Of a stretch of 64,000 nucleotides of DNA, positions 1 through 64,000 are shown one piece after another. The notes beneath the pieces were generated by a model. It did not search any database and was not told the origin of the DNA. It saw nothing but the letters and a program-made list of their open reading frames with translations. The stretch is from Cladophialophora immunda (lineage: Eukaryota > Ascomycota > Eurotiomycetes > Chaetothyriales > Herpotrichiellaceae): NCBI RefSeq assembly GCF_000835495.1, contig NW_015622544.1, positions 577,704 to 641,703 on the forward strand. The letters run 5' to 3'. A program made the translations under genes and the position numbers. Numbering within the stretch: position 1 is the stretch's first letter; every line of letters starts with the position of its first letter.

Positions 1-784
1 CATACCCGCCGAGGACAGAGATGGCGACTGGCACACAGATCCTGCTCACCCAGAGCTTCAACCCCAGGCTAATCCTCCAGCTGACGACCTTCTCCATCTT
101 GCCCCGGTCGTTGGTTCTCGGGACGCCGGCGTCGGGCTCCTTTTTGCCCAAGAACTCACACACGGGAGTCCAGCCCATGGCGGGCTCCCAGAGAAGGACC
201 TCTCGGCCTTTGTCCTGACACAGTTTCACCACCCACGCATTGTGCTTGTCGTACACCTCTTTGCTCCAGAAGCTGTCGGCGCCAAACCTGTCCTTGCAGA
301 ACCGCTGCCATTCGACCTCGCACTGGTAGTGCCAGTAGTCTGGGACGCTCCAGAAGCAGGCCACCCGGTATCGCCAGCTCATGAACGGAGCGATGGTCGA
401 CTTCATGCTGGCTTCCCAGTCGTCGGCGCCGCCCTTGCGGATGTTGAGCATCACTTTGGCGTCGGGATACATCTCGATCAGGTCCTCGATGAACAGATGG
501 CCCGGGAAATCGGCCGTGGCGGCGCACCCGGCGAAGAGTTTGTACAGGATGGCCCGGCGTCTCTGCGTGTCCTCTTCGCGGAGGGCGTCGTAGAGGAGGC
601 GCATGTTCGCGGGTGAAGAGAGGCAGCGATTCATGTGCATGGTCGGTCCGACGTCGAGCAGCGTTTTGTCCTCGAGCATTTCTTTCAGGGTGGTGGTGGC
701 GCAGCGAGGGAGGCCGGCACCGATGACCTGCATGGGTCCGCTGAACGTCGTTGGGATCTGGGGTTTGGGTGCTGGAGGAGCCAT
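1..784 (-). CDS. Sulfotransferase-like P-loop protein, C-terminus cut by window edge
   Basis: A continuous frame of 261 codons runs from an ATG at 784 leftward to the window edge with no stop, so the 3' end lies outside. Residues 22-30 read GAGLPRCAT, which matches the PAPS-binding P-loop of the fungal sulfotransferase-like family often labelled 'NAD dependent epimerase' by mistake (Pfam Sulfotransfer_4 type). Further family traits are DVGPTMHM, a stretch like LFAGCAATADFPG, FIEDLIEMYPDAKVMLN and a Trp-rich C-terminal half. The last visible residues are hydrophobic (LWVSRICVPVAISVLGGY) and probably start the C-terminal membrane helix common in this family. The substrate is unknown. Family assignment is good; true sulfotransferase activity is inferred only. 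Confidence 0.8.
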   Translation of the reverse strand, partial: MAPPAPKPQIPTTFSGPMQVIGAGLPRCATTTLKEMLEDKTLLDVGPTMHMNRCLSSPANMRLLYDALREEDTQRRRAILYKLFAGCAATADFPGHLFIEDLIEMYPDAKVMLNIRKGGADDWEASMKSTIAPFMSWRYRVACFWSVPDYWHYQCEVEWQRFCKDRFGADSFWSKEVYDKHNAWVVKLCQDKGREVLLWEPAMGWTPVCEFLGKKEPDAGVPRTNDRGKMEKVVSWRISLGLKLWVSRICVPVAISVLGGY

Positions 785-3114
785 GGTGCTTGACAATCCT
801 GGTCGGAGAGCTGCAGACCGAGACTCTATTGATGGAAGTCGGATGGCAAAGGGTGATCAAAGTGTACACTTCTGTGCTGCAGCTCACGAGTGTCCCAAAG
901 TTTCCGGAGAATACATCGAGACCTTTTGAGGGAATCAGGATATTATATCTAAGCGTACACAAATTTCAGCTCATCTTCCTGTCAGCCTCATGGAATGAAG
1001 AATCTCACATTTCCTCTTTCTCCCCTTGAGCCCCTTGCAGCGCCGCCTCCGAACCACATGTACCGGGGAACATATGGGCAACCTCGGAAGTGCTCCTCAC
1101 TGGCTAGAATCGTTGTGAGCCCCCTTTCAACAAGGAGAACAGGGGAGTTTCGAGTGAAAGGGAGAAGGATTGGCTGCCTGATGCTGATTCTGTTGTCTTC
1201 CCTGGACGCCACCGTTGTCTGCTCAATCGGGTCCAGACACCTTTAGTGTTCAGCGAATTCTCGGTACTCCGTAATCCTCGAGGCGGTTAGTCAATTGCAA
1301 ACTAAGATATCGACGAAAATGGACGTGGCGGAGGCCCATTGGGACGGCAAAGAACGATTTGACCTGCTGTTCTAACCTCCATTGTAATAGGATGGCCAGT
1401 ACCCCGCGTATTTTGAGGCCCAAGGCTCAGTGAGCCATCAACAACCGGTTTTGTTGGGACAAAGCGAGATTGAAAATTTGACCCTGTGAAGCTCGAGCCT
1501 ACCAATGTCCCTGCGAGATAGTGGATATTACTGAAATATGGTCTAGTGCCCATTTTCAGCTCACCCAACTCCGATAACATGGTACAGGTTTCACAACCAC
1601 TCCTTTCAGTGGCACATTCTGACACAGAACAGACGCCATCCGAGAATGTAGCGACTGCCACTCAATAGGGGAGAGGCGTCAGTCAGATCAGATATTAGTA
1701 GCCCATAAGATGAGTACTGGGATCAAGGGTACAGCAAATATCCTGATGATTCTTACCTTTGACCTAATTATTAATAAGTCCGAGTAACTAGCATAGAAAC
1801 TCTTTTCTGGCCGGAAAGTGTCACTGATTTTTGAAATGGACTCGCCGGCTGTCGGAGGACAGGAGGACCTCGACAAAAGCCATATGGTACCCCTAACAAG
1901 TCATGGCAAAACCGGGGCACATGTGCTGAGAGTGTCCACAAGGGAATAGATGCGTGTGAGGCTGAAACATTTGACGAAGTTGATGGAGCAACTCTTTTAA
2001 GGGATGGTAGGTTGATCGCAGAGTGCTCGGCACGGTGTCCCGATCGAGATGCAGAGACTGGTGCTCTGCCACAGTGTTAATAGTGTATTCGTGGCCTTTT
2101 GTCCGAGTGTTCCTTCTTGTTCGCCGAGTCCTGTCCCTCGTCGCGAGTATCATGACATTGGATCAAGCTTTTTCTCTCTTCTCCCAGGCCCTAGCATATC
2201 CGTGATTGTAGGATGCGATCTTGACATGGGAGGATGGTAAGAGACTTTCGCTTCGCGGTGTAAGCTAACGGCAGAGCAGGGAAAGGGACAAGGCCTGGTT
2301 GCTCAATCCTGGATTATGTCAATCTCGCATGAATAGGGCGCCAACTAGCAAGGTGATGGTCAGGGGACGGGTTCAACGGGTTCACCTAGAGACCTAGCAA
2401 GGACAATTTTAGGCGGAAAGTCAAATAAGCAGTTGAACTTGAGAGCTTGCTTGAATAGTAGTAGTGGTAGTACGAGTAGATCTCCCACTGGCGAAGGGGC
2501 GGAAACAAAGCGCGGGAGTCGGAGATCGGGCCTCGGTTTCCCGCCAAGCCTTGGCATTGCATTTCCCAAGGGGCGCTGGGGATGGCTTGATAGTGGAGAG
2601 CTGAAGGGAGGGTACGAGTAGAATACATTGATTCTAGGTAATCTCTTCTAAGCATCCAGCGGGACGACGAGGGTCCCATGGTCCCATTGACATGGTTGAG
2701 GACGAACGGTGCCGTTGGACTGTTTCCCTGTTCAGGACTTTCTGTTGCCAGTACGAGGTACTTATGGGGTATCCTAACATTCCTAAGGGGGGATGTGAAC
2801 GCCAGGAATCAGGAACATGTCTTTCAGCAATCAAGCAACCATGCCGTGCCCATTGTCTATCTATCACCCAGTAGCTCCTGGCAAATACCTGGCCGCCCAC
2901 CATGGCCCGCTTGAATCCCATCCCGTTCGCCCTTGGAAGCAGTGGACATGCGATGGTCAACACCAGCCAATTGTTCTATCATCCCTTGTCCCAATGCATC
3001 CAAACAATCGGCCTTCTTCGCCCCAGTCCCAGTCCTATGCAAAGTGGTGCCCCATGTTCACCGCCCTGGTTCTGTCCAACGCCATTTCCAGCCAGACATC
3101 ACTTCCCCAGCCAA
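785..3114. other. Intergenic region, 2.3 kb
   Basis: It holds the promoter of the sulfotransferase-like gene and the downstream side of the acyltransferase gene. Open frames here are short, lack any family signal and overlap on both strands, so I call no gene. One copy of the word TACTCCGTA lies at 1265-1273. Confidence 0.6.
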
Positions 3115-4442
3115 TTATTTCAGCCTCCTAAACATCCCAAAAAACTTGACCACCACATTGACCACTAGTGCAGCCGCGGCCAGCACCACATAAATCTGGC
3201 CGATTTCCATCCAGTTGTTGAGCGTCATTTCTGTTTCAATGAAGCCATCCTCGGACACTCCGTGCTTAGCATCGGCAGAGGCCGCGTCCGAGGGGAAGCG
3301 TCCCGTGTTGTACCATTGCTCCAACATCTCGTCCTTCTCTCGCCAGCGTTCGATCAGCCAAAGCTCAAACTCCTTGGCATCTGAGAGCGGAATCGAAGAC
3401 ATGGCGAACCGACGCCAGTACATGTTGACACTCTTCGGCGGTCGACCCTGCAAATACGTGGACCGAATCGTGAAAATGTCGGGGGCGAAACCCCCTTTCC
3501 TGCAGCCCTGTTAGCTTTTCGATCCTGACACAAGCAAGAAACCGCATGCACTGACGGTGTGCCTTCGTAAGCAATTGTGCAGTCGTAGACCCATTCGATT
3601 GTGCCCTGCAATTCCTGGAGACAGAACAAAAGACCAGTGCTCCGCGGCAGAAGCTGGTGCTTCATGTCCGGTATACCTTGTTTTGCAGCCCACTTGGCAC
3701 TTCCCTGCTTCATATTTTGAGAGAGGTTGGTGCCTTCAGGGAAAATCAACAGCCACATAGGGTCCAGTCCATCCGAGCCAGACATGGGGCCACTGTGTCG
3801 AGTCTTGAGTTTTTCGAGTCGGTGCTTCAGGCGGGGCTTGTCCGAAATCCACTTGCGTGCCATAAAAATGAAGCCGTAAAACATCATGCCCGGGCCTAAG
3901 ACGGGCACGTACTTCAGCGACTCTTTAAGAATGATGAAGATGTGCCCATGCATCCTACTGGTGTAGGCAATCCACCAGAGGTATAGCCACTCAGTGTACA
4001 CCTGATGATTGGAAATATACACCAGCCGTTCAGGGAATGCCGTCTCGAGCCTTCCGGCTGAAGTTTTGCGGAACTGCCCTCGTAGATCTTTGTCCCAACT
4101 CACACGCACTTTCGTGGGGGAGAACCAACGTGTTCCTGCAATTCCCATGATAGCAAACGATTGTTTTGTCAACGCCATGTATGCATAATAGTAGTCTTTG
4201 TTTATCCAATATAGCGGTGCCCCGAGAAATTGAGTGACATTGATGCAGACCGCACCACAATTGAACCAGGTCAGCAGAAGAAGTGCACGAAGTACTTGGC
4301 TCAGGACACTGTATTTGACTTCGCCCGCTGGATGCGGTTTCTCCCCAGTAGGGATGCTGCCATTCTCTAGACCAAAGCCGGACTCGACCGCTGGTGAGGA
4401 TTGAGGAATGCGCTTTCGGAGGGAATGGTCTTCGGTCGCCAT
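3115..4442 (-). CDS. 1-acyl-glycerophosphate acyltransferase-like (LPLAT/PlsC, Cst26/LCLAT1 type)
   Basis: Two exons, 4442-3556 and 3499-3115, with a 56-nt intron (donor GTCAGT, branch GCTAAC, acceptor GCAG), give 423 aa. The junction restores the motif YEGTPKG...DIF...QGRPPKSVNMYW, which confirms the splice. PlsC motifs are in order: NHQVYTEW near 145-152 (acyl-transfer dyad), GFIFMARKW (motif II), LLIFPEGTNLS (motif III, glycerol-phosphate binding) and YEG (motif IV). Hydrophobic segments lie near 49-75 and at the C-terminus (YVVLAAAALVVNVVVKFF), so it is probably an ER or lipid-associated membrane enzyme that acylates a lysophospholipid. The dyad is HX4E, whereas HX4D is the rule. It is divergent from the NAD kinase gene across 948 bp. 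Exact substrate is unknown. Confidence 0.9.
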
Positions 4443-5390
4443 GGTTCGCCTGTGGGCGGGTAAGGGATACGTTCAAGGATGTGTTACGGCTATACTGCTG
4501 TGACTGTCATTGAAAGGTTCGTCAGCACTAAGCAACGAGGACGTGGGCAGTAGGCAACAGAAGCGCCATCGACGCTGGCAATAGGCAGCGATAGGTATAC
4601 CCAAGAATGATCTTAGGAAATGGTTAGATTCATAGAGAGGAAGGATGGCCAAAGGTGGACAATCAAAGAGTCGGAAGGTGGGAATTGTAAGAATTGTGAA
4701 TTTTGTGTCAAACGACAGTTCATCCAACAGGCAGACGTTCCATTGGTGCTGATGTCGTCTGTACCTAGTGGTTACCGATCTGCAGGTCTGGAATGGGCCG
4801 GAGTGAAGGTCAGGGCGGTGGATGTCGGCACCCCAGCATATTACTAAGTGCAGGTGGGATGCCCAAGATCTAGGCAACTAGCACGCGCAAGGCGGTGACC
4901 CTTAGAGCATCGAGAGGAGACCATTGCCGCCTATTTCCGGACACAATGGGCCTGTTAGGGGAAGCCTAGTGGCCCAATTGCACCCCGGAGCTCTACTTGT
5001 ACGGAGTACAGGTAGGTGGCTCTCTAGCCCGGGCGGTGACTAAGCAGTGGCATCTGTGCACGTGATTGATGCATGTCACGTGCGAGGCAATAATGAACAA
5101 CGTCAAACACCACAAACATCGTCACCAGATACCTTTATCTCTCTTTCTCATGCAGGGCCTTGTTCATCTTCGTACATCCTTGGTCTGGCTGACTGATGCC
5201 ATTGTGTGGAATGACCGGGAGGGTCAGATAGACGCGGATTGTTCTTTTCTGTGAACCCATGTGCTAATCTTCACCTTCCAAGATCTCATCTCGTGCCCAC
5301 CGCGACGATCCATGGCAGAATCAGACCACCTAGCCTTCTCTTTCAACGCATCATCTGACCTCCCAATTGCGGATACAAATAGACGAGATC
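4443..5390. promoter_or_regulatory. Shared divergent promoter region of acyltransferase and NAD kinase genes
   Basis: The 948 bp lie between two divergent start codons. They contain two CACGTG boxes (5059-5064 and 5077-5082) and a GTACGGAGTAC palindrome (4999-5009). No convincing open frame is present. Confidence 0.5.
5059..5082. promoter_or_regulatory. Paired CACGTG (E-box/bHLH) sites
   Basis: Two perfect CACGTG hexamers lie 18 bp apart, about 310-330 bp upstream of the NAD kinase start. CACGTG is the core for Cbf1- and Pho4-type bHLH regulators in fungi. Occupancy is inferred only. Confidence 0.4.
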
Positions 5391-6779
5391 ATGGCGACAA
5401 CGTCCTCTGCCAAGATCTGTCTTGGTATCCAAACAACATCACGTCTCCTGGCCAGAACAAGATATGCCACCACTACACTTTTCAGCGATGCACGCCGACT
5501 GAGAATGACCTTGAATCCTATCCTATCTTCAGCTGGGCGCGCCCGCGCCTCTTATTCAACTCTACCGCAAGCAAACAGTCACTCGCTGAATGATCTCCCG
5601 TCCAAGAGAACATTTCGTCTCAAGGACACCCCGGCAAAGGAACTTCTTTGTCTTGAATGGTCGAAACCACCCCGGAATCTTTTGCTGATCAAAAAGGACT
5701 GCTCGGACGCAACAACCGATGCTCTTTTGGACTTTACCAGACATGTCGTATCGACCTATCCCGGTGTAAATATCGTGGTCGAGCCCCGAGTCTCCGCTGG
5801 GATTGGGGAAGAGCTTCTAGGACGGCACTTTACTCTGCCAGAATCCGATCACTCACACTTACAATATCAAGACAAGGTCGATCTTGTTGTCACCTTCGGT
5901 GGTGATGGGACCATCTTGCATGCAGCATCCCTGTTCGCCACCTCCTCCCATGTGCCCCCCATCCTGTCCTTCAGTATGGGTACTCTCGGGTTTTTGAGTG
6001 AATGGAAGTTTTCCGAATATAAACGCGCCATTCGCGAAGTGTACATGTCAGGTGCTGCTTCTGAGCGCCACGCCGTCATTGAAGGTGAAGGCTCGAACGA
6101 CTTTGACTGCTCCAATGATTACACAGGCTGGTCGTCTGTACGTGGTAAATCGATGGGCCCTGAAAGAGGCGCAAGGGTTTTGGTTCGACAACGTCTAAAA
6201 GTTGGCGTCTTCGATGCAAACGGCAATCGCCTCAGCAGTAATGGAGGCTTCTCCGACGACATGTATGCGATGAACGAGGTCATCATACATAGAGGTCGAG
6301 ACCCTCATCTTGCAATTGTCAATGTTTACGTGGGCGGCAGATTCCTCACCGAGGCGGTCGCCGATGGCATGATTGTTTCCACGCCTACTGGGAGCACAGC
6401 ATACAGCCTGAGCACTGGCGGGAGTATCGTTCATCCCCTGGTTCCCTCCTTGTTGTTGACACCAATCTGTCCGCGGAGCCTGAGTTTCCGCCCTCTGGTT
6501 CTGCCATCTACCACCCCCATCACCTTGAAATTGAGTGACAAGAACAGAGGTCGAGAGGTCGACGTCAGTATCGATGGCATGAGGCGTACACAAGGCATTG
6601 GTGTCGGAACAGAAGTTCGAGTCTCGGCCGAGGAGATTACAACCGACGCAGGGGCCTTCACCGGCGGCATCCCCTGCATAATGCGAACGATCAGTGCAGG
6701 CGCCGATGGAGATGACGGCTGGGTGGGCGGCCTCAACGGCCTTTTGAAGTTCAACTATCCATTTGGCGAAGAGAAGTGA
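5391..6779 (+). CDS. NAD(H) kinase, probably mitochondrial (Pos5-like)
   Basis: An intronless 462-aa frame from ATG 5391; the in-frame extension upstream has only non-ATG codons. It should phosphorylate NAD or NADH to NADP(H). Diagnostic motifs of the ATP-NAD kinase family are present: GGDGT at about 170-174, the LGFLSEW strand, MNEV...RG near 294-302, and ADGMIVSTPTGSTAYS at about 324-339. The N-terminus is rich in Arg, Ser, Thr and Ala and poor in acidic residues (TTSSAKICLG...RLLARTRYATTT), as expected of a mitochondrial presequence, so it resembles yeast Pos5 more than cytosolic Utr1. It would supply mitochondrial NADPH for antioxidant and biosynthetic needs. Family is certain; compartment is inferred. 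Confidence 0.93.
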   Translation: MATTSSAKICLGIQTTSRLLARTRYATTTLFSDARRLRMTLNPILSSAGRARASYSTLPQANSHSLNDLPSKRTFRLKDTPAKELLCLEWSKPPRNLLLIKKDCSDATTDALLDFTRHVVSTYPGVNIVVEPRVSAGIGEELLGRHFTLPESDHSHLQYQDKVDLVVTFGGDGTILHAASLFATSSHVPPILSFSMGTLGFLSEWKFSEYKRAIREVYMSGAASERHAVIEGEGSNDFDCSNDYTGWSSVRGKSMGPERGARVLVRQRLKVGVFDANGNRLSSNGGFSDDMYAMNEVIIHRGRDPHLAIVNVYVGGRFLTEAVADGMIVSTPTGSTAYSLSTGGSIVHPLVPSLLLTPICPRSLSFRPLVLPSTTPITLKLSDKNRGREVDVSIDGMRRTQGIGVGTEVRVSAEEITTDAGAFTGGIPCIMRTISAGADGDDGWVGGLNGLLKFNYPFGEEK

Positions 6780-8077
6780 TCGCAACAAGCAACATCATAG
6801 CTTTGGTGATTCTGTCTTGGTCGATTAGCGTATGAATTCCAGTCCCGCACCTTCGTATCGCTATGGCTGCCACTTTCTGGGTTTGGAACACATGCCACAA
6901 GACTGTAGTGAGCATTAAAGGGCCGTCCACCATGTGCCTGGCCTTGCTGGACGGAGTCTCAATTGTCGAAACTTGAAGGCCCGAGACTTAGCGGAGTGCG
7001 CGGACACACGAACCAAGAAAACGAATACGAACGAGAGAACGACTAGGCCAAGTTGCTGCATTGAGTCTGCAACAAGCTCAAACTGCACTGTGCAAGGCCA
7101 TTTTCGCAAACATGGCTGGGACACTTTGGCCGTTGGTGGGAAGCCGACATGAGCTCGACCATTTGAACATCGTCAGGGTCTCCTCAGCAGTGACTGCTGG
7201 TGATACTGACTGCCTCGGTCAATCAGCATCCCAGTGAATAGTCACTTGCGACCCAATTTGTCCAGGATGACTCGATTCAGGGAAGGTGTCATAAGGCTAT
7301 TGAGGCTGCACTATTTCCCATTTCAGCCAATACCAAAGCCCAAATGCGCCGAATACTATATTATATATGTCTACGAGAGCCTTAGGTGCTTCGAGGCGTG
7401 CGGCCGGCCGAAGATGCCATCGCGCCAGCAATGTCTGGTACGGACTGCTTTATTCTTCAGCCAGTCAATGCGGATGACAGAATAGGTTGGAATAACCTTT
7501 GTTCTATGGAGATCTATGTACGGGACTGCTAATAGTCTCAAGGACAATGGGCCGGTCTTCTCAACTGGCATCGATCAATCTTTCGAGGAAGACAATGAGA
7601 CAGGGAGTTAGCAAGAAAGAGGTGCGTTTACCCCACGAGGATGGAACCAGGTCGGGGGATCGAGATTCGAGATTAAGTCGCACAACTATTGAACAAAGAG
7701 TTCGGTCGCCAGGGTGCGGTCTTGAATCAGCCTTCAGCCTTTGTCGGGCTTTTTGAAGCAACCAGACTCAAAGCACAGCTGGCACAATAAGGCCTTTCGC
7801 AGTTTTGTGTCTGGCAACAAAGGTCGAAAGAAAGGCTTTACTGGAAATACGTCTGCTGGTTCGACAACTACTTCGATCGCTGAGGCTACCTTTCCTTGTT
7901 TAAATACTCGCTGCGAATCCAGTTTGACTTGTCACTCCGCAATACCTCGACATCAGCTTCGATCTTTATCCTCCGCAACAGAGAAGGTCTACTTGGCGCT
8001 ATCCATTCCCTTCTACACTGAACCCAGTCCTATCGCCTATCTTCTGTCCCAATAACGGTCAAGAACGACAACCAAAG
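6780..8077. other. Intergenic region, 1.3 kb
   Basis: It is the downstream side of NAD kinase and the upstream side of the next gene, both on the + strand. A pyrimidine-rich stretch with CATCA/CAACA-like leader sequence precedes the ATG at 8078. I see no supported gene. Confidence 0.5.
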
Positions 8078-9391
8078 ATGGCATCCACACTTGCTCAGTC
8101 ACAACTCTCAAAGTCTCTCAGTGTCAATGCTCCGGGTGTCGTTGCTCCGGGTCCAAACACCATCCCTACCACCATGTCGAACCCTCCACCGCAACAACCA
8201 TTCCCCGACTACGCTCTCGGCTATGACCCAACCGCGGATGTGAAATCAATTACTCAGGCGGTCCCGCCCCGGCCGCCGAACGGCCAGCATTCGGCTCATC
8301 CATTCCACATGCTCTCAGAGACCAATCTGCATCCAATACTATTTCAATTGCAACCTTACCCGAGCACATTGAACGGTGTCGTGGTTCCTCTGCTTGTAAA
8401 CCAAGCAACCAATCAGATCGAACTAGACAATAAAGGAAGACATCTGAGGTATTTCAGCCACTTGCCCAGATGGATAGCCCACAATGTATCTGGGATGTTT
8501 ATGGAGTTGTGGCTTCGTCTCGACCCTCGAGTTGAGGTCAGCGATATCATGGCTCGCGTTCACCTGCCTCCTGGAACAAAGATGCCACAAGTCAACACGT
8601 TCAACATGCGACGTCTCCGATTCAGGGAATATCTCCAGGCTCCGCCGTTCAGCGCGAGCCGCCAGTATCCCACTGCGATGGAAGTCGACCTGATGGCCAA
8701 GAAGACTCGTGAGCAGTTGTTGCTCAACACTTGTATGACTGTTGACGTTCCGAACAATCGCCTTCTCAAACCTGTTCTCAACAACGACAAATCCGTCGCT
8801 GGTTTTGTCGACAGCGGACTCCCAATTGATTACTTCTTGGGCGGATATGCTATGCCCGTACCTATCCCGTCCGACCACCAGATGGTCGTCCTCGAACTCC
8901 GCAAGCGCATGCAGACTTTGGCGCTCCGGCGCGGGCTCGGCAATGGTCCAGAAGACTATCGCCAGGTTCCCACAGCTCTGGATCCTGCCTGGTGGCTTAA
9001 AGGCCAGGCGAGAGATGTAATCATCTCGGACGTCGACAACAAGACCCACGACCAATGGATCGCAGAGATGCTGGAGCAATACCCGGGGGTGACAAGACCT
9101 GTTGGCCATTTGAGCGTCCCTACGCTCCAAGTCCAACCTCAACCCCCTCTGTCGCAGCCCGGTGTCAACGCGCCCCAGCCTGCAACAGCTGGAGTGGCCC
9201 AACCTGCCCCAACGGCACCCATGTCGCCGGTGGACCCGCGTTTCGCAGGCAATGGGGCAGCTGCATTAGCGGCGGCGCCCGTTTCTCCGCAATCTTTCAC
9301 CAACGCCGAGGGATGCACCTCGTACTATGTGGAGGATGTCCATCGAGCTGAATATGAGGCGGCGGAGGCTGCCCGCTCTCAACTTGAATGA
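8078..9391 (+). CDS. Fungal protein of unknown function with NMRR-x-RFR motif
   Basis: An intronless 437-aa frame begins at an ATG preceded by AACCAAAG. I do not recognise a named domain. Residues about 1-75 are Pro/Gln/Ser-rich and probably disordered. The centre (about 80-330) looks folded and contains WLRLDPRVEVSDIMARVHLP followed by NTFNMRRLRFREYL. This helix pair recalls the 'NxxNMRRxRxR' segment in many lineage-expanded hypothetical proteins of filamentous fungi. Residues about 345-415 are again Pro/Ala/Gln-rich, and the tail is helical and acidic. There is no signal peptide and no membrane helix, so it is probably nuclear or cytosolic. The existence of the gene is well supported by length and composition; function is unknown. 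Confidence 0.75.
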   Translation: MASTLAQSQLSKSLSVNAPGVVAPGPNTIPTTMSNPPPQQPFPDYALGYDPTADVKSITQAVPPRPPNGQHSAHPFHMLSETNLHPILFQLQPYPSTLNGVVVPLLVNQATNQIELDNKGRHLRYFSHLPRWIAHNVSGMFMELWLRLDPRVEVSDIMARVHLPPGTKMPQVNTFNMRRLRFREYLQAPPFSASRQYPTAMEVDLMAKKTREQLLLNTCMTVDVPNNRLLKPVLNNDKSVAGFVDSGLPIDYFLGGYAMPVPIPSDHQMVVLELRKRMQTLALRRGLGNGPEDYRQVPTALDPAWWLKGQARDVIISDVDNKTHDQWIAEMLEQYPGVTRPVGHLSVPTLQVQPQPPLSQPGVNAPQPATAGVAQPAPTAPMSPVDPRFAGNGAAALAAAPVSPQSFTNAEGCTSYYVEDVHRAEYEAAEAARSQLE

Positions 9392-10074
9392 GTTGCGGGC
9401 AAGGCTTGCCACTGTGACCACCTCAGCTAAGGCGGTCTCGGTAAAGAGGTCGAAGACGTTCTCTGGTGGCGTCCTGAAATTTCAATATTCTGTGCACATC
9501 TGCTGGCAAGGACCGTTGCCATTGGTGGTTCTGACCGTGCCACACGGGGGTCAATTGGACAACCCGAGCAGGAACAGAGACCTGGACCTGATGACTTCGG
9601 TACCGGTCAATATCCAAAAACACGCGGCTCGAATGGACGAAGAGGATCGAGACTAGCATGGACGCTAATCTCTCTTGTCAAACCCCTCCTCCCCCTCCCC
9701 CGGGGCTCGAGGGAGGAGAGAAGAGAGCGTGGAGAAAAGAGGAGTCTGAGCGTGAGTTATGTTCTCAGGAAAGTTCGTTGGGTTTCTTCTTGTCTGTATA
9801 AATAGGAGTATATGACTTTAGACGAAGGGAACGGTGGGTGTCATCCTGCATGAAAGTGAGAGATATTAGAATAGAAATAGATCTCCTTCTATCAAGTTCT
9901 GTCTGCTTGTTGCACGTGAGGTCTGGCCGTTCTTTATCTTGTCCATTGCAAGGAGATGCATTGGTTGATTGTCTCCTGGCAGACTGGTTCCCCTTCTTCA
10001 AGTGATCAATCCATCGATGGGTTTGATGCCAAGCAAATCCCTGAAAATGCAGCCTCGTCTTGTCTCGGCAGGTG

Positions 10075-10129
<55 letters not shown>

Positions 10130-10563
10130 GGAGTACATATGTAGGCACCTTGACCAAGAGAGGTGAAAATTGGAGCTGAGTACTCGATACGCGGTATACG
10201 AGGCACGCCATCCTGTGTGGGAGACTCGTTTGCCTCTATGGCCCCCCTTCTGCATTTCTTATTGAGGATCAGTGCAGTGTTGTGACGCGGGAAAGGCCGA
10301 CTTGGGGCGGCGTGGCGACTTTATGCACAACCCCAGCACACCGAACTGAAATCCGCTGTTGCTCAGCCGCTGATTCTCCGTTGACCTCCTCGGTCAGGAA
10401 AGTGGCAATGACATTGAACTGATATTCAAGGGAAAAAAAGGGGGGTGGTTTAAATGAAGAATTCATATTCATCATCGTCAGACATCTTCCATCTCCCAGC
10501 CCGCATTCACAGCATGATCTCCCTCCACAGTCCCATGCTTTCGGCGTTTTGGATGCGCAAGAC
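9392..10563. other. Intergenic region between convergent genes, 1.2 kb
   Basis: It should hold both 3' ends. It contains a long CT microsatellite and a TACGGAGTA word directly after it (10127-10135). I see no gene. Confidence 0.5.
10078..10127. repeat. (CT)25 microsatellite
   Basis: Fifty uninterrupted bases of CT dinucleotide, flanked by GGGG on the left and ACGGAGTAC on the right. Such a perfect run is likely length-variable between strains. Confidence 0.95.
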
Positions 10564-10904
10564 CTAGTCCAGAAAGATCAACTCCCCGTCATTGTTGCTG
10601 ATGCGCTCGTCAAGCCGGACCCAAGCCCTGTTCCATCTCCCGTCGCCCGTGCCCAGCTCGGCTTCGAGAATCCTGCCATTCTCTATTAACCTGACATTCC
10701 GCGCGCTGGCGCCGAAGTTGCCGCCGCGATGCCACGCGAAGTGTCCGTGCGAGTTGGTGAGGCAGTTGTTCAGTGAGATGGAGGAGAGCTTGTGCTCGCC
10801 GTGCACGTTGGTGCAGGAGGCGATGAGGTCGTAGTCCCTGTCCAAGGTGATGCTGTTGGCCGAGGCGGAGAAGTTGCCGCGCATCGGATGGGCCGCGTCG
10901 TGCC

Positions 10905-10937
<33 letters not shown>

Positions 10938-11748
10938 TTTGATGCTGGTGCATCCCGTACGCGGCTGTGCCTGCCACACCCACACCCGCGGCCGCCAAGC
11001 CGTATTTCTTCTTTTTCTTCTTCTCGTCGTCCGAGGAACTGCTGCTCGAGGAGGACGAGCTGGACGAGGAAGAATCTCGACGAAGCCCCGCTGGGCGCTG
11101 GAGCTTCTTCTTCTCCTTCTTGTGCTTCTTGAGCGCGTCCTCCGCCATGGAGCCGGCTATGGCGCCTCCTACCGCACCGAGAAAGCCATGGTGCACTTTA
11201 TGGCCGCCGTAGGCTCCTAGTGCGCCTCCAGCTACGGCGCCCATGAGGCCGCGATCCTGAGAGGTTGGGTCATTGGGGTCAAGAGGCGCACCGGGTTGCG
11301 GAGGGTAAGCTCCCCCCATGTGAGATGGTGGCGGGCCCGGTGGTGGCGTGAAAGTCTCATATTGGCTTTGGGCAGGAGGGGGATGAGGCGAGTAGCCACG
11401 GTGAGCCTGATCGCCGTAACCATAGTCAGGGGGCTGAGAGGGGTAATTGGATTGAGGATAAGAATGGTCGGGTGGCGGGGAAGTATATTGATTTGACTGA
11501 TGGGTATATTGTTCATCTGGGGCTTGATAACCTCCATGATGACCGTAGGGCTGCTGGTAGTCTTGGGGTGGCGGAGATGCATAGTCATATGGTCTATTCT
11601 GATCATAGCCTTGATTGTAGGACTGGTCACCGTAGCCGTGAGGGGGCCCAGATGGAGGTTGCCATTGCTGATAGCCTTGTTCCCCGGTGTTGCTGTAGCC
11701 GTGCTGCTCAGGAGGGTATTGAGTGTTGTAGTAGTCTTGACCCGACAT
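10564..11748 (-). CDS. CVNH lectin-domain protein with glycine-zipper segment
   Basis: An intronless 394-aa frame from ATG 11748. Residues 1-160 are a Tyr/Gln/Pro/Gly-rich, prion-like tract. Residues about 166-205 are a Gly/Ala-rich double helix (GLMGAVAGGALGAYGG, then FLGAVGGAIAGSM) resembling the glycine-zipper 2TM domain. A Lys-rich stretch, a run of Ser with Asp, and a run of 10 Gln follow. The last ~108 residues match the cyanovirin-N homology fold: GNFSASANSITLDRDYDL, a Cys in each half (SCTN and NNCL), and GNFGASARNVRL with NGRILEAEL. CVNH domains bind high-mannose glycans. There is no signal peptide, so the target is unclear. The domain order is known in fungi, but its role is not established. 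Confidence 0.88.
10906..10935. repeat. (CTG)10 trinucleotide repeat coding for polyglutamine
   Basis: Ten perfect CTG units on the + strand read as ten CAG (Gln) codons in the CVNH gene. Pure codon use suggests recent slippage. Confidence 0.9.
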
Positions 11749-12383
11749 CGTGTTCAGGTCGGCAATCCTCCGGCGGCGTCAAGTCGTCTATTCTTTGATC
11801 CCTCAAGGCTGTAGGTGCGCCGAATGAAGGTGGTTGAGGTCAATCTGAGACGTTTCTGCGCTCGAGGACCCGGATACTTATAGACGATCGGATAGAAGTT
11901 AGGGACAATACGAGTCGCAGAGGTATGCAGGAGCAGGCAGCCTTGTTTGATGGCAGCTGAAGCCGGCTGGTGGCCTGATGGATGGATGGAGAAGAGAAGC
12001 AGTTCGGTTAGAATTAATATCGTGGCTGGAGACGGCGACACAGCCACAGAAGGTGATAGAGATTCGCACAGCCATTGGGTAATGTGGAGGTCAACGGCCA
12101 CACGCACAGCCACACAGCCACACCAAGCTCAAACTAAAGGGGAACGGACCACCAGCTTGAAGCAGCTAAGCAACAATGACAAAGTCTACGAGGATATCAG
12201 CAAGTCCGCGAGACACCTGCCGGCATCATGAGTAGCGTCGTACTCGTATACAGCATCGAATCCTGCGCCGCCCACTGTCCGAGGAAGAATGCCCGATGCA
12301 CCATTGAAGCTCCTGTTTGAGCTTGTTGCAGGCTCTGAGGGTGCGGATGGCTCCAATTCACTTGATAGCGACTGGCAAGATGC
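11749..12383. other. Intergenic region, 635 bp
   Basis: It lies upstream of the CVNH gene and downstream of the OsmC-family gene. It has no supported open frame. Confidence 0.5.
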
Positions 12384-13055
12384 TCAGTTCACCTTGAGTA
12401 CAGCTTCATTGGGCGGAATGTCGGACATGCCTTCCCCCTTGCCTTGATTGACAGTCTCGTCCTCGTCCTTTCGTGCATCAGGGACCACGTTGCCGACGTG
12501 CCCCAGTTGGGTGTCGACATTGACACCTCCCTTTAACGTTTGTAGAACCACACAATACCTCTCACTCAGCTCGATCAGTTTGTTCACCTTTGACTTGTGC
12601 TCCTCGTCGACATCGAGCCGCACAATCAGTCTAATCTTTGTGAATCCGACTGGTGCAGGATTTCCCTCGGGATCTTTGATGCCCATTGTACCGCGAAAGT
12701 CGAGATCCCCTTCTACTGTGATTGTTCCATTGTTGATCGGAATCCCCAGACTCGTGGCCACTGCGCGAACGGTGACACCAAAGCACGCCACCAACGATTC
12801 GAGCAGCATGTCTCCCGAGCACAATTCACCCGATGCATCAAACCCTTCTCCACCTGCGGCTCGATGTAGACCAGCCACTTTCCGCGCCGCTGTGCTCGTC
12901 GAGAGCGAACATGTTAGGCTCGTTGAGGTAGGGTCAAGAGTGCCGCTGGAGGATAAAGTAACCAGAGCGGAGGAAGGGTCGGATCGGTATTTGTCTTTCA
13001 GGGGCTTCTGTTTCGAGCGGAGAGTCTCTGCTGCTCTAGTTGCAGCGTCGGACAT
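12384..13055 (-). CDS. OsmC/Ohr-family protein
   Basis: An intronless 223-aa frame from ATG 13055. OsmC/Ohr proteins reduce organic hydroperoxides with a pair of cysteines. Here GELCSGDMLLESLVACFGVT (Cys79 and Cys91) carries the helix with the first reactive cysteine, and ELSERYCVV (Cys168) the second. The central strand ITVEGDLDFRGTMGI (from about 111) is also typical. The N-terminal ~35 residues are charged and lack a clear targeting signal. Part of this gene (residues about 110-149 and, separately, a piece near residues 51-67) is duplicated in scrambled form 0.5 kb upstream at 13570-13718. Family assignment is firm. Which cysteine pair is catalytic, and the physiological substrate, are inferred. 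Confidence 0.88.
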   Translation of the reverse strand: MSDAATRAAETLRSKQKPLKDKYRSDPSSALVTLSSSGTLDPTSTSLTCSLSTSTAARKVAGLHRAAGGEGFDASGELCSGDMLLESLVACFGVTVRAVATSLGIPINNGTITVEGDLDFRGTMGIKDPEGNPAPVGFTKIRLIVRLDVDEEHKSKVNKLIELSERYCVVLQTLKGGVNVDTQLGHVGNVVPDARKDEDETVNQGKGEGMSDIPPNEAVLKVN

Positions 13056-15216
13056 GGTGAGAGTGGAAGCGAGCGGAGGGACGGACGCAGATATCGAGGC
13101 TCCACCTTTTCGCCGTGGAGAGGTTGTTGTCGCCGTCGAGAATTTCGCAAACAGTCACTAATGAGGCTGTCAGTGCTGCCACAGAGCCCAGAGAATACAG
13201 TCCGAGCAGAGAGACGACAATGCCACAAGAAATGGACTCCAAACTGCGGCGTTTGAGCGGTTCAGCAAAATGAATCGGGTGTAATATTTGCTCTCTTTAC
13301 CCCTCATCCGACAATAGTGGAGGCTCTGAAGCTTCCATCAGACCGTCAGGAGGACGCGCCAATGCAGTGGTTTGTCATTGAGTGAACCCCATCCCGTTCA
13401 AGACACACAGCGACCTTTTCCGAGATGTGATATTTTTGACGCTGAATTGGTCAACGTGATCTCCGTGGCACCGAAATGAACAGATGGAAAGGAGCTATTG
13501 ACCAAGTTCGGTGCTGGTGCGTGGCTGAGTGAAGGCGAGGGGGTCTCTTATCATCACGTGCTGATAAAGATCACAGTAGAAGGGGATCTCGACTTTCGCG
13601 GTACAATGGGCATCAAAGATCCCGAGGGAAATCCTGCACCAGTCGGATTCACAAAGATTCGACTGATTGTGCGGCTCGATGTAGACCAGCCACTTTCCGC
13701 GCCGCTGTGCTCGTCGAGGTAGGGTTTTTCACTCCCGTACAGGTACACAGTAACTTTTACAGCTAGGTTCGGTCGAGATATTCGTTGTCACAAGTCGAAC
13801 CTTACCTCCCTACCACGGAGAGGAACCCATTGGCCCCTGACTAGACCTCGACACAGCCGAGGGGATCGATCAGGCACTCACTTGCTACTGTCTCTCATAT
13901 CTCTCGCAGCGACTTGACGTCATGTCCGTGGTCGGTCCAGTGGTCGGCATCGACAGAGCGAAGAGACACCCGCATCTCGACACTGTTTCCATGGCAAAAT
14001 CGACGTCGTCTCCGGAATTGCAATGCGAGTGCTGAGGGCGCCCCTCATCCTTCCGATCCTCCTCCACACAAATCCGAGCGATGTCATCAAACTTCTTCTC
14101 TACGAAGCAAGCACTATTGGCTGATGGATAGAAAAATGAAAGGGCTCGCCGCTAGAAACAGCAGTGAACCCATCATCATCGTACCAAGCTGACAGGGTAT
14201 AGACTACGACGGTAATCAACACTGGGTGCAAAGGACTGGGGTTTCGGCACTGCAATACGAGAACATCTCCCAACGCCTGTGATCGCCCAAGCGGCAGAGC
14301 ATTCGGGGCACCATCAACACGAGGAACCGAGAGAGAACCCCCCCTCACCGCATTTGTCCCATCAAGTCAATCTCTGCCTTTATTGGTGTTTGTCCGTTCG
14401 ATTGCCATCAGCGATCAAATTCACCCATCCTCCGCCCCCGCAGGCTAATGAGACCTCCGAAGCTCGTCCACAGACACTGCGCCGATCCCCTCCATGTCCA
14501 TATGGTCTTGGCATTCCTCCGCCCTTTGCGATGGATCGGCTGGGCATGAGATGACGTCTGGGAGGCCCAATCGAACCTCATCTTGCGCTGCGCTTGGTCT
14601 GTTTGAGTGCGAACATCCATCTCCACTCCGCGCAGGAATGCCATTGCCACTGACGTCGATCTGCATCATCAGCGATCGGTTCAAACGGTGTCCTTTCTCC
14701 TTGCTGGGATTTCCATGCGCATTTCGCAATTGCTATGATGAAGCTGACCACGACTGTTAGCCCTTGCTCCCCGCGCCAGAGGAGGTGCCCCGAGCAGCGA
14801 GCCACCAACTACCCAGCGCCGAGAAGATGCCAGGGAGACATCTTACCAATAGCCGTAGCGTGAATAGAAAAACGGGGGGGCTTCCCGCGCATGAGATGGT
14901 GGACCTACACCCCTGCAGCGCGAGGTAGTACCCCGTCAAGCCCATTTTTGCGACTTTTTCTATCGGCTACTACATGCTAGGTTTCCGGACCACAATAGTG
15001 AGCTTGTCATCTGATGGGCACATTCGGCCTTAAGAGCGCATTCAGAGGTAGGTGATACGAAGCCGACAAGTGACTGAAGTCATATATAGGAGATCAAAGA
15101 TTTCGCGGTTCCATCAGGAACCCTCCCTGAATCCCCTCCCCTTAGCCTTTCATCCCCATATGCTCCTACAGCCTCATCCTAGACAAAACGCGCAAGCCTG
15201 AAACCTCTGTTCCACC
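13056..15216. other. Intergenic region, 2.2 kb, containing a gene fragment
   Basis: It lies between the divergent OsmC and aquaglyceroporin genes. Apart from the chimeric OsmC fragment at 13570-13718 and a CACGTG at 13555-13560, I see no gene. The last ~100 bases before 15217 are pyrimidine-rich, as in a 5' leader. Confidence 0.5.
13570..13718 (+). pseudogene. Chimeric, scrambled partial copy of the OsmC-family gene
   Basis: Bases 13570-13682 equal the reverse complement of 12610-12722 (113 bp, one mismatch at 13660, which is a synonymous Arg codon change). Bases 13670-13718 equal 12855-12903 in direct orientation (49 bp, no mismatch). The two parts overlap in a shared 13-nt word, TGCGGCTCGATGT, at 13670-13682. 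The first part keeps the OsmC reading frame on the + strand (ITVEGDLDFRGTMGI onward), but the joined piece has no complete domain and stops at 13720-13722. It is a non-functional copy, probably recent. Confidence 0.9.
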
Positions 15217-16578
15217 ATGGATCATCTTGAAAAACAAAAAGAACATCCCTTCCACATCCCCCACACGCGCGCTCCCGGCTCCTCATCCTCGGAACCGGCC
15301 TCGGACGAAGTTACGTTTGCTCACCGCGAACACGACCAGGAGCAAAATGCGCGGAGCATGGACCCGAACCCAGACGCGCCCTACCCGTACCACCAGGAGC
15401 ACGGTCCGCCCATCGACAACGCCCTGAAGTATACCGAGGCCGAGGAAGATTACCAGCACCATAAGAACCTGTTGTGGAGCCGCATCAGACACCATCTGAG
15501 AGACCCCTTCGCCGAGTTCATGGGCACTTTCATCATGATTCTGTTTGGGGACGGGAGCGTCGCCCAGGTCACGTTGAGTGCGAATCCCAAGTTGCCCCAA
15601 AGCAGTCAGAACAAGGGCGAGTATCAGTCTATTTCCTGGGGGTGAGTGGTTTGCCTTTGTCTCATTCCCTCTTGCTTCCAAATCCGTCACTGTCTACCTT
15701 TCTGGGACCTCGTTGGCGCCACCTTCGTGTCAAAAAAAGCCCGCAACTCTCTCAACGAGGTGGCAGATTTGCTGATCTTTTCGGTCGAACAGATGGGGTA
15801 TCGGCGTCATGCTGGGCGTCTACGTCGCAGGCTGTGCAGGAGGCCATTTAAATCCCGCAATCACATGGGTCAACTGCCTGTATCGCAAGTTTCCCTGGTA
15901 TAAGTTCCCGATATACGCTGCAGCACAGGTGCTAGGGTGTTTTTGCGGCGCGGCCGTCATCTACGGCAACTACAAGTCCGCGATCGATGCGTATGAAGGT
16001 GGCGCTTCGATCCGCACCGTCCCAGGTTTCTCGGACCATGCCACTGCGGGCGTCTTCTGCACCTACCCGCAGCCATTCCTGACAAAGACGGGTCAGGTAT
16101 TTTCCGAGATCATCTCGAGCTCGGTGCTGGTATTCGTCATCTTTGCCTTGAAAGACGATGCGAACTTGGGAGCGGGCATTATGGTTCCCTTGGGGTTGTT
16201 CTTCTTGATCTTTGGCATTGGGGCCACGCTGGGTTGGGAGACCGGCTATGCCATTAACCTGGCTCGAGACTTTGGGCCCAGATTGTTCACCTATTTTGTA
16301 GGCTATGGGCATGAAGTGTGGAGCGCGGGAGGGTACTATTTCTGGGTATATCCTTCTATTTCAGGCATGTCCGGGCAGAACACTGACAAGGAAATTTCCA
16401 GGTTCCGATGATCTGCCCCTTCATTGGATGCACCTTCGGCGGCTTCTTGTACGACACCCTGATTTACACGGGCGAGTCCCCAATGAATACTCCCTGGATG
16501 GGTATCAAGCGTCTTGTCCACCCATCGCGCAAGGGAGTTATGGAAGCCATTACTGGCAAGCCAGCGAAGGAAGTTTGA
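15217..16578 (+). CDS. Aquaglyceroporin (MIP family, Fps1/GlpF-like)
   Basis: Three exons (15217-15641, 15793-16345, 16402-16578) give 384 aa; both introns have GT...AG ends and the joins restore SWGWGIGVMLG and YYFWVPMICPF. A channel for glycerol and other small solutes in the plasma membrane. The first selectivity box is GGHLNPAITW; the second reads NLARDFGPR, with Leu in place of the usual Pro, as in yeast Fps1 (NPS/NLA). Six hydrophobic segments are visible, from FAEFMGTFIMILFGDGSV to the FIGCTFGGFLYDTLI helix. The ~100-residue N-terminus is His/Pro/Glu-rich and cytosolic, and could regulate gating. The C-terminal tail is basic. Family is certain; the transported solute is inferred. Confidence 0.92.
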
Positions 16579-16807
16579 AGGCGTCTTGCATATTCACCGA
16601 TTCGAAGATGAAGATCGCTCTCGCCTTTAGCCGCTTGACCTGTATATTAGATGTTTTTTGGGGGCGAGCCTGTGTAGTTTGGGTTCGGCCATTTCTTTTG
16701 ATTTTCCAACGGAGGGTTTCTGGGATTCTCGAAAAGTTGTCTCGATATGTTTTGGTCGTAGTCCTCCAGGTGAAATGATGATTCATGTGTCTCGCGGAGA
16801 CAAGCCG

Positions 16808-18520
16808 TTACGTCCTCTGCTTCTTCTTCTGTGGTCCTGCCTCTTCTTCCTCATCACTTAACTCTGCATAAATGGTCTTGGGCTGCGTGGTTTTCCATGC
16901 TTTCGTAAACATAGGGTCCTTCTCTGCCTTGTCGGCGTACCTGAGAAGGGCTTCTCTTGGGTCTTCTTCCCTCATGGTGCTCAGCGGGATCCGTTCTTTG
17001 ATATGTCGCTCGTCAGGTTGGCTCTTAGCGAATGGCGTGGTTGCCGGGATATGTGGCCTCCTCGGGTCCCGGGATTTTCCTGACGCGGTGAGTCCGATGG
17101 TTGGGTGTCTCGATGCAAATGTGCTCCCCTGGATGGCCTCGCTGGCGGTCCCTGGGTTGATGATCGCGTCGCTCGATACCCCCTGAGACATGTCTGTGGT
17201 GAGGGTCGGATCATCATCTATATGGCGACGCTTCGGCGGCTTGGACATGACCATTACCGCGCCTTTTGACGAGATTTTGGGATTGAAAAGGACGTGTGTT
17301 TCGGCGTTGGCACTGCCGGTGATGATTTGGTTCAGTTTATCATGCCAAAGGACGCTAATCAGGGGTGATCCGGGGGTGATTGGGGTAACAAGGTCCGGTT
17401 TCAGTGTTGCGGGATTGAGAATGCAAAGGTCTCCGGTCTCAGAACCAGTAATAATGGAGGACGCGTTCGGAGCGAACAAGATGTTCGAGGTCGGGTACTG
17501 GCTTGATGTCGAGGTGTGAGTTGCAGAATTGACGGGCTGTTTGAATTTGCGTGTATCCCATAGCTTGATGGTGTCATCACCACCCCTTGTGACAACCAGT
17601 CGCCCATCCGCACTGATGTCGATACCGCTAGTCCAAGAGTTGCTAGTATGGGCATTGGTGACCTCGCCACTGGGCCTGTGGTGAGGCCCGTCTCCTCCCC
17701 ACATGAGCAGAGAGCCATCGAGCGCAGTAGCAACAAGAAGACTATTTCCCCCTTCGACTTGACTGCCCCACGCAACAGCAGTCATTCGACTTCGCCCAGC
17801 TGAACCTGCAAGCTTCGACTTATGGACGATGACCTCTTTCTGTTTATTCCGCACATTCACGTCCCAGATACGCAGGGTGCTGTCCGTTCCGGCGGTCACG
17901 CAGAGGTCATATGCAGAAGGATGCCATGTGCCACAGGTGATTTCGCTTATGTGGCCCTTGGTCATGTTCATGTCGCGGAGGTACATGTCACCCTTGACGA
18001 ACTCGGTCAGCGTTTCGCCGTCGCGGGATAGTATCCTGGCTTGAGGAGTGGCTGAGACCACGAGAACCTGACTCGGTGAGTTTGGGTTGAACTTGGCAGT
18101 ATGCACCGGGTGAGTCTCAGAAGCGGCTGAGCCCTTTGTGAATGTAGGGTCGACCGATTTGAAGGCTCGTAAAGTATTGGGCGCCATGGAAGCAAAGTCA
18201 TATAGCTTGACTGTGCAGTCTGTTGAGCCGGTGATCATCCGGGATCCAGACGGATCCAACGAGATTGTGGTAACAGCACGATCGTGAGCTTTGAAGACGA
18301 TCTCGTGCGAGACAGGGTAGTCGTCTTCATCTTCCGAGTCGTCGTCAGAGTCGTCGTCCGAGTCGCTGGCGGCTTTTGAGCTGGGTGAAGCCTTGTCCTT
18401 GGGCTCAGGCAGACCATTCACTTTCCTCCTCGCCGTCTCCATCTGGGCCTCGATGTCTAATTCACCTCCCGATGCTCCGAAGGATGCCGGGAGATAGTCT
18501 TTGAGTGCACCCTCATCCAT
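16808..18520 (-). CDS. WD40-repeat protein, WDR70 / gastrulation-defective-1 homologue
   Basis: A 570-aa product is taken from ATG 18520 (MDEGALKDYLPASFG); the open frame extends 39 codons further upstream but that part lacks conservation signals. A Ser/Asp/Glu-rich stretch (about 45-70) precedes at least six WD repeats, with units such as GSTDCTVKLYD, GTDSTLRIWD, ATALDGSLLMW and GGDDTIKLWD. The C-terminal third (DPRRPHIPATTPFAKS, KERIPLSTMREEDPREALLRYA) is the signature tail of the WDR70 family, which ends in an acidic and basic nuclear-type tail. Human WDR70 and its fission yeast relative act in chromatin and DNA-break resection. The gene is divergent from the hydrolase gene with 558 bp between starts. 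Confidence 0.9.
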   Translation of the reverse strand: MDEGALKDYLPASFGASGGELDIEAQMETARRKVNGLPEPKDKASPSSKAASDSDDDSDDDSEDEDDYPVSHEIVFKAHDRAVTTISLDPSGSRMITGSTDCTVKLYDFASMAPNTLRAFKSVDPTFTKGSAASETHPVHTAKFNPNSPSQVLVVSATPQARILSRDGETLTEFVKGDMYLRDMNMTKGHISEITCGTWHPSAYDLCVTAGTDSTLRIWDVNVRNKQKEVIVHKSKLAGSAGRSRMTAVAWGSQVEGGNSLLVATALDGSLLMWGGDGPHHRPSGEVTNAHTSNSWTSGIDISADGRLVVTRGGDDTIKLWDTRKFKQPVNSATHTSTSSQYPTSNILFAPNASSIITGSETGDLCILNPATLKPDLVTPITPGSPLISVLWHDKLNQIITGSANAETHVLFNPKISSKGAVMVMSKPPKRRHIDDDPTLTTDMSQGVSSDAIINPGTASEAIQGSTFASRHPTIGLTASGKSRDPRRPHIPATTPFAKSQPDERHIKERIPLSTMREEDPREALLRYADKAEKDPMFTKAWKTTQPKTIYAELSDEEEEAGPQKKKQRT

Positions 18521-19078
18521 TGCGGGGCGTTTGAGGGCGGTCGTCCCTGAAGCTGCGATAATTTTATCAAATACAAGATGATGCTGCCTTGTATACGGCC
18601 ATGGCAGAGCAAAATTCAGAGGCGAAGCCAGCTGCACTTGCAGCGTCTATGCCCCGAAGTACCTTCAACGGCATTCCACGGAGGAGCATGACTGCCCATT
18701 ATGCACATGGCTTTGCCTAGCACGTGCATGCGTTTTTTCACCTTCTATCCATGTGTATATTACCATAGCGCGATCCTTTTACAATTACCACCCACACAAA
18801 GAAGAGAGGCAGCCTGCAGACTCTCGGTCCCTCTGCAGAGCACCGCCCTCATGGCAGTCGGGGATTCAACCCATGATCCGACTCGTATGGAGATGTCCTC
18901 GGCTCCTGCGCCGATCATCCTTCAAGTGGAGAAGTCCACTTCAATCCATTCCACCGTCTTGAGGAGGTGAAAGTCCTTCGCAAGCACCGACATATTCCTT
19001 CTGTTTACAATTGACGAGCCCATTACGTCCTCAGAAGATCTGTCCTCTAGCCCTCCAGCACCACATCAAGTCCCAAAG
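18521..19078. promoter_or_regulatory. Divergent promoter region of WDR70-like and hydrolase genes
   Basis: 558 bp between divergent starts, with one CACGTG box at 18721-18726. The hydrolase start is preceded by TCCCAAAG. Confidence 0.4.
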
Positions 19079-20235
19079 ATGGATGCCCATAATGCTGTTA
19101 TCCTCGAATCCAGCAAGTTTCACCCAACCGCCATTTCAGAAGAGACAAAAGCGTTCAACCAGAAACTGATGGATATTATGGCACATGGGCCCAAATGGTA
19201 CGAGGTGAGTTTTCATGCGAGGGAATATCCCATGTCCTGCCCCTGTTGCCTCCTGCTCTTCCCTACGGACCCTCCGTAGTTGTCCTGGACCAGCACCCGT
19301 ACCAACCTCAACAATCTCTTTCTGCAAAACAGGTCGGTGCCAAACGCTACCGCGAAATGCGCGCCGCTGGGGAGACACCTCTTCCTAAAGCGGTCTATCT
19401 CGACACCGCGGAGGACTTCACCATCCCGAGCCGGGACGCTGGCCGTACCATTCCCTGTCGGATCCTCCGCCCTCAGAACGGGAAACCTGTTAAATCGGTA
19501 TTCCTCCACATCCACGGCGGCGGCTGGGTTCTGCAGGACGAAAAGTCGCAAGATCCCGCATTACAGGAGATTGCGGACACTACGGGCGTCTTATGTATAT
19601 CGGTCGGCTACCGTCTCGCGCCCGAGGATCCATATCCCGCTGGACCCCACGACTGCTTCGATGTCGCGGAATGGTTGATTGACAACGCCGAGTCCCAGTT
19701 TGGAGTCCCGTTAGGTTTCGTGGGCGGAGAGTCCGCCGGTGGACATCTTAGCATGCTCGTCACTCTTCACCTTCTACAACATCACCACCCAAAGTACTCG
19801 GATTTTCGCTTCAAAGGGCTCCTGTTGCACTTCGGCTGTTACTCGATGGTATGGACCCCACAAGTGTACAATTTTCAACGACCGCAGATATTGGTCCTGG
19901 ATCAGGACCTGATGGACCACTACATCGACGTCTTTCTCCCCGGCATGACCCACGAGGAGAAGAGACATCCGTCAGTATCCCCGCTATACGCCAATCTGGA
20001 GCCGCTGAGGGAGAAGTTGCCGCCTGCCCTCTTCACGTGCGGGACGGAGGACTGCCTTCTGGACGACACAATGTTCATGAGTATGAAGTGGTTGATGGCC
20101 GGTGCGGAGTCGGTGGTTAAGATCGTGCCAGGCGCGCCTCATGGATACATCATGTTCCCAAAGGGCGTGACAGGGAGTGGTGCCGAGGAGGGGATGAAGG
20201 CGGTTGAAGATTTCGTACTGTCGAAGGTGGGTTAG
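19079..20235 (+). CDS. Alpha/beta hydrolase, HSL/arylesterase-type
   Basis: Two exons (19079-19204 and 19333-20235) joined in phase 0 give 342 aa. Donor GTGAGT and acceptor ACAG; the join reads KWYE-VGAKRYRE. The oxyanion-hole motif HGGGW, the nucleophile elbow GESAGG, the Asp in CGTEDCLLDD and the His in APHGY are all present in the order of the hormone-sensitive-lipase family. No signal peptide is visible, so it is probably intracellular and acts on short-chain esters or lactones. A specific substrate cannot be read from the sequence. Confidence 0.9.
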
Positions 20236-20448
20236 ACGAGGAGACCCTTTCAAATAGAGTCTCAAGCCGGGGAGGGGAAGATTCAAGGTTTTCCACAGAA
20301 TTTAAGAGTCTTGATTTCAATTTCGTCTGGGAATTGTCCTTTCCTCTCATGTCTTTTCCTCAGGCTTCAGAAGATCAGCCCACCCATTCCACTCCGCATA
20401 GGATCTACTTGTACAGATTTGCCCCTTTTTGGATCCGGACAGTCATCC

Positions 20449-21902
20449 TTATTCAATCATGTCGATGTCATCTCCGGCTGTGGGCTGAGCTTCCTGCGCC
20501 GCCGGAGCAGCACCGCCGGAGGTTTCTTCGTGGGGATTGGCATTCCCCCAATAGTCGTCCATTTCTGCATCGAGTTCTTCTGCAGTCTTTCGAGGCCTGC
20601 CGTTCACCAATTTATGTCCCTCTCCGTCTCTGCCAGCACGCTCCCTCCGCTCACCCGGTCTCCGCCCTCCGCGATGACTTGAACTTCGGCTGTCGCGCTG
20701 GCCTGGGACGTAGCGATCAATATTTTCTGGAGCTGGTTTGGTGGTATCGCTCCTGCGGTCTCTTGGGCCTCCTCGTCGTGGCGCACGGCGGTTTCTTCGC
20801 TCTTCATCTAGCTCTTCCATCGGACTTTCGCTTCGTCGTCGGCTACGGTTCGCCGGCGCCTCGATCCGATCAAAAAGGCTTTTTGGATTCTCCACGCGGT
20901 CAAAAGGGTTGTCTCGTCTCGGAAGAGGAAGGAGTGTGAGATGAATTGGCTGTCCTTTCGCATTGGCACCGTCGAATTCGCGGATGGCGGCTCTTGCATG
21001 AGTGACGTTTTCATATGTGACAAAAGCAATCCCTTCGGAGCGGCCAGCGCGGTCATAGCGTAGTCGGGCTTCCTTCACAGGAGCAATGCGTTGGAAGAGG
21101 TCCTATAGTATGTCAAAACTTGAAGTCCTGGAGGGATTTGAATTGACATACCCAAATATCATCCTCCGTCAGGTCGTAATGCAAGTTGTCAACTCTGAGC
21201 TTAGCTGGAGGGGGTTTTCTGACCCATCAGCCTGGTCCAACAATCCATGACAGCCCGATCTTACCTGTCGCGTTCTGGCGAGCGATCATCATCACGACGG
21301 TGATTGCCTTCCCTCGGTCGATCGTAGCGGCGGCCTGCTTCCACCATCAATCGCTTTCCCCATTGTATCTTTTTGCCATGCTACATACTGTCTGGTTCGT
21401 CATCGTACCGGTCGTGAACCCAGTCACTACCAACGCTTTAGTCCCGCCTTTTCGCAGCCCATGCGTATTCCGTACTTATCCAAGTTCGCGCGATCATCTC
21501 TGGCAGACTGTAGAAGGGCAAGATCTAGGTTAGCTGTCTGTCAAACTGTCCCTGGCCTGAAGCGCGTCGAATTGTCGGAGCAACACATGGGAGGTGTTTC
21601 GAGATGATGCGGCGATCAATCGTACTGGCTGGACAGGCGGGTACTAGAGGAGAGGAGAGGATGTTCGGACCTAAATGCATGGGGGTCAGATCTTCTGAAG
21701 ACGTAAGGGACTTGACGTGACGCATACCTTTCTGACGCCATCGCGGGGATAGTTGTATTCTCTACGGCGCTGTTGCGGTGGAGGGCCTCTGCGAGAGCGA
21801 GTCTCCGCCTTCTTGGTGGTCATCAGCATGGACGGCAATGGCAGGAACGGCGTAGAAACGGACCTGGCGTTCGGCGATTGTTTCGTCGAGGCTACGATCC
21901 AT
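20449..21902 (-). CDS. mRNA export adaptor, Yra1/ALY/REF family (RRM protein)
   Basis: Seven exons reconstructed on the minus strand: 21902-21864, 21811-21728, 21507-21476, 21426-21389, 21334-21265, 21218-21152, 21102-20449; 327 aa. All junctions have GT...AG and keep frame; the acceptor of exon 2 could shift by one codon. The N-terminus MDRSLDETIAER is the UAP56/Sub2-binding motif. A basic Arg-rich region follows, then an RRM (KLRVDNLHYDLTEDDIW, then GIAFVTYENVTHARAAI), then an RGG/Arg-Ser-rich tail. The C-terminal KTAEELDAEMDDYW is the second Sub2-binding motif. It should couple transcription and splicing to nuclear mRNA export in the TREX complex. The high intron number, in a gene expected to be tightly controlled, may allow splicing-based autoregulation, as shown for yeast YRA1. 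Confidence 0.9.
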
Positions 21903-22594
21903 GGCGGCGAAATGGATCAGTCGATGAGAGGAAGAGCAGGAAAAGGGAACAAGGCAGAAGCCGACCAGGAAATTTTGTCTGTGAAATGTCACGATATGTT
22001 GTTGTACTGGCCTCGTGGCGCGTCGACAGGTTCCATTAGTGAATATGCGCCAGGCAAAATTGAAAGTCTACAGAAGTCAGATCAGAGGCTCGGAAGATCA
22101 TTTCGCCGATTTATACTCTTTTGCATGTCTACCAGATCTGGGACGAGCCGAATGCCGCCCTATGCTCTCATTTGGTATCCAGACCCGGCTCTCCAAAGAT
22201 ACCTAAGTGCTTGGGTGCTACTATTGATGCGTGATAAATATACGTGGGTCGAGGCGCGGTTCGCCATTAACGCCCAATTATACTCAATATGTTGACTTGG
22301 ATGAGTTCCGATCTCAACACTGAGAGCATGACTTTACCCTTCGTCTAGACACCACTATCTGTCAGTCGGACATTGTTCTCACTTCCGTCGCACAGCTCTG
22401 CCCTCCTGGATCAATGCAAAAATACTCCTGTTAGACTGAGGTTTGCGTTCTTGAGTGATTCGGCACACGGATCACGAGCGGGCGTGCTTCGCGAACTCGA
22501 GTAAAGATGAGCCGCGCCTGCCAGTCGCGTTTTCTCATCTCTTGAAGGCATCATAATATTGACCAGTCTGACTTCCTGATGGCCGGTGAGCATT
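21903..22594. other. Intergenic region, 692 bp
   Basis: It lies upstream of the Yra1-like gene and downstream of the GH47 gene. No gene is supported. Confidence 0.5.
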
Positions 22595-24330
<1,736 letters not shown>

Positions 24331-25898
24331 CGGCAATGCTGAATATCACCTCGCGCCGCGAAGCATGTTGTTATGACGAGGAGTCGAAGGACACTGGTCC
24401 CAGACGCAGTGTACCCGCACCTCGGTACGCTACAACAAACAGGGTGAAACAGGCATGCATGTGTAGGACGGGCACTCCTTGCATTGTTCAGTTATGTGGC
24501 CTGCCGGGCGAAGCTTGGCTGCGCCGGTCCTGAAAGGGGCACAAGTATGTTCATACGTGTCCTCCCTGTCTCAGGTTGCGCAACTTGACGCAGAACAGCT
24601 TGCTCCTAGACGCCAGTGCTCTAAATATTTCCTCATGGCAACATTCGCAAAGTCTCATGTCTACCGGCAACGTCTTATTGTGCTTTCCAAGCATAGCATA
24701 TACGCTAGCACCGTGAGTTCCGGCCTTCCTGGCCTTTGCCAGAACGACCCCGCTACCTGGCGAATTTTGTCCCTGATGAGATCGAAACATACTCACCTAT
24801 ACGACATCAAGCTGCAGATTGCTTGGAAGTTATGCAAATTGGGCCTGATTGAAGTGAAGTCACGGGTTAGCTGGCACAACCCCTCGGATATGCCTCGGAA
24901 GATCGAAGACGAAAAAAATGCAGTTGGCGAGTACATGCCGACGGAGGCTTCTCGACCATGGGAGCAATTTCCAATATTGGCATCGACGAATATCTTTTCA
25001 ACGTCGACGATCTCGCGTCAGTCACTATCTACCTTTGTGTCTTTCTGATTGCGCTTTCTACCTCGACCCTGAGAAAGCACACAACGAGAACGCTAGATTT
25101 ATCCATCAGATGCCATGACGCAGCAATTTTCAATGTAAAATCACAAGTTGTTCATAAGAGCGACTCTTGAGTCTTGTTGATGGATAGGTAGATTAGCATG
25201 ACTAGTCGTGCAACCAAATTTGGTAATTTCCCTTACTGTTTTGGGGAGCAAGAGCCGTTAGTGGGTGCCTAGTGCCCCCAGAGGAGCAGGCTCCCCAGGT
25301 TATTGGTCAGTCGTGTGCACAATAGGCACAAGGCTAGTGGGCGCTATCCACGCCGCTCAAATCGCAAACAAGCGCTGAGATCATCTCTAATCGGTCTGGC
25401 AAAGTTGATAGCATGTACTCTGGAAGTGCGATCCTGACGTTTGTGGAGGTATTTCCCAGCTGCCAACGGGTTCAGTGCGAAATAACCGACTTTGTTGAGT
25501 AGGATGACTATTATTAGACCTACTTGGTAGGACGATTTTGTTGCCTTTCCAGGCGGGGCAGAGATTGTTCTATACGACCATTCCAACTGGTGATCGTAAA
25601 CGAGAGCCTAGTTCTGTTGCCTAAAGGCCAACATTTTCTCTATGTTAATCTCTTGAGCACTGTCGGAGGTTTGACATAACCTGTGGGCCCTTGCAGCAAT
25701 ATGTTCCAGAATACAAAAAAGATCGGCGGATTCGCGAGTCAACTATCCAGCCGCAGAAAACAACGTTGTCTTTACTTGCCGCGTGCTGGACGCCAATTGT
25801 CTGCCTTCTCAACTTTCCTTACTCATCCTCGGCAGTACGATATCTTCCGTGTTCACTGCAGTCACGAAGCAACCGCTGAGCTCAGCTTTCATCTCCCG
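24331..25898. other. Intergenic region, 1.6 kb
   Basis: It separates divergent genes (GH47 and DUF3431). Open frames are short and lack family signals. Confidence 0.5.
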
Positions 25899-26842
25899 AT
25901 GTTGATTTCGAAGCCACATTCTCGCCTTTTATCTGTGGTTACGATCTTGGTTATAGTCGCCTTAAGGTCGCTCTGCGGGTGGAGGGTCGACGGTTCCCTT
26001 ATATTTCAATTCGGCCAAAGGTCCGACAAGTCCAGCACGTCCAATAAGCCCAGCAATTCCAAAGGATGGATCTACTCGGGTCCCAAGGCAGAAGACAAAG
26101 CGGTGATTCTGGCAAAGGTCCGCGGCGAAGATGTCGATTGGGTCTTTGACAATCTTCAAGAGTATGTTACGTAGTATCGTCTAGATGGCTGCATGGATGC
26201 TGACGAGAATGCTTCCTCAGTTGGAAACAAGCCATCTACTATATGGACGACCCACGGGAAGGAGTGCTCCATCCACCACTTAATAAAGGCAGAGAGGCTA
26301 TGGCTTATCTTACTTTCATCATCGACCACTATGATGTTCTTCCCGCGTACATGGTCTTCGTCCACCCCCATCTGCAAGGCTGGCCTGCAGCATGGCATAC
26401 GGATAGTCAGAATCACAACCAAATCAATTCTATCAGGTCTTTGAGGCTGAAATACCTCGAAGATAATGGTTATGCTAATATGCGCTGCGTTCCTGATCCG
26501 GGTTGTCCAGCGGAAATACAAGTTGACCGACAAGACGATCGCCGCACTGCGGAGCACGCTATGAGGGAAGCATGGCCATACATGTTCGGGGGGAATTATA
26601 CGGACATACCCAAAGTTATCGCCCAGCCCTGTTGTTCACAATTTGCGATATCGAAAACGCAGGCTCTGAAGCGCAGCAAGGCGGATTACGAGCATTACCG
26701 TCAGTGGCTGCTTGATACGCCACTAGATGATGATATAAGTGGACGTGTCTTCGAGTACCTCTGGCATGTTATATTTGGACAAGCAGCCGTGCACTGTATC
26801 CCTCTGAAAAAATGCCGGTGCGAGCAGTTCGGTCGGTGCTAG
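25899..26842 (+). CDS. DUF3431-family membrane protein
   Basis: Two exons (25899-26161 and 26221-26842) give 294 aa; donor GTATGT, acceptor CTCAG, join reading VFDNLQD-WKQAIYYMDD. A membrane anchor lies near residues 9-24 (LLSVVTILVIVALRSLC). The lumenal part carries the family signature WKQAIYYMDD, then a Tyr/Leu/Phe segment MAYLTFIIDHYDVLP, VFVHPHLQGWPAAWH, and a Cys-rich stretch MRCVPDPGCPAEIQ. DUF3431 proteins are common in filamentous fungi and resemble type II secretory glycosyltransferases in layout, but no activity is established. An in-frame extension upstream of ATG 25899 exists without support. Confidence 0.87.
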
Positions 26843-26989
26843 AATTGATTCAAATCCACCAGGATGGTGCCAACACTTCGCGACTCGAATCGAGAATGTA
26901 AACTGTATCGAGTGTTGGTGATTCCAACGGAGACTAACCACAAAGTGAGGGCGTACAGTGTAAGCCTTCATCTGTGAGTACGTAGGCCC

Positions 26990-27607
26990 AAATCTCATGG
27001 AATTAGAGCCTCATTCAGCGCGTTCGATCCGCAAGGAATTTCATGGATAGTCGGCACTTACTCCTACCTTGACAATCCTGCCGACGCCAATCCTTCCTCT
27101 TAACTGATATTGGACCCCTTCGATACGGCTGACGTTGTCATCTATCTGCAAGATGATGTACTGACCACGACGTCCACGGGATCCACGTCACAACCACCTA
27201 CCACGTCCAGCACTACTTCCTCACCCTCCATTTCTTCAATCACCTCCTTGTCTGAGTCCCCGAAAACCCTAGTGACCGCCTCAGCCGCCTCCCCGGGGCT
27301 GGATGAAACTGACAAGTTGGCCATTGGCGTCACATTTGGCGCTGGCTTGCCCTTAATCCTCGCCACGATCGAAATCACATTCTTCCTCTTCAAAAAGAGA
27401 CGAAATACTTCCCTGCACCAGCCCCAGAGTTTTCCAGGAACTACCAGAACGGCGAAGTTCTCGTGGCTTCCTCTCCTACTGCCGACAAAGACTGGATGGC
27501 CGCTGGAACGCAGTCGCTATTGGAGCCGTGCTCAAGACCGATATCGACACACCAAGCATATAGCTGTCAATCTCAACAACGGCAGTAGCATCATTCATTT
27601 CTGCTAG
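26990..27607 (+). pseudogene. Possibly broken Ser/Thr-rich single-pass membrane protein gene
   Basis: A single frame from about 26978 to 27607 is interrupted only by TAA at 27101-27103. Downstream of the stop it codes for a Ser/Thr-rich stalk (DDVLTTTSTGSTSQPPTTSS onward), then a hydrophobic helix LAIGVTFGAGLPLILATIEI followed by FKKRRN, the plan of fungal wall-sensor or Mid2-like membrane proteins. Upstream it reads FSAFDPQGISWIVGTYSYLDNP. No ATG or signal peptide is found. It is either a pseudogene with a nonsense mutation or an incompletely resolved spliced gene. Confidence is low. Confidence 0.3.
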
Positions 27608-28118
27608 GGTTGCTGGCAGAGACTCGATAGATACCTAGGCATGCATGACTTTGACATGAATGGAAGCAATGAGCGTGCTGTTGAAGAAGTCGAGTTAAGC
27701 GCAATTGAAGCTTAAAAGCGGCAAGTCCCAATGGATTTTATGTGAGATTTTGCACTATCATCTGACTACTCCTCCGTACTTGTGCCGCCAAGTCCCCTTC
27801 TTGCTGCACAACGACGTACACCTTGCATACGACTATACCCACCCGCTGCGCCCGTACCACGACTACTCCAAAGGCCTTTTTCTCCATCTTCCTTGTTTCC
27901 AAGCACTGAGCCCGTGATGGCTCTGACTTTTTCCATAATGGCACACCTTGTATCATTCATATGGACACGCTGATGTCCTTAGATGAAGCGCCCTCGCTCC
28001 TCAATCTGCCTGTTGGCTACCTCGACTTCCGACAGGATCTGCGCCATTTTTCCGGCCGTTCCCAGACTCGTCCTGCAGATAATCGACTTGGTTGACCCGA
28101 CGCACACTCCCTTTCCCA
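27608..28118. other. Intergenic region, 511 bp
   Basis: It is the upstream region of the NIPA-like gene, pyrimidine-rich toward 28118. No gene seen. Confidence 0.5.
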
Positions 28119-30410
28119 ATGCACATACCCATTACTTCTTCCACGGTCAATGCCTACCCGACAACGACACTGTATCTCTTTACCCCTGAAAATGGGTCGC
28201 AACCCGGCGCCGGCTATGAAAAGTGGTCGTCCTTCATCGGCATTGTTACGGCAATTGTGGGAAATCTCCTCATCTCCTTTGCTCTGAACACCCAGAGATA
28301 TGCGCACATCCTCATAGACCGCGAGTACTCCGAATGCCGAAAATCCTTCGCGAATGGACACACTGCTTCTGGACATCGGCCCGGGATTGCTGACGAAGAA
28401 CAAGAAGAGATCGCAGAGGAGCGAAGAAGGAAAAACCTCGAGATACCCAATCATAAAAGAAGTGTAGAGGAAGAACCAAGTGAATCAGCGCAACGTTCCT
28501 CTCAGGAGACTCTGCAGCCATCTCTGGGACCCGCTCAGCATGACCATCGCCGAGAGAAAGACGCAACCAACGACGTTGAGAGAGCGTCCTATCTCAGGTC
28601 GCCATACTGGTGGTTCGGTCTTGTGCTGATGATCATTGGCGAGGCGGGGAACTTTCTTGCCTATGGCTTCGCTCCCGCGTCCATTGTCAGTCCTTTGGGT
28701 GTTGTCGCCTTGATCTCAAATTGTTTAATTGCCCCACTCATGCTCAAGGAACGGTTCCGTCGACGCGATCTATACGGAGTCTTGGTTGCAATTGCTGGCG
28801 CTGTCACCGTCGTGCTATCCGCCAGAAGCAGTGAGGCCAAATTTGGACCCGGTGAACTATGGAAGACCATAAAGAGATGGGAATTCCTCCTCTACGTCAT
28901 CATCACCGTGGTGCTCATTGGGGCTCTGATGTATGCAGAGCCACGATATGGCCGTAAGACCATCCTTGTCGACCTTGGTCTAGTGGCGTTGTGTGGAGGC
29001 TACACTGCGCTCTCCACCAAAGGCGTCTCGTCGCTTTTGTCGGTGTCCCTTTACAAGGCGTTTACTTTTGCCATCTTCTACTTCCTTGTGGTTGTCCTTG
29101 TTGCCTCAGCGCTCATGCAGATTCGATATCTGAATCGTGCTTTGCAGAACTACGATTCGACGCAGGTTATACCGACACAATTTGTACTCTTCACTCTTTC
29201 CGTCATTATTGGCTCGGCGGTGCTGTACCGAGATTTTGAACATACTACATTGGACAAGGCCATTAAATTTGTCATTGGATGCCTTTTGACCTTCTTTGGC
29301 GTATACCTCATCACGAGCCAACGTCACGAGATAGGTGAAGCTGGAGAAACAGCTAGAGATGAGGAGGAGACGATACAGCTTCTCGATGAGGAGGCAGACG
29401 AGGTGGATGAGCGGACGCCATTGAGGCGTGATGCACCAAAGCCGACGCCCGCACAGACGGACGGATATCCGGTGGTCTCTAATTCGGATCAAATCCAAGC
29501 TGCAACTGCTACGCCACGCACGCCGCGACGATCATCAGATGCGTCCTCAGTTCTGCCCTCAATCTCTGTTACGCCTGCTGAACCTTCTGACGACCTTGTT
29601 TCCAATCCCTGGCTCTCTTTCGCCGAGCAGATCGACTCTTCACTGCCACCTCTAACGCCTGAAGTTAGTGGGGCACGTGAGCATGCCACACCCTTCTACA
29701 CCCCTGCCACATCAAGACCCCTTCAACGCTCCGCTTCGTCCCCTGCAGAGCCAGAAACACCTTCGAAACCATCAGCGTCTCCTCGACCACCCAGCCCAGA
29801 CCGCTCCACTAGACCTACACCAGACGACAACTCTCCCGCCCCTAGTTTTCTCGCTCGCGGTTCTAGGGGAAGTATTTCGCGCCTTATTCCCGTCCCAGGG
29901 CCCCTTTTGCCCCCTCTTTCAAACTCGCTCAGCGCCCTGGTGGCAGATTCACTGCTGAAAGGCGAAGGGTCGCCCCGCTCCGTACGCGCTGCGCTTCGCC
30001 GATCCCGTTCTGAGCGGCACTCCATTGACGACCGACGACGAACCGTTGCTGTAACCGAAGACACTGACGGCTTCGATCCGCTAGCAGCATTGAACATGCA
30101 CTGGCAAAACCGAAGCGCTGACAGCGCTCAGGATCTAAGCCGTGCACAGACGCACGAGGCGAGGCCGGCAGGGGCTCAAGGAGGTGATGGAGTCGAGGCG
30201 GACCTGGCTTTGGAGGGAGACAGCGATATTGGCAAGCGGAAAACAAGACTACGGGCGTTGAGCGAGACCTTGAGCGGGATGATGAGTCGTCACTCTTCCG
30301 GTCGGAAGCAGAATGAGGGTCACGGTAAAGGGAAAACTGGACCGGGACTTCGAACCGAGCCTGCAGATGATGATGGCGATGACACCAGGGGTAGTGCAAC
30401 GGAGAGGTAA
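28119..30410 (+). CDS. NIPA-like (DUF803) magnesium transporter family protein with long C-tail
   Basis: An intronless 763-aa frame from ATG 28119. The first helix (FIGIVTAIVGNLLISFAL) is followed by a ~90-residue charged loop, then eight or so helices with the family patterns YWWFGLVLMIIGEAGNFLAY, ASIVSPLGVVALISN, KERFRRRDLYGVLVAIAG and TQVIPTQFVLFTLSVIIGSA. NIPA proteins move Mg2+ and related ions. The last ~370 residues are Ser/Pro/Arg-rich and predicted cytosolic, with many possible phosphorylation sites, longer than in animal homologues but normal for filamentous fungi. Ion specificity is inferred only. Confidence 0.9.
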   Translation: MHIPITSSTVNAYPTTTLYLFTPENGSQPGAGYEKWSSFIGIVTAIVGNLLISFALNTQRYAHILIDREYSECRKSFANGHTASGHRPGIADEEQEEIAEERRRKNLEIPNHKRSVEEEPSESAQRSSQETLQPSLGPAQHDHRREKDATNDVERASYLRSPYWWFGLVLMIIGEAGNFLAYGFAPASIVSPLGVVALISNCLIAPLMLKERFRRRDLYGVLVAIAGAVTVVLSARSSEAKFGPGELWKTIKRWEFLLYVIITVVLIGALMYAEPRYGRKTILVDLGLVALCGGYTALSTKGVSSLLSVSLYKAFTFAIFYFLVVVLVASALMQIRYLNRALQNYDSTQVIPTQFVLFTLSVIIGSAVLYRDFEHTTLDKAIKFVIGCLLTFFGVYLITSQRHEIGEAGETARDEEETIQLLDEEADEVDERTPLRRDAPKPTPAQTDGYPVVSNSDQIQAATATPRTPRRSSDASSVLPSISVTPAEPSDDLVSNPWLSFAEQIDSSLPPLTPEVSGAREHATPFYTPATSRPLQRSASSPAEPETPSKPSASPRPPSPDRSTRPTPDDNSPAPSFLARGSRGSISRLIPVPGPLLPPLSNSLSALVADSLLKGEGSPRSVRAALRRSRSERHSIDDRRRTVAVTEDTDGFDPLAALNMHWQNRSADSAQDLSRAQTHEARPAGAQGGDGVEADLALEGDSDIGKRKTRLRALSETLSGMMSRHSSGRKQNEGHGKGKTGPGLRTEPADDDGDDTRGSATER

Positions 30411-30901
30411 GAACAGCTTCATGATGGGGAAAGGAATCGTCTTATTGTAGAGTAATGCTAGTATATAATACCCCATCTTTCGTACGGAGCATGTCGAGTC
30501 AATATTGAGATTTACTTTCAAGTACATATACGATGGTTTTGGTCACGAAAGCCAGTCTGATCTCAAGTAATTGGTGTGACTCGGAAGCCGAGGGATGAAA
30601 GCCTGTCGGACAATGTCGAGTCCCGCATTCCATTTGGTGTGTTCGTTCATCGTGGCATTATCTCATTTAGCATATATCGTGTCGAGGAGTATCGGATCCC
30701 TCTGTACAAATTTGTATATGTTCATATCAGACCACGGCGTAGCACTGCCCAGCACTGCCCAGCACTGCACGTTGCAAGTTTTGTCCGTGGACTCGCATCT
30801 TGCGTCACCATTACTGTGCTGGTTTTGTTTCTTCAGCTCAGCGATCTTGACCACAACCATGCTGACTTTGCAGCTGGAACCTCTTCTGCTTCGCTTGGGT
30901 C
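30411..30901. other. Intergenic region between convergent genes, 491 bp
   Basis: It holds the two 3' ends. A tandem repeat of AGCACTGCCC (three units, the last imperfect) lies at 30741-30769. Confidence 0.5.
30741..30769. repeat. Short tandem repeat, three units of a 10-mer
   Basis: AGCACTGCCC, AGCACTGCCC and AGCACTGCA follow one another without a gap, in the shared 3' region of two convergent genes. Confidence 0.9.
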
Positions 30902-32661
30902 TCAGCCACCCGCGGCGGATTCGTCTTCGCCTCCTTCCGTAGTGGTCTCCTCGCCAGTGCCGGGCTTGTCGTCGTTGCCTGGCTTGCCAGCCCTTTCGCG
31001 TGCCCTTCTCGCTTTGGCTCCTGCCTTCAGACTGTCCCATTTCTCTCGATACTTGGTGATGGTCTCTTTCAACTTGACATTCTCTTCTTCCCGTTTCCTT
31101 GCCCTGGCATCACTCTTGCGAAGAATTTCTTCCAATTCTGCTATTCTGCGTTGCGTTGTGTCACGATTTCCCCCTCCGCCACTGTTACCGATGCCAACCA
31201 TCCCACCACTGTCCAGTCCCATTTTCCCACTAATGGTCTTGCCACGCGAATTCTCGGGTGAGAGCATGGGCGAGCGATTGTGGAGGGAGCGGATGCTCTG
31301 GGCCAGTGCTGCAGAGGAAGTCTGGGCGGACATTTCAAAGACGTGCAATCTCCTGGAAAGCGTGTCAGAGAGGTGTTTGAGTGCTTGATTCTCTAACGCG
31401 AGTTCTTCCATCGTTTTGCCGTTCACTTTAATCTCATCAGCAACTCCACGGGCTCTGGCAAAGCGGCTTAGAGGTGCGTTGCCCGGCGCTGGAAGTATCG
31501 TACTTTGTGCATCGACGAAATCGTCCTCGGAGATATTTGAGAGATTGGAAGGCTGGCGGCGGTGACCATGTGCACGAAGACCAGCACGAGCCTCTTCTCG
31601 CTCAGCACGGGACATGATTTCGGCATAGGAAATCGTGCCTCCGGTGGTAGGGACGACGTAAAATGACTCCGATGGGTTGGACGGGTTATTGCCGGTGCCC
31701 GAAACCGCACGTAGGGCTGCCCGGGAGATGAGCTGTGAGTAATCGACTAATGGTGCTGCTGGTGTTGGGCGGGACACAGCTTTCGGGGCTTTAGGAGGAA
31801 TTTGAGAGGGAGCGGGTGGTGGCTTGGATGCTGCAGCGACTGTCAGAGGTAGTCCCGCAAATGCCAACGGTGCACTGAGTTTCGACACGAGACTCTCAAA
31901 CGTTGTGTAGAATTGTTGGAACGGTGCATCCGAGCTTTGGGCTTCTGGCTGTTCCATCGCATCTGACTTTGGAGGAGGAGGAGATATCGGGGGAGTCCAT
32001 GACGGACGTGAACTTGTCTGGCGGGACATGGACACCAGAGCATCACTGGAATCTGCATGTGCTCTGAGGGCAGACTTGCCCCTTGTCTCATCCTGAGCAT
32101 TATGTCCATCGGCATGTTGATTCGAGACCAGCGGTGAAATCGGGGTAGGTCGCTTTTGTCGGTTGCTGGGTATCCCTCTTGCCGAAGCCAGATTGCTCGC
32201 AATCGAAGAAGACAGTTCGCGAGTGCTCGACCTCAAGCCTCTAGGAAGCCTTGGGGGGTGTGCGGCGGCCTCTGGCGACGGAGGTCTCTGAGATTCTTGC
32301 TTCTGTCGCTCTGCGGCGGGCAGCGCATTCTCGCTATCACCAGCTGATGGTTGGTTAGGAGCCTCTTTTGCTGGCGGTTTTTCATGAGCTGCCCTCAATA
32401 GTTGACCCAGCTTCTTGTGATGTTGTTCCAACAGATTCAGCACGCGCAGTGCTTCCGAGTCTGAAGTCTCTTGAGCCGCAGCTGCGAATTCGGCTGCGGC
32501 TAAATCATGCTCCTCACTGGCGGCAACAGGATTGTGACGACGCGACTCGAGCGCAGCATTTCGGGCATGGGTATGAGCCTGGGTAGAGAGCATTAGAATG
32601 TGCGTCGTTGTTCCTCAATCTCCGACATGGTGCTTACGAGAGTCAGTGGTGCAGTCTCCAT
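30902..32661 (-). CDS. MIT-like and coiled-coil protein, possible Atg38/NRBF2 relative
   Basis: Two exons (32661-32638 and 32578-30902) give 566 aa. The first exon is only 8 codons (METAPLTL); donor GTAAGC, branch CTAAT and acceptor CCCAG support it, and it replaces the non-conserved start inside the intron. Residues about 8-65 form an Ala-rich helical hairpin (LAHTHARNAALESRRHNP, then ALRVLNLLEQHHKKLGQLL) like an MIT domain. The middle is disordered and Pro/Ser-rich. Helical heptads occur at MEELALENQALKHLSDTL and in RRIAELEEILRKSDARARKR through the C-terminal coiled coil. This layout recalls Atg38/NRBF2, a subunit of the autophagy PI3-kinase complex, but the match is by architecture only. 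Confidence 0.7.
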
Positions 32662-33751
32662 CTATTCTTAGTTCAACTATCGACAAGATTGCAAAGGCTG
32701 TCGGGCTGCTGTCTGCAATGCATCGACAACCCTAGGATGGTGAGGCGTAAGCGGCATTCTCTTGACTCGAGGTTACTTGCAGGTAGTTGGACCTTTGTGG
32801 AAGCAAGTCATGCCACAAATCAAATCGCAAGTCACAAGGCTGCAGGGACGCGGGCTAGGAGGAGATCTTTGGTGGGGACTGAGGCTCCCCGTATGCATTC
32901 CCAGGGACGAGATACTGAGAACCTACTGGACGATGTGGGATCACCCATCGACCACCTAATCCACTGTGCCCTTCCCTGGAGCCCTGAGGTCACTAGCCTC
33001 ACTAGCCCATAACACGGGAGCCGAAAGGCGCCCGCACCAACTGAAAGCGGCTGCCTGCGGCGGCCTTCGATCGCTGGGTTCGGCGAATTCGTGCCCTTAA
33101 GCCACCTAGGCGCTGCGGGCAGCTGAGGTCACTGGGTTAAGCTAGCCCAAGCTGATGCGCCTCGGCGTCCTCGATTGGAACGCTTGAGGGGGCCGCCTAA
33201 ATGCGCGGAGTAAATCTCCCTCGGCACTTGGGCTACTGCTGGCCATCGCCTGCCGCATTCATAGGTGCCCTTCCGGTTTGCGCAAGCCATTCGAGCTTCT
33301 TGCACCGCGCACAAATGGGGCTTGAATACCCCCCAAGCTCGCAAACTTCCACTCACAGTCAGCTAATCACACTGGCCCGTTCCCGTACCGAAGCCCGAAG
33401 GTGGCAGCCTGAACTCACAGTCTACGCGTACCTAAGTGCGGCCAACAACCAAAAAACTCCAAGCATCTCGTCTAACGACTAATGGTGACCGCTTTCAACC
33501 CGGCATCACCTCCTCTACATACCTTTCTTCTACGGGCCACCGCACTCTTTCCTCTATTCTGTGAGATATTTGATAGCCATTTTTTATGCGATAGCATCTG
33601 GGTGTTCCCCCCTCCTTTTGTGTTTGGATCCACATGCCGTTCGTTACCATTGTCCGTGTGACATCACGCGGAGTCGTCTCCCGTTGCTCCTAAACATTGG
33701 CCACGTCGCAGCACGACAATTGGATTCGACTCAGCCTTGGACGTGCCTTGA
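32662..33751. other. Divergent promoter region, 1.1 kb
   Basis: It lies between the MIT-like gene and the GRAM/VASt gene. The part at about 32990-33130 is GC-rich. No supported gene. Confidence 0.5.
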
Positions 33752-36700
33752 ATGGCCGCAGTGTCTGCCCAATCCTCTCCCCATGTCGCCCCTACGATGC
33801 CCGAACCCTCTCCCCAGCTGAAGGGTCTCAAGAAAGTTCTCTCCAACAGGCGCCGTTCGTCTGAACTCGTGGGGGACGAGATCATAAAAGATTTGCGCAC
33901 CGACTCCCTTGATTCCACCACACTGGACAAATCCCCCACAAGACAAAGTGCTCGCTCTATCAGTCAAGATGGGAGCAGCAAGTCTGGCAGTAGTGGAGTG
34001 CGCAAACTGCTACCGGGCCACAGTAAGCGACAGAGGAGGAAGCAGCGCGAACTGGAATTGAAGGCTGCGGTCGAAGACTTGGCAAGAGGAAGAACTGGTA
34101 CTGGGTTGAGTGTGAAGTCTCTTCCAGCACCGTTGAGCAGGAGAGGGAGCAGCCAGGGTGGTGATGGCGATACCAGTCTCCTTACAGACGACTCAGAGGT
34201 CGAAACGCCTCCTCTGGTCACGCGCGACTCTCACACCGGCTTCGCGTCCATGTCCTCGCCTTTAATATCTACAACGACCACACGCAGCGATGGTGAACTA
34301 CTACAGAGCCCCACCAAAGAGCTATCGATGAGCAGCATCCCGACCCTCATCGAGCCTATAGGGGATGACCATTCTCCCTCGCCCAAGACTGCAACTCTGC
34401 CGGACTCTCCTCTAGCCTTGTCCTCTCCCGCTGGGTTGATTGACCGAGCAGATACCCTGAAACCAGAATCTCGTCGTGACAGTATAGGCAGGCTTCGAGG
34501 CAAATCACCAGGAAGGAGGTTTAGGGATGTCTTCGGTAAGCCAAGCAGGAGTCCTAGAGCCAGCCCCGAGCGGAAGGAAATCGAGCCGGTTGTTGGAATC
34601 ACCAGCAATGAAAGCCTTACGACAGATTCGAAAGTTAGTGGAGAGCCAAAACCGCCTGAACCCACGGTAAGGGTTCATCCAGCGCCAAATATTCCCCAGA
34701 CCAATTCAATGCCAAACCTCGAAAGTGCTCTCCGGCCTCTGACGCCTCCTGCCGCCCTTATTAGCACTCCGCTTACAACCGTTACTCCTCCTACACCTAC
34801 TGACACTCGTTTTGACGCAACGACGGCGTCTCCAAGTACGGACAAGCCAGAACCCAAGACCGCATCACAAGGCTCGAATATTGTGGTGAGTCCCTCTGGA
34901 AACATGATATCGCACCGGAGGATCCGTTCAACTTCTTCCATCACCCATCAGCCCAGCAAGCTCTCCACTTCGGTCACAGCCCCTCTGACGCCCACTTCGG
35001 AGGAGAAGAGAACGCCGTCGGGAGGTATATTCTCATCTTGGGTCTCCGCGGCACAGAATGCCGCGTCGACCATCACGAACCTGACGGGGCAGAGCCGAAA
35101 TCGCTCCGGTACTAACGCCTCAGACGTCACTACCAAACAGAAACCTATCGAGGAACCCATCAAGGAAGAGGAAGAAGATGAAGCCCTTGAGAAGGAAGTG
35201 CCACGCAAGCAGTTGGCAGTGGAGACACTGGGCTCGGGAGACTTGAACTTTGAAGATCTGGGTCTGAATGCCGAGGATAAGAACGCCTCCTCTACTAGGC
35301 CTGATATGACAGATTCCAGGAGAGATGTCACGGCGGAAAAGGAGGAGGTTGCTGCTAAAGTGGAAGACGCTCTGGCGAAACGGGCTGTTTCGGCTGCGTA
35401 TGAGAAACCGTCAAATACGACAACTCCTGTGGCCGAAATACCTGATCCCGTTGGTAATAGCATGAGGCATGCACAAGCGATTGCGGCGGCAACCAGTGGC
35501 GAAAGGACGCCTCCCAATGGCAGTGTTTTCGAAGCTGAATTGGGCTCGATCAAACGAACAGGGAGTGTTCGCAGCAGAATTGGAAAACGAAGATCTCGTG
35601 GATCGTCCACAGCTACTGGTCAATCCGCAATCGGTGCCATTATAGGCGCGAGTACCGCGACATTGGCCAACCCAGCCAAAGGGCCTCGATTAACGGGATT
35701 CACAATGGCTCCGAAGCAACGCAATCGAAACTTCCACCAACAGTTTCGGAGTGTTCCTGAAGACGACTATCTGATCGAAGACTACAGCTGTGCCCTGCAA
35801 AAGGAGATCTTACTCGCTGGGAGGATCTATATTTCTGAAGGTCACATATGCTTCTTCAGCAACATTCTTGGGTGGGTGACGACGGTGGTGATTTCGTTCG
35901 AGGAGGTCGTCAGTATAGAGCGAGAGAACACGGCTGTCGTGTTTCCCAACGCCATCGCCATCCAGACATTACATGCTCGCCATACCTTTCGAAGCTTAAT
36001 CTATCGGGAACAGACTTACGATCTCTTGATTGGGATTTGGCGCGTCAGCCATCCGGCAAGCTTCCAAAAGAGCATGAATGGCAAGCAATTAGCCGCAGAA
36101 GAGGCTACGGGAGCCTCTGTGGTAGAGAATGGAGCCAGTGCTCAGCCGAGTGATGGTAGCTCGACCGAGGAATCTGGTTCGGAAGGAGACGAGGATAGCG
36201 CTCCAAGTCTTCTAGAAAGCAGTGCGAGCAACGCCGGTAGCGAGCTCGTGGATGGTAAATCGGTGTCTAGGAAACCGTCCGGTATGAACGCAAGTGCTGT
36301 TGCACAGACGGCCAGCATCCTTGCCGGAACAGCAGCCACTGTTCCACAACCACTTGCTGCTCAAGCTGGATTGCCGGAGGCAGCAAATGACTTCCCGGGT
36401 CCGGCGAGTCACGCTCCCACCGAATGCTCGGACAGTGCTACACATTACGACAAGATCATGAAGGACGAAGTCATTCCGGCTCCACTGGGAAAGATATATT
36501 CTCTGTTGTACGGCCCCGAGTCAGGCTTCTTTGTGCGAAAATTCTTGGGCGATGAATGCAAATGTACGGACATTGTTTTCGAGGACGACAAGAAGGGGTT
36601 GAACCACGACATCAAAAGCAGGCAGTACTCATATATCAAGCCGCTCGGGGGAAGTATTGGCCCGAAACAAACCAAATGCATCACGACCGAGAATTTGGAT

Positions 36701-37579
36701 TTCTTCGACCTTGAAAAATCGGTGAGCATTACATGCACTACGCAGACTCCTGATGTACCAAGTGGCAGCGCGTTCAGCACCAAAACTCGCTACTGTCTCT
36801 CGTGGGCTCCTGGCAACGCGACGAGATTCCAAATGAACTGCACGGTTGAATGGACGGCCAAGTCCTGGCTGAAAGGACCTATTGAGAAGGGCGCGAATGA
36901 AGGCCAGCAGCAGTACGGCGATAGCCTGGTTAAGGTCCTTAAAGGTGCGGTTAGCGGCCGCCCTAGAGGGACGACGAATGCCAGCAAAGGGTCGAAATTG
37001 ACCAAGAAGAAGCGCAAAGGGGAGAAGAAGAGCAAAGAGGAAAAGATCGAAGAAGAGAAGAAACAAGCAGTGAATTGGGGAATTTTCGAGCCTTTACGCC
37101 CGTTGTTACCCGTCATCGACATGTTGAGACCAGTCATGAAAATGGAGGTTGTGGTTGCAATCCTTTTCATCATGGTTATGTTGATGTGGGTGCGTGGCCC
37201 GGCTGGAACAACTCAGCTCAGCCCATACAAATCGCATACGGAGCGACTGGCGGCGTACGACTCTCTCTGGTCGAGGGAGGAAAACGAGTTCTGGGACTGG
37301 CTGGAGTCTCGCGCCAGCATTGACACTATTTCGCTGCGTGAAAAGTCTGCCACCAGTTTCGGCCGACCAAACAAAGATGAAAACCGCGATACTGCGAAAC
37401 AGAGGCTGACACAGAAGCAAAGGCAAAAGAGGAGCAGGTCCTCGGCGGGACAGGATGTGGAGGCCAGAATCAAGGAAGAAAAGTTCAGCCAAAGAGAAAT
37501 GGAGGACGCCATCAAAGTCACAAAGGAGAGATTGGAAATTCTCGAAAAGGTCATGGAGAAGAACAAGCATCGACAATGA
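33752..37579 (+). CDS. GRAM-VASt sterol-transfer protein (Lam/Ysp family, membrane contact site)
   Basis: An intronless 1275-aa frame from ATG 33752. Residues 1-640 are disordered and Ser/Thr/Pro-rich. A GRAM (PH-like) domain follows at about 652-760 with FRSVPEDDYLIEDYSCAL, ILLAGRIYISEGHICFFSNI and VVISFEEVVSIE. A second disordered linker leads to the VASt (StART-like) domain at about 895-1070 (HYDKIMKDEVIPAPLGKIYS, FFVRKFLGDE, and TVEWTAKSWLKGPIEKG). A single C-terminal helix near 1130-1148 (VVVAILFIMVMLMWV) would anchor it in the ER, and a coiled coil ends the protein. Yeast relatives Lam1-6 carry ergosterol between ER and plasma membrane or other organelles. Family assignment is firm. Confidence 0.93.
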   Translation: MAAVSAQSSPHVAPTMPEPSPQLKGLKKVLSNRRRSSELVGDEIIKDLRTDSLDSTTLDKSPTRQSARSISQDGSSKSGSSGVRKLLPGHSKRQRRKQRELELKAAVEDLARGRTGTGLSVKSLPAPLSRRGSSQGGDGDTSLLTDDSEVETPPLVTRDSHTGFASMSSPLISTTTTRSDGELLQSPTKELSMSSIPTLIEPIGDDHSPSPKTATLPDSPLALSSPAGLIDRADTLKPESRRDSIGRLRGKSPGRRFRDVFGKPSRSPRASPERKEIEPVVGITSNESLTTDSKVSGEPKPPEPTVRVHPAPNIPQTNSMPNLESALRPLTPPAALISTPLTTVTPPTPTDTRFDATTASPSTDKPEPKTASQGSNIVVSPSGNMISHRRIRSTSSITHQPSKLSTSVTAPLTPTSEEKRTPSGGIFSSWVSAAQNAASTITNLTGQSRNRSGTNASDVTTKQKPIEEPIKEEEEDEALEKEVPRKQLAVETLGSGDLNFEDLGLNAEDKNASSTRPDMTDSRRDVTAEKEEVAAKVEDALAKRAVSAAYEKPSNTTTPVAEIPDPVGNSMRHAQAIAAATSGERTPPNGSVFEAELGSIKRTGSVRSRIGKRRSRGSSTATGQSAIGAIIGASTATLANPAKGPRLTGFTMAPKQRNRNFHQQFRSVPEDDYLIEDYSCALQKEILLAGRIYISEGHICFFSNILGWVTTVVISFEEVVSIERENTAVVFPNAIAIQTLHARHTFRSLIYREQTYDLLIGIWRVSHPASFQKSMNGKQLAAEEATGASVVENGASAQPSDGSSTEESGSEGDEDSAPSLLESSASNAGSELVDGKSVSRKPSGMNASAVAQTASILAGTAATVPQPLAAQAGLPEAANDFPGPASHAPTECSDSATHYDKIMKDEVIPAPLGKIYSLLYGPESGFFVRKFLGDECKCTDIVFEDDKKGLNHDIKSRQYSYIKPLGGSIGPKQTKCITTENLDFFDLEKSVSITCTTQTPDVPSGSAFSTKTRYCLSWAPGNATRFQMNCTVEWTAKSWLKGPIEKGANEGQQQYGDSLVKVLKGAVSGRPRGTTNASKGSKLTKKKRKGEKKSKEEKIEEEKKQAVNWGIFEPLRPLLPVIDMLRPVMKMEVVVAILFIMVMLMWVRGPAGTTQLSPYKSHTERLAAYDSLWSREENEFWDWLESRASIDTISLREKSATSFGRPNKDENRDTAKQRLTQKQRQKRSRSSAGQDVEARIKEEKFSQREMEDAIKVTKERLEILEKVMEKNKHRQ

Positions 37580-39078
37580 TAGCATAACACTGTTGCACTT
37601 CCATTCCTGGTTCATCCTTCGGGGTCAGGGCTGGGTACATTGCGCATGGTAAAGCACGACAGAAAGGCTCGGGGCGGTTGGGCATCACCAGGGTGGTTCA
37701 CGGGCGGCTCCTTTGGATACAGAGAAAGAGAGAGAGAGTAAATGGGAAAGGATGGGAAAGAATCCGGATGATTTGTTGTTTCTACTTTGGGAGGGTTCAA
37801 GGAAAAGAACACATACATGGCTTTGGGTGTCAGATGTTCTATCCATGACAGCGGCTCTTTGTACGGCGTATTGAGCCCAATATCATTCACTTTGTGCCTC
37901 TCTGTCCTTTTCCTCCTGAGAAACGGGGGTAGACTCGAGTTGATAGCAACATGGTCGAGGTAGGTAGGTATGTGTGGGTAAGATGCAGGAGCATCAAAGA
38001 GATGGTGTCGGGTAGAGTCACCTAGGGCAGAACCAAAGATAGAGCGTATTGCGAACAGTTGCATTTCTGAGGATGGATGGGCACCGACCAGGCATGTTCG
38101 AAATGAACCAAGCGTTACACAGCTGTCCTGTCAACTCGTCGCGACGTCCGTCGTAGATAGGTACTCAGCATCCTGCATTGGCTGGTGGGTGGACATCAGG
38201 ATGCGTCGTCAAGGCCAAAGGCCAATGAGGCGCCCCGGGATACCTACCTACCTGGGCAGCCACGTACCTAACGAGGCTTAAGTAGGAACCCGTAGTTACA
38301 GGGACCAGTAGCCGCTGCGTTGGACTTCTAGGCGTGGACGCGCAGCCAAGGCCCCCATGAATGCGCAATCGTGGACGCCCCAAAAGCTTAACCAGCGCAA
38401 CTAAGGTCGTTTAGTAGGCGCTGTGGGTAGCTGGCGCCCATGAATGCCCCGGGGCCATGTGCGTCGACCACCTCCTGAGGGTCCCGTCAAGGTTTCTGAA
38501 ACCACCATGCATGCGCAATCACTTTTGTCGTGCCACCTGCAGTACGTATACCATTTCCATGTACTTACAGATTTTCCGCACATTGCATGTCCTTTCCCTG
38601 CAACTCCTTCTGCCAACCGCTGTCTATCCCTCTACCATTTCCGCCGCCTCCCTCCTAGCGAGCTCATTCCCTTGACCGGAACCCGATTGACAGCCCAGTT
38701 GGACCACGCCCTTTGCATACGTTCTGGCTGAGACACCCTCGTCACTTCTCGATTCCACCCTCAGGATTCTCATAACCGTCGCTGCGGCAGGACCGTGCAG
38801 CGCGAGGGACAAAAGACATGCTGGAGTCATGATAATGGATTTCCACTCACACTTATAATCTTTCTCAATCAGTGTCCTGGCGGCCTCTGAAGACGGCGAC
38901 TGGGCCTCGTACCCAGCAGTCGCACTCCTCTGTCCACAGCTCCACAGAACCCCCGAGTCCCTATGCCATCGATCTTCGACTGGGCGTGAAACGGGCTTGA
39001 AGTGACACCCCAGACATCCCGACTCCTCCACCTGCAGCTACCCCGAGTCAGGAACGATTCCAGACACGTGGGTTCGTC
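37580..39078. other. Intergenic region, 1.5 kb
   Basis: It contains short GGTAGGTA/CCTACCTA runs (37960-37970 and 38245-38255) and no supported gene. Both neighbours are on the + strand. Confidence 0.5.
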
Positions 39079-40232
39079 ATGGCCATCTCTCACTCATGGA
39101 GACGCGCAACTCTGGCGGCATTCGTCCTGCTGACTCTATTTTTTCTACTGCGGCACGCATCTCTCTCACCAAGCATTCCTTTGGTCGAAGGTGCGGCTGA
39201 AGGTGGACAGCCCTCGAGACCCTACCCTCCTCCCAAGTCTCCAAAAGTCGTCCAAGAGACTCAGCAAGCAGTCCAAGATGTGGCAGGCAAACCTCTGCGA
39301 GAAAGATTACGATACCATTTCCCCTACGACATCGAGGCCAAATTCCCTGCGTACATATGGCAGACATGGAAATATGGACCGGATTCAGGGAACTTTGAGG
39401 AGAGATTAAGACCTTTTGAAGCATCCTGGTCACATTTACACTCTGGGTTTGTCCATGAAGTGGTGACAGACGACGCCGCATTACACCTCATCAACTATTT
39501 GTATGCCTCCATGCCTGAAATTATTCAAGCCTACGAAGCCATGCCTCTCCCTGTGATTCGGGCCGATTTCTTCCGCTACCTGATTCTGCTTGCACGTGGA
39601 GGGATTTACAGCGACATCGATACACAAGCCCTCCAGTCCGCCACGGAGTGGTTGCCGCAAACCCTGGATAAGTCTACCGTTGGCTTGGTGGTGGGAATCG
39701 AGGCCGATCCGGACAGACCAGATTGGAACGAGTGGTATGCAAGGAGAATTCAGTTCTGTCAATGGACGATCCAGGCAAAGCCGGGCCACCCAGTCTTAAG
39801 AGATATTGTTGCCACTATTACCGAAGACACATTGGCCATGAAAAAGGCTGGGCAACTGCGAAGGGGTAAAGAACCAGCCAAGAGCATCATGGAGTACACA
39901 GGACCGGGGGTGTGGACGGACGCGCTGTTTTCCTACTTCAACAACCAAGAATACTTTGATTTCAGCACCCGAAAAACGAATGTATCATATCCCGACTTCT
40001 TTGCCATCACCGAACACAAGAAGATTGGCGATGTCGTGGTGCTGCCCATCACGAGTTTCAGTCCAGGCGTGGGTCAGATGGGCTCGGAAGGACCTGAGCA
40101 TCCAATGGCCTTCGTGAGACATGATTTTGACGGTATGTGGTCCCCGAACCTTTGGCAGGGTGCGACTGAACCAGCTACTAACAATCTCTAGGGTCTTGGA
40201 AGCCTGAGAATGAGCGCATGAAGGGTGACTGA
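39079..40232 (+). CDS. GT32 glycosyltransferase, OCH1-like
   Basis: Two exons (39079-40132 and 40192-40232) give 364 aa. The intron has donor GTATGT and a canonical CTACTAAC branch, and the join reads HDFDG-SWKPENERMKGD, as in OCH1-like tails. A signal anchor spans residues about 9-26 (ATLAAFVLLTLFFLLRHA). The sugar-binding core has IWQTWKYGP, PVIRADFFRYLILLARGGIYSD and the DXD motif in SDIDTQ; the C-terminal part has TGPGVWTDALFSYF. It is probably a Golgi mannosyltransferase acting on N-glycans or a related glycolipid. The exact linkage cannot be told. Confidence 0.92.
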
Positions 40233-41524
40233 AACGCAATCAAGTCATCTGTGTCCTTGAACATCAAAAGCACTTGTTCGGGTCTTGGGTTTTTCTTTTT
40301 GGCAGCGTCGTCCGAACGTGGCCATAGCGGCGCTCTCGCTTGGGACGACCAAAAAAGGGTACTGGCACAATACGCAACACTAGGGGAGGGAGAATGGAGT
40401 TAATCGACGATTTGAGCGTCATGCACATAGACTTGGGGATAGACCAGTTGGAGGACTTATTGGAACACAGGCCGCAAATGGTTCAGCTAAGAAGCGATAT
40501 AATACCCTCTAAAGAGAACGAATAGGGATTGTGTAACCCCCTGCCATGTATCGATTTTCTTCCAAGTCCTAGTCATGGCCTCGACTTCAAAGGCGCCGGG
40601 GTGTGGCTGTCTGAACAAGGCCGTGTCGGTTTCCCGATTGAGTGTGCCAGCGTGTCCACCTCTTTAACCCTATGTCCACGATATGTACCGTGACCGCCGA
40701 GAGTTCCGGGGGGAGGCAGGGCGGTCGAGGGGGTTGGTAGGAACCTCCTACGTAGCTAGGCAGTTGGACAGCTGAAGCATCACGGTTGCACCAATTTGAT
40801 CTTCAGGATCGGCCTGCCCGGGACAGAGATCGCAGCTGAGAGAAATGGGATTCGGAATAGGGCTCAGAGGCCAACTGTGCCTATCAAGCGAATGCCACAG
40901 CTCTCTTTGGGTCTCGCTCTCGTTTCTTTTTGCCTCGCATTCTTCTTCTCGGTTTGGTGTCTGGTCTGGTTTCATCTGTCAGCCACTCAAAATCCTCCGC
41001 ATCCACCCGCCTGTCGTCATGCCCACCAGGCTGGCTTTCTCGTTACGAGATCTCCACTGCGACAGATGCGTGCTAGCCCTGAGCAGGTGAGGGAATCAGG
41101 AATCAGGGATCCAACAAACCGCTGGGGCTGGGGGGGAAAAGAGGGGAGGGTCGCTCAGCAGCAAAGACTGGTGGTGAAGCCTTTCTTCTATCATTCCGTC
41201 TCCGCTGCGCTGCTCTCCTCAGTTTTTTTACTGTTACTTCTGGGGCTGTGCCTGCGCCCTGTCGAAACCCCTACGCTTCCTCTCTGCTTCGCTTCATTGC
41301 GGGATCTGCTGCAATCCTCCTCCCTCTCTCACACCTGTCTTTCAGCGAAGAAACCAACTCCAGCACTGCCTCACCGCTGACGTCGCCTTGAGCGTCCGAC
41401 GTTGGTAACGCCCCTCTTTAGTCGCATATCGCATTGCGTTTTGATCGGCCGCTTCGAGATGACCCTCAGCCTTGACGCTCCCTAGGCCATTTGGAAAAGA
41501 AAAAGATGCGCATTGGCTGTACCG
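40233..41524. other. Intergenic region / long 5' leader of the kinase gene, 1.3 kb
   Basis: The right half (about 40880-41400) is very pyrimidine-rich, typical of a fungal promoter and leader. A 194-codon open frame inside it has no family signal and is not called. Confidence 0.5.
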
Positions 41525-42980
41525 ATGAGCACAGCGACGCTTCAGACGCCGCAGCAACAGCCGCCGCCGCAGCGAGCGGCCTCAGCTCAGGGCCATAGAC
41601 AGTACCTACGAACCAGCAACCCTCAAAACACCCGAAGCGCCTCCCACCCACATCCCAGTCGTCAGTACGATAAGGACCAGAGCCAGAAACATGGAGATCC
41701 AGCCCGGCCCAAGGAAGAGGGGGAGGTCATGTCTCCGGAGGAGGTCTCTAAGCCCCCAGAAGAGAAGAAGCTTGGACAGTCATCCCGCACCCTCAAAGTC
41801 TCCGACTTCGAGTTGATGCGGACACTTGGAACCGGTAATCCAACCCTTTTCGGCGGGAGTTCGTGCGAAGAGAGAATGTTGCTGACAAGATCGCGCCGCA
41901 GGTACCTTTGCTCGAGTCTGGCTGTGCCGGTTCGCAAGTCCTCACCCGGAGGACAGGGACAAGGTGTTTGCGCTCAAGGTTTTGAAAAAGGTGGATGTCA
42001 TCAAGTTGAAACAGGTTGAGCACGTCCGAAACGAGCGAGATGTGCTCGCTGCCGTCGCTGGACACCCATTCATTACCACCCTAATTGCGTCATTCTCGGA
42101 CGACACCTCACTGTACATGCTGCTGGACTATACCCCTGGCGGCGAGATATTCTCGTATCTCAGACGGGCACGTCGCTTTCCCTTTTCGACGGTCCAGTTC
42201 TACGCGGCTGAAATCACCTTGATATTGGCCTACCTCCATGAGGTGCAATTTGTTGCATATCGAGATCTCAAGCCCGAAAATATCCTCCTCGACGTTGATG
42301 GCCACCTCAAACTGGTTGACTTCGGTTTCGCCAAGTACCTCCCACCGAGTCCAGAACAGCATGGCGACAATGGCCAGAGCGCCACTCTTGAGAAGCTGGG
42401 CACCGAGCATCCCGAGCCCCAGGCTAACGGAGCGGGTGTCACATATACTCTCTGCGGCACACCTGAATATCTAGCCCCTGAGGTCATACGAAATACCGGT
42501 CATGGAACCGCAGTCGACTGGTGGGCGCTGGGGATTTTGGTCTACGAAATGCTGATCGGTCAACCACCTTTTTGGGACCAAAACCCAATGCGCATCTATG
42601 AGCAGATTGTTGCTGGTCACATTCGCTTCCCTACTGCGCACCCGTCCCAACATGGACACCGTCATAGCCTTCACGTGCCGCGGGCTGCACGAGATTTCAT
42701 TCTTGCGCTGTGCAAGACCGATCCCACGCAGCGACTCGGGCACATTGCCGGAGGGAGCAAGAGAGTGATGCAACACTATTTCTTTGACGGCGTTGATTGG
42801 GACGAGATATATTATCGGAAGAGGCGGGGGCCTATTATACCCAGGGTGGAATGGGCCGGGGATGCGGGCAACTTCGATGAATATCCCGACCCTGTCGAAG
42901 GTGAAGAGAGCGAGGGCGGAAGAGGGAGGTACACGGATGAATTGCGGGAGGAGTGGGAAGACGCATTCAAGGACTTTTAG
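41525..42980 (+). CDS. cAMP-dependent protein kinase catalytic subunit-like (AGC kinase)
   Basis: Two exons (41525-41834 and 41902-42980) give 462 aa; the 67-nt intron splits the Gly-rich loop codon (LGTG-TFARVW). The first ~90 residues are Gln/Pro/Ser-rich. The kinase domain has VFALKVLKK (Lys), YRDLKPENILL (catalytic loop), DFGFAK, and the activation loop TLCGTPEYLAPEV with the PDK1-site Thr. The protein ends in FKDF, the C-terminal FxxF motif that marks PKA catalytic subunits. Compared with the major fungal PKA, the insert between DFGFAK and the activation loop (PPSPEQHGDNG...GAG) is longer, so this may be the second, divergent PKA (pkaC2 class). Regulation by cAMP through an R subunit is inferred. 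Confidence 0.9.
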
Positions 42981-43990
42981 GCTTTTCCAATCTGGTGAGG
43001 ACGCGAAAGTGATGGGAACAAGGGAACCGGTGGGAAACGAGCACAGTCGGCGGATTCGAAAGTGTATACAATCGGTCCACGCTTTGAATGCTGAGCATAC
43101 GGTGTCGGATTTTGATCTGTAAATGACTAGACAAAAGGGAGTTGGGTTTGTGATTGCTCACGAGGGGATATTGTCAACCACCGCCGAAATCATGCGTCGT
43201 AACTCTAATATGCCTTTTTGTCGGGCCTCGAGATACCAGTTTGAAGACGTATCGAAGAAACAAACGACCTATATCACGGCTCCTGGTACGGAAAGGAGCA
43301 CTACTGGGTTAGACTATGTCGACTTGTTCGGCCTCATGGATGGTATAGGATTCTTCGCATCCAAAAGGAGGGAGGTATTGATCCCCAACAACTGTCTGGG
43401 GAGAACCGTTTGGGGTTGCTCGTATCTCAGGCAGGGTGGGCTCCTATCACTTGTCGCAAGGCTGAGAATTTGTTGCGAGGTTTGCATAGCCCTGGCCTGA
43501 TGTATGTCACTCGCGCAGTGCTCTTGGTAGAGCATTGAGAAGCTTTGTCCCAAGGGGAAATTTGAAGTCGCCAGTGTCTCCTGCATCATCTGGGAAGCTG
43601 GACATCAATCTGACTCGGACGGGCAGAGCGAGCTGAACAGCCTCAACACCAATACCCTACCTTGATAAACCCTTCAAACTGTATATCTTCTGATTTCAGC
43701 TCCGGCGGCGTCCTTCCGACCCTTTCGCTTCGATTTGAGCAGCATTATCAAAGCATACAACGTACCACGAGCCACAACTTGTAACAGAGGCTTGAAAACA
43801 ACAGAATCCCGCATCGGGCTTTGTTCAGTGCATTCCCCGGGACAACCTCGGCTGCGGAACATGTCCCGCGCCGCCATCGCATTGAGAGTCCCTGGCTCTG
43901 TTTGCTACCAAGATATCTTCTTCTCCCATCAGTCTTGCCGTCTGTCCCTTTCCTTCGTCCATTCGACCTACGGACCTCACATGCGCAAAG
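42981..43990. other. Intergenic region, 1.0 kb
   Basis: It lies between two + strand genes. A 125-codon frame at 43123-43500 starts with ATG but shows no family signal or codon-use support, so it is not called. Confidence 0.45.
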
Positions 43991-45114
43991 ATGGCGGGGA
44001 AACAAGCGTTGATCGTCCCTGCGTTGAAAAAACACACGGCGACGGTGATCATGGCACACGGGTTGGGCGACAGGTCCGTATCCCCTCCTTGATTTGTGCA
44101 CGGCATTCTTGGGCTCGTGGGCTGATATCAGAGAAATCCAGTGGTGCAGGATGGTGAGTCCATCAACGGCGGCTCCCCCGCCCCCGACCATTTCTGCCTC
44201 GGGGTGATCAGAACACTCATCACAACACAGGGTATCGCTGGCAGAAACCTGGCGTCGGCGGGGAAAGTTTGAGGACGTCAAGTTCGTCTTCCCCAACGCG
44301 CCGAACATTCCCATTACTGTGGTACGCACTGGGACGGGAAATCCCTGCTACGAAACCGGTGCGGCGTCAGGTGTTGGCTAACAACGAGAGCAGAACTTCG
44401 GCATGCGCATGCCTGGATGGTACGATATCGTAAGACGCCGCGACGAAGTCGGATCCCCTTGCCCCCATCTGCCGCTCCTCCTGCTTTTTTGACCAAAAGA
44501 TGCGCCCGCTCCGCTACGCAGAAGCTAACAACAGGTGGCGCGGTGCCGCGACGATAGACCAACTTCGGCGACCTCAAGCACGACTTCGACGAGCCGGGCA
44601 TCCTGCGCTCCCGAGCAACCTTCAACAAACTCATCAGCGACGAGATCGACGCCGGGCTGCCCTCCAACCGCATCATTCTCGGTGGTTTCTCCCAAGGCGG
44701 CGCCATGTCCCTGTTCACGGGCGTCACGACACCGCACAAGCTCGGCGGGGTCTTTGGGTTGAGCTGCTACCTGGTGCTCGGCGACAAGATCAAGGATTTT
44801 GCAAAGGAGGCAAACGGCGCGAACGCGGACACCCCGTTTTTCATGGGCCACGGGGACGCGGACGAACTGGTCAAACATCAGTGGGGGGTGCAGTCGGCCG
44901 AGTTTCTGCGGAAAGAGCTGGGCCACAAGGTCGACTTCAGGACGTATGCGTAAGTTGCTCTCCATCATCATCTGGCGAGGCTCTCTGTGCGGGGCAAAGG
45001 CAATGGACTGACTGACGGCGGCGTAGGGATCTCGCTCATTCGGCCGACATGAAAGAAATCGACGACTTGGAAGAGTTCATCAAGCAGTGTCTACCGTCCA
45101 ACGAGACGCTGTGA
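43991..45114 (+). CDS. Acyl-protein thioesterase 1 (APT1/lysophospholipase-like)
   Basis: Six exons reconstructed: 43991-44073, 44142-44153, 44231-44321, 44394-44429, 44558-44949, 45027-45114; 233 aa, the usual size. Exon 2 is just 12 nt and restores HGLGD-SGAG-WVSLAETW. The catalytic triad is Ser in GGFSQGG, Asp in GHGDADELV and His in DLAHSAD. Other marks are FVFPNAPNIPITVNFGMRMP and GWYDI. The enzyme removes palmitate from Ras/G-alpha-type membrane proteins and has weak lysophospholipase activity. No signal peptide is present, as expected for a cytosolic enzyme. Confidence 0.93.
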
Positions 45115-45382
45115 CTAGGTGATGAGGGGCCTGCGCGACGAGTCGCTCACCACTGGGCATACATTGGCATCACCACCTTTGTGGTATTATTGGCGTGCGT
45201 CATTCTGTTCTCAAGGTCACGGAGTCGGCGTGAAAGTCAACGGGCAAAAAGAGCATAGATGAGCTGGACGTTTGACAGCAAGAATCAGTCTGCAAGGCGT
45301 TTCCTCAATCATGAAAATTATTTAGATCCCGAAAGTTCCCCGGTTGATCTTGCTTTTTATTTGGCTATGGTCGAGTTTTCAT

Positions 45383-45873
45383 CTATGCAGCACCCTCCTT
45401 GCGCTGGCCGGTGTAGAAGGCCAGACCATAGGTGTTGGTCTTGAAGGTGATGACGCTGCCCTTGGGGAAGTAAAACACGTCGCCCGCAACGGCCTAGAAT
45501 CCAGTGGTCAGTCGTGCTCGCGCGAACCTCAAACTATCGGGGGAAAGCTCACGTGAACGGATTGGCCAGTCTCATCAGTGATGTCGAATTCACCCTCCAA
45601 AATAATCTTCATCTCGTGGTAGGTGTAGGTGTAAACGAGGGGAGTGCCTTTCTCCAGTCTGTAGATGCCACAGCTGATGGGCTTCTCGGGGTCGATGGAT
45701 TCACTGCTGGCGACGTCGCCGAGGAAGGCGTTCTCATTGGCGATCAAGGGAGGCTTGAACTCGGACTGGACTTTGGAGAAGTGCTTGAACGCCGGTGTGG
45801 AGCCCATCTTTTCGGGTGCTGCTGGTTTCGAGGTTTTGGATTTTGAGGTGAATTTGCTGAATGAAAGGCCCAT
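45383..45873 (-). CDS. Small cupin-domain protein (EutQ-like)
   Basis: Two exons (45873-45553 and 45493-45383) give 143 aa. The join [17 protein letters not shown] restores the second cupin motif. ATG 45873 is preferred over the upstream non-ATG extension. A single beta-barrel of the RmlC-cupin type is seen: [20 protein letters not shown] (motif 1) and [11 protein letters not shown], then [14 protein letters not shown]. The same layout occurs in fungal proteins annotated as 'ethanolamine utilization EutQ-like'. Metal ligands are partly missing (one His in YHE), so catalysis is uncertain. Confidence 0.82.
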
Positions 45874-48800
45874 TGTTAGACTTGTCAAGATTCTTGAAAA
45901 ACAGCGCAATCGACGGGGGGAGCGACTGTTGCTTGTAATGTTTTCTACCCCCCTACCCCCCTCCCTCCACCGGGGGGATCTAGCTTTTGCCAGGGCAATC
46001 TTCAGAACTCACCTTTCTTGTTTGAGAGCCCTGCAGAAGAGGTCGCAAGAGACGGCTGGCGATAAGCTATTGGGACGTGATTGCACAAGATCCAGGGAAA
46101 TGCAAACGAGTTTGGGGAAAGAAGACGAAGAATCTGCAGACTGGAAGAGAGTAATGCAGGAACCAGGATGCAGAGCTCTATAAGATATACCTCTTCAGAC
46201 TTTCGCAGCTACCCACTACTTGCCTTGTACATCTGGCTGGGCCGAGCGTTGCCCCGGTCATGGGCTAGGAACCGCTGCCCGTGCAAACAAAACGCGTTTG
46301 AGGAAAATGTGGTGGCCAAAGCCCCGCGTCAGCGTGTATAGCTCGGTGCTAGGCGTCAGACACGAAGGATCTGGGACCAGTCATCGGGTCTCAATAGAAC
46401 AGAAAGACTGGAATGATAGAGGGAAGGGGGAAGAAAATGCCTGAGAGGGTTAAAGCGAGTGAAGCTGCTTGCAGGGTCGAATGGGAAGCTGACCACGAGC
46501 GGACAGAGATAAGACCAGAGAGGGGATCATGTTCCTGGGCATGTTTGTCGAGTTTGCACCAAAAGCACCCACCATCCGACCCAGCGAGCAGCACTTGCGC
46601 CGCAACCATGAAATATGTCCACAGATATCGGAGACCATGTCCAGTCGAGGCTACAGGGCCGTATGGTACTGTTAATATTATGTAAAAATAATATGTAGGA
46701 TATTTGTGTTGATCTCGACTGCGCCTACCAACCGAGACCCTGCCGTCACGTGACATCTTGGCAGGTTTGGATCCTCATCAGCTCTGGAAAGCCAACCGCA
46801 GTCTCAGCTGAAGGCTATTGCTATCCCATCCCAACGAACTCATGCTTGAGCCTCTTTGGCGCTTACTTTGCTCCGGCCGAAGAAAAGAGAAGGCATAAAG
46901 ATGGCCCGTTCACATATTCCCGAATGAGGAACAGGGAGATTTGCCCCAGGGCTGACATGCCAACGGCCGCCCACTCAGCGCTCCAATTCATGTGTGTGTA
47001 CCTCGCCGCCGAGTCGAAGTCACAAATAAATGCCACAGTCTGGCGAGAAGAGGATTCGATAGGGGTTACTCTGACTGATCTGCTCGGAGATACTAGGCAC
47101 TTATCAAGGTATGCGCTCTGTCATTATACACAGCCCTCGCCTTATTGACAATATCAGCTGTATCTCCTGCTCCCGTACTCTCATTCGTCCTCCGAGCCGA
47201 TCCCTGTGGTTGGTGGATTCAGCCTCGTCTGCTTGATTTCGCGCGAAGCTCAATCTAGCAATCATTTCCCCCTCCTCCACTCCCGTGATATCTTTGGATA
47301 AACCCATCCATCAGCCGCCATCTACGGAAAAAAGCTTCGGAAAAACTGTTTCTCTAACGTCCTGCTCATCGGGGGAAAGTCAGGAGGGACAAAGCTGCAT
47401 TTAAATGCAAAGAAATCCCTCCGCCGCGCATGGCCATGGCCCATGGGAAGAAGGCGACTCCACCATCTGCAATTCGGATCCAGCAGGCATTTCTACATTC
47501 TGCAAAAATTGCACGGCTGGGCCTCCGACTTCCACCACCCATTCTCCACACGCACAATGCAGCCCATTGGCAATTCTGCTACGGAAAACGTCCCCTCTCA
47601 GACCTGTCGAGGTTGACTCCAGCGGATCCCTGCGCTCATTCCACCCCTTGTCTCTGGCACGCAATCTTTCCTGGGCGGAGCAACTCACAAACGGTGAATC
47701 GTCTCGTTCAACACGCTGACGAATGATCTTGTCGGGTCTGTTCCCCGTTTGTTTCTTCCATCTCGCAGATGGCTGAGGCCTGGAGATCAACGACTCTCAT
47801 GCCTCATGCGGCGTCGCCTACGCAAAAGGTACGACAGTGTGGGCACTACTGTGGCATGATGCCATTCTGCGTTTCCGCCTCCATGTGCGAGCTCGTTGCT
47901 GTTGGGACCTGCTGAACGAGGTATGGCTTTTCTTGCTCGGATCCCAGACGGGCTGCTGTCACCAGTTTGATTGTTCCACCCTCGGGGCCCCCCGTCCTTT
48001 CTCATACCACCAGCGCCGCCACCGACACCTATGACCTTTTGCTACACGGGGGCTTAAACAGAAAGGCATTGTCTCAAATGAAAGCCTGAGTTTTTGGTTC
48101 TGGGTCGCCTCTCCCTCATTATTTTACCCTTTCGAACGAAAAGGGTTGCGTTCCCATGAGCTTACGGTGCCACGATCCGATAATTGCTTTCTGACATCTT
48201 CTTTGCATGCCTCGCTAGACTCAACTTACTGTTTTCTCTTCTGTTTGGCGCTTTGACCGCCCTCGAGCGACTGCATTCCGGGCCTGCCACAACTCTGAGT
48301 TTCGACGCCTCACACCATTTAAAACCCCAAGACAGAACCAACACAGAGTGATGAGCAGCCAGAGGAGCCTCAATTCCTTCGGCTAAGGGAGGGCGCAAAA
48401 GACAAGAAGAGCGACATCTCTTCCCTTCTCGCTGAGAAACCCCCCACCACCTCGGCGGTCTATTTCACCCAATACCTCCGCTCGTCCATTGACCTTTTTA
48501 TTTTGGCCGGTCCTCTCTCCGTAGGCATAAAATCCCTACTCTAACTGCTCTATAATCCCCCATATTATATATCCTCCATCCTGTGCCACCCGGCATCCAG
48601 TCTCCTCGAACAGACGAGGCCTCTACCCAAAAGCTCCGACCGAGCCTGAGAAAGGGAAAACAAACAAGGAGCGGATCAGGCATACGGCGAGACACTCGGG
48701 GCAGCCAGAGACGGAGCAGTGGGCCAGAAAGCGAAAAAAGCGAGTTAACCCGCGTGTGCCCGCATTTTTCCTTCTCATCGACCACAGGGACCCCTCCCCA

Positions 48801-50137
48801 GAAAGACTAAAAGGGTCCCAGAAGAAAACGGCGGATTGGCACAGGCCAAAAACCTTCCACTCCAAAGTACTTTACTGGACTAACTAGCTCTTCATCCTTC
48901 TCTCCCAGATTGATCAGAACACACCGGAGAAAAGGAACAGAAGAGAGACAATTCCACACTCAGAAAACACTGCAGCTGGGCCACCCTACTTGGAAGGTGG
49001 GCTCCAAACTCCCCCTCAGTAATAATAGTGACGACATTCCTCCGCCCTCAATCCAGCCGCCAAGAACGCGAACTCGCGAAACGAGGAGGAACAGAAGAAA
49101 GAAGAAAAAAAAACAACAACCTTGAAGCCAGCATAGCATCTTCAATGTCCTAGACACACACACACTCTCTCTCAAGACACCTCGAACAAAGCAACCTGCA
49201 CCTCCATCCTCACACACGCACAAGACGCAAATACTAAGTCGGTCGGCAAACGCACGCAAACAACGCCAGCACAAGCAAAGCAGGTACCCAAGAGGAGGGG
49301 ACACGAGAAAGAGAGAGGTCTCTGGAGATCAATTTGCGCTTTCGCATTCCCCGGCCTGTAGTACACACTCCACATGGAATCGACGAGTACGAGGAGGGAC
49401 ATGACCACGATTTCCAGACGCCTGCATACTACTCTCCCTGTGCGCGGCTAGCGAGACATCACCCGGTTTGCCAGTGTCCATCTTCAGATCTCTGGGTGGT
49501 TCTTTTTCTGGGGGTTGTCCAATCAAAACAACCGTCCACAGCAACAAACGAGGAGAAATCCAGATGACGGGCCTGGCGGTCTGTTTCTTTCCCGGTCGCA
49601 TATCAACTACTACGCCCACGATCCCCTGAACAGAAACCCTTACCGACGGCATCTCACTCCTACGATCGCCTCTCACGCCGTTTGTTAAAACTTGTACCAG
49701 GTTGCACCACATCCATTCCCTGCAAATACATAGCCCCCGATCCACCAGTCCCCCCCAAAAATTCAGCTCCAGTCTCCGAAAAACGCCTTGCTCGTGAGAA
49801 CATAACCCCATTTTCGCAACTGAAGCCCCGACTTCGGCGACACCAAAGCTGCAAGAACGCCCGGACAAGGCTGGAACTTGAACCCCGGTGCTGCATTGTC
49901 ACAGGCTCAGAACCCAAGTCCCGCACGAAAGCAAGGCACAAAACCCAAATACTCCATTGAAATCGCAAGCGCTTCGTCGATCATAGCCGTAGAGCATCAA
50001 AAGTCATCACAGTCGTCCCGCCCACAGCACACAAACCCAACTAACCACCAACTTGGTTCAATCCAGATATTTTTCAACAACAGGACTTTCCTAGGACAGG
50101 CACATAACCCATCCAACGGACCCAAAAAAAACCCAAA
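45874..50137. other. Gene-free block of 4.3 kb
   Basis: No open frame with family signal is present on either strand. The right part (about 48400-50137) is C- and A-rich with CAACA and ACACAC tracts, as in long fungal 5' leaders. A perfect palindrome GTCACGTGAC lies at 46745-46754. The block could be a long promoter or leader for the gene at 50138, or hold a non-coding RNA. Confidence 0.5.
46745..46754. promoter_or_regulatory. Palindromic GTCACGTGAC (bHLH-type site)
   Basis: A 10-bp perfect palindrome with a CACGTG core, about 870 bp upstream of the cupin gene start. It fits the Cbf1-type consensus (RTCACRTG). Function is inferred. Confidence 0.4.
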
Positions 50138-50683
50138 ATGACAACTTCAACGGCTCCCCATCCTGCGAGCAAGCGCAGCAAGAGCCAGACCATTGTGCAG
50201 GGCCCGAGCCCGCATCCAACATCCGGCGCACCTCTCGAACCAATTCCCATGTCAAAATTGACCCACAGCGCCGAACTCGACGAGTATACCGCAAGCATGC
50301 GGAATTACCTCGCCAGTGTCGACCATCCTGGGCCCGGGAGCCGCAACAGCGGAAGCGACACCGACTCGAGGAGGAGTAGTGTTCGGAGCGAGAGCGTCGA
50401 TGGGAGCGAGAGAGAGAAATCGCCCGAATTCAGATGGATGGATCTTGCCAGTGTGAGGAGAGAACATGGGAGTGTGAATCTCAGCTTTCCTAGCGTCGGA
50501 AAAGGAACCGAGAATCGGATATCCAAAAGCACTGTAAAGTCCACCACTCTCCATCATCACCAGGTCGGAAAAGACCCGCGGCAACATCAGAGAGATCATC
50601 GGTCGTCAAGCCCCGGTGGCAAGGCGTTGCTCAGCAAGAGGCATTCGACTCAGAAGGAAGCAAAATCAACCGAGAAAAACTAA
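50138..50683 (+). CDS. Basic, Ser-rich hypothetical protein
   Basis: An intronless 181-aa frame from ATG 50138, preceded by CCCAAA. I do not recognise a domain. One segment looks conserved and helical (LTHSAELDEYTASMRNYLAS); the rest is Ser/Arg/Lys-rich (DTDSRRSSVRSESVDGSERE) and likely disordered. There is no signal peptide or membrane helix. Its last 18 bases overlap the 3' end of the convergent Zn2Cys6 gene. The long leader upstream suggests a regulated gene, but coding status rests on composition and length only. Confidence 0.55.
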   Translation: MTTSTAPHPASKRSKSQTIVQGPSPHPTSGAPLEPIPMSKLTHSAELDEYTASMRNYLASVDHPGPGSRNSGSDTDSRRSSVRSESVDGSEREKSPEFRWMDLASVRREHGSVNLSFPSVGKGTENRISKSTVKSTTLHHHQVGKDPRQHQRDHRSSSPGGKALLSKRHSTQKEAKSTEKN

Positions 50684-53492
50684 GGCCAAGATGTTAGCTG
50701 CCAAAAGCCAAAAGCAAAACACTCGAGGAACTTCGAACATACCTTCCCATTGCCAGTCCGACATAACGCCCAACCAATGCAACTGCCCTCGCACGGTGTA
50801 TTCGGGTTCCAGTTGATCTGGTGACATGATGTCGCTCGTATGTCGCCGAGGGAGGGAGATTGGAGGAGGTGGCATTGTCACTGACACAGCCGACATGCCA
50901 CTTCCGCTCCCCACTGAGTCGAACGTTTGGCGGCGTTTGACCGGCCTGCCTGTGGCATCAACCTCTTCTGGTCCGCTGCTCTGCAGGCCCTGAGCTTGGT
51001 AGGGGCCATGGCTGAAAGGCCTGTCGTCTCCCATGCCCAGAGAATCCACCGTGTGGGCCTTTCTCTTCAACGCCGGCGGCATGTCAAGGACAGGAGGAAC
51101 GAAATTACCCCCTGGCACTCCACGACTTGCATATTGTCTGAGCAGTCTGTTCGACTTTTCATCCTCGTACGCGTCCCGGCGAGTCCAGACCTCTTGGACA
51201 ACGCGCCAGCACGAGTTCACATTGCCAATCTTTAGACGCCGGATCATAGCTTGCCAGCGTTGCATCACCCAACTCCTGTCGTCCGGGTCGGTGACCTCGC
51301 AGCTTGCTGCAAAAAGAGGGAAGATCTGGACGATGGTTGCCCTTGAGGACAGGGGGACGGACGCCAAGGTCACCAGGACTTTCTTGGCCAGGGATGCCGC
51401 TGGATCGCTGGGAATTTCTGGGACAGCTTGGTGTAGATAGAGCAACGTAGCGTATCGGTAGGCTTCCGCGGTCTGAACTGAGTGCTGAACCTCTGAATTC
51501 GGATCCTCCGGCCGCTCGAAGATCAAAACGCTGGGCACCTGCCATTGCTGAAGTTGCTCTTTCAACTCCATGGCGGTGGAGATGATGGTGAGCGAATTCG
51601 ACTCGGTCTTGCGGACTCGTTGTATGAGATTAGCGACGCGGCCCATCAGCGGGAATAAAGTCGTGGCACAGCCCATGAGCGGGTCGACCTCGACTTGATC
51701 TCCAAATGGAGAGTTGACGGTGGCGAGGATCTCCTCGAAATTGAGGTCGGGAGCTTCTTCCAGTGACGTCAACCGAGCAATCACATCCATGTAGACAAAG
51801 GTGTTGCAAAGAAACTTGAGTCTGTTGGCATCTTGGGTTGTCATCTGCCCCATCTGCATGTCACGCCGGTGCCTGATGACGGCGTTGTTGACCATGACCT
51901 TTGCGCCACGGAGATGCTGGACACCAGTGCTAACATGTCGATCCCAGCCTTCGCTGAATGCCAGTGCCAATGAAGTTGCCAGTGCCGAATCGAGTCGCAT
52001 GTTCTCGATCTCAAAAGCCAGGCGTTTGATAGCTTTTGTCATGTGTGCCATGCCTGGCACGTGCAGGTTCGGAATCTCATGGGCCCCGTGGAATGCGGTC
52101 ATGGATGAAATGGCATGGTACAGAGCAGGAGATTCTCGAGCCAAAGGCCAAATCAATGTCCGCCAGGGGTTCTCCGTAGGACCGTCCTTGACGGATAAGA
52201 TGCCACAAGTCTGCTTGTCGAAGCGAAGCATCAGCATCTCTGGTGACGAGGCGTCAAGAGAGGGCTGTGCGAGGATCGTCATATCGCTGGATTTGGAAGA
52301 TGCTGTAGAGGTCTCGCTAGGGGTAGGAGAAGACGCACGGAAAGCTTGAAATGCAGTATTGGAAAAGCTGGGTTCGAGCATTGACAAAGGTGTGGGAATT
52401 TGCATAGCGCACATCGCGGCAGATGAGGCGATGGCATCCGACCTGATTATCTCTTCATCAAAGTCATCTTCCGTAGGAATGTTGACGTCGAGAGACATTT
52501 GTTGCTGGAGCTCGCAGGGATCAGATAGCTGATTCATTTCCGATCCCGAGGGAGCCATAAGGTCAAGAAGTTGGGGGGAGCCGGAGGAGAACGACCTAGC
52601 ACTATTGCTGTCGTTGACAGAGGAGCTTGTCGTCGTTGTGGTCAGGCTATACGGATCAACCGAGTCGCCAAATGTCAGACCGGGCGACATGCCTTCCGTC
52701 TCGAAAGCAGGCATGAAGATTGAATCCGGAGTAGTGAGATTTAGAGGTGGCGAATGGTCCCTGCCTAACTGCCTCTCGATCTTCAGCTTCGGACTAGACA
52801 CTGACCCATGAGGACGAGGGTGAGCGTCGGCCTTGTCCTGAAATGCATGAGCGGCAGTCTCGAAGGCGGAATGAAGGCCTGGGGACCACGTCTGAGCAGG
52901 TTGAGCGGCTTCCAGATTTGTCTGTCTGGCATCCGGTCTCCCACCGCCAGCGATATCAAGGGGTATGGCGACATCGTGACTTGGTGACAGGGAGTTGGAA
53001 CGAAATGCTTTCCTCTTCGCGGTAGGCCGGGAGGCAAAAGTGGTTTCCTCAAACGTCCTCCACTTGTAGTCCTTCTTGTAGCCTTCGCACACCACGCTTC
53101 TCTTCTGACATTGGGCACAAGAGGGTTTTGTCTCGTCGCATTTTAACCGTTTCTTCTTGCACGTCATACAACCTGACAAGGGGAAAAGGTACAAGTTAGC
53201 CCATGACGTTGGAACCCTCACACACAATCGAACGCTCCCCACACTCTGCAGCTGGAACAACCACAACCACAACGCAGGTACTTATACAGGGATTTCAGCA
53301 CGTACCATTTCGACTCTTGCTCTGCTTCGGTTTCGTCACCGCCCCATCTTGAACGGATTTGTTGAGGGATTTGGGAGGAGGATTGGTCTTCTGCTTTGCG
53401 ATGGCCGACTTCTTCGGCGGGACCAGCGGCGCGGGGGTAATGACGGGAGACTTTCTCAAGAAAACAGACGGAGAAGGGATCTGGACCTCCAT
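50666..53492 (-). CDS. Zn2Cys6 transcription factor with fungal-specific middle region
   Basis: Three exons (53492-53306, 53172-50743, 50679-50666) give 876 aa. The first intron (donor GTACGT, acceptor GTCAG) splits the codon before the zinc cluster. The cluster has CX2CX6CX6CX2CX6C spacing at residues 64-91, with RLKCDETKPSC, followed by the KKDYKW linker. The large middle and C-terminal region resembles the Fungal_trans_2 type (AREFPALYHAISSMTAFH-like block, here ARESPALYHAISSMTAFH). The last exon is only 14 nt and ends DWQWEVFLG, a plausible family tail. It is a DNA-binding regulator; target genes are unknown. OefC-type regulators have similar zinc clusters, but I cannot confirm orthology. 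Confidence 0.87.
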
Positions 53493-55767
53493 GCGACGCA
53501 GGCAGCAACGGGCGACATCGACCCAAGCGACCTGGCCTTAACAGAAGAAGTGCGTGAAAGTAGTAGAGCGCGGAACTGCTTCGAGGTATGGGAGGGGTTC
53601 AGTGGGTACGGTGGTGTATGGACCGATGAATGGATCGATACTAGAAGAGCAGCAGCACGGCTTGCGTGATGAGGGCGTAATGTCGTAGCAAGTCGTTCTG
53701 CTCGGAACAGCTAGACAGATTAAGACAGGTTCCCGGAGGAAGGAAGAACTAAACGGACAGTCCAGAAAGGAAGGGAACAAAGGTGAAGGAGGGGTGTTTG
53801 GAATTGAAGATGGTGAGGGTATCGGTGCGTTACAGCGCGCCCACCAGTGCCTGAGTGCTGATTGGAGAGCGTGTCGGGATAAGAGGTCAATGACGAGCCT
53901 CCCAAGGCAGGGACATTTAGGCCAGAGATCTAAAGAGAGGTGGATTCCTGGAGCATGAAAGATGCAGACGCAGCAGACGGGGCAGAAACTGGAAATCAAA
54001 CAAAAAGGCGAAAAAAGTGTGCGAGCGGTGATGTCCAGTCTTCGCCAACGGGCCGTTGACTGGCTGGTCGGTGGCTGAGGGCTAGGTCAACGAGTCGCAA
54101 GTGAGATGGAGAGATGAGGATGAGACCCTGTTTGATGATGATTGACTCGCTCTCCATTCCGTTATCTCTATTATCTCGATGGAGTCTCTGCGACGTGGTA
54201 GCAGCAGGCTTGGTGTCCCAAGGGAAAGATACGCGATCCCCCGGACGCGAGCCCACCCATCCGTCATCTCCATCTCCTGCTCCTCTTCGCCGTCGTTCCC
54301 TATCTATCCATCCCCGCCGCCAGACCTGAGGACAGCTTCACGTGAGATAAGGACGGATTGCTATTCTGTCTGCATCGCGACGGAGCATCATCCGCACTTC
54401 CGCCGCCATGCCACAGCTCCAAGGCGAGAAATGTTATATCATTCAGGGTCCCCTCTCCGCCTTTCGCTGCCTCGAACCACGGGACTCAAATCCCCGCCCC
54501 AAGACGGACAGGGGACCAACAGGTACCGTTGGGGCCTGGACTTGGGGTAGAGGCGCCTCACCACTCACTGACTGCTGGGATGAGGGGCTCACAAGGGATG
54601 ATGCGAGGCTTGGGCAAGGTGAAAGGTCATCTCCGCCCATCATCAGCCAGGCTTTTGATCCACTGCGCCCTCCAAGCCCTTGCCTACAAGTCAAGTTTCC
54701 CCTCTCCTTGAGACAGTGGCGTCCAAACCCCGCTCACTAACCAGCGGCTTGTTTGTGGCAAGGGAAATGGACCGCCTTTGACTGGCTGCTTAGCACCCTC
54801 GAACCAACAATACTAGTCTCAACCTCCTCCCTTCCAAGACTCCTCCTCCTTTCCACCCACGATATAGTCCGCGGCGGCGCGCGACGTGTGACCAACATCA
54901 CAATCCAGACCGCCGGAAATGTCAAGCGTCTCTGTTTCCCTTGGACGTCCAGCCTCGTGCCGCAGCCAGCCACCCAACAGCCAGGCGCAAGGCAGGGCTC
55001 GTCTGGCTCTCGACACCCCGCGTGGAGGGAGCGGAACCGAGTGGTCCACGATGCAGTGGGAAACAGCAGGACCATGGGTAGCTGAAGGTGGAGTTCTGCG
55101 TGTCTGGGTGAGTCCAATGTCGCACAAGGGAGCGAGAGACACGGGAGCAGGATCAACCACGTAGTCATGGAAATTCCAAATCGCCAGGGATCATGTTACA
55201 CGGCGCTTCTGGTCGGGCCTGGTGAGAGTGAAAATTTTCATCATCGTGGCGAAGGCAGAGGGGAAGAGGAGAACCCGGAAGGGTTTGAGTACGATGCAGA
55301 AGAGCGAGGAGAGAAGGGATTCTCGACTGGCTTTCCTGTCTGTGATCTGGATGGATGGGTGTGATCGCCTCCACCAACGACCGAAGGTCTTTTGCTCTGG
55401 TTCGACTTTCAGCCTCAGCTCTATATAAAGGACCTCCATCGGGTCCACACGTTGCCGATGCCAGGCCAGCTGGATGGCTTCGCGGCCCGTCACATCAGCC
55501 GCATGCCACGTCCGCATGGTCACCACCGTGGTATTCACTGGAAAAGGAGCCGGGGCTTTCAGGGCTGGGCGCACTTTTTGCTGCGCTGTGTTGTTCCTGA
55601 AGCCGCCAATCAAGGTTAGATGGGGTTCATTCGTTATTCGCCCGCTAGTGCCAGAACTATCTATGCCTGTTTTCGCAAATATACATGCCCGAAAATATTG
55701 AGATGAAGAAAACCCCCAGCTTTTTTTGGTCAGCCCCGTAGACCCCGCCAATCGCCTCTCCCGAAAT
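53493..55767. other. Intergenic region / long promoter of the Zn2Cys6 gene, 2.3 kb
   Basis: It lies between the divergently placed 5' end of the regulator and the 3' end of the reductase gene. A 153-codon Cys/Ser/Pro-rich minus frame at 53538-53999 reflects base composition and is not called. Confidence 0.45.
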
Positions 55768-56844
55768 CTAGTTCTTGTGCTTGAAGTTCTGCGCCAGGCC
55801 CGGCCAGTGCTTCTCAAACGCGTCGACCGTGTCGAGGACGCTCTGGTCGTACGTGATGAACCTCCTGACCCCGAGCGCCTTGTACGCCTTGGTGGAGACG
55901 CTGCTGGCCTCGCCCGACACGAACCAGTAGTCGGGGGTGTAGCCCTGGCCGGGGTCGCCGACGATGATGTCGCGGTCGGGGAAGCGGTCGCGCAGGAGGT
56001 CGGCAGCGGCCTGGGGCGGGGCCTTGCCGTTGGACATGAGGTAGCGCTCGCCGTTGCTCTGGGCCGGGTGCTCCATGGCCCAGATGTGCATGCGGGCCAC
56101 GTCGCGCACGTCGATATACCCGGCGCCGCCGATCTGCGGGGGCATGACCTGGCCGCCGCTGTAGATGTTCCAGATGGGCAGGAGGGTGGTGTTGAGCTGG
56201 TCGGGCGTGGCGGGCCAGGACACCGGCGGGCCCGTCACGACGGCCGGGTTGACGGCGGCGACGGCGAAGGCAGGATGGTTGGCCTCCACCCACTTCCACA
56301 CCGCCCGTTCCGCGGCGGCCTTGGACGCCCCGTATGCCACGGGCGCCGTGAACTCGCGCCGCGCCACCGACTCGCCCATCTCGTTCCAGTCGGCCTCGCT
56401 GTACGCGTGGTCGGCGGGCTGCCTCCACCGGTCCACGATCGCGGCGATGGACGACGTGACCACGAACGCCTTCAGCTGCGGGCCCGCGGCGCTCTTTGCG
56501 GATTCCAGGATCGACAGGTTGCCCCCAATGGCCGGGCCGAAGAACTCGTCCACCGTCTTCAGCGTGAAGTCGACGGGAGAGGCGGTGTGAAGGATCGCGT
56601 GCACGCCCTTGACCGCCTCGTCGAAGGCGCCCGGCGCGACAATGTCCTTGACCTCGACATGCTCGTACTGGGATTCATACCCCTTGAAGGCGCCGGCCAG
56701 CAGATGGTCCTTGGCCGATATCGACCGCGATGTGCCCCTGACCCTGTACCCCTTTTGGAGAAGCTGCAGGCCTATGTGCGTCGCGATGTACCCATTGATT
56801 CCGGAGATCAGGACGACCTTGTCCGCGTTGTTGTCAGACGGCAT
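55768..56844 (-). CDS. NAD(P)-dependent epimerase/aldehyde-ketone reductase (extended SDR, Gre2-like)
   Basis: An intronless 358-aa frame from ATG 56844; nine bases upstream an in-frame GTG is not used. The N-terminal Rossmann motif is SGINGYIATHIGLQLLQKG, followed by RGTSRS for the cofactor phosphate. HTASPV and the active-site YGASK with its upstream Ser (VVTSSIAAI) match the extended SDR, dihydroflavonol-reductase-like group that includes yeast Gre2. GYIDVRDVARMHIWAMEHP is also typical. This gene is unusually GC-rich compared with its surroundings, which produces long open frames on all strands. The carbonyl substrate is unknown. Confidence 0.92.
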   Translation of the reverse strand: MPSDNNADKVVLISGINGYIATHIGLQLLQKGYRVRGTSRSISAKDHLLAGAFKGYESQYEHVEVKDIVAPGAFDEAVKGVHAILHTASPVDFTLKTVDEFFGPAIGGNLSILESAKSAAGPQLKAFVVTSSIAAIVDRWRQPADHAYSEADWNEMGESVARREFTAPVAYGASKAAAERAVWKWVEANHPAFAVAAVNPAVVTGPPVSWPATPDQLNTTLLPIWNIYSGGQVMPPQIGGAGYIDVRDVARMHIWAMEHPAQSNGERYLMSNGKAPPQAAADLLRDRFPDRDIIVGDPGQGYTPDYWFVSGEASSVSTKAYKALGVRRFITYDQSVLDTVDAFEKHWPGLAQNFKHKN

Positions 56845-57860
56845 GGGGGACACAGATCTGGACCGGCTTCGACTTCGACTCAGAGACCGGAGGTAGATGT
56901 GACTTAGCCGTTTCGAGGTCTCCAGGGTGGGAAATTGCCCGTGAGGCTACGGTGGCCGAGATGGAAGAGGGTCTTATACTCGGGAGGCACCGTCGATCCG
57001 GTGTTGATGCGGTGCCGGTGGAACCTGGCAAAGAACAGGCTGTCGGTGAGATACCGAGCCTTATTAGGGTTGGGATTAGTTATGCGAGAAGTCAGTAAAC
57101 AGTTGCTCCCTTGGAGTCTTTCTCAGCCCAAATGGAGCAGGTGAAGATGCTCCCAGCAACCAATGGGAGATTATATTTGATTTGGGAGTGGAGTTGAGAT
57201 CGTCGTCGACAACTCCTTTGCTGTGCGTGATTTCTCACCCGTCTTGCTTCGCTGCGGTTATAGGGATTCGCGGAACTCGTATTGTTCAGCCCGTCGTCGA
57301 GGATTTTTGTTTAGTCGGAGGTCTGAGGAAAAAATGAGACTTGCTTCCATAAGCTGAGAATCCTGCGACCTTTGTGGCGTTGCTGAGCTGGTGCGTGGCT
57401 GCATATCGCCAATCAAGAGCGAAGGGGCCAATTCGACTGCGCCAGTCTGAGGCCGAGCCTTGTCCGGGGCAAAGCGAGCGTGGTCAACACTCTCTAGCTG
57501 GAAAAGGCAGTCGTTCTTTGCGAGCGATGTTCGGGTTATTCAGTAAAGGGCTTGGTTTAGTCGGGATCAATCATGGTTGTGCTGTAATGCTCGAGCATTC
57601 CTGTGCATAAACCCCCGAACCCAGCTCACTAAAAACAGTTGCCAATATGAGCCAACGGAGGCTATGGGCCTCGAGAAGATCTCAATCAGCTCGCCGTGGT
57701 CGCACCATGCCGGCAACCCAACATGACAGAAACCAGAATTGTTGTCGCTCGCAATGCGAATCAGAAAGCCTCCGTTTAGTATGTCAACACCCAAAGTTCC
57801 AGACGAACCCCAACTCCCGTCCTAACCCTGCCCCCCAAAGACACCCTTTTCGACATGAAA
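56845..57860. other. Intergenic region, 1.0 kb
   Basis: Upstream region of the reductase and downstream region of the next SDR gene. No gene seen. Confidence 0.5.
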
Positions 57861-58796
57861 TCAGTAGCCAGCAGTCTTCAACTCCTTCTCTGTCCACTCC
57901 CACAACTTCTGTCCCGCCTCTGCGTCTTTGGTCCACTTGTTCGGCCTATGCTTGCCAACAGGTGTGTAATACCCTCCACTGACCAGCTCCTCCTTTTTGG
58001 CGCCAGCTGCTGCCCACAGCTGATTCAAGGCTCCAGCCTCGATGGTCTGGAACATCAACGGCCCAAATATCATGGACCCGTACTTCATAATGGGGTTGGT
58101 CTGAGTGTTTGGGATGTAAAGATCGGTTTTGATAATGCCGGGATGAAGCGACACGCTGGTCAGCGTCGGATAACGCCGAGCCAACTCGGCAGCAAAGATG
58201 ATGTTGGCCGCTTTGGAAGCTCCATATCGGGTCCAAGGACCAGTAGCTGTAAGCTTTTCCGTCGACAGGATCGTATCGAGGTTTGGGGCCATGTTCCAAG
58301 CCTCGGAGGAGACAGATATAACGCGCACGTCAGAGTTGCGCTCCTTGGCGGTCTTTTCCATGGTGGGAAGGAGGAGTTTCGTCAGTAGAAAGTGGCCCAC
58401 ATGGTTGGTGCCCATCTGAACATCTTGTCCCGTGGCTGTCTTGCCTGCAGGAACAGCCATAATACCAGCATTCAGAACAAGAATGTCTAGTCGGTCGCTG
58501 TGGCTGATGACTTGGTCGGCGGCTTGTTTGATGGAGGGCAATGAGGTGAGGTCAAGAGGAAGGTACTCGACATTGACATCTTGTGAGGTCTGCGCCTTGA
58601 TTGACGCTACGGCATCACGTCCTTTGGATTCGGTTCTTGAAGCAAGGTAGATCTTTTGAGGGTTGTGCTTCGCGAGTTGCAGGACTGTCTCCTTGCCGAT
58701 ACCATTATTCCCCCCGGTCACGAGGATGACTTTGCCCGCCAGGCTTTGGATGCTTGTGGCGGGGACGAATGAGGAGCTAGTGCTGAATGGCCACAT
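57861..58796 (-). CDS. Short-chain dehydrogenase/reductase, retinol-dehydrogenase-like
   Basis: I start at ATG 58796 (MWPFSTSSSFVPATS), which gives 311 aa, normal for the family. The frame stays open for 141 more codons upstream, but that part has no family signal. Motifs: TGGNNGIGKET (cofactor), LNAGIMAVP, an active-site Ser in VISVSSEAWN and YGASKAANI. Thr in HPGIIKTDL is typical of the subclass that includes WW-domain oxidoreductase and retinol dehydrogenases. It probably reduces or oxidises a small alcohol or steroid-like substrate with NADP(H). Substrate unknown. Confidence 0.9.
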   Translation of the reverse strand: MWPFSTSSSFVPATSIQSLAGKVILVTGGNNGIGKETVLQLAKHNPQKIYLASRTESKGRDAVASIKAQTSQDVNVEYLPLDLTSLPSIKQAADQVISHSDRLDILVLNAGIMAVPAGKTATGQDVQMGTNHVGHFLLTKLLLPTMEKTAKERNSDVRVISVSSEAWNMAPNLDTILSTEKLTATGPWTRYGASKAANIIFAAELARRYPTLTSVSLHPGIIKTDLYIPNTQTNPIMKYGSMIFGPLMFQTIEAGALNQLWAAAGAKKEELVSGGYYTPVGKHRPNKWTKDAEAGQKLWEWTEKELKTAGY

Positions 58797-60699
58797 GCTG
58801 GCAAATCCGGGATGAAAAACTTCAATGGCAAGCAAGGGATGCAGGGCGTATGGCAGCAGAAGACCCGTAGCGAGATTGAACAGTTCTCGGAAGTGTACTA
58901 GGTATAGGTTTCCTTCTGTAGGAATTGCGGGTGAGGAGTGAGGATGGTTCTGTGCTGTCGCATTGGCTTGCTCGTGCTTTTGTACGTCTTCAGTCTCGAT
59001 GTTATCGCAGGCCCCTGAAGCTGGTGACGACATTCGCGCAACAATATTACGCCGACGGTCTCGATGATGTTGACATATTGGATGCAGGAATTTGAGATCT
59101 AGACGAGGACCGTTCCGTATAGCATGATGCCCACGGTAGCGAATGAAACTCGATGGAGCATGTTGGCTGCGATGATGGTTAGCGAGATCAGCCTCCAGAG
59201 TTTGGGGGAATTGTCGCATACGGGCGTAAAGCGCCGGATCTCAGCCAATCGCGATGCGCAAATGCCGGAGTTTCGGAAGAACTCATCCAGGCTCCGGGTC
59301 TCCAGCCTAGCCAGCCTCAACTCGTTCTCTGTACTCTGTACTCCGCATATCAGATGCTTTATCAGATGCTTTGCACTACCGGCGACCATATTGCGACTGC
59401 TTCATGGAGAAGTAGGTTGAACACCGACTGTCGAGCAACTTCCGAGTCCTACGAGCGCAGCACGCGTCTGTTCCCATCCGGGTAGTTGCACATGTTCTCA
59501 AATCTATGCAGATGCCGATGGACGCCGAAGACTGTGATTAGTATGGTAGAATAACCTTCTCGACCTTTGTCCAAGAGCCCGCAGCAGCCGCATCAGGAAT
59601 GGGAAAGATACAGTTGGTGAGGATGATTAATTGGGGGTAAAGAGCGGGACACCGACTGCGGCACAATTACTTCGTCCTGGTGAACCGACAATCCCTAGCA
59701 CCAGAACCCTATTGCAGGTACCGGAGAAAGATGCAGTTGTGATCATAAGCCCGGCACATTGGTAGTGCCAGTGAGCAACGACCCAGAACAACTTCTGCAG
59801 TGTCAAGAGGCTTTGAGCACACTCGGGATTTCCTAGGCGGCGCTGAGCCATGCCAACGCAGAAAGAGGATCATCCCAGTACACATCTTCAGAGCAGGTGT
59901 GTTTGTCTGACAGCAGAGACTGTTTCCTGGTTGTCAGTGCTAGAAGTGAGTCCTCTCCTTTTGAGATCAAGCTGGCGTTTAACCAAGCCTTGTGTCTCCA
60001 GTAAATATCACACACCCGCACACGAAGGGCTGTATCGGAAGACTGTTTTCGATTACCTGGCTGTCAGCACCCTTCAAGAATAATGTGCTCTTCACTATCC
60101 AAGTATCCTCACCAGCGAGCACATTGATCACAGATACCCTAACATGGAGACGATGGACATGCTGAGACACATTTGGAGACTGCTCACGGCGTCCGGCCGG
60201 TCGATTCTCAGCACCGGGGGAGGAGATGAGCAAGTTTAAGTACCAGAGACGAAAGAGCCAAAGAGCGGTGGGTGCCGAATGGGCTCTTTGTCGCTCCAAA
60301 AAAAGGGCTGCGGTGGTGGAGCTTGTCAGATCATGGATGTATGAGTGCGCCGCCCTGCAGTCGCGGAACAACGAATCACGGCCGCCGCCCAACCCGAAAA
60401 CTTGCTCACTTGGCGACCTCGTCGAATCTTCTTCTACCAGCGACTCCTGTGGCCTCCAACTTCCCTCGACTGACAGACTCTCCTGTTTTCCTGCTATTCT
60501 AGACTTCCTTGAGCGCGTGCATCAGTATTCCATTACCTCTGCAACACCGTCTCTACAGAACTCCTAAAATCACATCGACCATCCAGTCCTTCCACCTCCA
60601 GAGAGAGCCGTCTTCTTGGTTATCGCGGAATTGATATCGAGTCTTTTGACTTCCCCACGCCCGTGCTCTTCAGCTTCGCAACCCGACATCTCCCCCGCC
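58797..60699. other. Divergent intergenic region, 1.9 kb
   Basis: It holds the promoters of the SDR and copper transporter genes. A tandem 12-bp duplication (ATCAGATGCTTT twice) lies at 59349-59372. No supported gene. Confidence 0.5.
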
Positions 60700-61318
60700 A
60701 TGTCGGACTCATCCTCGGATTCGATGTCCATGTCGTCCACCTCCATGTCGATGCCCATGGTGTTCACCACCTCGCACCACACGCCCCTGTACGGGACCGG
60801 GTGGACGCCGACCACGAGCGGCGGGTACGCCGGCACCTGCATATTCCTGGTGATCCTGGCCATCGGGCTGCGGCTGGTGTTTGCGGCGAAGGCCGTGTGC
60901 GAACAGAGATGGGCGGTTGCCGCACGGAGGCGGCGGTTCGTGCTCGTCAAGGGGAGGGCCACCGAGGCTGGGCGGATCGACCAGGACCCCGATGCGAAGA
61001 CGGGCGCCCTCATCACGGTCAACGGCGTCGAGGAGAACGTCAAGGTCGTCGAGGCCAGAGACGTCTTCCCTCCCTTCCGCTTGTCGGTCGACGTCCCCCG
61101 CGCCGTTTTGACCACCATCATTGCCGCCATGGCTTATTTGCTGTAAGTCTACCTCCGCCCGTGATTCTCTCGATGGCGCCCTCCGATGCTTACTCCTAAA
61201 CAGGATGTTGGCGGTCATGACGATGAACGTGGGCTACTTCCTTTCCGTGCTCTTGGGGGTGTTCCTGGGCGAGATGTTGGTAGGAAGATATGCTCGGAAC
61301 GACGAAAACTTCCATTGA
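60700..61318 (+). CDS. Ctr-family copper transporter
   Basis: Two exons (60700-61142 and 61204-61318) give 185 aa; donor GTAAGT, acceptor ACAG, join reading MAYLL-MLAVMTMN. The N-terminus is Met/Ser-rich (DSMSMSSTSMSMPM), the copper-binding arm. TM1 is CIFLVILAIGLRLVFAA, TM2 carries the essential MxxxM (MLAVM) and TM3 a GxxxG (GVFLG). This is the fungal Ctr2/Ctr3-like type for Cu(I) uptake at the plasma or vacuolar membrane. In fungi such genes respond to copper starvation; I see only weak TTGCTCA-like sites upstream, so regulation is unproven. Confidence 0.93.
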
Positions 61319-61966
61319 GATTTTGGTTTCATCCGTTTTCATGTCCTCGGAATTTCGACGAATTCAGAGGTCCGAGTTGATGGCATGGTCCGGTTTGAAA
61401 GAGCCTGTCGTTTTAGCGAGATTGTTATGTGGCGGCATTTATTTACACGGAGCATGTTTTACACATCTCTCCCAGATGGAAATGCAGTGATGACTTATAC
61501 GATGGTTTGATATGGTCCTGGTTGTGGTTCTCAAAGTAGCGCAACAACGGCCCCATCCCTTGTCTTTCTTCTAGAACCTGTCTTTTGTCCACCCTAATGG
61601 CCGAGCTGATCAGGAGACCTTCGATCTATCCATCCCTTCATCGGCCAAAGCCTGGGTCTCGGACTGGATTGACTCGGTGCAGGCTCACTAGATTGGCCTT
61701 ACAAATCTCCCCGTACCACATCTTCAACTGGTAGTGAAAGTGCCGATACTCGCCGCCGTTGCTTGACCTCTCGATCGTGGAGCATTTCCCGTCCAACAGT
61801 CTATCTCTATGTTCACCACTGCCGTCCCAGCAGCGGGATGTCACAACCATGTTGCATATTGTACGATTCTCCCTAATCCGAGACCTCAGGCGTTCTTTCT
61901 ACTGTACGTGGCAGGCAGAGTGATTCAGAGGTGGCTCCTGTCTCGGGCCCTGTTGTTGACGGCACC
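61319..61966. other. Intergenic region between convergent genes, 648 bp
   Basis: It should hold both 3' ends. Nothing else is seen. Confidence 0.5.
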
Positions 61967-62854
61967 TCACGGCCAGGTCTCGACCCGATTCCACTCCCCT
62001 ATTGAATCACTCGGCTTGGGCCCGTCGGGGCCACCGACGTCCTGCGCCAGCGTCCAGATCTGCCTGGTGGCCTTGGTCGGGTCCGTCAAGTCGACCGCCT
62101 CGACCTGCTCGGGCGTGATGATGGCGACGCGGAAGTGCCGCCTCGCGAGCGCCTCCTCCGACAGGTGTCCTGCTTTCTGGCCCAGGGCCTCCCCGGCCTG
62201 CTCGTCGTTCCCTTCCGACAAGGGCCGACCGGGGGGCGGGTTCTTGAACGAGCCCCTCATGACCGGGGACAGGTTTTCAAAGTAGTTCTCCACCTCGCGT
62301 CTCCAGGACCAGGCCGACGACGACGACAAGTCACTGTTCTTTTGTGCGTCGGATCCCTCGCGCTCGCGCATGTAGCGTCCTACCTCGGCCTTGACGGTCA
62401 CGGTGCCGGAATTCTGCGCCTCCGGGGTACCGCCTTCGACGTCGTCCGCCGCGACGAGCCAGCACTTGCCCCGTATGCGCCACTGCGTCTTTGTGTCCTT
62501 GATCCAGTAGACCGCCTCGATGGGGCCGCCGCCGCCACATCCGGAGCGAGACTGTGCCAGGTCCCCTCTCCCTTTGCCCGAGGCGAAGAGCTCGTAGGTC
62601 TTGCGCATGCGCGCGTCCGTGGTGAACGTGGGACAGTCGGACTCGTACACCGGCGGGTTCTTGGGCAGCGTGTTGTATTCGTTCTCCGGCAGCGTGGCCC
62701 AGAAGCCGCGAAAGATGCACGTCCGCGCCCGGGGCAGCCCCGCTTCCGTCACGGTCGCCAGCGTGAACTCGAACCCTGCGCCGCCCGCCTGGTCGAGGTG
62801 TTCTTGGAAGGTTCGCTTCCAGGGCGCGGCGGTCGAAGGGGTGGGGTGCGACAT
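61967..62854 (-). CDS. Pyridoxamine 5'-phosphate oxidase-like FMN-binding protein (Alr4036 family)
   Basis: An intronless 295-aa frame from ATG 62854. The N-terminal strand FEFTLATVTEAGLPRARTCIFRGF is the split-barrel FMN-binding start typical of Pyridox_oxase_2 proteins, and TDARMRKTYEL continues the family pattern. PIEAVYWIKDTKTQWRIRGKCWL is the second barrel half. The central part has a Gly-rich insert (SRSGCGGGGP) and a Ser-rich loop. The C-terminal WNRVETWP is the usual ending. This family is often called PNPOx-like, but true vitamin B6 oxidase activity is not shown. Confidence 0.88.
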   Translation of the reverse strand: MSHPTPSTAAPWKRTFQEHLDQAGGAGFEFTLATVTEAGLPRARTCIFRGFWATLPENEYNTLPKNPPVYESDCPTFTTDARMRKTYELFASGKGRGDLAQSRSGCGGGGPIEAVYWIKDTKTQWRIRGKCWLVAADDVEGGTPEAQNSGTVTVKAEVGRYMREREGSDAQKNSDLSSSSAWSWRREVENYFENLSPVMRGSFKNPPPGRPLSEGNDEQAGEALGQKAGHLSEEALARRHFRVAIITPEQVEAVDLTDPTKATRQIWTLAQDVGGPDGPKPSDSIGEWNRVETWP

Positions 62855-63206
62855 TGCGGCGGCGACGCGGGCGAGGCGATGGAGAGCGGGGGAGGCCAGT
62901 TTCAGGTTATCAACGGGCTGGGAGGTGGAGGGAGAGGAGGTTTAGGAGGGATCAGTGCATGAGAGGTTTGGTGCTTCTATATTCTTGGGACATGGGAGCC
63001 GGTCCATGACGCGCTCATTGAAGGATTGAAATCATCACAGAATGTCCATGACGTCGAAAGCCTCCGAGTTGTCGCTAACTACGGAGTGCATCTACAACGC
63101 GCTCGGGACTCCGCCCTCGGCACCTAGATTCACTCACCAACGAAAAGCCTACTTGTCATCGGTAGGTTTATAGAGCAAAAGGATGAACTACTTCTTACCC
63201 GGTGAA
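62855..63206. other. Intergenic region, 352 bp
   Basis: Promoter region of the PNPOx-like gene and the 3' side of the next gene. Nothing distinctive seen. Confidence 0.5.
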
Positions 63207-64000
63207 TTACTGGAAGTTCTTCAGCTCCCCTTTCGGCAGCACTTTCTCGTGGGCTCCCCTCTCACTGAACTTTCTCTTCCAACTCCAGGCCTCGTCCCGC
63301 TCTGGTCCATTCGACTTACCGTCCAGCACGTTGACGACATATTTCCCAATGTTCGGCAGGAACTTCCAGCTGTGGAACGACCCGGCTGTGGCGAAGTAGA
63401 GATTCGACAGTCGCGGGTCAGGGTGTTGCGCGATCAGCTGGTTTTGATCGGGAGATATGGCGTCCCAGCAGAGGCGCCAGTCGTCTGGCAATCTGCCGTC
63501 GTCGAGAATCTGCGGAACGCGCTGGCGGATGATCTCTATGGATTCGTGCTTGAGCGATTCTGAGACCGAATGTTGATCAGGTGCTGGGACCGAAATGTTT
63601 TGGCCTGTCTCTGGATGAGGTTGGGTGTTGAGGAAAGTGTTGGCATTGGTGAATTTAAACAACCGCTGCTCACCTGGCGGCATTGCCTCTCCCTTTGCCC
63701 CAAAGATCAAGACCGGCATCTGTGAGTAATGTCGAGCTTCTTCTGCTGAGACCTTGAATGCTGCCACGCACACCCCCGCGGCTTGGATTTGTCTTTGGAT
63801 GCTGTTCTCCTGAGAAATGGTCATCTTCTTCTCCAGTGGTGCCATCAACCATGGCGTCCATGCCCCGGTAGCTAGAACAATCTTTTCACCAGTGAACGTC
63901 CGCCCATCAACGGTGCGGACACCGGTCAGCTTGTCACCATCACTGAGCAGCTCACTCACTTCTCCTACCTCGTGCTTTACACCAGCTTTGACAGCTTCGT
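63207..64000 (-). CDS. FAD-dependent amine oxidase (DAO family, fructosyl-amino-acid/sarcosine oxidase-like), N-terminus outside window
   Basis: The frame runs open from the right window edge to a stop at 63207, about 263 codons of the C-terminal part. The ATG-like codon at 63959 is a GTG within the gene. Seen are GRTFTGEKIVLATGAWTPWL (FAD-contact strand) and RLCWDAISPDQNQLI, whose Cys aligns with the residue that holds FAD covalently in monomeric sarcosine oxidase and amadoriases. LYFATAGSFHSWKFLPNIGKYV near the C-terminus is also typical. The N-terminal dinucleotide-binding motif is not in the window. It probably oxidises an N-substituted amino acid and releases H2O2. No peroxisomal SKL-type end is visible (the end is ELKNFQ). 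Confidence 0.88.
   Translation of the reverse strand, partial: EAVKAGVKHEVGEVSELLSDGDKLTGVRTVDGRTFTGEKIVLATGAWTPWLMAPLEKKMTISQENSIQRQIQAAGVCVAAFKVSAEEARHYSQMPVLIFGAKGEAMPPGEQRLFKFTNANTFLNTQPHPETGQNISVPAPDQHSVSESLKHESIEIIRQRVPQILDDGRLPDDWRLCWDAISPDQNQLIAQHPDPRLSNLYFATAGSFHSWKFLPNIGKYVVNVLDGKSNGPERDEAWSWKRKFSERGAHEKVLPKGELKNFQ

What the first reader, a model, noticed from the sequence alone, without database searches (positions are those of the whole stretch)
13570..13718. Scrambled, recent partial copy of the neighbouring OsmC gene joined at a 13-nt microhomology
Two pieces of the gene at 12384-13055 that lie about 133 bp apart are fused here, the first inverted (12610-12722) and the second direct (12855-12903). 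At the join both sources share TGCGGCTCGATGT. A possible third switch follows at GAGGTAGGGT (13716-13725), which also occurs at 12925-12934. One synonymous mismatch in 113 bp means the event is young. This pattern fits replication template switching, not plain tandem duplication or retroposition. The antisense orientation could also produce transcripts complementary to the OsmC mRNA.
Basis: seen in the sequence. Interest (0 to 1): 0.75.

Follow-up and report, generated by a model that had tools for sequence, protein, structure and literature searches.

The report
Scrambled gene fragment pasted upstream
In a black fungus, a short mosaic of two or three pieces of a stress-protein gene, one of them flipped, sits about 500 bases upstream of that gene; it looks like a recent copying error during DNA repair or replication, of a kind already described in yeast, and there is no sign so far that it does anything.

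Summary
Window 13570-13682 is the reverse complement of 12722-12610 (112 of 113 bases; the difference is synonymous), and 13670-13718 is a direct copy of 12855-12903 (49 of 49). Their 13-base join comes from an 18/20 inverted repeat inside the OsmC gene; 0 of 300 codon shuffles had one. A third switch, a 24-base skip, is also supported. The chimera occurs once in the 42.2 Mb genome. It shares Ala134 with this gene, which 0 of 16 aligned relatives have, so it is young and was copied from this gene.

Best explanation: OsmC DNA folded back or switched strands at its inverted repeat, was copied onward, and was joined into a break or stalled fork upstream, two bases from the window's only near-perfect loopless 20-base palindrome. 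Yeast has such 'distant inverted insertions' (PMC11724301). Replication switching and break repair cannot be separated here. No reads and no relatives' DNA were available, so assembly and empty site are unchecked. A regulatory role is possible but unsupported. New member of a known kind; modest interest.

The parts
12384..13055 (-). OsmC-family gene (223 aa), source of the pieces
   Evidence: Pfam PF02566, E 3e-19; only full-length match in the own-genome search; 93% identical to a Fonsecaea multimorphosa protein
12610..12722 (+). source of piece A (copied inverted)
12855..12903 (+). source of piece B (copied direct)
12603..12622 (+). left arm of the source inverted repeat used at the join (18 of 20)
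12855..12874 (-). right arm of the source inverted repeat
12918..12934 (+). source of the short third piece, reached by a 24-nt skip at CTCGTYGAG
13548..13567 (.). near-perfect loopless palindrome TTATCATCACGTGCTGATAA (18 of 20 bases), ending two bases before the left edge of the insert
   Evidence: only such 20-mer in the window, 1 of 6 sites in 264 kb; one other place in the genome, on C1, within 2 mismatches
13570..13682 (+). piece A: inverted copy of 12722-12610
   Evidence: 112 of 113 identical
13670..13682 (+). 13-nt join TGCGGCTCGATGT shared by both sources
13670..13718 (+). piece B: direct copy of 12855-12903
   Evidence: 49 of 49 identical
13719..13725 (+). piece C: GTAGGGT, continuing as 12928-12934; likely right end of the insert

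Best explanation
A single mutational event pasted a mosaic of about 156 bp (13570-13725), copied from the OsmC gene, into the region upstream of that gene. Shown: the order and orientation of the pieces, the inverted repeat at the A/B join, the direct repeat at the B/C skip, and descent from this gene after it gained Ala134. Inferred: a single strand of OsmC DNA, or a nascent strand on it, folded back or switched strands at the 20-nt inverted repeat whose arms lie 232 nt apart, was copied on across it, skipped 24 nt at CTCGTYGAG, and the product was joined into a break or stalled fork at 13569/13570, beside a 20-nt palindrome. This statement covers both break repair and fork switching. The insert is most likely functionless.
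For: Pieces and identities. Source inverted repeat of 18/20; 0 of 300 codon shuffles had one. Third switch, 0 hits in 2000 random draws. Chimera found once in the genome; each flank matched only itself at E 0.001. Ala134 shared by gene and copy while 16 of 16 aligned relatives have Val. The only loopless 20-mer palindrome of its quality in 64 kb ends two bases from the left edge. Yeast precedent, sections read (PMC11724301): insertions of two fragments from one locus in inverted orientation were 15 of 23 complex insertions in rad27-delta, 14 of 18 in rtt105-delta, 3 of 3 in rfa1-t33 and 9 of 144 in Dna2-deficient cells; internal microhomology median 6 (2-11).
Against: No empty site from a relative and no reads, so target-site changes, outer microhomology and assembly quality are unchecked. 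The gap between the inverted arms (232 nt) and the join (13 nt) exceed the ranges in the yeast paper (2-20 or 30-119 nt; 2-11 nt). The palindrome argument is post hoc. With loops of up to 8 nt allowed, comparable 10-bp-arm hairpins form 50 clusters in 264 kb, so proximity is then only a roughly 1.5% coincidence; no perfect hairpin with arms of 7 or more and a loop of up to 12 lies at either edge; 61-nt single strands at the edges do not fold unusually well (z -0.66 and -1.57 left, 0.27 and 0.87 right).
Confidence: 0.8

Rival explanations
1. Pure replication-fork template switching (FoSTeS or MMBIR type), one of the two routes inside the best explanation: a fork stalled at the palindrome, the nascent strand jumped about 850 bp into OsmC, turned at the inverted repeat, slipped once and jumped back, with no double-strand break.
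For: Same anatomy as the best explanation; palindrome beside the left edge; entry, two internal switches and exit within about 1.1 kb.
Against: Nothing here separates it from break repair. The source match stops at once at both outer edges, which leans slightly towards end joining, but the empty site is unknown.
Confidence: 0.35
2. Two steps: an OsmC allele with its inverted-repeat spacer inverted existed for a time, and a piece of it was duplicated upstream.
For: The A/B join is what inversion of 12623-12854 between the arms would give (follows coordinates); spacer inversion between inverted-repeat arms is documented in yeast coding genes (PMC8604942, abstract and passages).
Against: Needs an allele not seen and an additional event; the spacer is 232 nt and coding, whereas the 10 yeast inversions are described as 2 to 5 bp in the passage seen.
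Confidence: 0.07
3. Assembly or library artefact.
For: No reads available; the fetched stretch C4:377704-577703 holds 100 N (none are in the window), which may be a scaffold gap or a withheld stretch.
Against: No N in the window; the copy differs from its source by one base; internal joins fall on repeats; one placement only.
Confidence: 0.07
4. The insert, however made, acts: minus-strand transcripts through it and OsmC form a roughly 113-120 bp hairpin that feeds RNA interference and tunes OsmC, a beginning hairpin-RNA gene. Compatible with the best explanation of origin.
For: Arms of 120 nt at 98%; the genome holds Piwi (4 matches), RdRP (7 matches, some of them pieces of one gene) and Dicer-dimer (3 matches) domains, all above the curated cut-offs.
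Against: No expression data, an 847-nt loop, no Rfam match at gathering threshold in 12300-15300, and constraint could not be tested without relatives' DNA.
Confidence: 0.04

Closest known systems
Distant inverted templated insertions at DNA breaks in Saccharomyces cerevisiae (Yu et al. 2024, PMC11724301; abstract and three sections read)
   Same: Two pieces from one locus in inverted orientation joined at a longer internal microhomology and inserted elsewhere while the source stays intact; pieces of 113 and 49 nt against paper medians of 50 (rad27-delta) and 150 bp (rtt105-delta).
   Different: Here natural and carried in an assembled genome, donor only about 850 bp from the target, inverted repeat longer (13 exact, 18/20) and arms farther apart (232 nt), plus a third slip; no break is demonstrated.
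Template switching between inverted-repeat arms in yeast genes (Abraham and Hazkani-Covo 2021, PMC8604942; abstract and passages seen)
   Same: Switch at a short inverted repeat inside a coding gene.
   Different: There the outcome is arm homogenisation or spacer inversion in place; here the gene keeps its order and the product sits upstream.
Short-range template switch mutations in great apes, and hairpin birth by template switching (PMC7954356, PMC8794818; outlines with abstracts seen)
   Same: Creates local reverse-complement copies.
   Different: Those are inferred against aligned relatives or ancestors; no related DNA was available here. Here the inverted copy lies 847 nt from its source and is fused to a direct piece.
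FoSTeS / MMBIR rearrangements (FoSTeS recalled; MMBIR discussed in PMC11724301)
   Same: Serial switches at microhomology.
   Different: Usually described at larger scale (recalled); the replication origin is not testable here.
Inverted-duplication origin of plant microRNA genes (PMC3237417, abstract seen)
   Same: Inverted copy of part of a gene.
   Different: No transcript shown, no compact hairpin, and a fungus.

Membership tests
Distant inverted templated insertion | Two fragments of one locus, opposite orientations, adjacent in the insert | tested here: met
Distant inverted templated insertion | Microhomology between the two fragments | tested here: met
   13 nt exact, 18 of 20 over the arms; paper range 2-11
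Distant inverted templated insertion | Gap between inverted microhomologies within the reported ranges (2-20 or 30-119 nt) | tested here: not met
   232 nt; a range observed in two yeast mutants, not a definition
Distant inverted templated insertion | Outer joins with 0-4 bp microhomology | tested here: inconclusive
   source match stops at 13570 and 13725; no empty site to compare
Distant inverted templated insertion | Arises at a double-strand break | not testable with these tools
   historical event
In-place inverted-repeat template switch (arm homogenisation or spacer inversion) | Source locus itself altered | tested here: not met
   gene open and colinear with 16 relatives' proteins
Transposon or MITE-borne fragment | Further copies of the element or its ends in the genome | tested here: not met
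   insert found once beside its sources, each flank only once (the search skips very common words); target-site duplication not tested for want of the empty site
Tandem duplication | Whole insert colinear with and adjacent to its source | tested here: not met
   piece A inverted, 847 nt away
Processed retrocopy | Colinear mRNA order with a poly(A) tail | tested here: not met
   order is inverted then direct; no A-run follows the insert, five T do; the gene is one open frame of 223 aa, so intron loss says nothing
Inverted-duplication small-RNA gene | Expressed hairpin processed to small RNAs | not testable with these tools
   no RNA data; RNAi domains present

The most novel reading that the evidence does not exclude
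A newborn hairpin-RNA gene caught at its origin: one template-switching event placed an inverted copy of OsmC coding sequence upstream of OsmC, and a 5'-extended transcript now folds on itself and silences OsmC through the RNA-interference machinery whose domains this genome has.
Probability: 0.03. Interest if true: 0.6.

Novelty: new member of a known kind. Interest (0 to 1): 0.27.

Why it matters
It is a clean natural footprint, in a filamentous black fungus, of a mutation class that the closest paper studied at induced breaks in yeast. Both internal joins can be read, the donor is next door and intact, and a private residue places the event after the split from the aligned relatives. One case is not surprising, but it suggests that comparing genomes within this fungal group could give a natural spectrum of such insertions, and whether they seed antisense or hairpin transcripts.

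Tried and rejected
Chance similarity: rejected. Transposon capture: rejected, chimera and flanks each found once. Tandem duplication and retroposition: rejected on order and orientation. A coding role for the plus-strand frame 13498-13722 (74 aa): a protein search gave 1 protein, a 103-aa OsmC piece covering 54% of the query, which is the copied part; the minus-strand frame 13554-13748 gave none; the plus-strand frame is open largely because the source frame is. These searches see only relatives sharing short exact words. Known RNA family in 12300-15300: none at gathering threshold. Palindrome as a repeated regulatory element: apart from itself on both strands, one place on contig C1 within 2 mismatches; any reading of its parts as GATA-type sites or an E-box is recalled, from no call. 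Unusual single-strand folding at the edges: not found. tRNA genes in the window: none. Relatives' DNA: states that this genome has no relatives held; the prokaryote, virus, phage, plasmid and E. coli collections were not searched because the host is a fungus, and metagenome scans were capped at 0.

Literature: searches were seen as listings with starts of abstracts; outlines with abstracts of PMC8604942, PMC8794818, PMC7954356, PMC11724301, PMC9684475 and PMC3237417; passages of PMC8604942; three sections of PMC11724301. I noticed no title in the five papers each that names a natural case in a filamentous fungus; this is weak evidence of absence.

Full report
Setting. The window is C4:577704-641703 of a 42.2 Mb genome in 39 contigs. 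No name is given. Among the 120 listed protein hits, OsmC is closest to proteins of Fonsecaea multimorphosa (93%), Cladophialophora bantiana, F. pedrosoi and C. psammophila (91% each), so this is a black fungus of that group (inference). OsmC lies on the minus strand at 12384-13055 (PF02566). A plus-strand frame at 15809-16411 has the major-intrinsic-protein (aquaporin) domain; the frame at 15217-15645 is probably its first part (inference). The finding lies between these genes, 515 bp upstream of the OsmC start codon.

Observation. Piece A, 13570-13682, is 12722-12610 reversed and complemented, 112 of 113 bases. Piece B, 13670-13718, is 12855-12903 direct, 49 of 49. They share the 13 bases 13670-13682. 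In the source, the shared stretch is part of an inverted repeat with arms 12603-12622 and 12855-12874, 18 of 20 complementary, 232 nt apart. It is a rare feature: 0 of 300 codon-order shuffles of the gene had an inverted repeat as good. After B, seven further bases (13719-13725) continue the source at 12928-12934, a 24-nt skip between two near-identical 9-mers; none of 2000 random draws of a 7-mer from the same 264 kb gave such a 17-mer match in the gene. The 7-mer alone would be met somewhere in the gene about 8% of the time (estimate), so the support comes from its place after the direct repeat. Three pieces and two internal switches are thus supported, and the insert spans about 13570-13725.

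How unusual it is locally. The own-genome search with 13540-13740 found three places: the chimera and its two sources. A self-comparison of 264 kb (20 fetched stretches to the left plus the window) in overlapping 12-kb tiles found only these two repeat pairs at 28 nt or more, 85% or more and E 1e-3, with the low-complexity filter on.

Direction and age. The gene is open, the only full-length OsmC match in the genome, the second match being the insert, and colinear with 16 relatives chosen from the 120 listed. The residues encoded by the 24 nt skipped in the copy are present in 15 of those 16; one (P0101) lacks three residues there and none lacks eight, so the skip is derived in the copy. Gene and copy share Ala134; 16 of 16 relatives have Val. 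The copy therefore came from this lineage's gene after that change. One difference in the 149 positions 13570-13718 agrees with a young event; I give no date, because no calibrated rate was used. The one difference is synonymous (AGA in the gene, CGA in the copy).

Where it landed. The source match begins at 13570. Two bases to the left ends TTATCATCACGTGCTGATAA (13548-13567), the only 20-mer in the window with 18 or more of 20 self-complementary bases. In 264 kb there are six such sites (eight hits, three of them overlapping), and elsewhere in the genome one place on C1 comes within 2 mismatches. Such a site within about ten bases of an edge by chance is of the order of 0.2% (80 positions against one site per 44 kb), but the comparison was made after seeing it. 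With loops of up to 8 nt allowed, 10-bp-arm hairpins with at most one mismatch form 50 clusters in 264 kb, and the same figure becomes about 1.5%. No perfect hairpin with arms of 7 or more was found at either edge, and 61-nt strands there do not fold unusually well (z -0.66, -1.57, 0.27, 0.87). The palindrome is a plausible, unproven cause of a stalled fork or break.

Mechanism. The join between an inverted and a direct piece, sitting on an inverted repeat of the source, is what fold-back or strand-switch copying predicts: a strand copying leftwards through 12722-12610 turns at the arm and continues rightwards from 12868. Yeast work describes the same kind of product. Among complex insertions at an induced break, two fragments of one locus in inverted orientation made up 15 of 23 in rad27-delta, 14 of 18 in rtt105-delta, 3 of 3 in rfa1-t33 and 9 of 144 in Dna2-deficient cells; the internal microhomology was longer (median 6, range 2-11) than the outer one (median 2, range 0-4), and the authors propose microhomology-mediated switching followed by capture at the break (PMC11724301, sections read). 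Our case has a longer join and a wider gap than their ranges. Spacer inversion between inverted-repeat arms in yeast genes (PMC8604942, abstract and passages) is a similar switch with an in-place outcome. Break repair and fork switching cannot be separated without the empty site; the fork-only rival is given 0.35 inside the 0.8 of the joint explanation.

Function. OsmC is read from the minus strand. A plus-strand transcript through the insert would carry piece A in sense and only piece B in antisense. A minus-strand transcript running through the insert and OsmC could pair over 120 nt with an 847-nt loop. The genome has Piwi, RdRP and Dicer-dimer domains above the curated cut-offs (4, 7 and 3 matches), so such RNA could be processed, but nothing shows that it is made. 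The small frames over the insert gave no independent relatives, and no Rfam family matches.

Verdict. It is best filed with templated insertions made by microhomology-guided switching: a new member of a known kind, modestly interesting as a clean natural example. Read support and the empty site in relatives remain the two decisive checks.

Noticed in passing
window 10564-11748 (-): A 394-aa frame with a CVNH (cyanovirin-N-like) domain, a weak glycine-zipper match and long Q and S runs.
   Followed up: no
window about 10085-10132: A dinucleotide run, seen as RERERE or SLSLSL in several overlapping frames (position estimated from the frames).
   Followed up: no
own genome C4:577574-577595, about 130 bases left of the window: A run of C followed directly by a run of G, a perfect 20-nt palindrome; the fetched stretch C4:377704-577703 also holds 100 N, position not looked up.
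   Followed up: no
own genome C6:2347786-2349374: RdRP-domain match in two neighbouring pieces, one with an in-frame TAA, in a genome with several other RdRP matches; may be an intron or a decayed copy.
   Followed up: no
window 12855-12874: Arg65, whose codon lies in the right arm of the source inverted repeat, is shared by 4 of 16 aligned relatives, the closest four, so the repeat itself may be limited to this group.
   Followed up: partly
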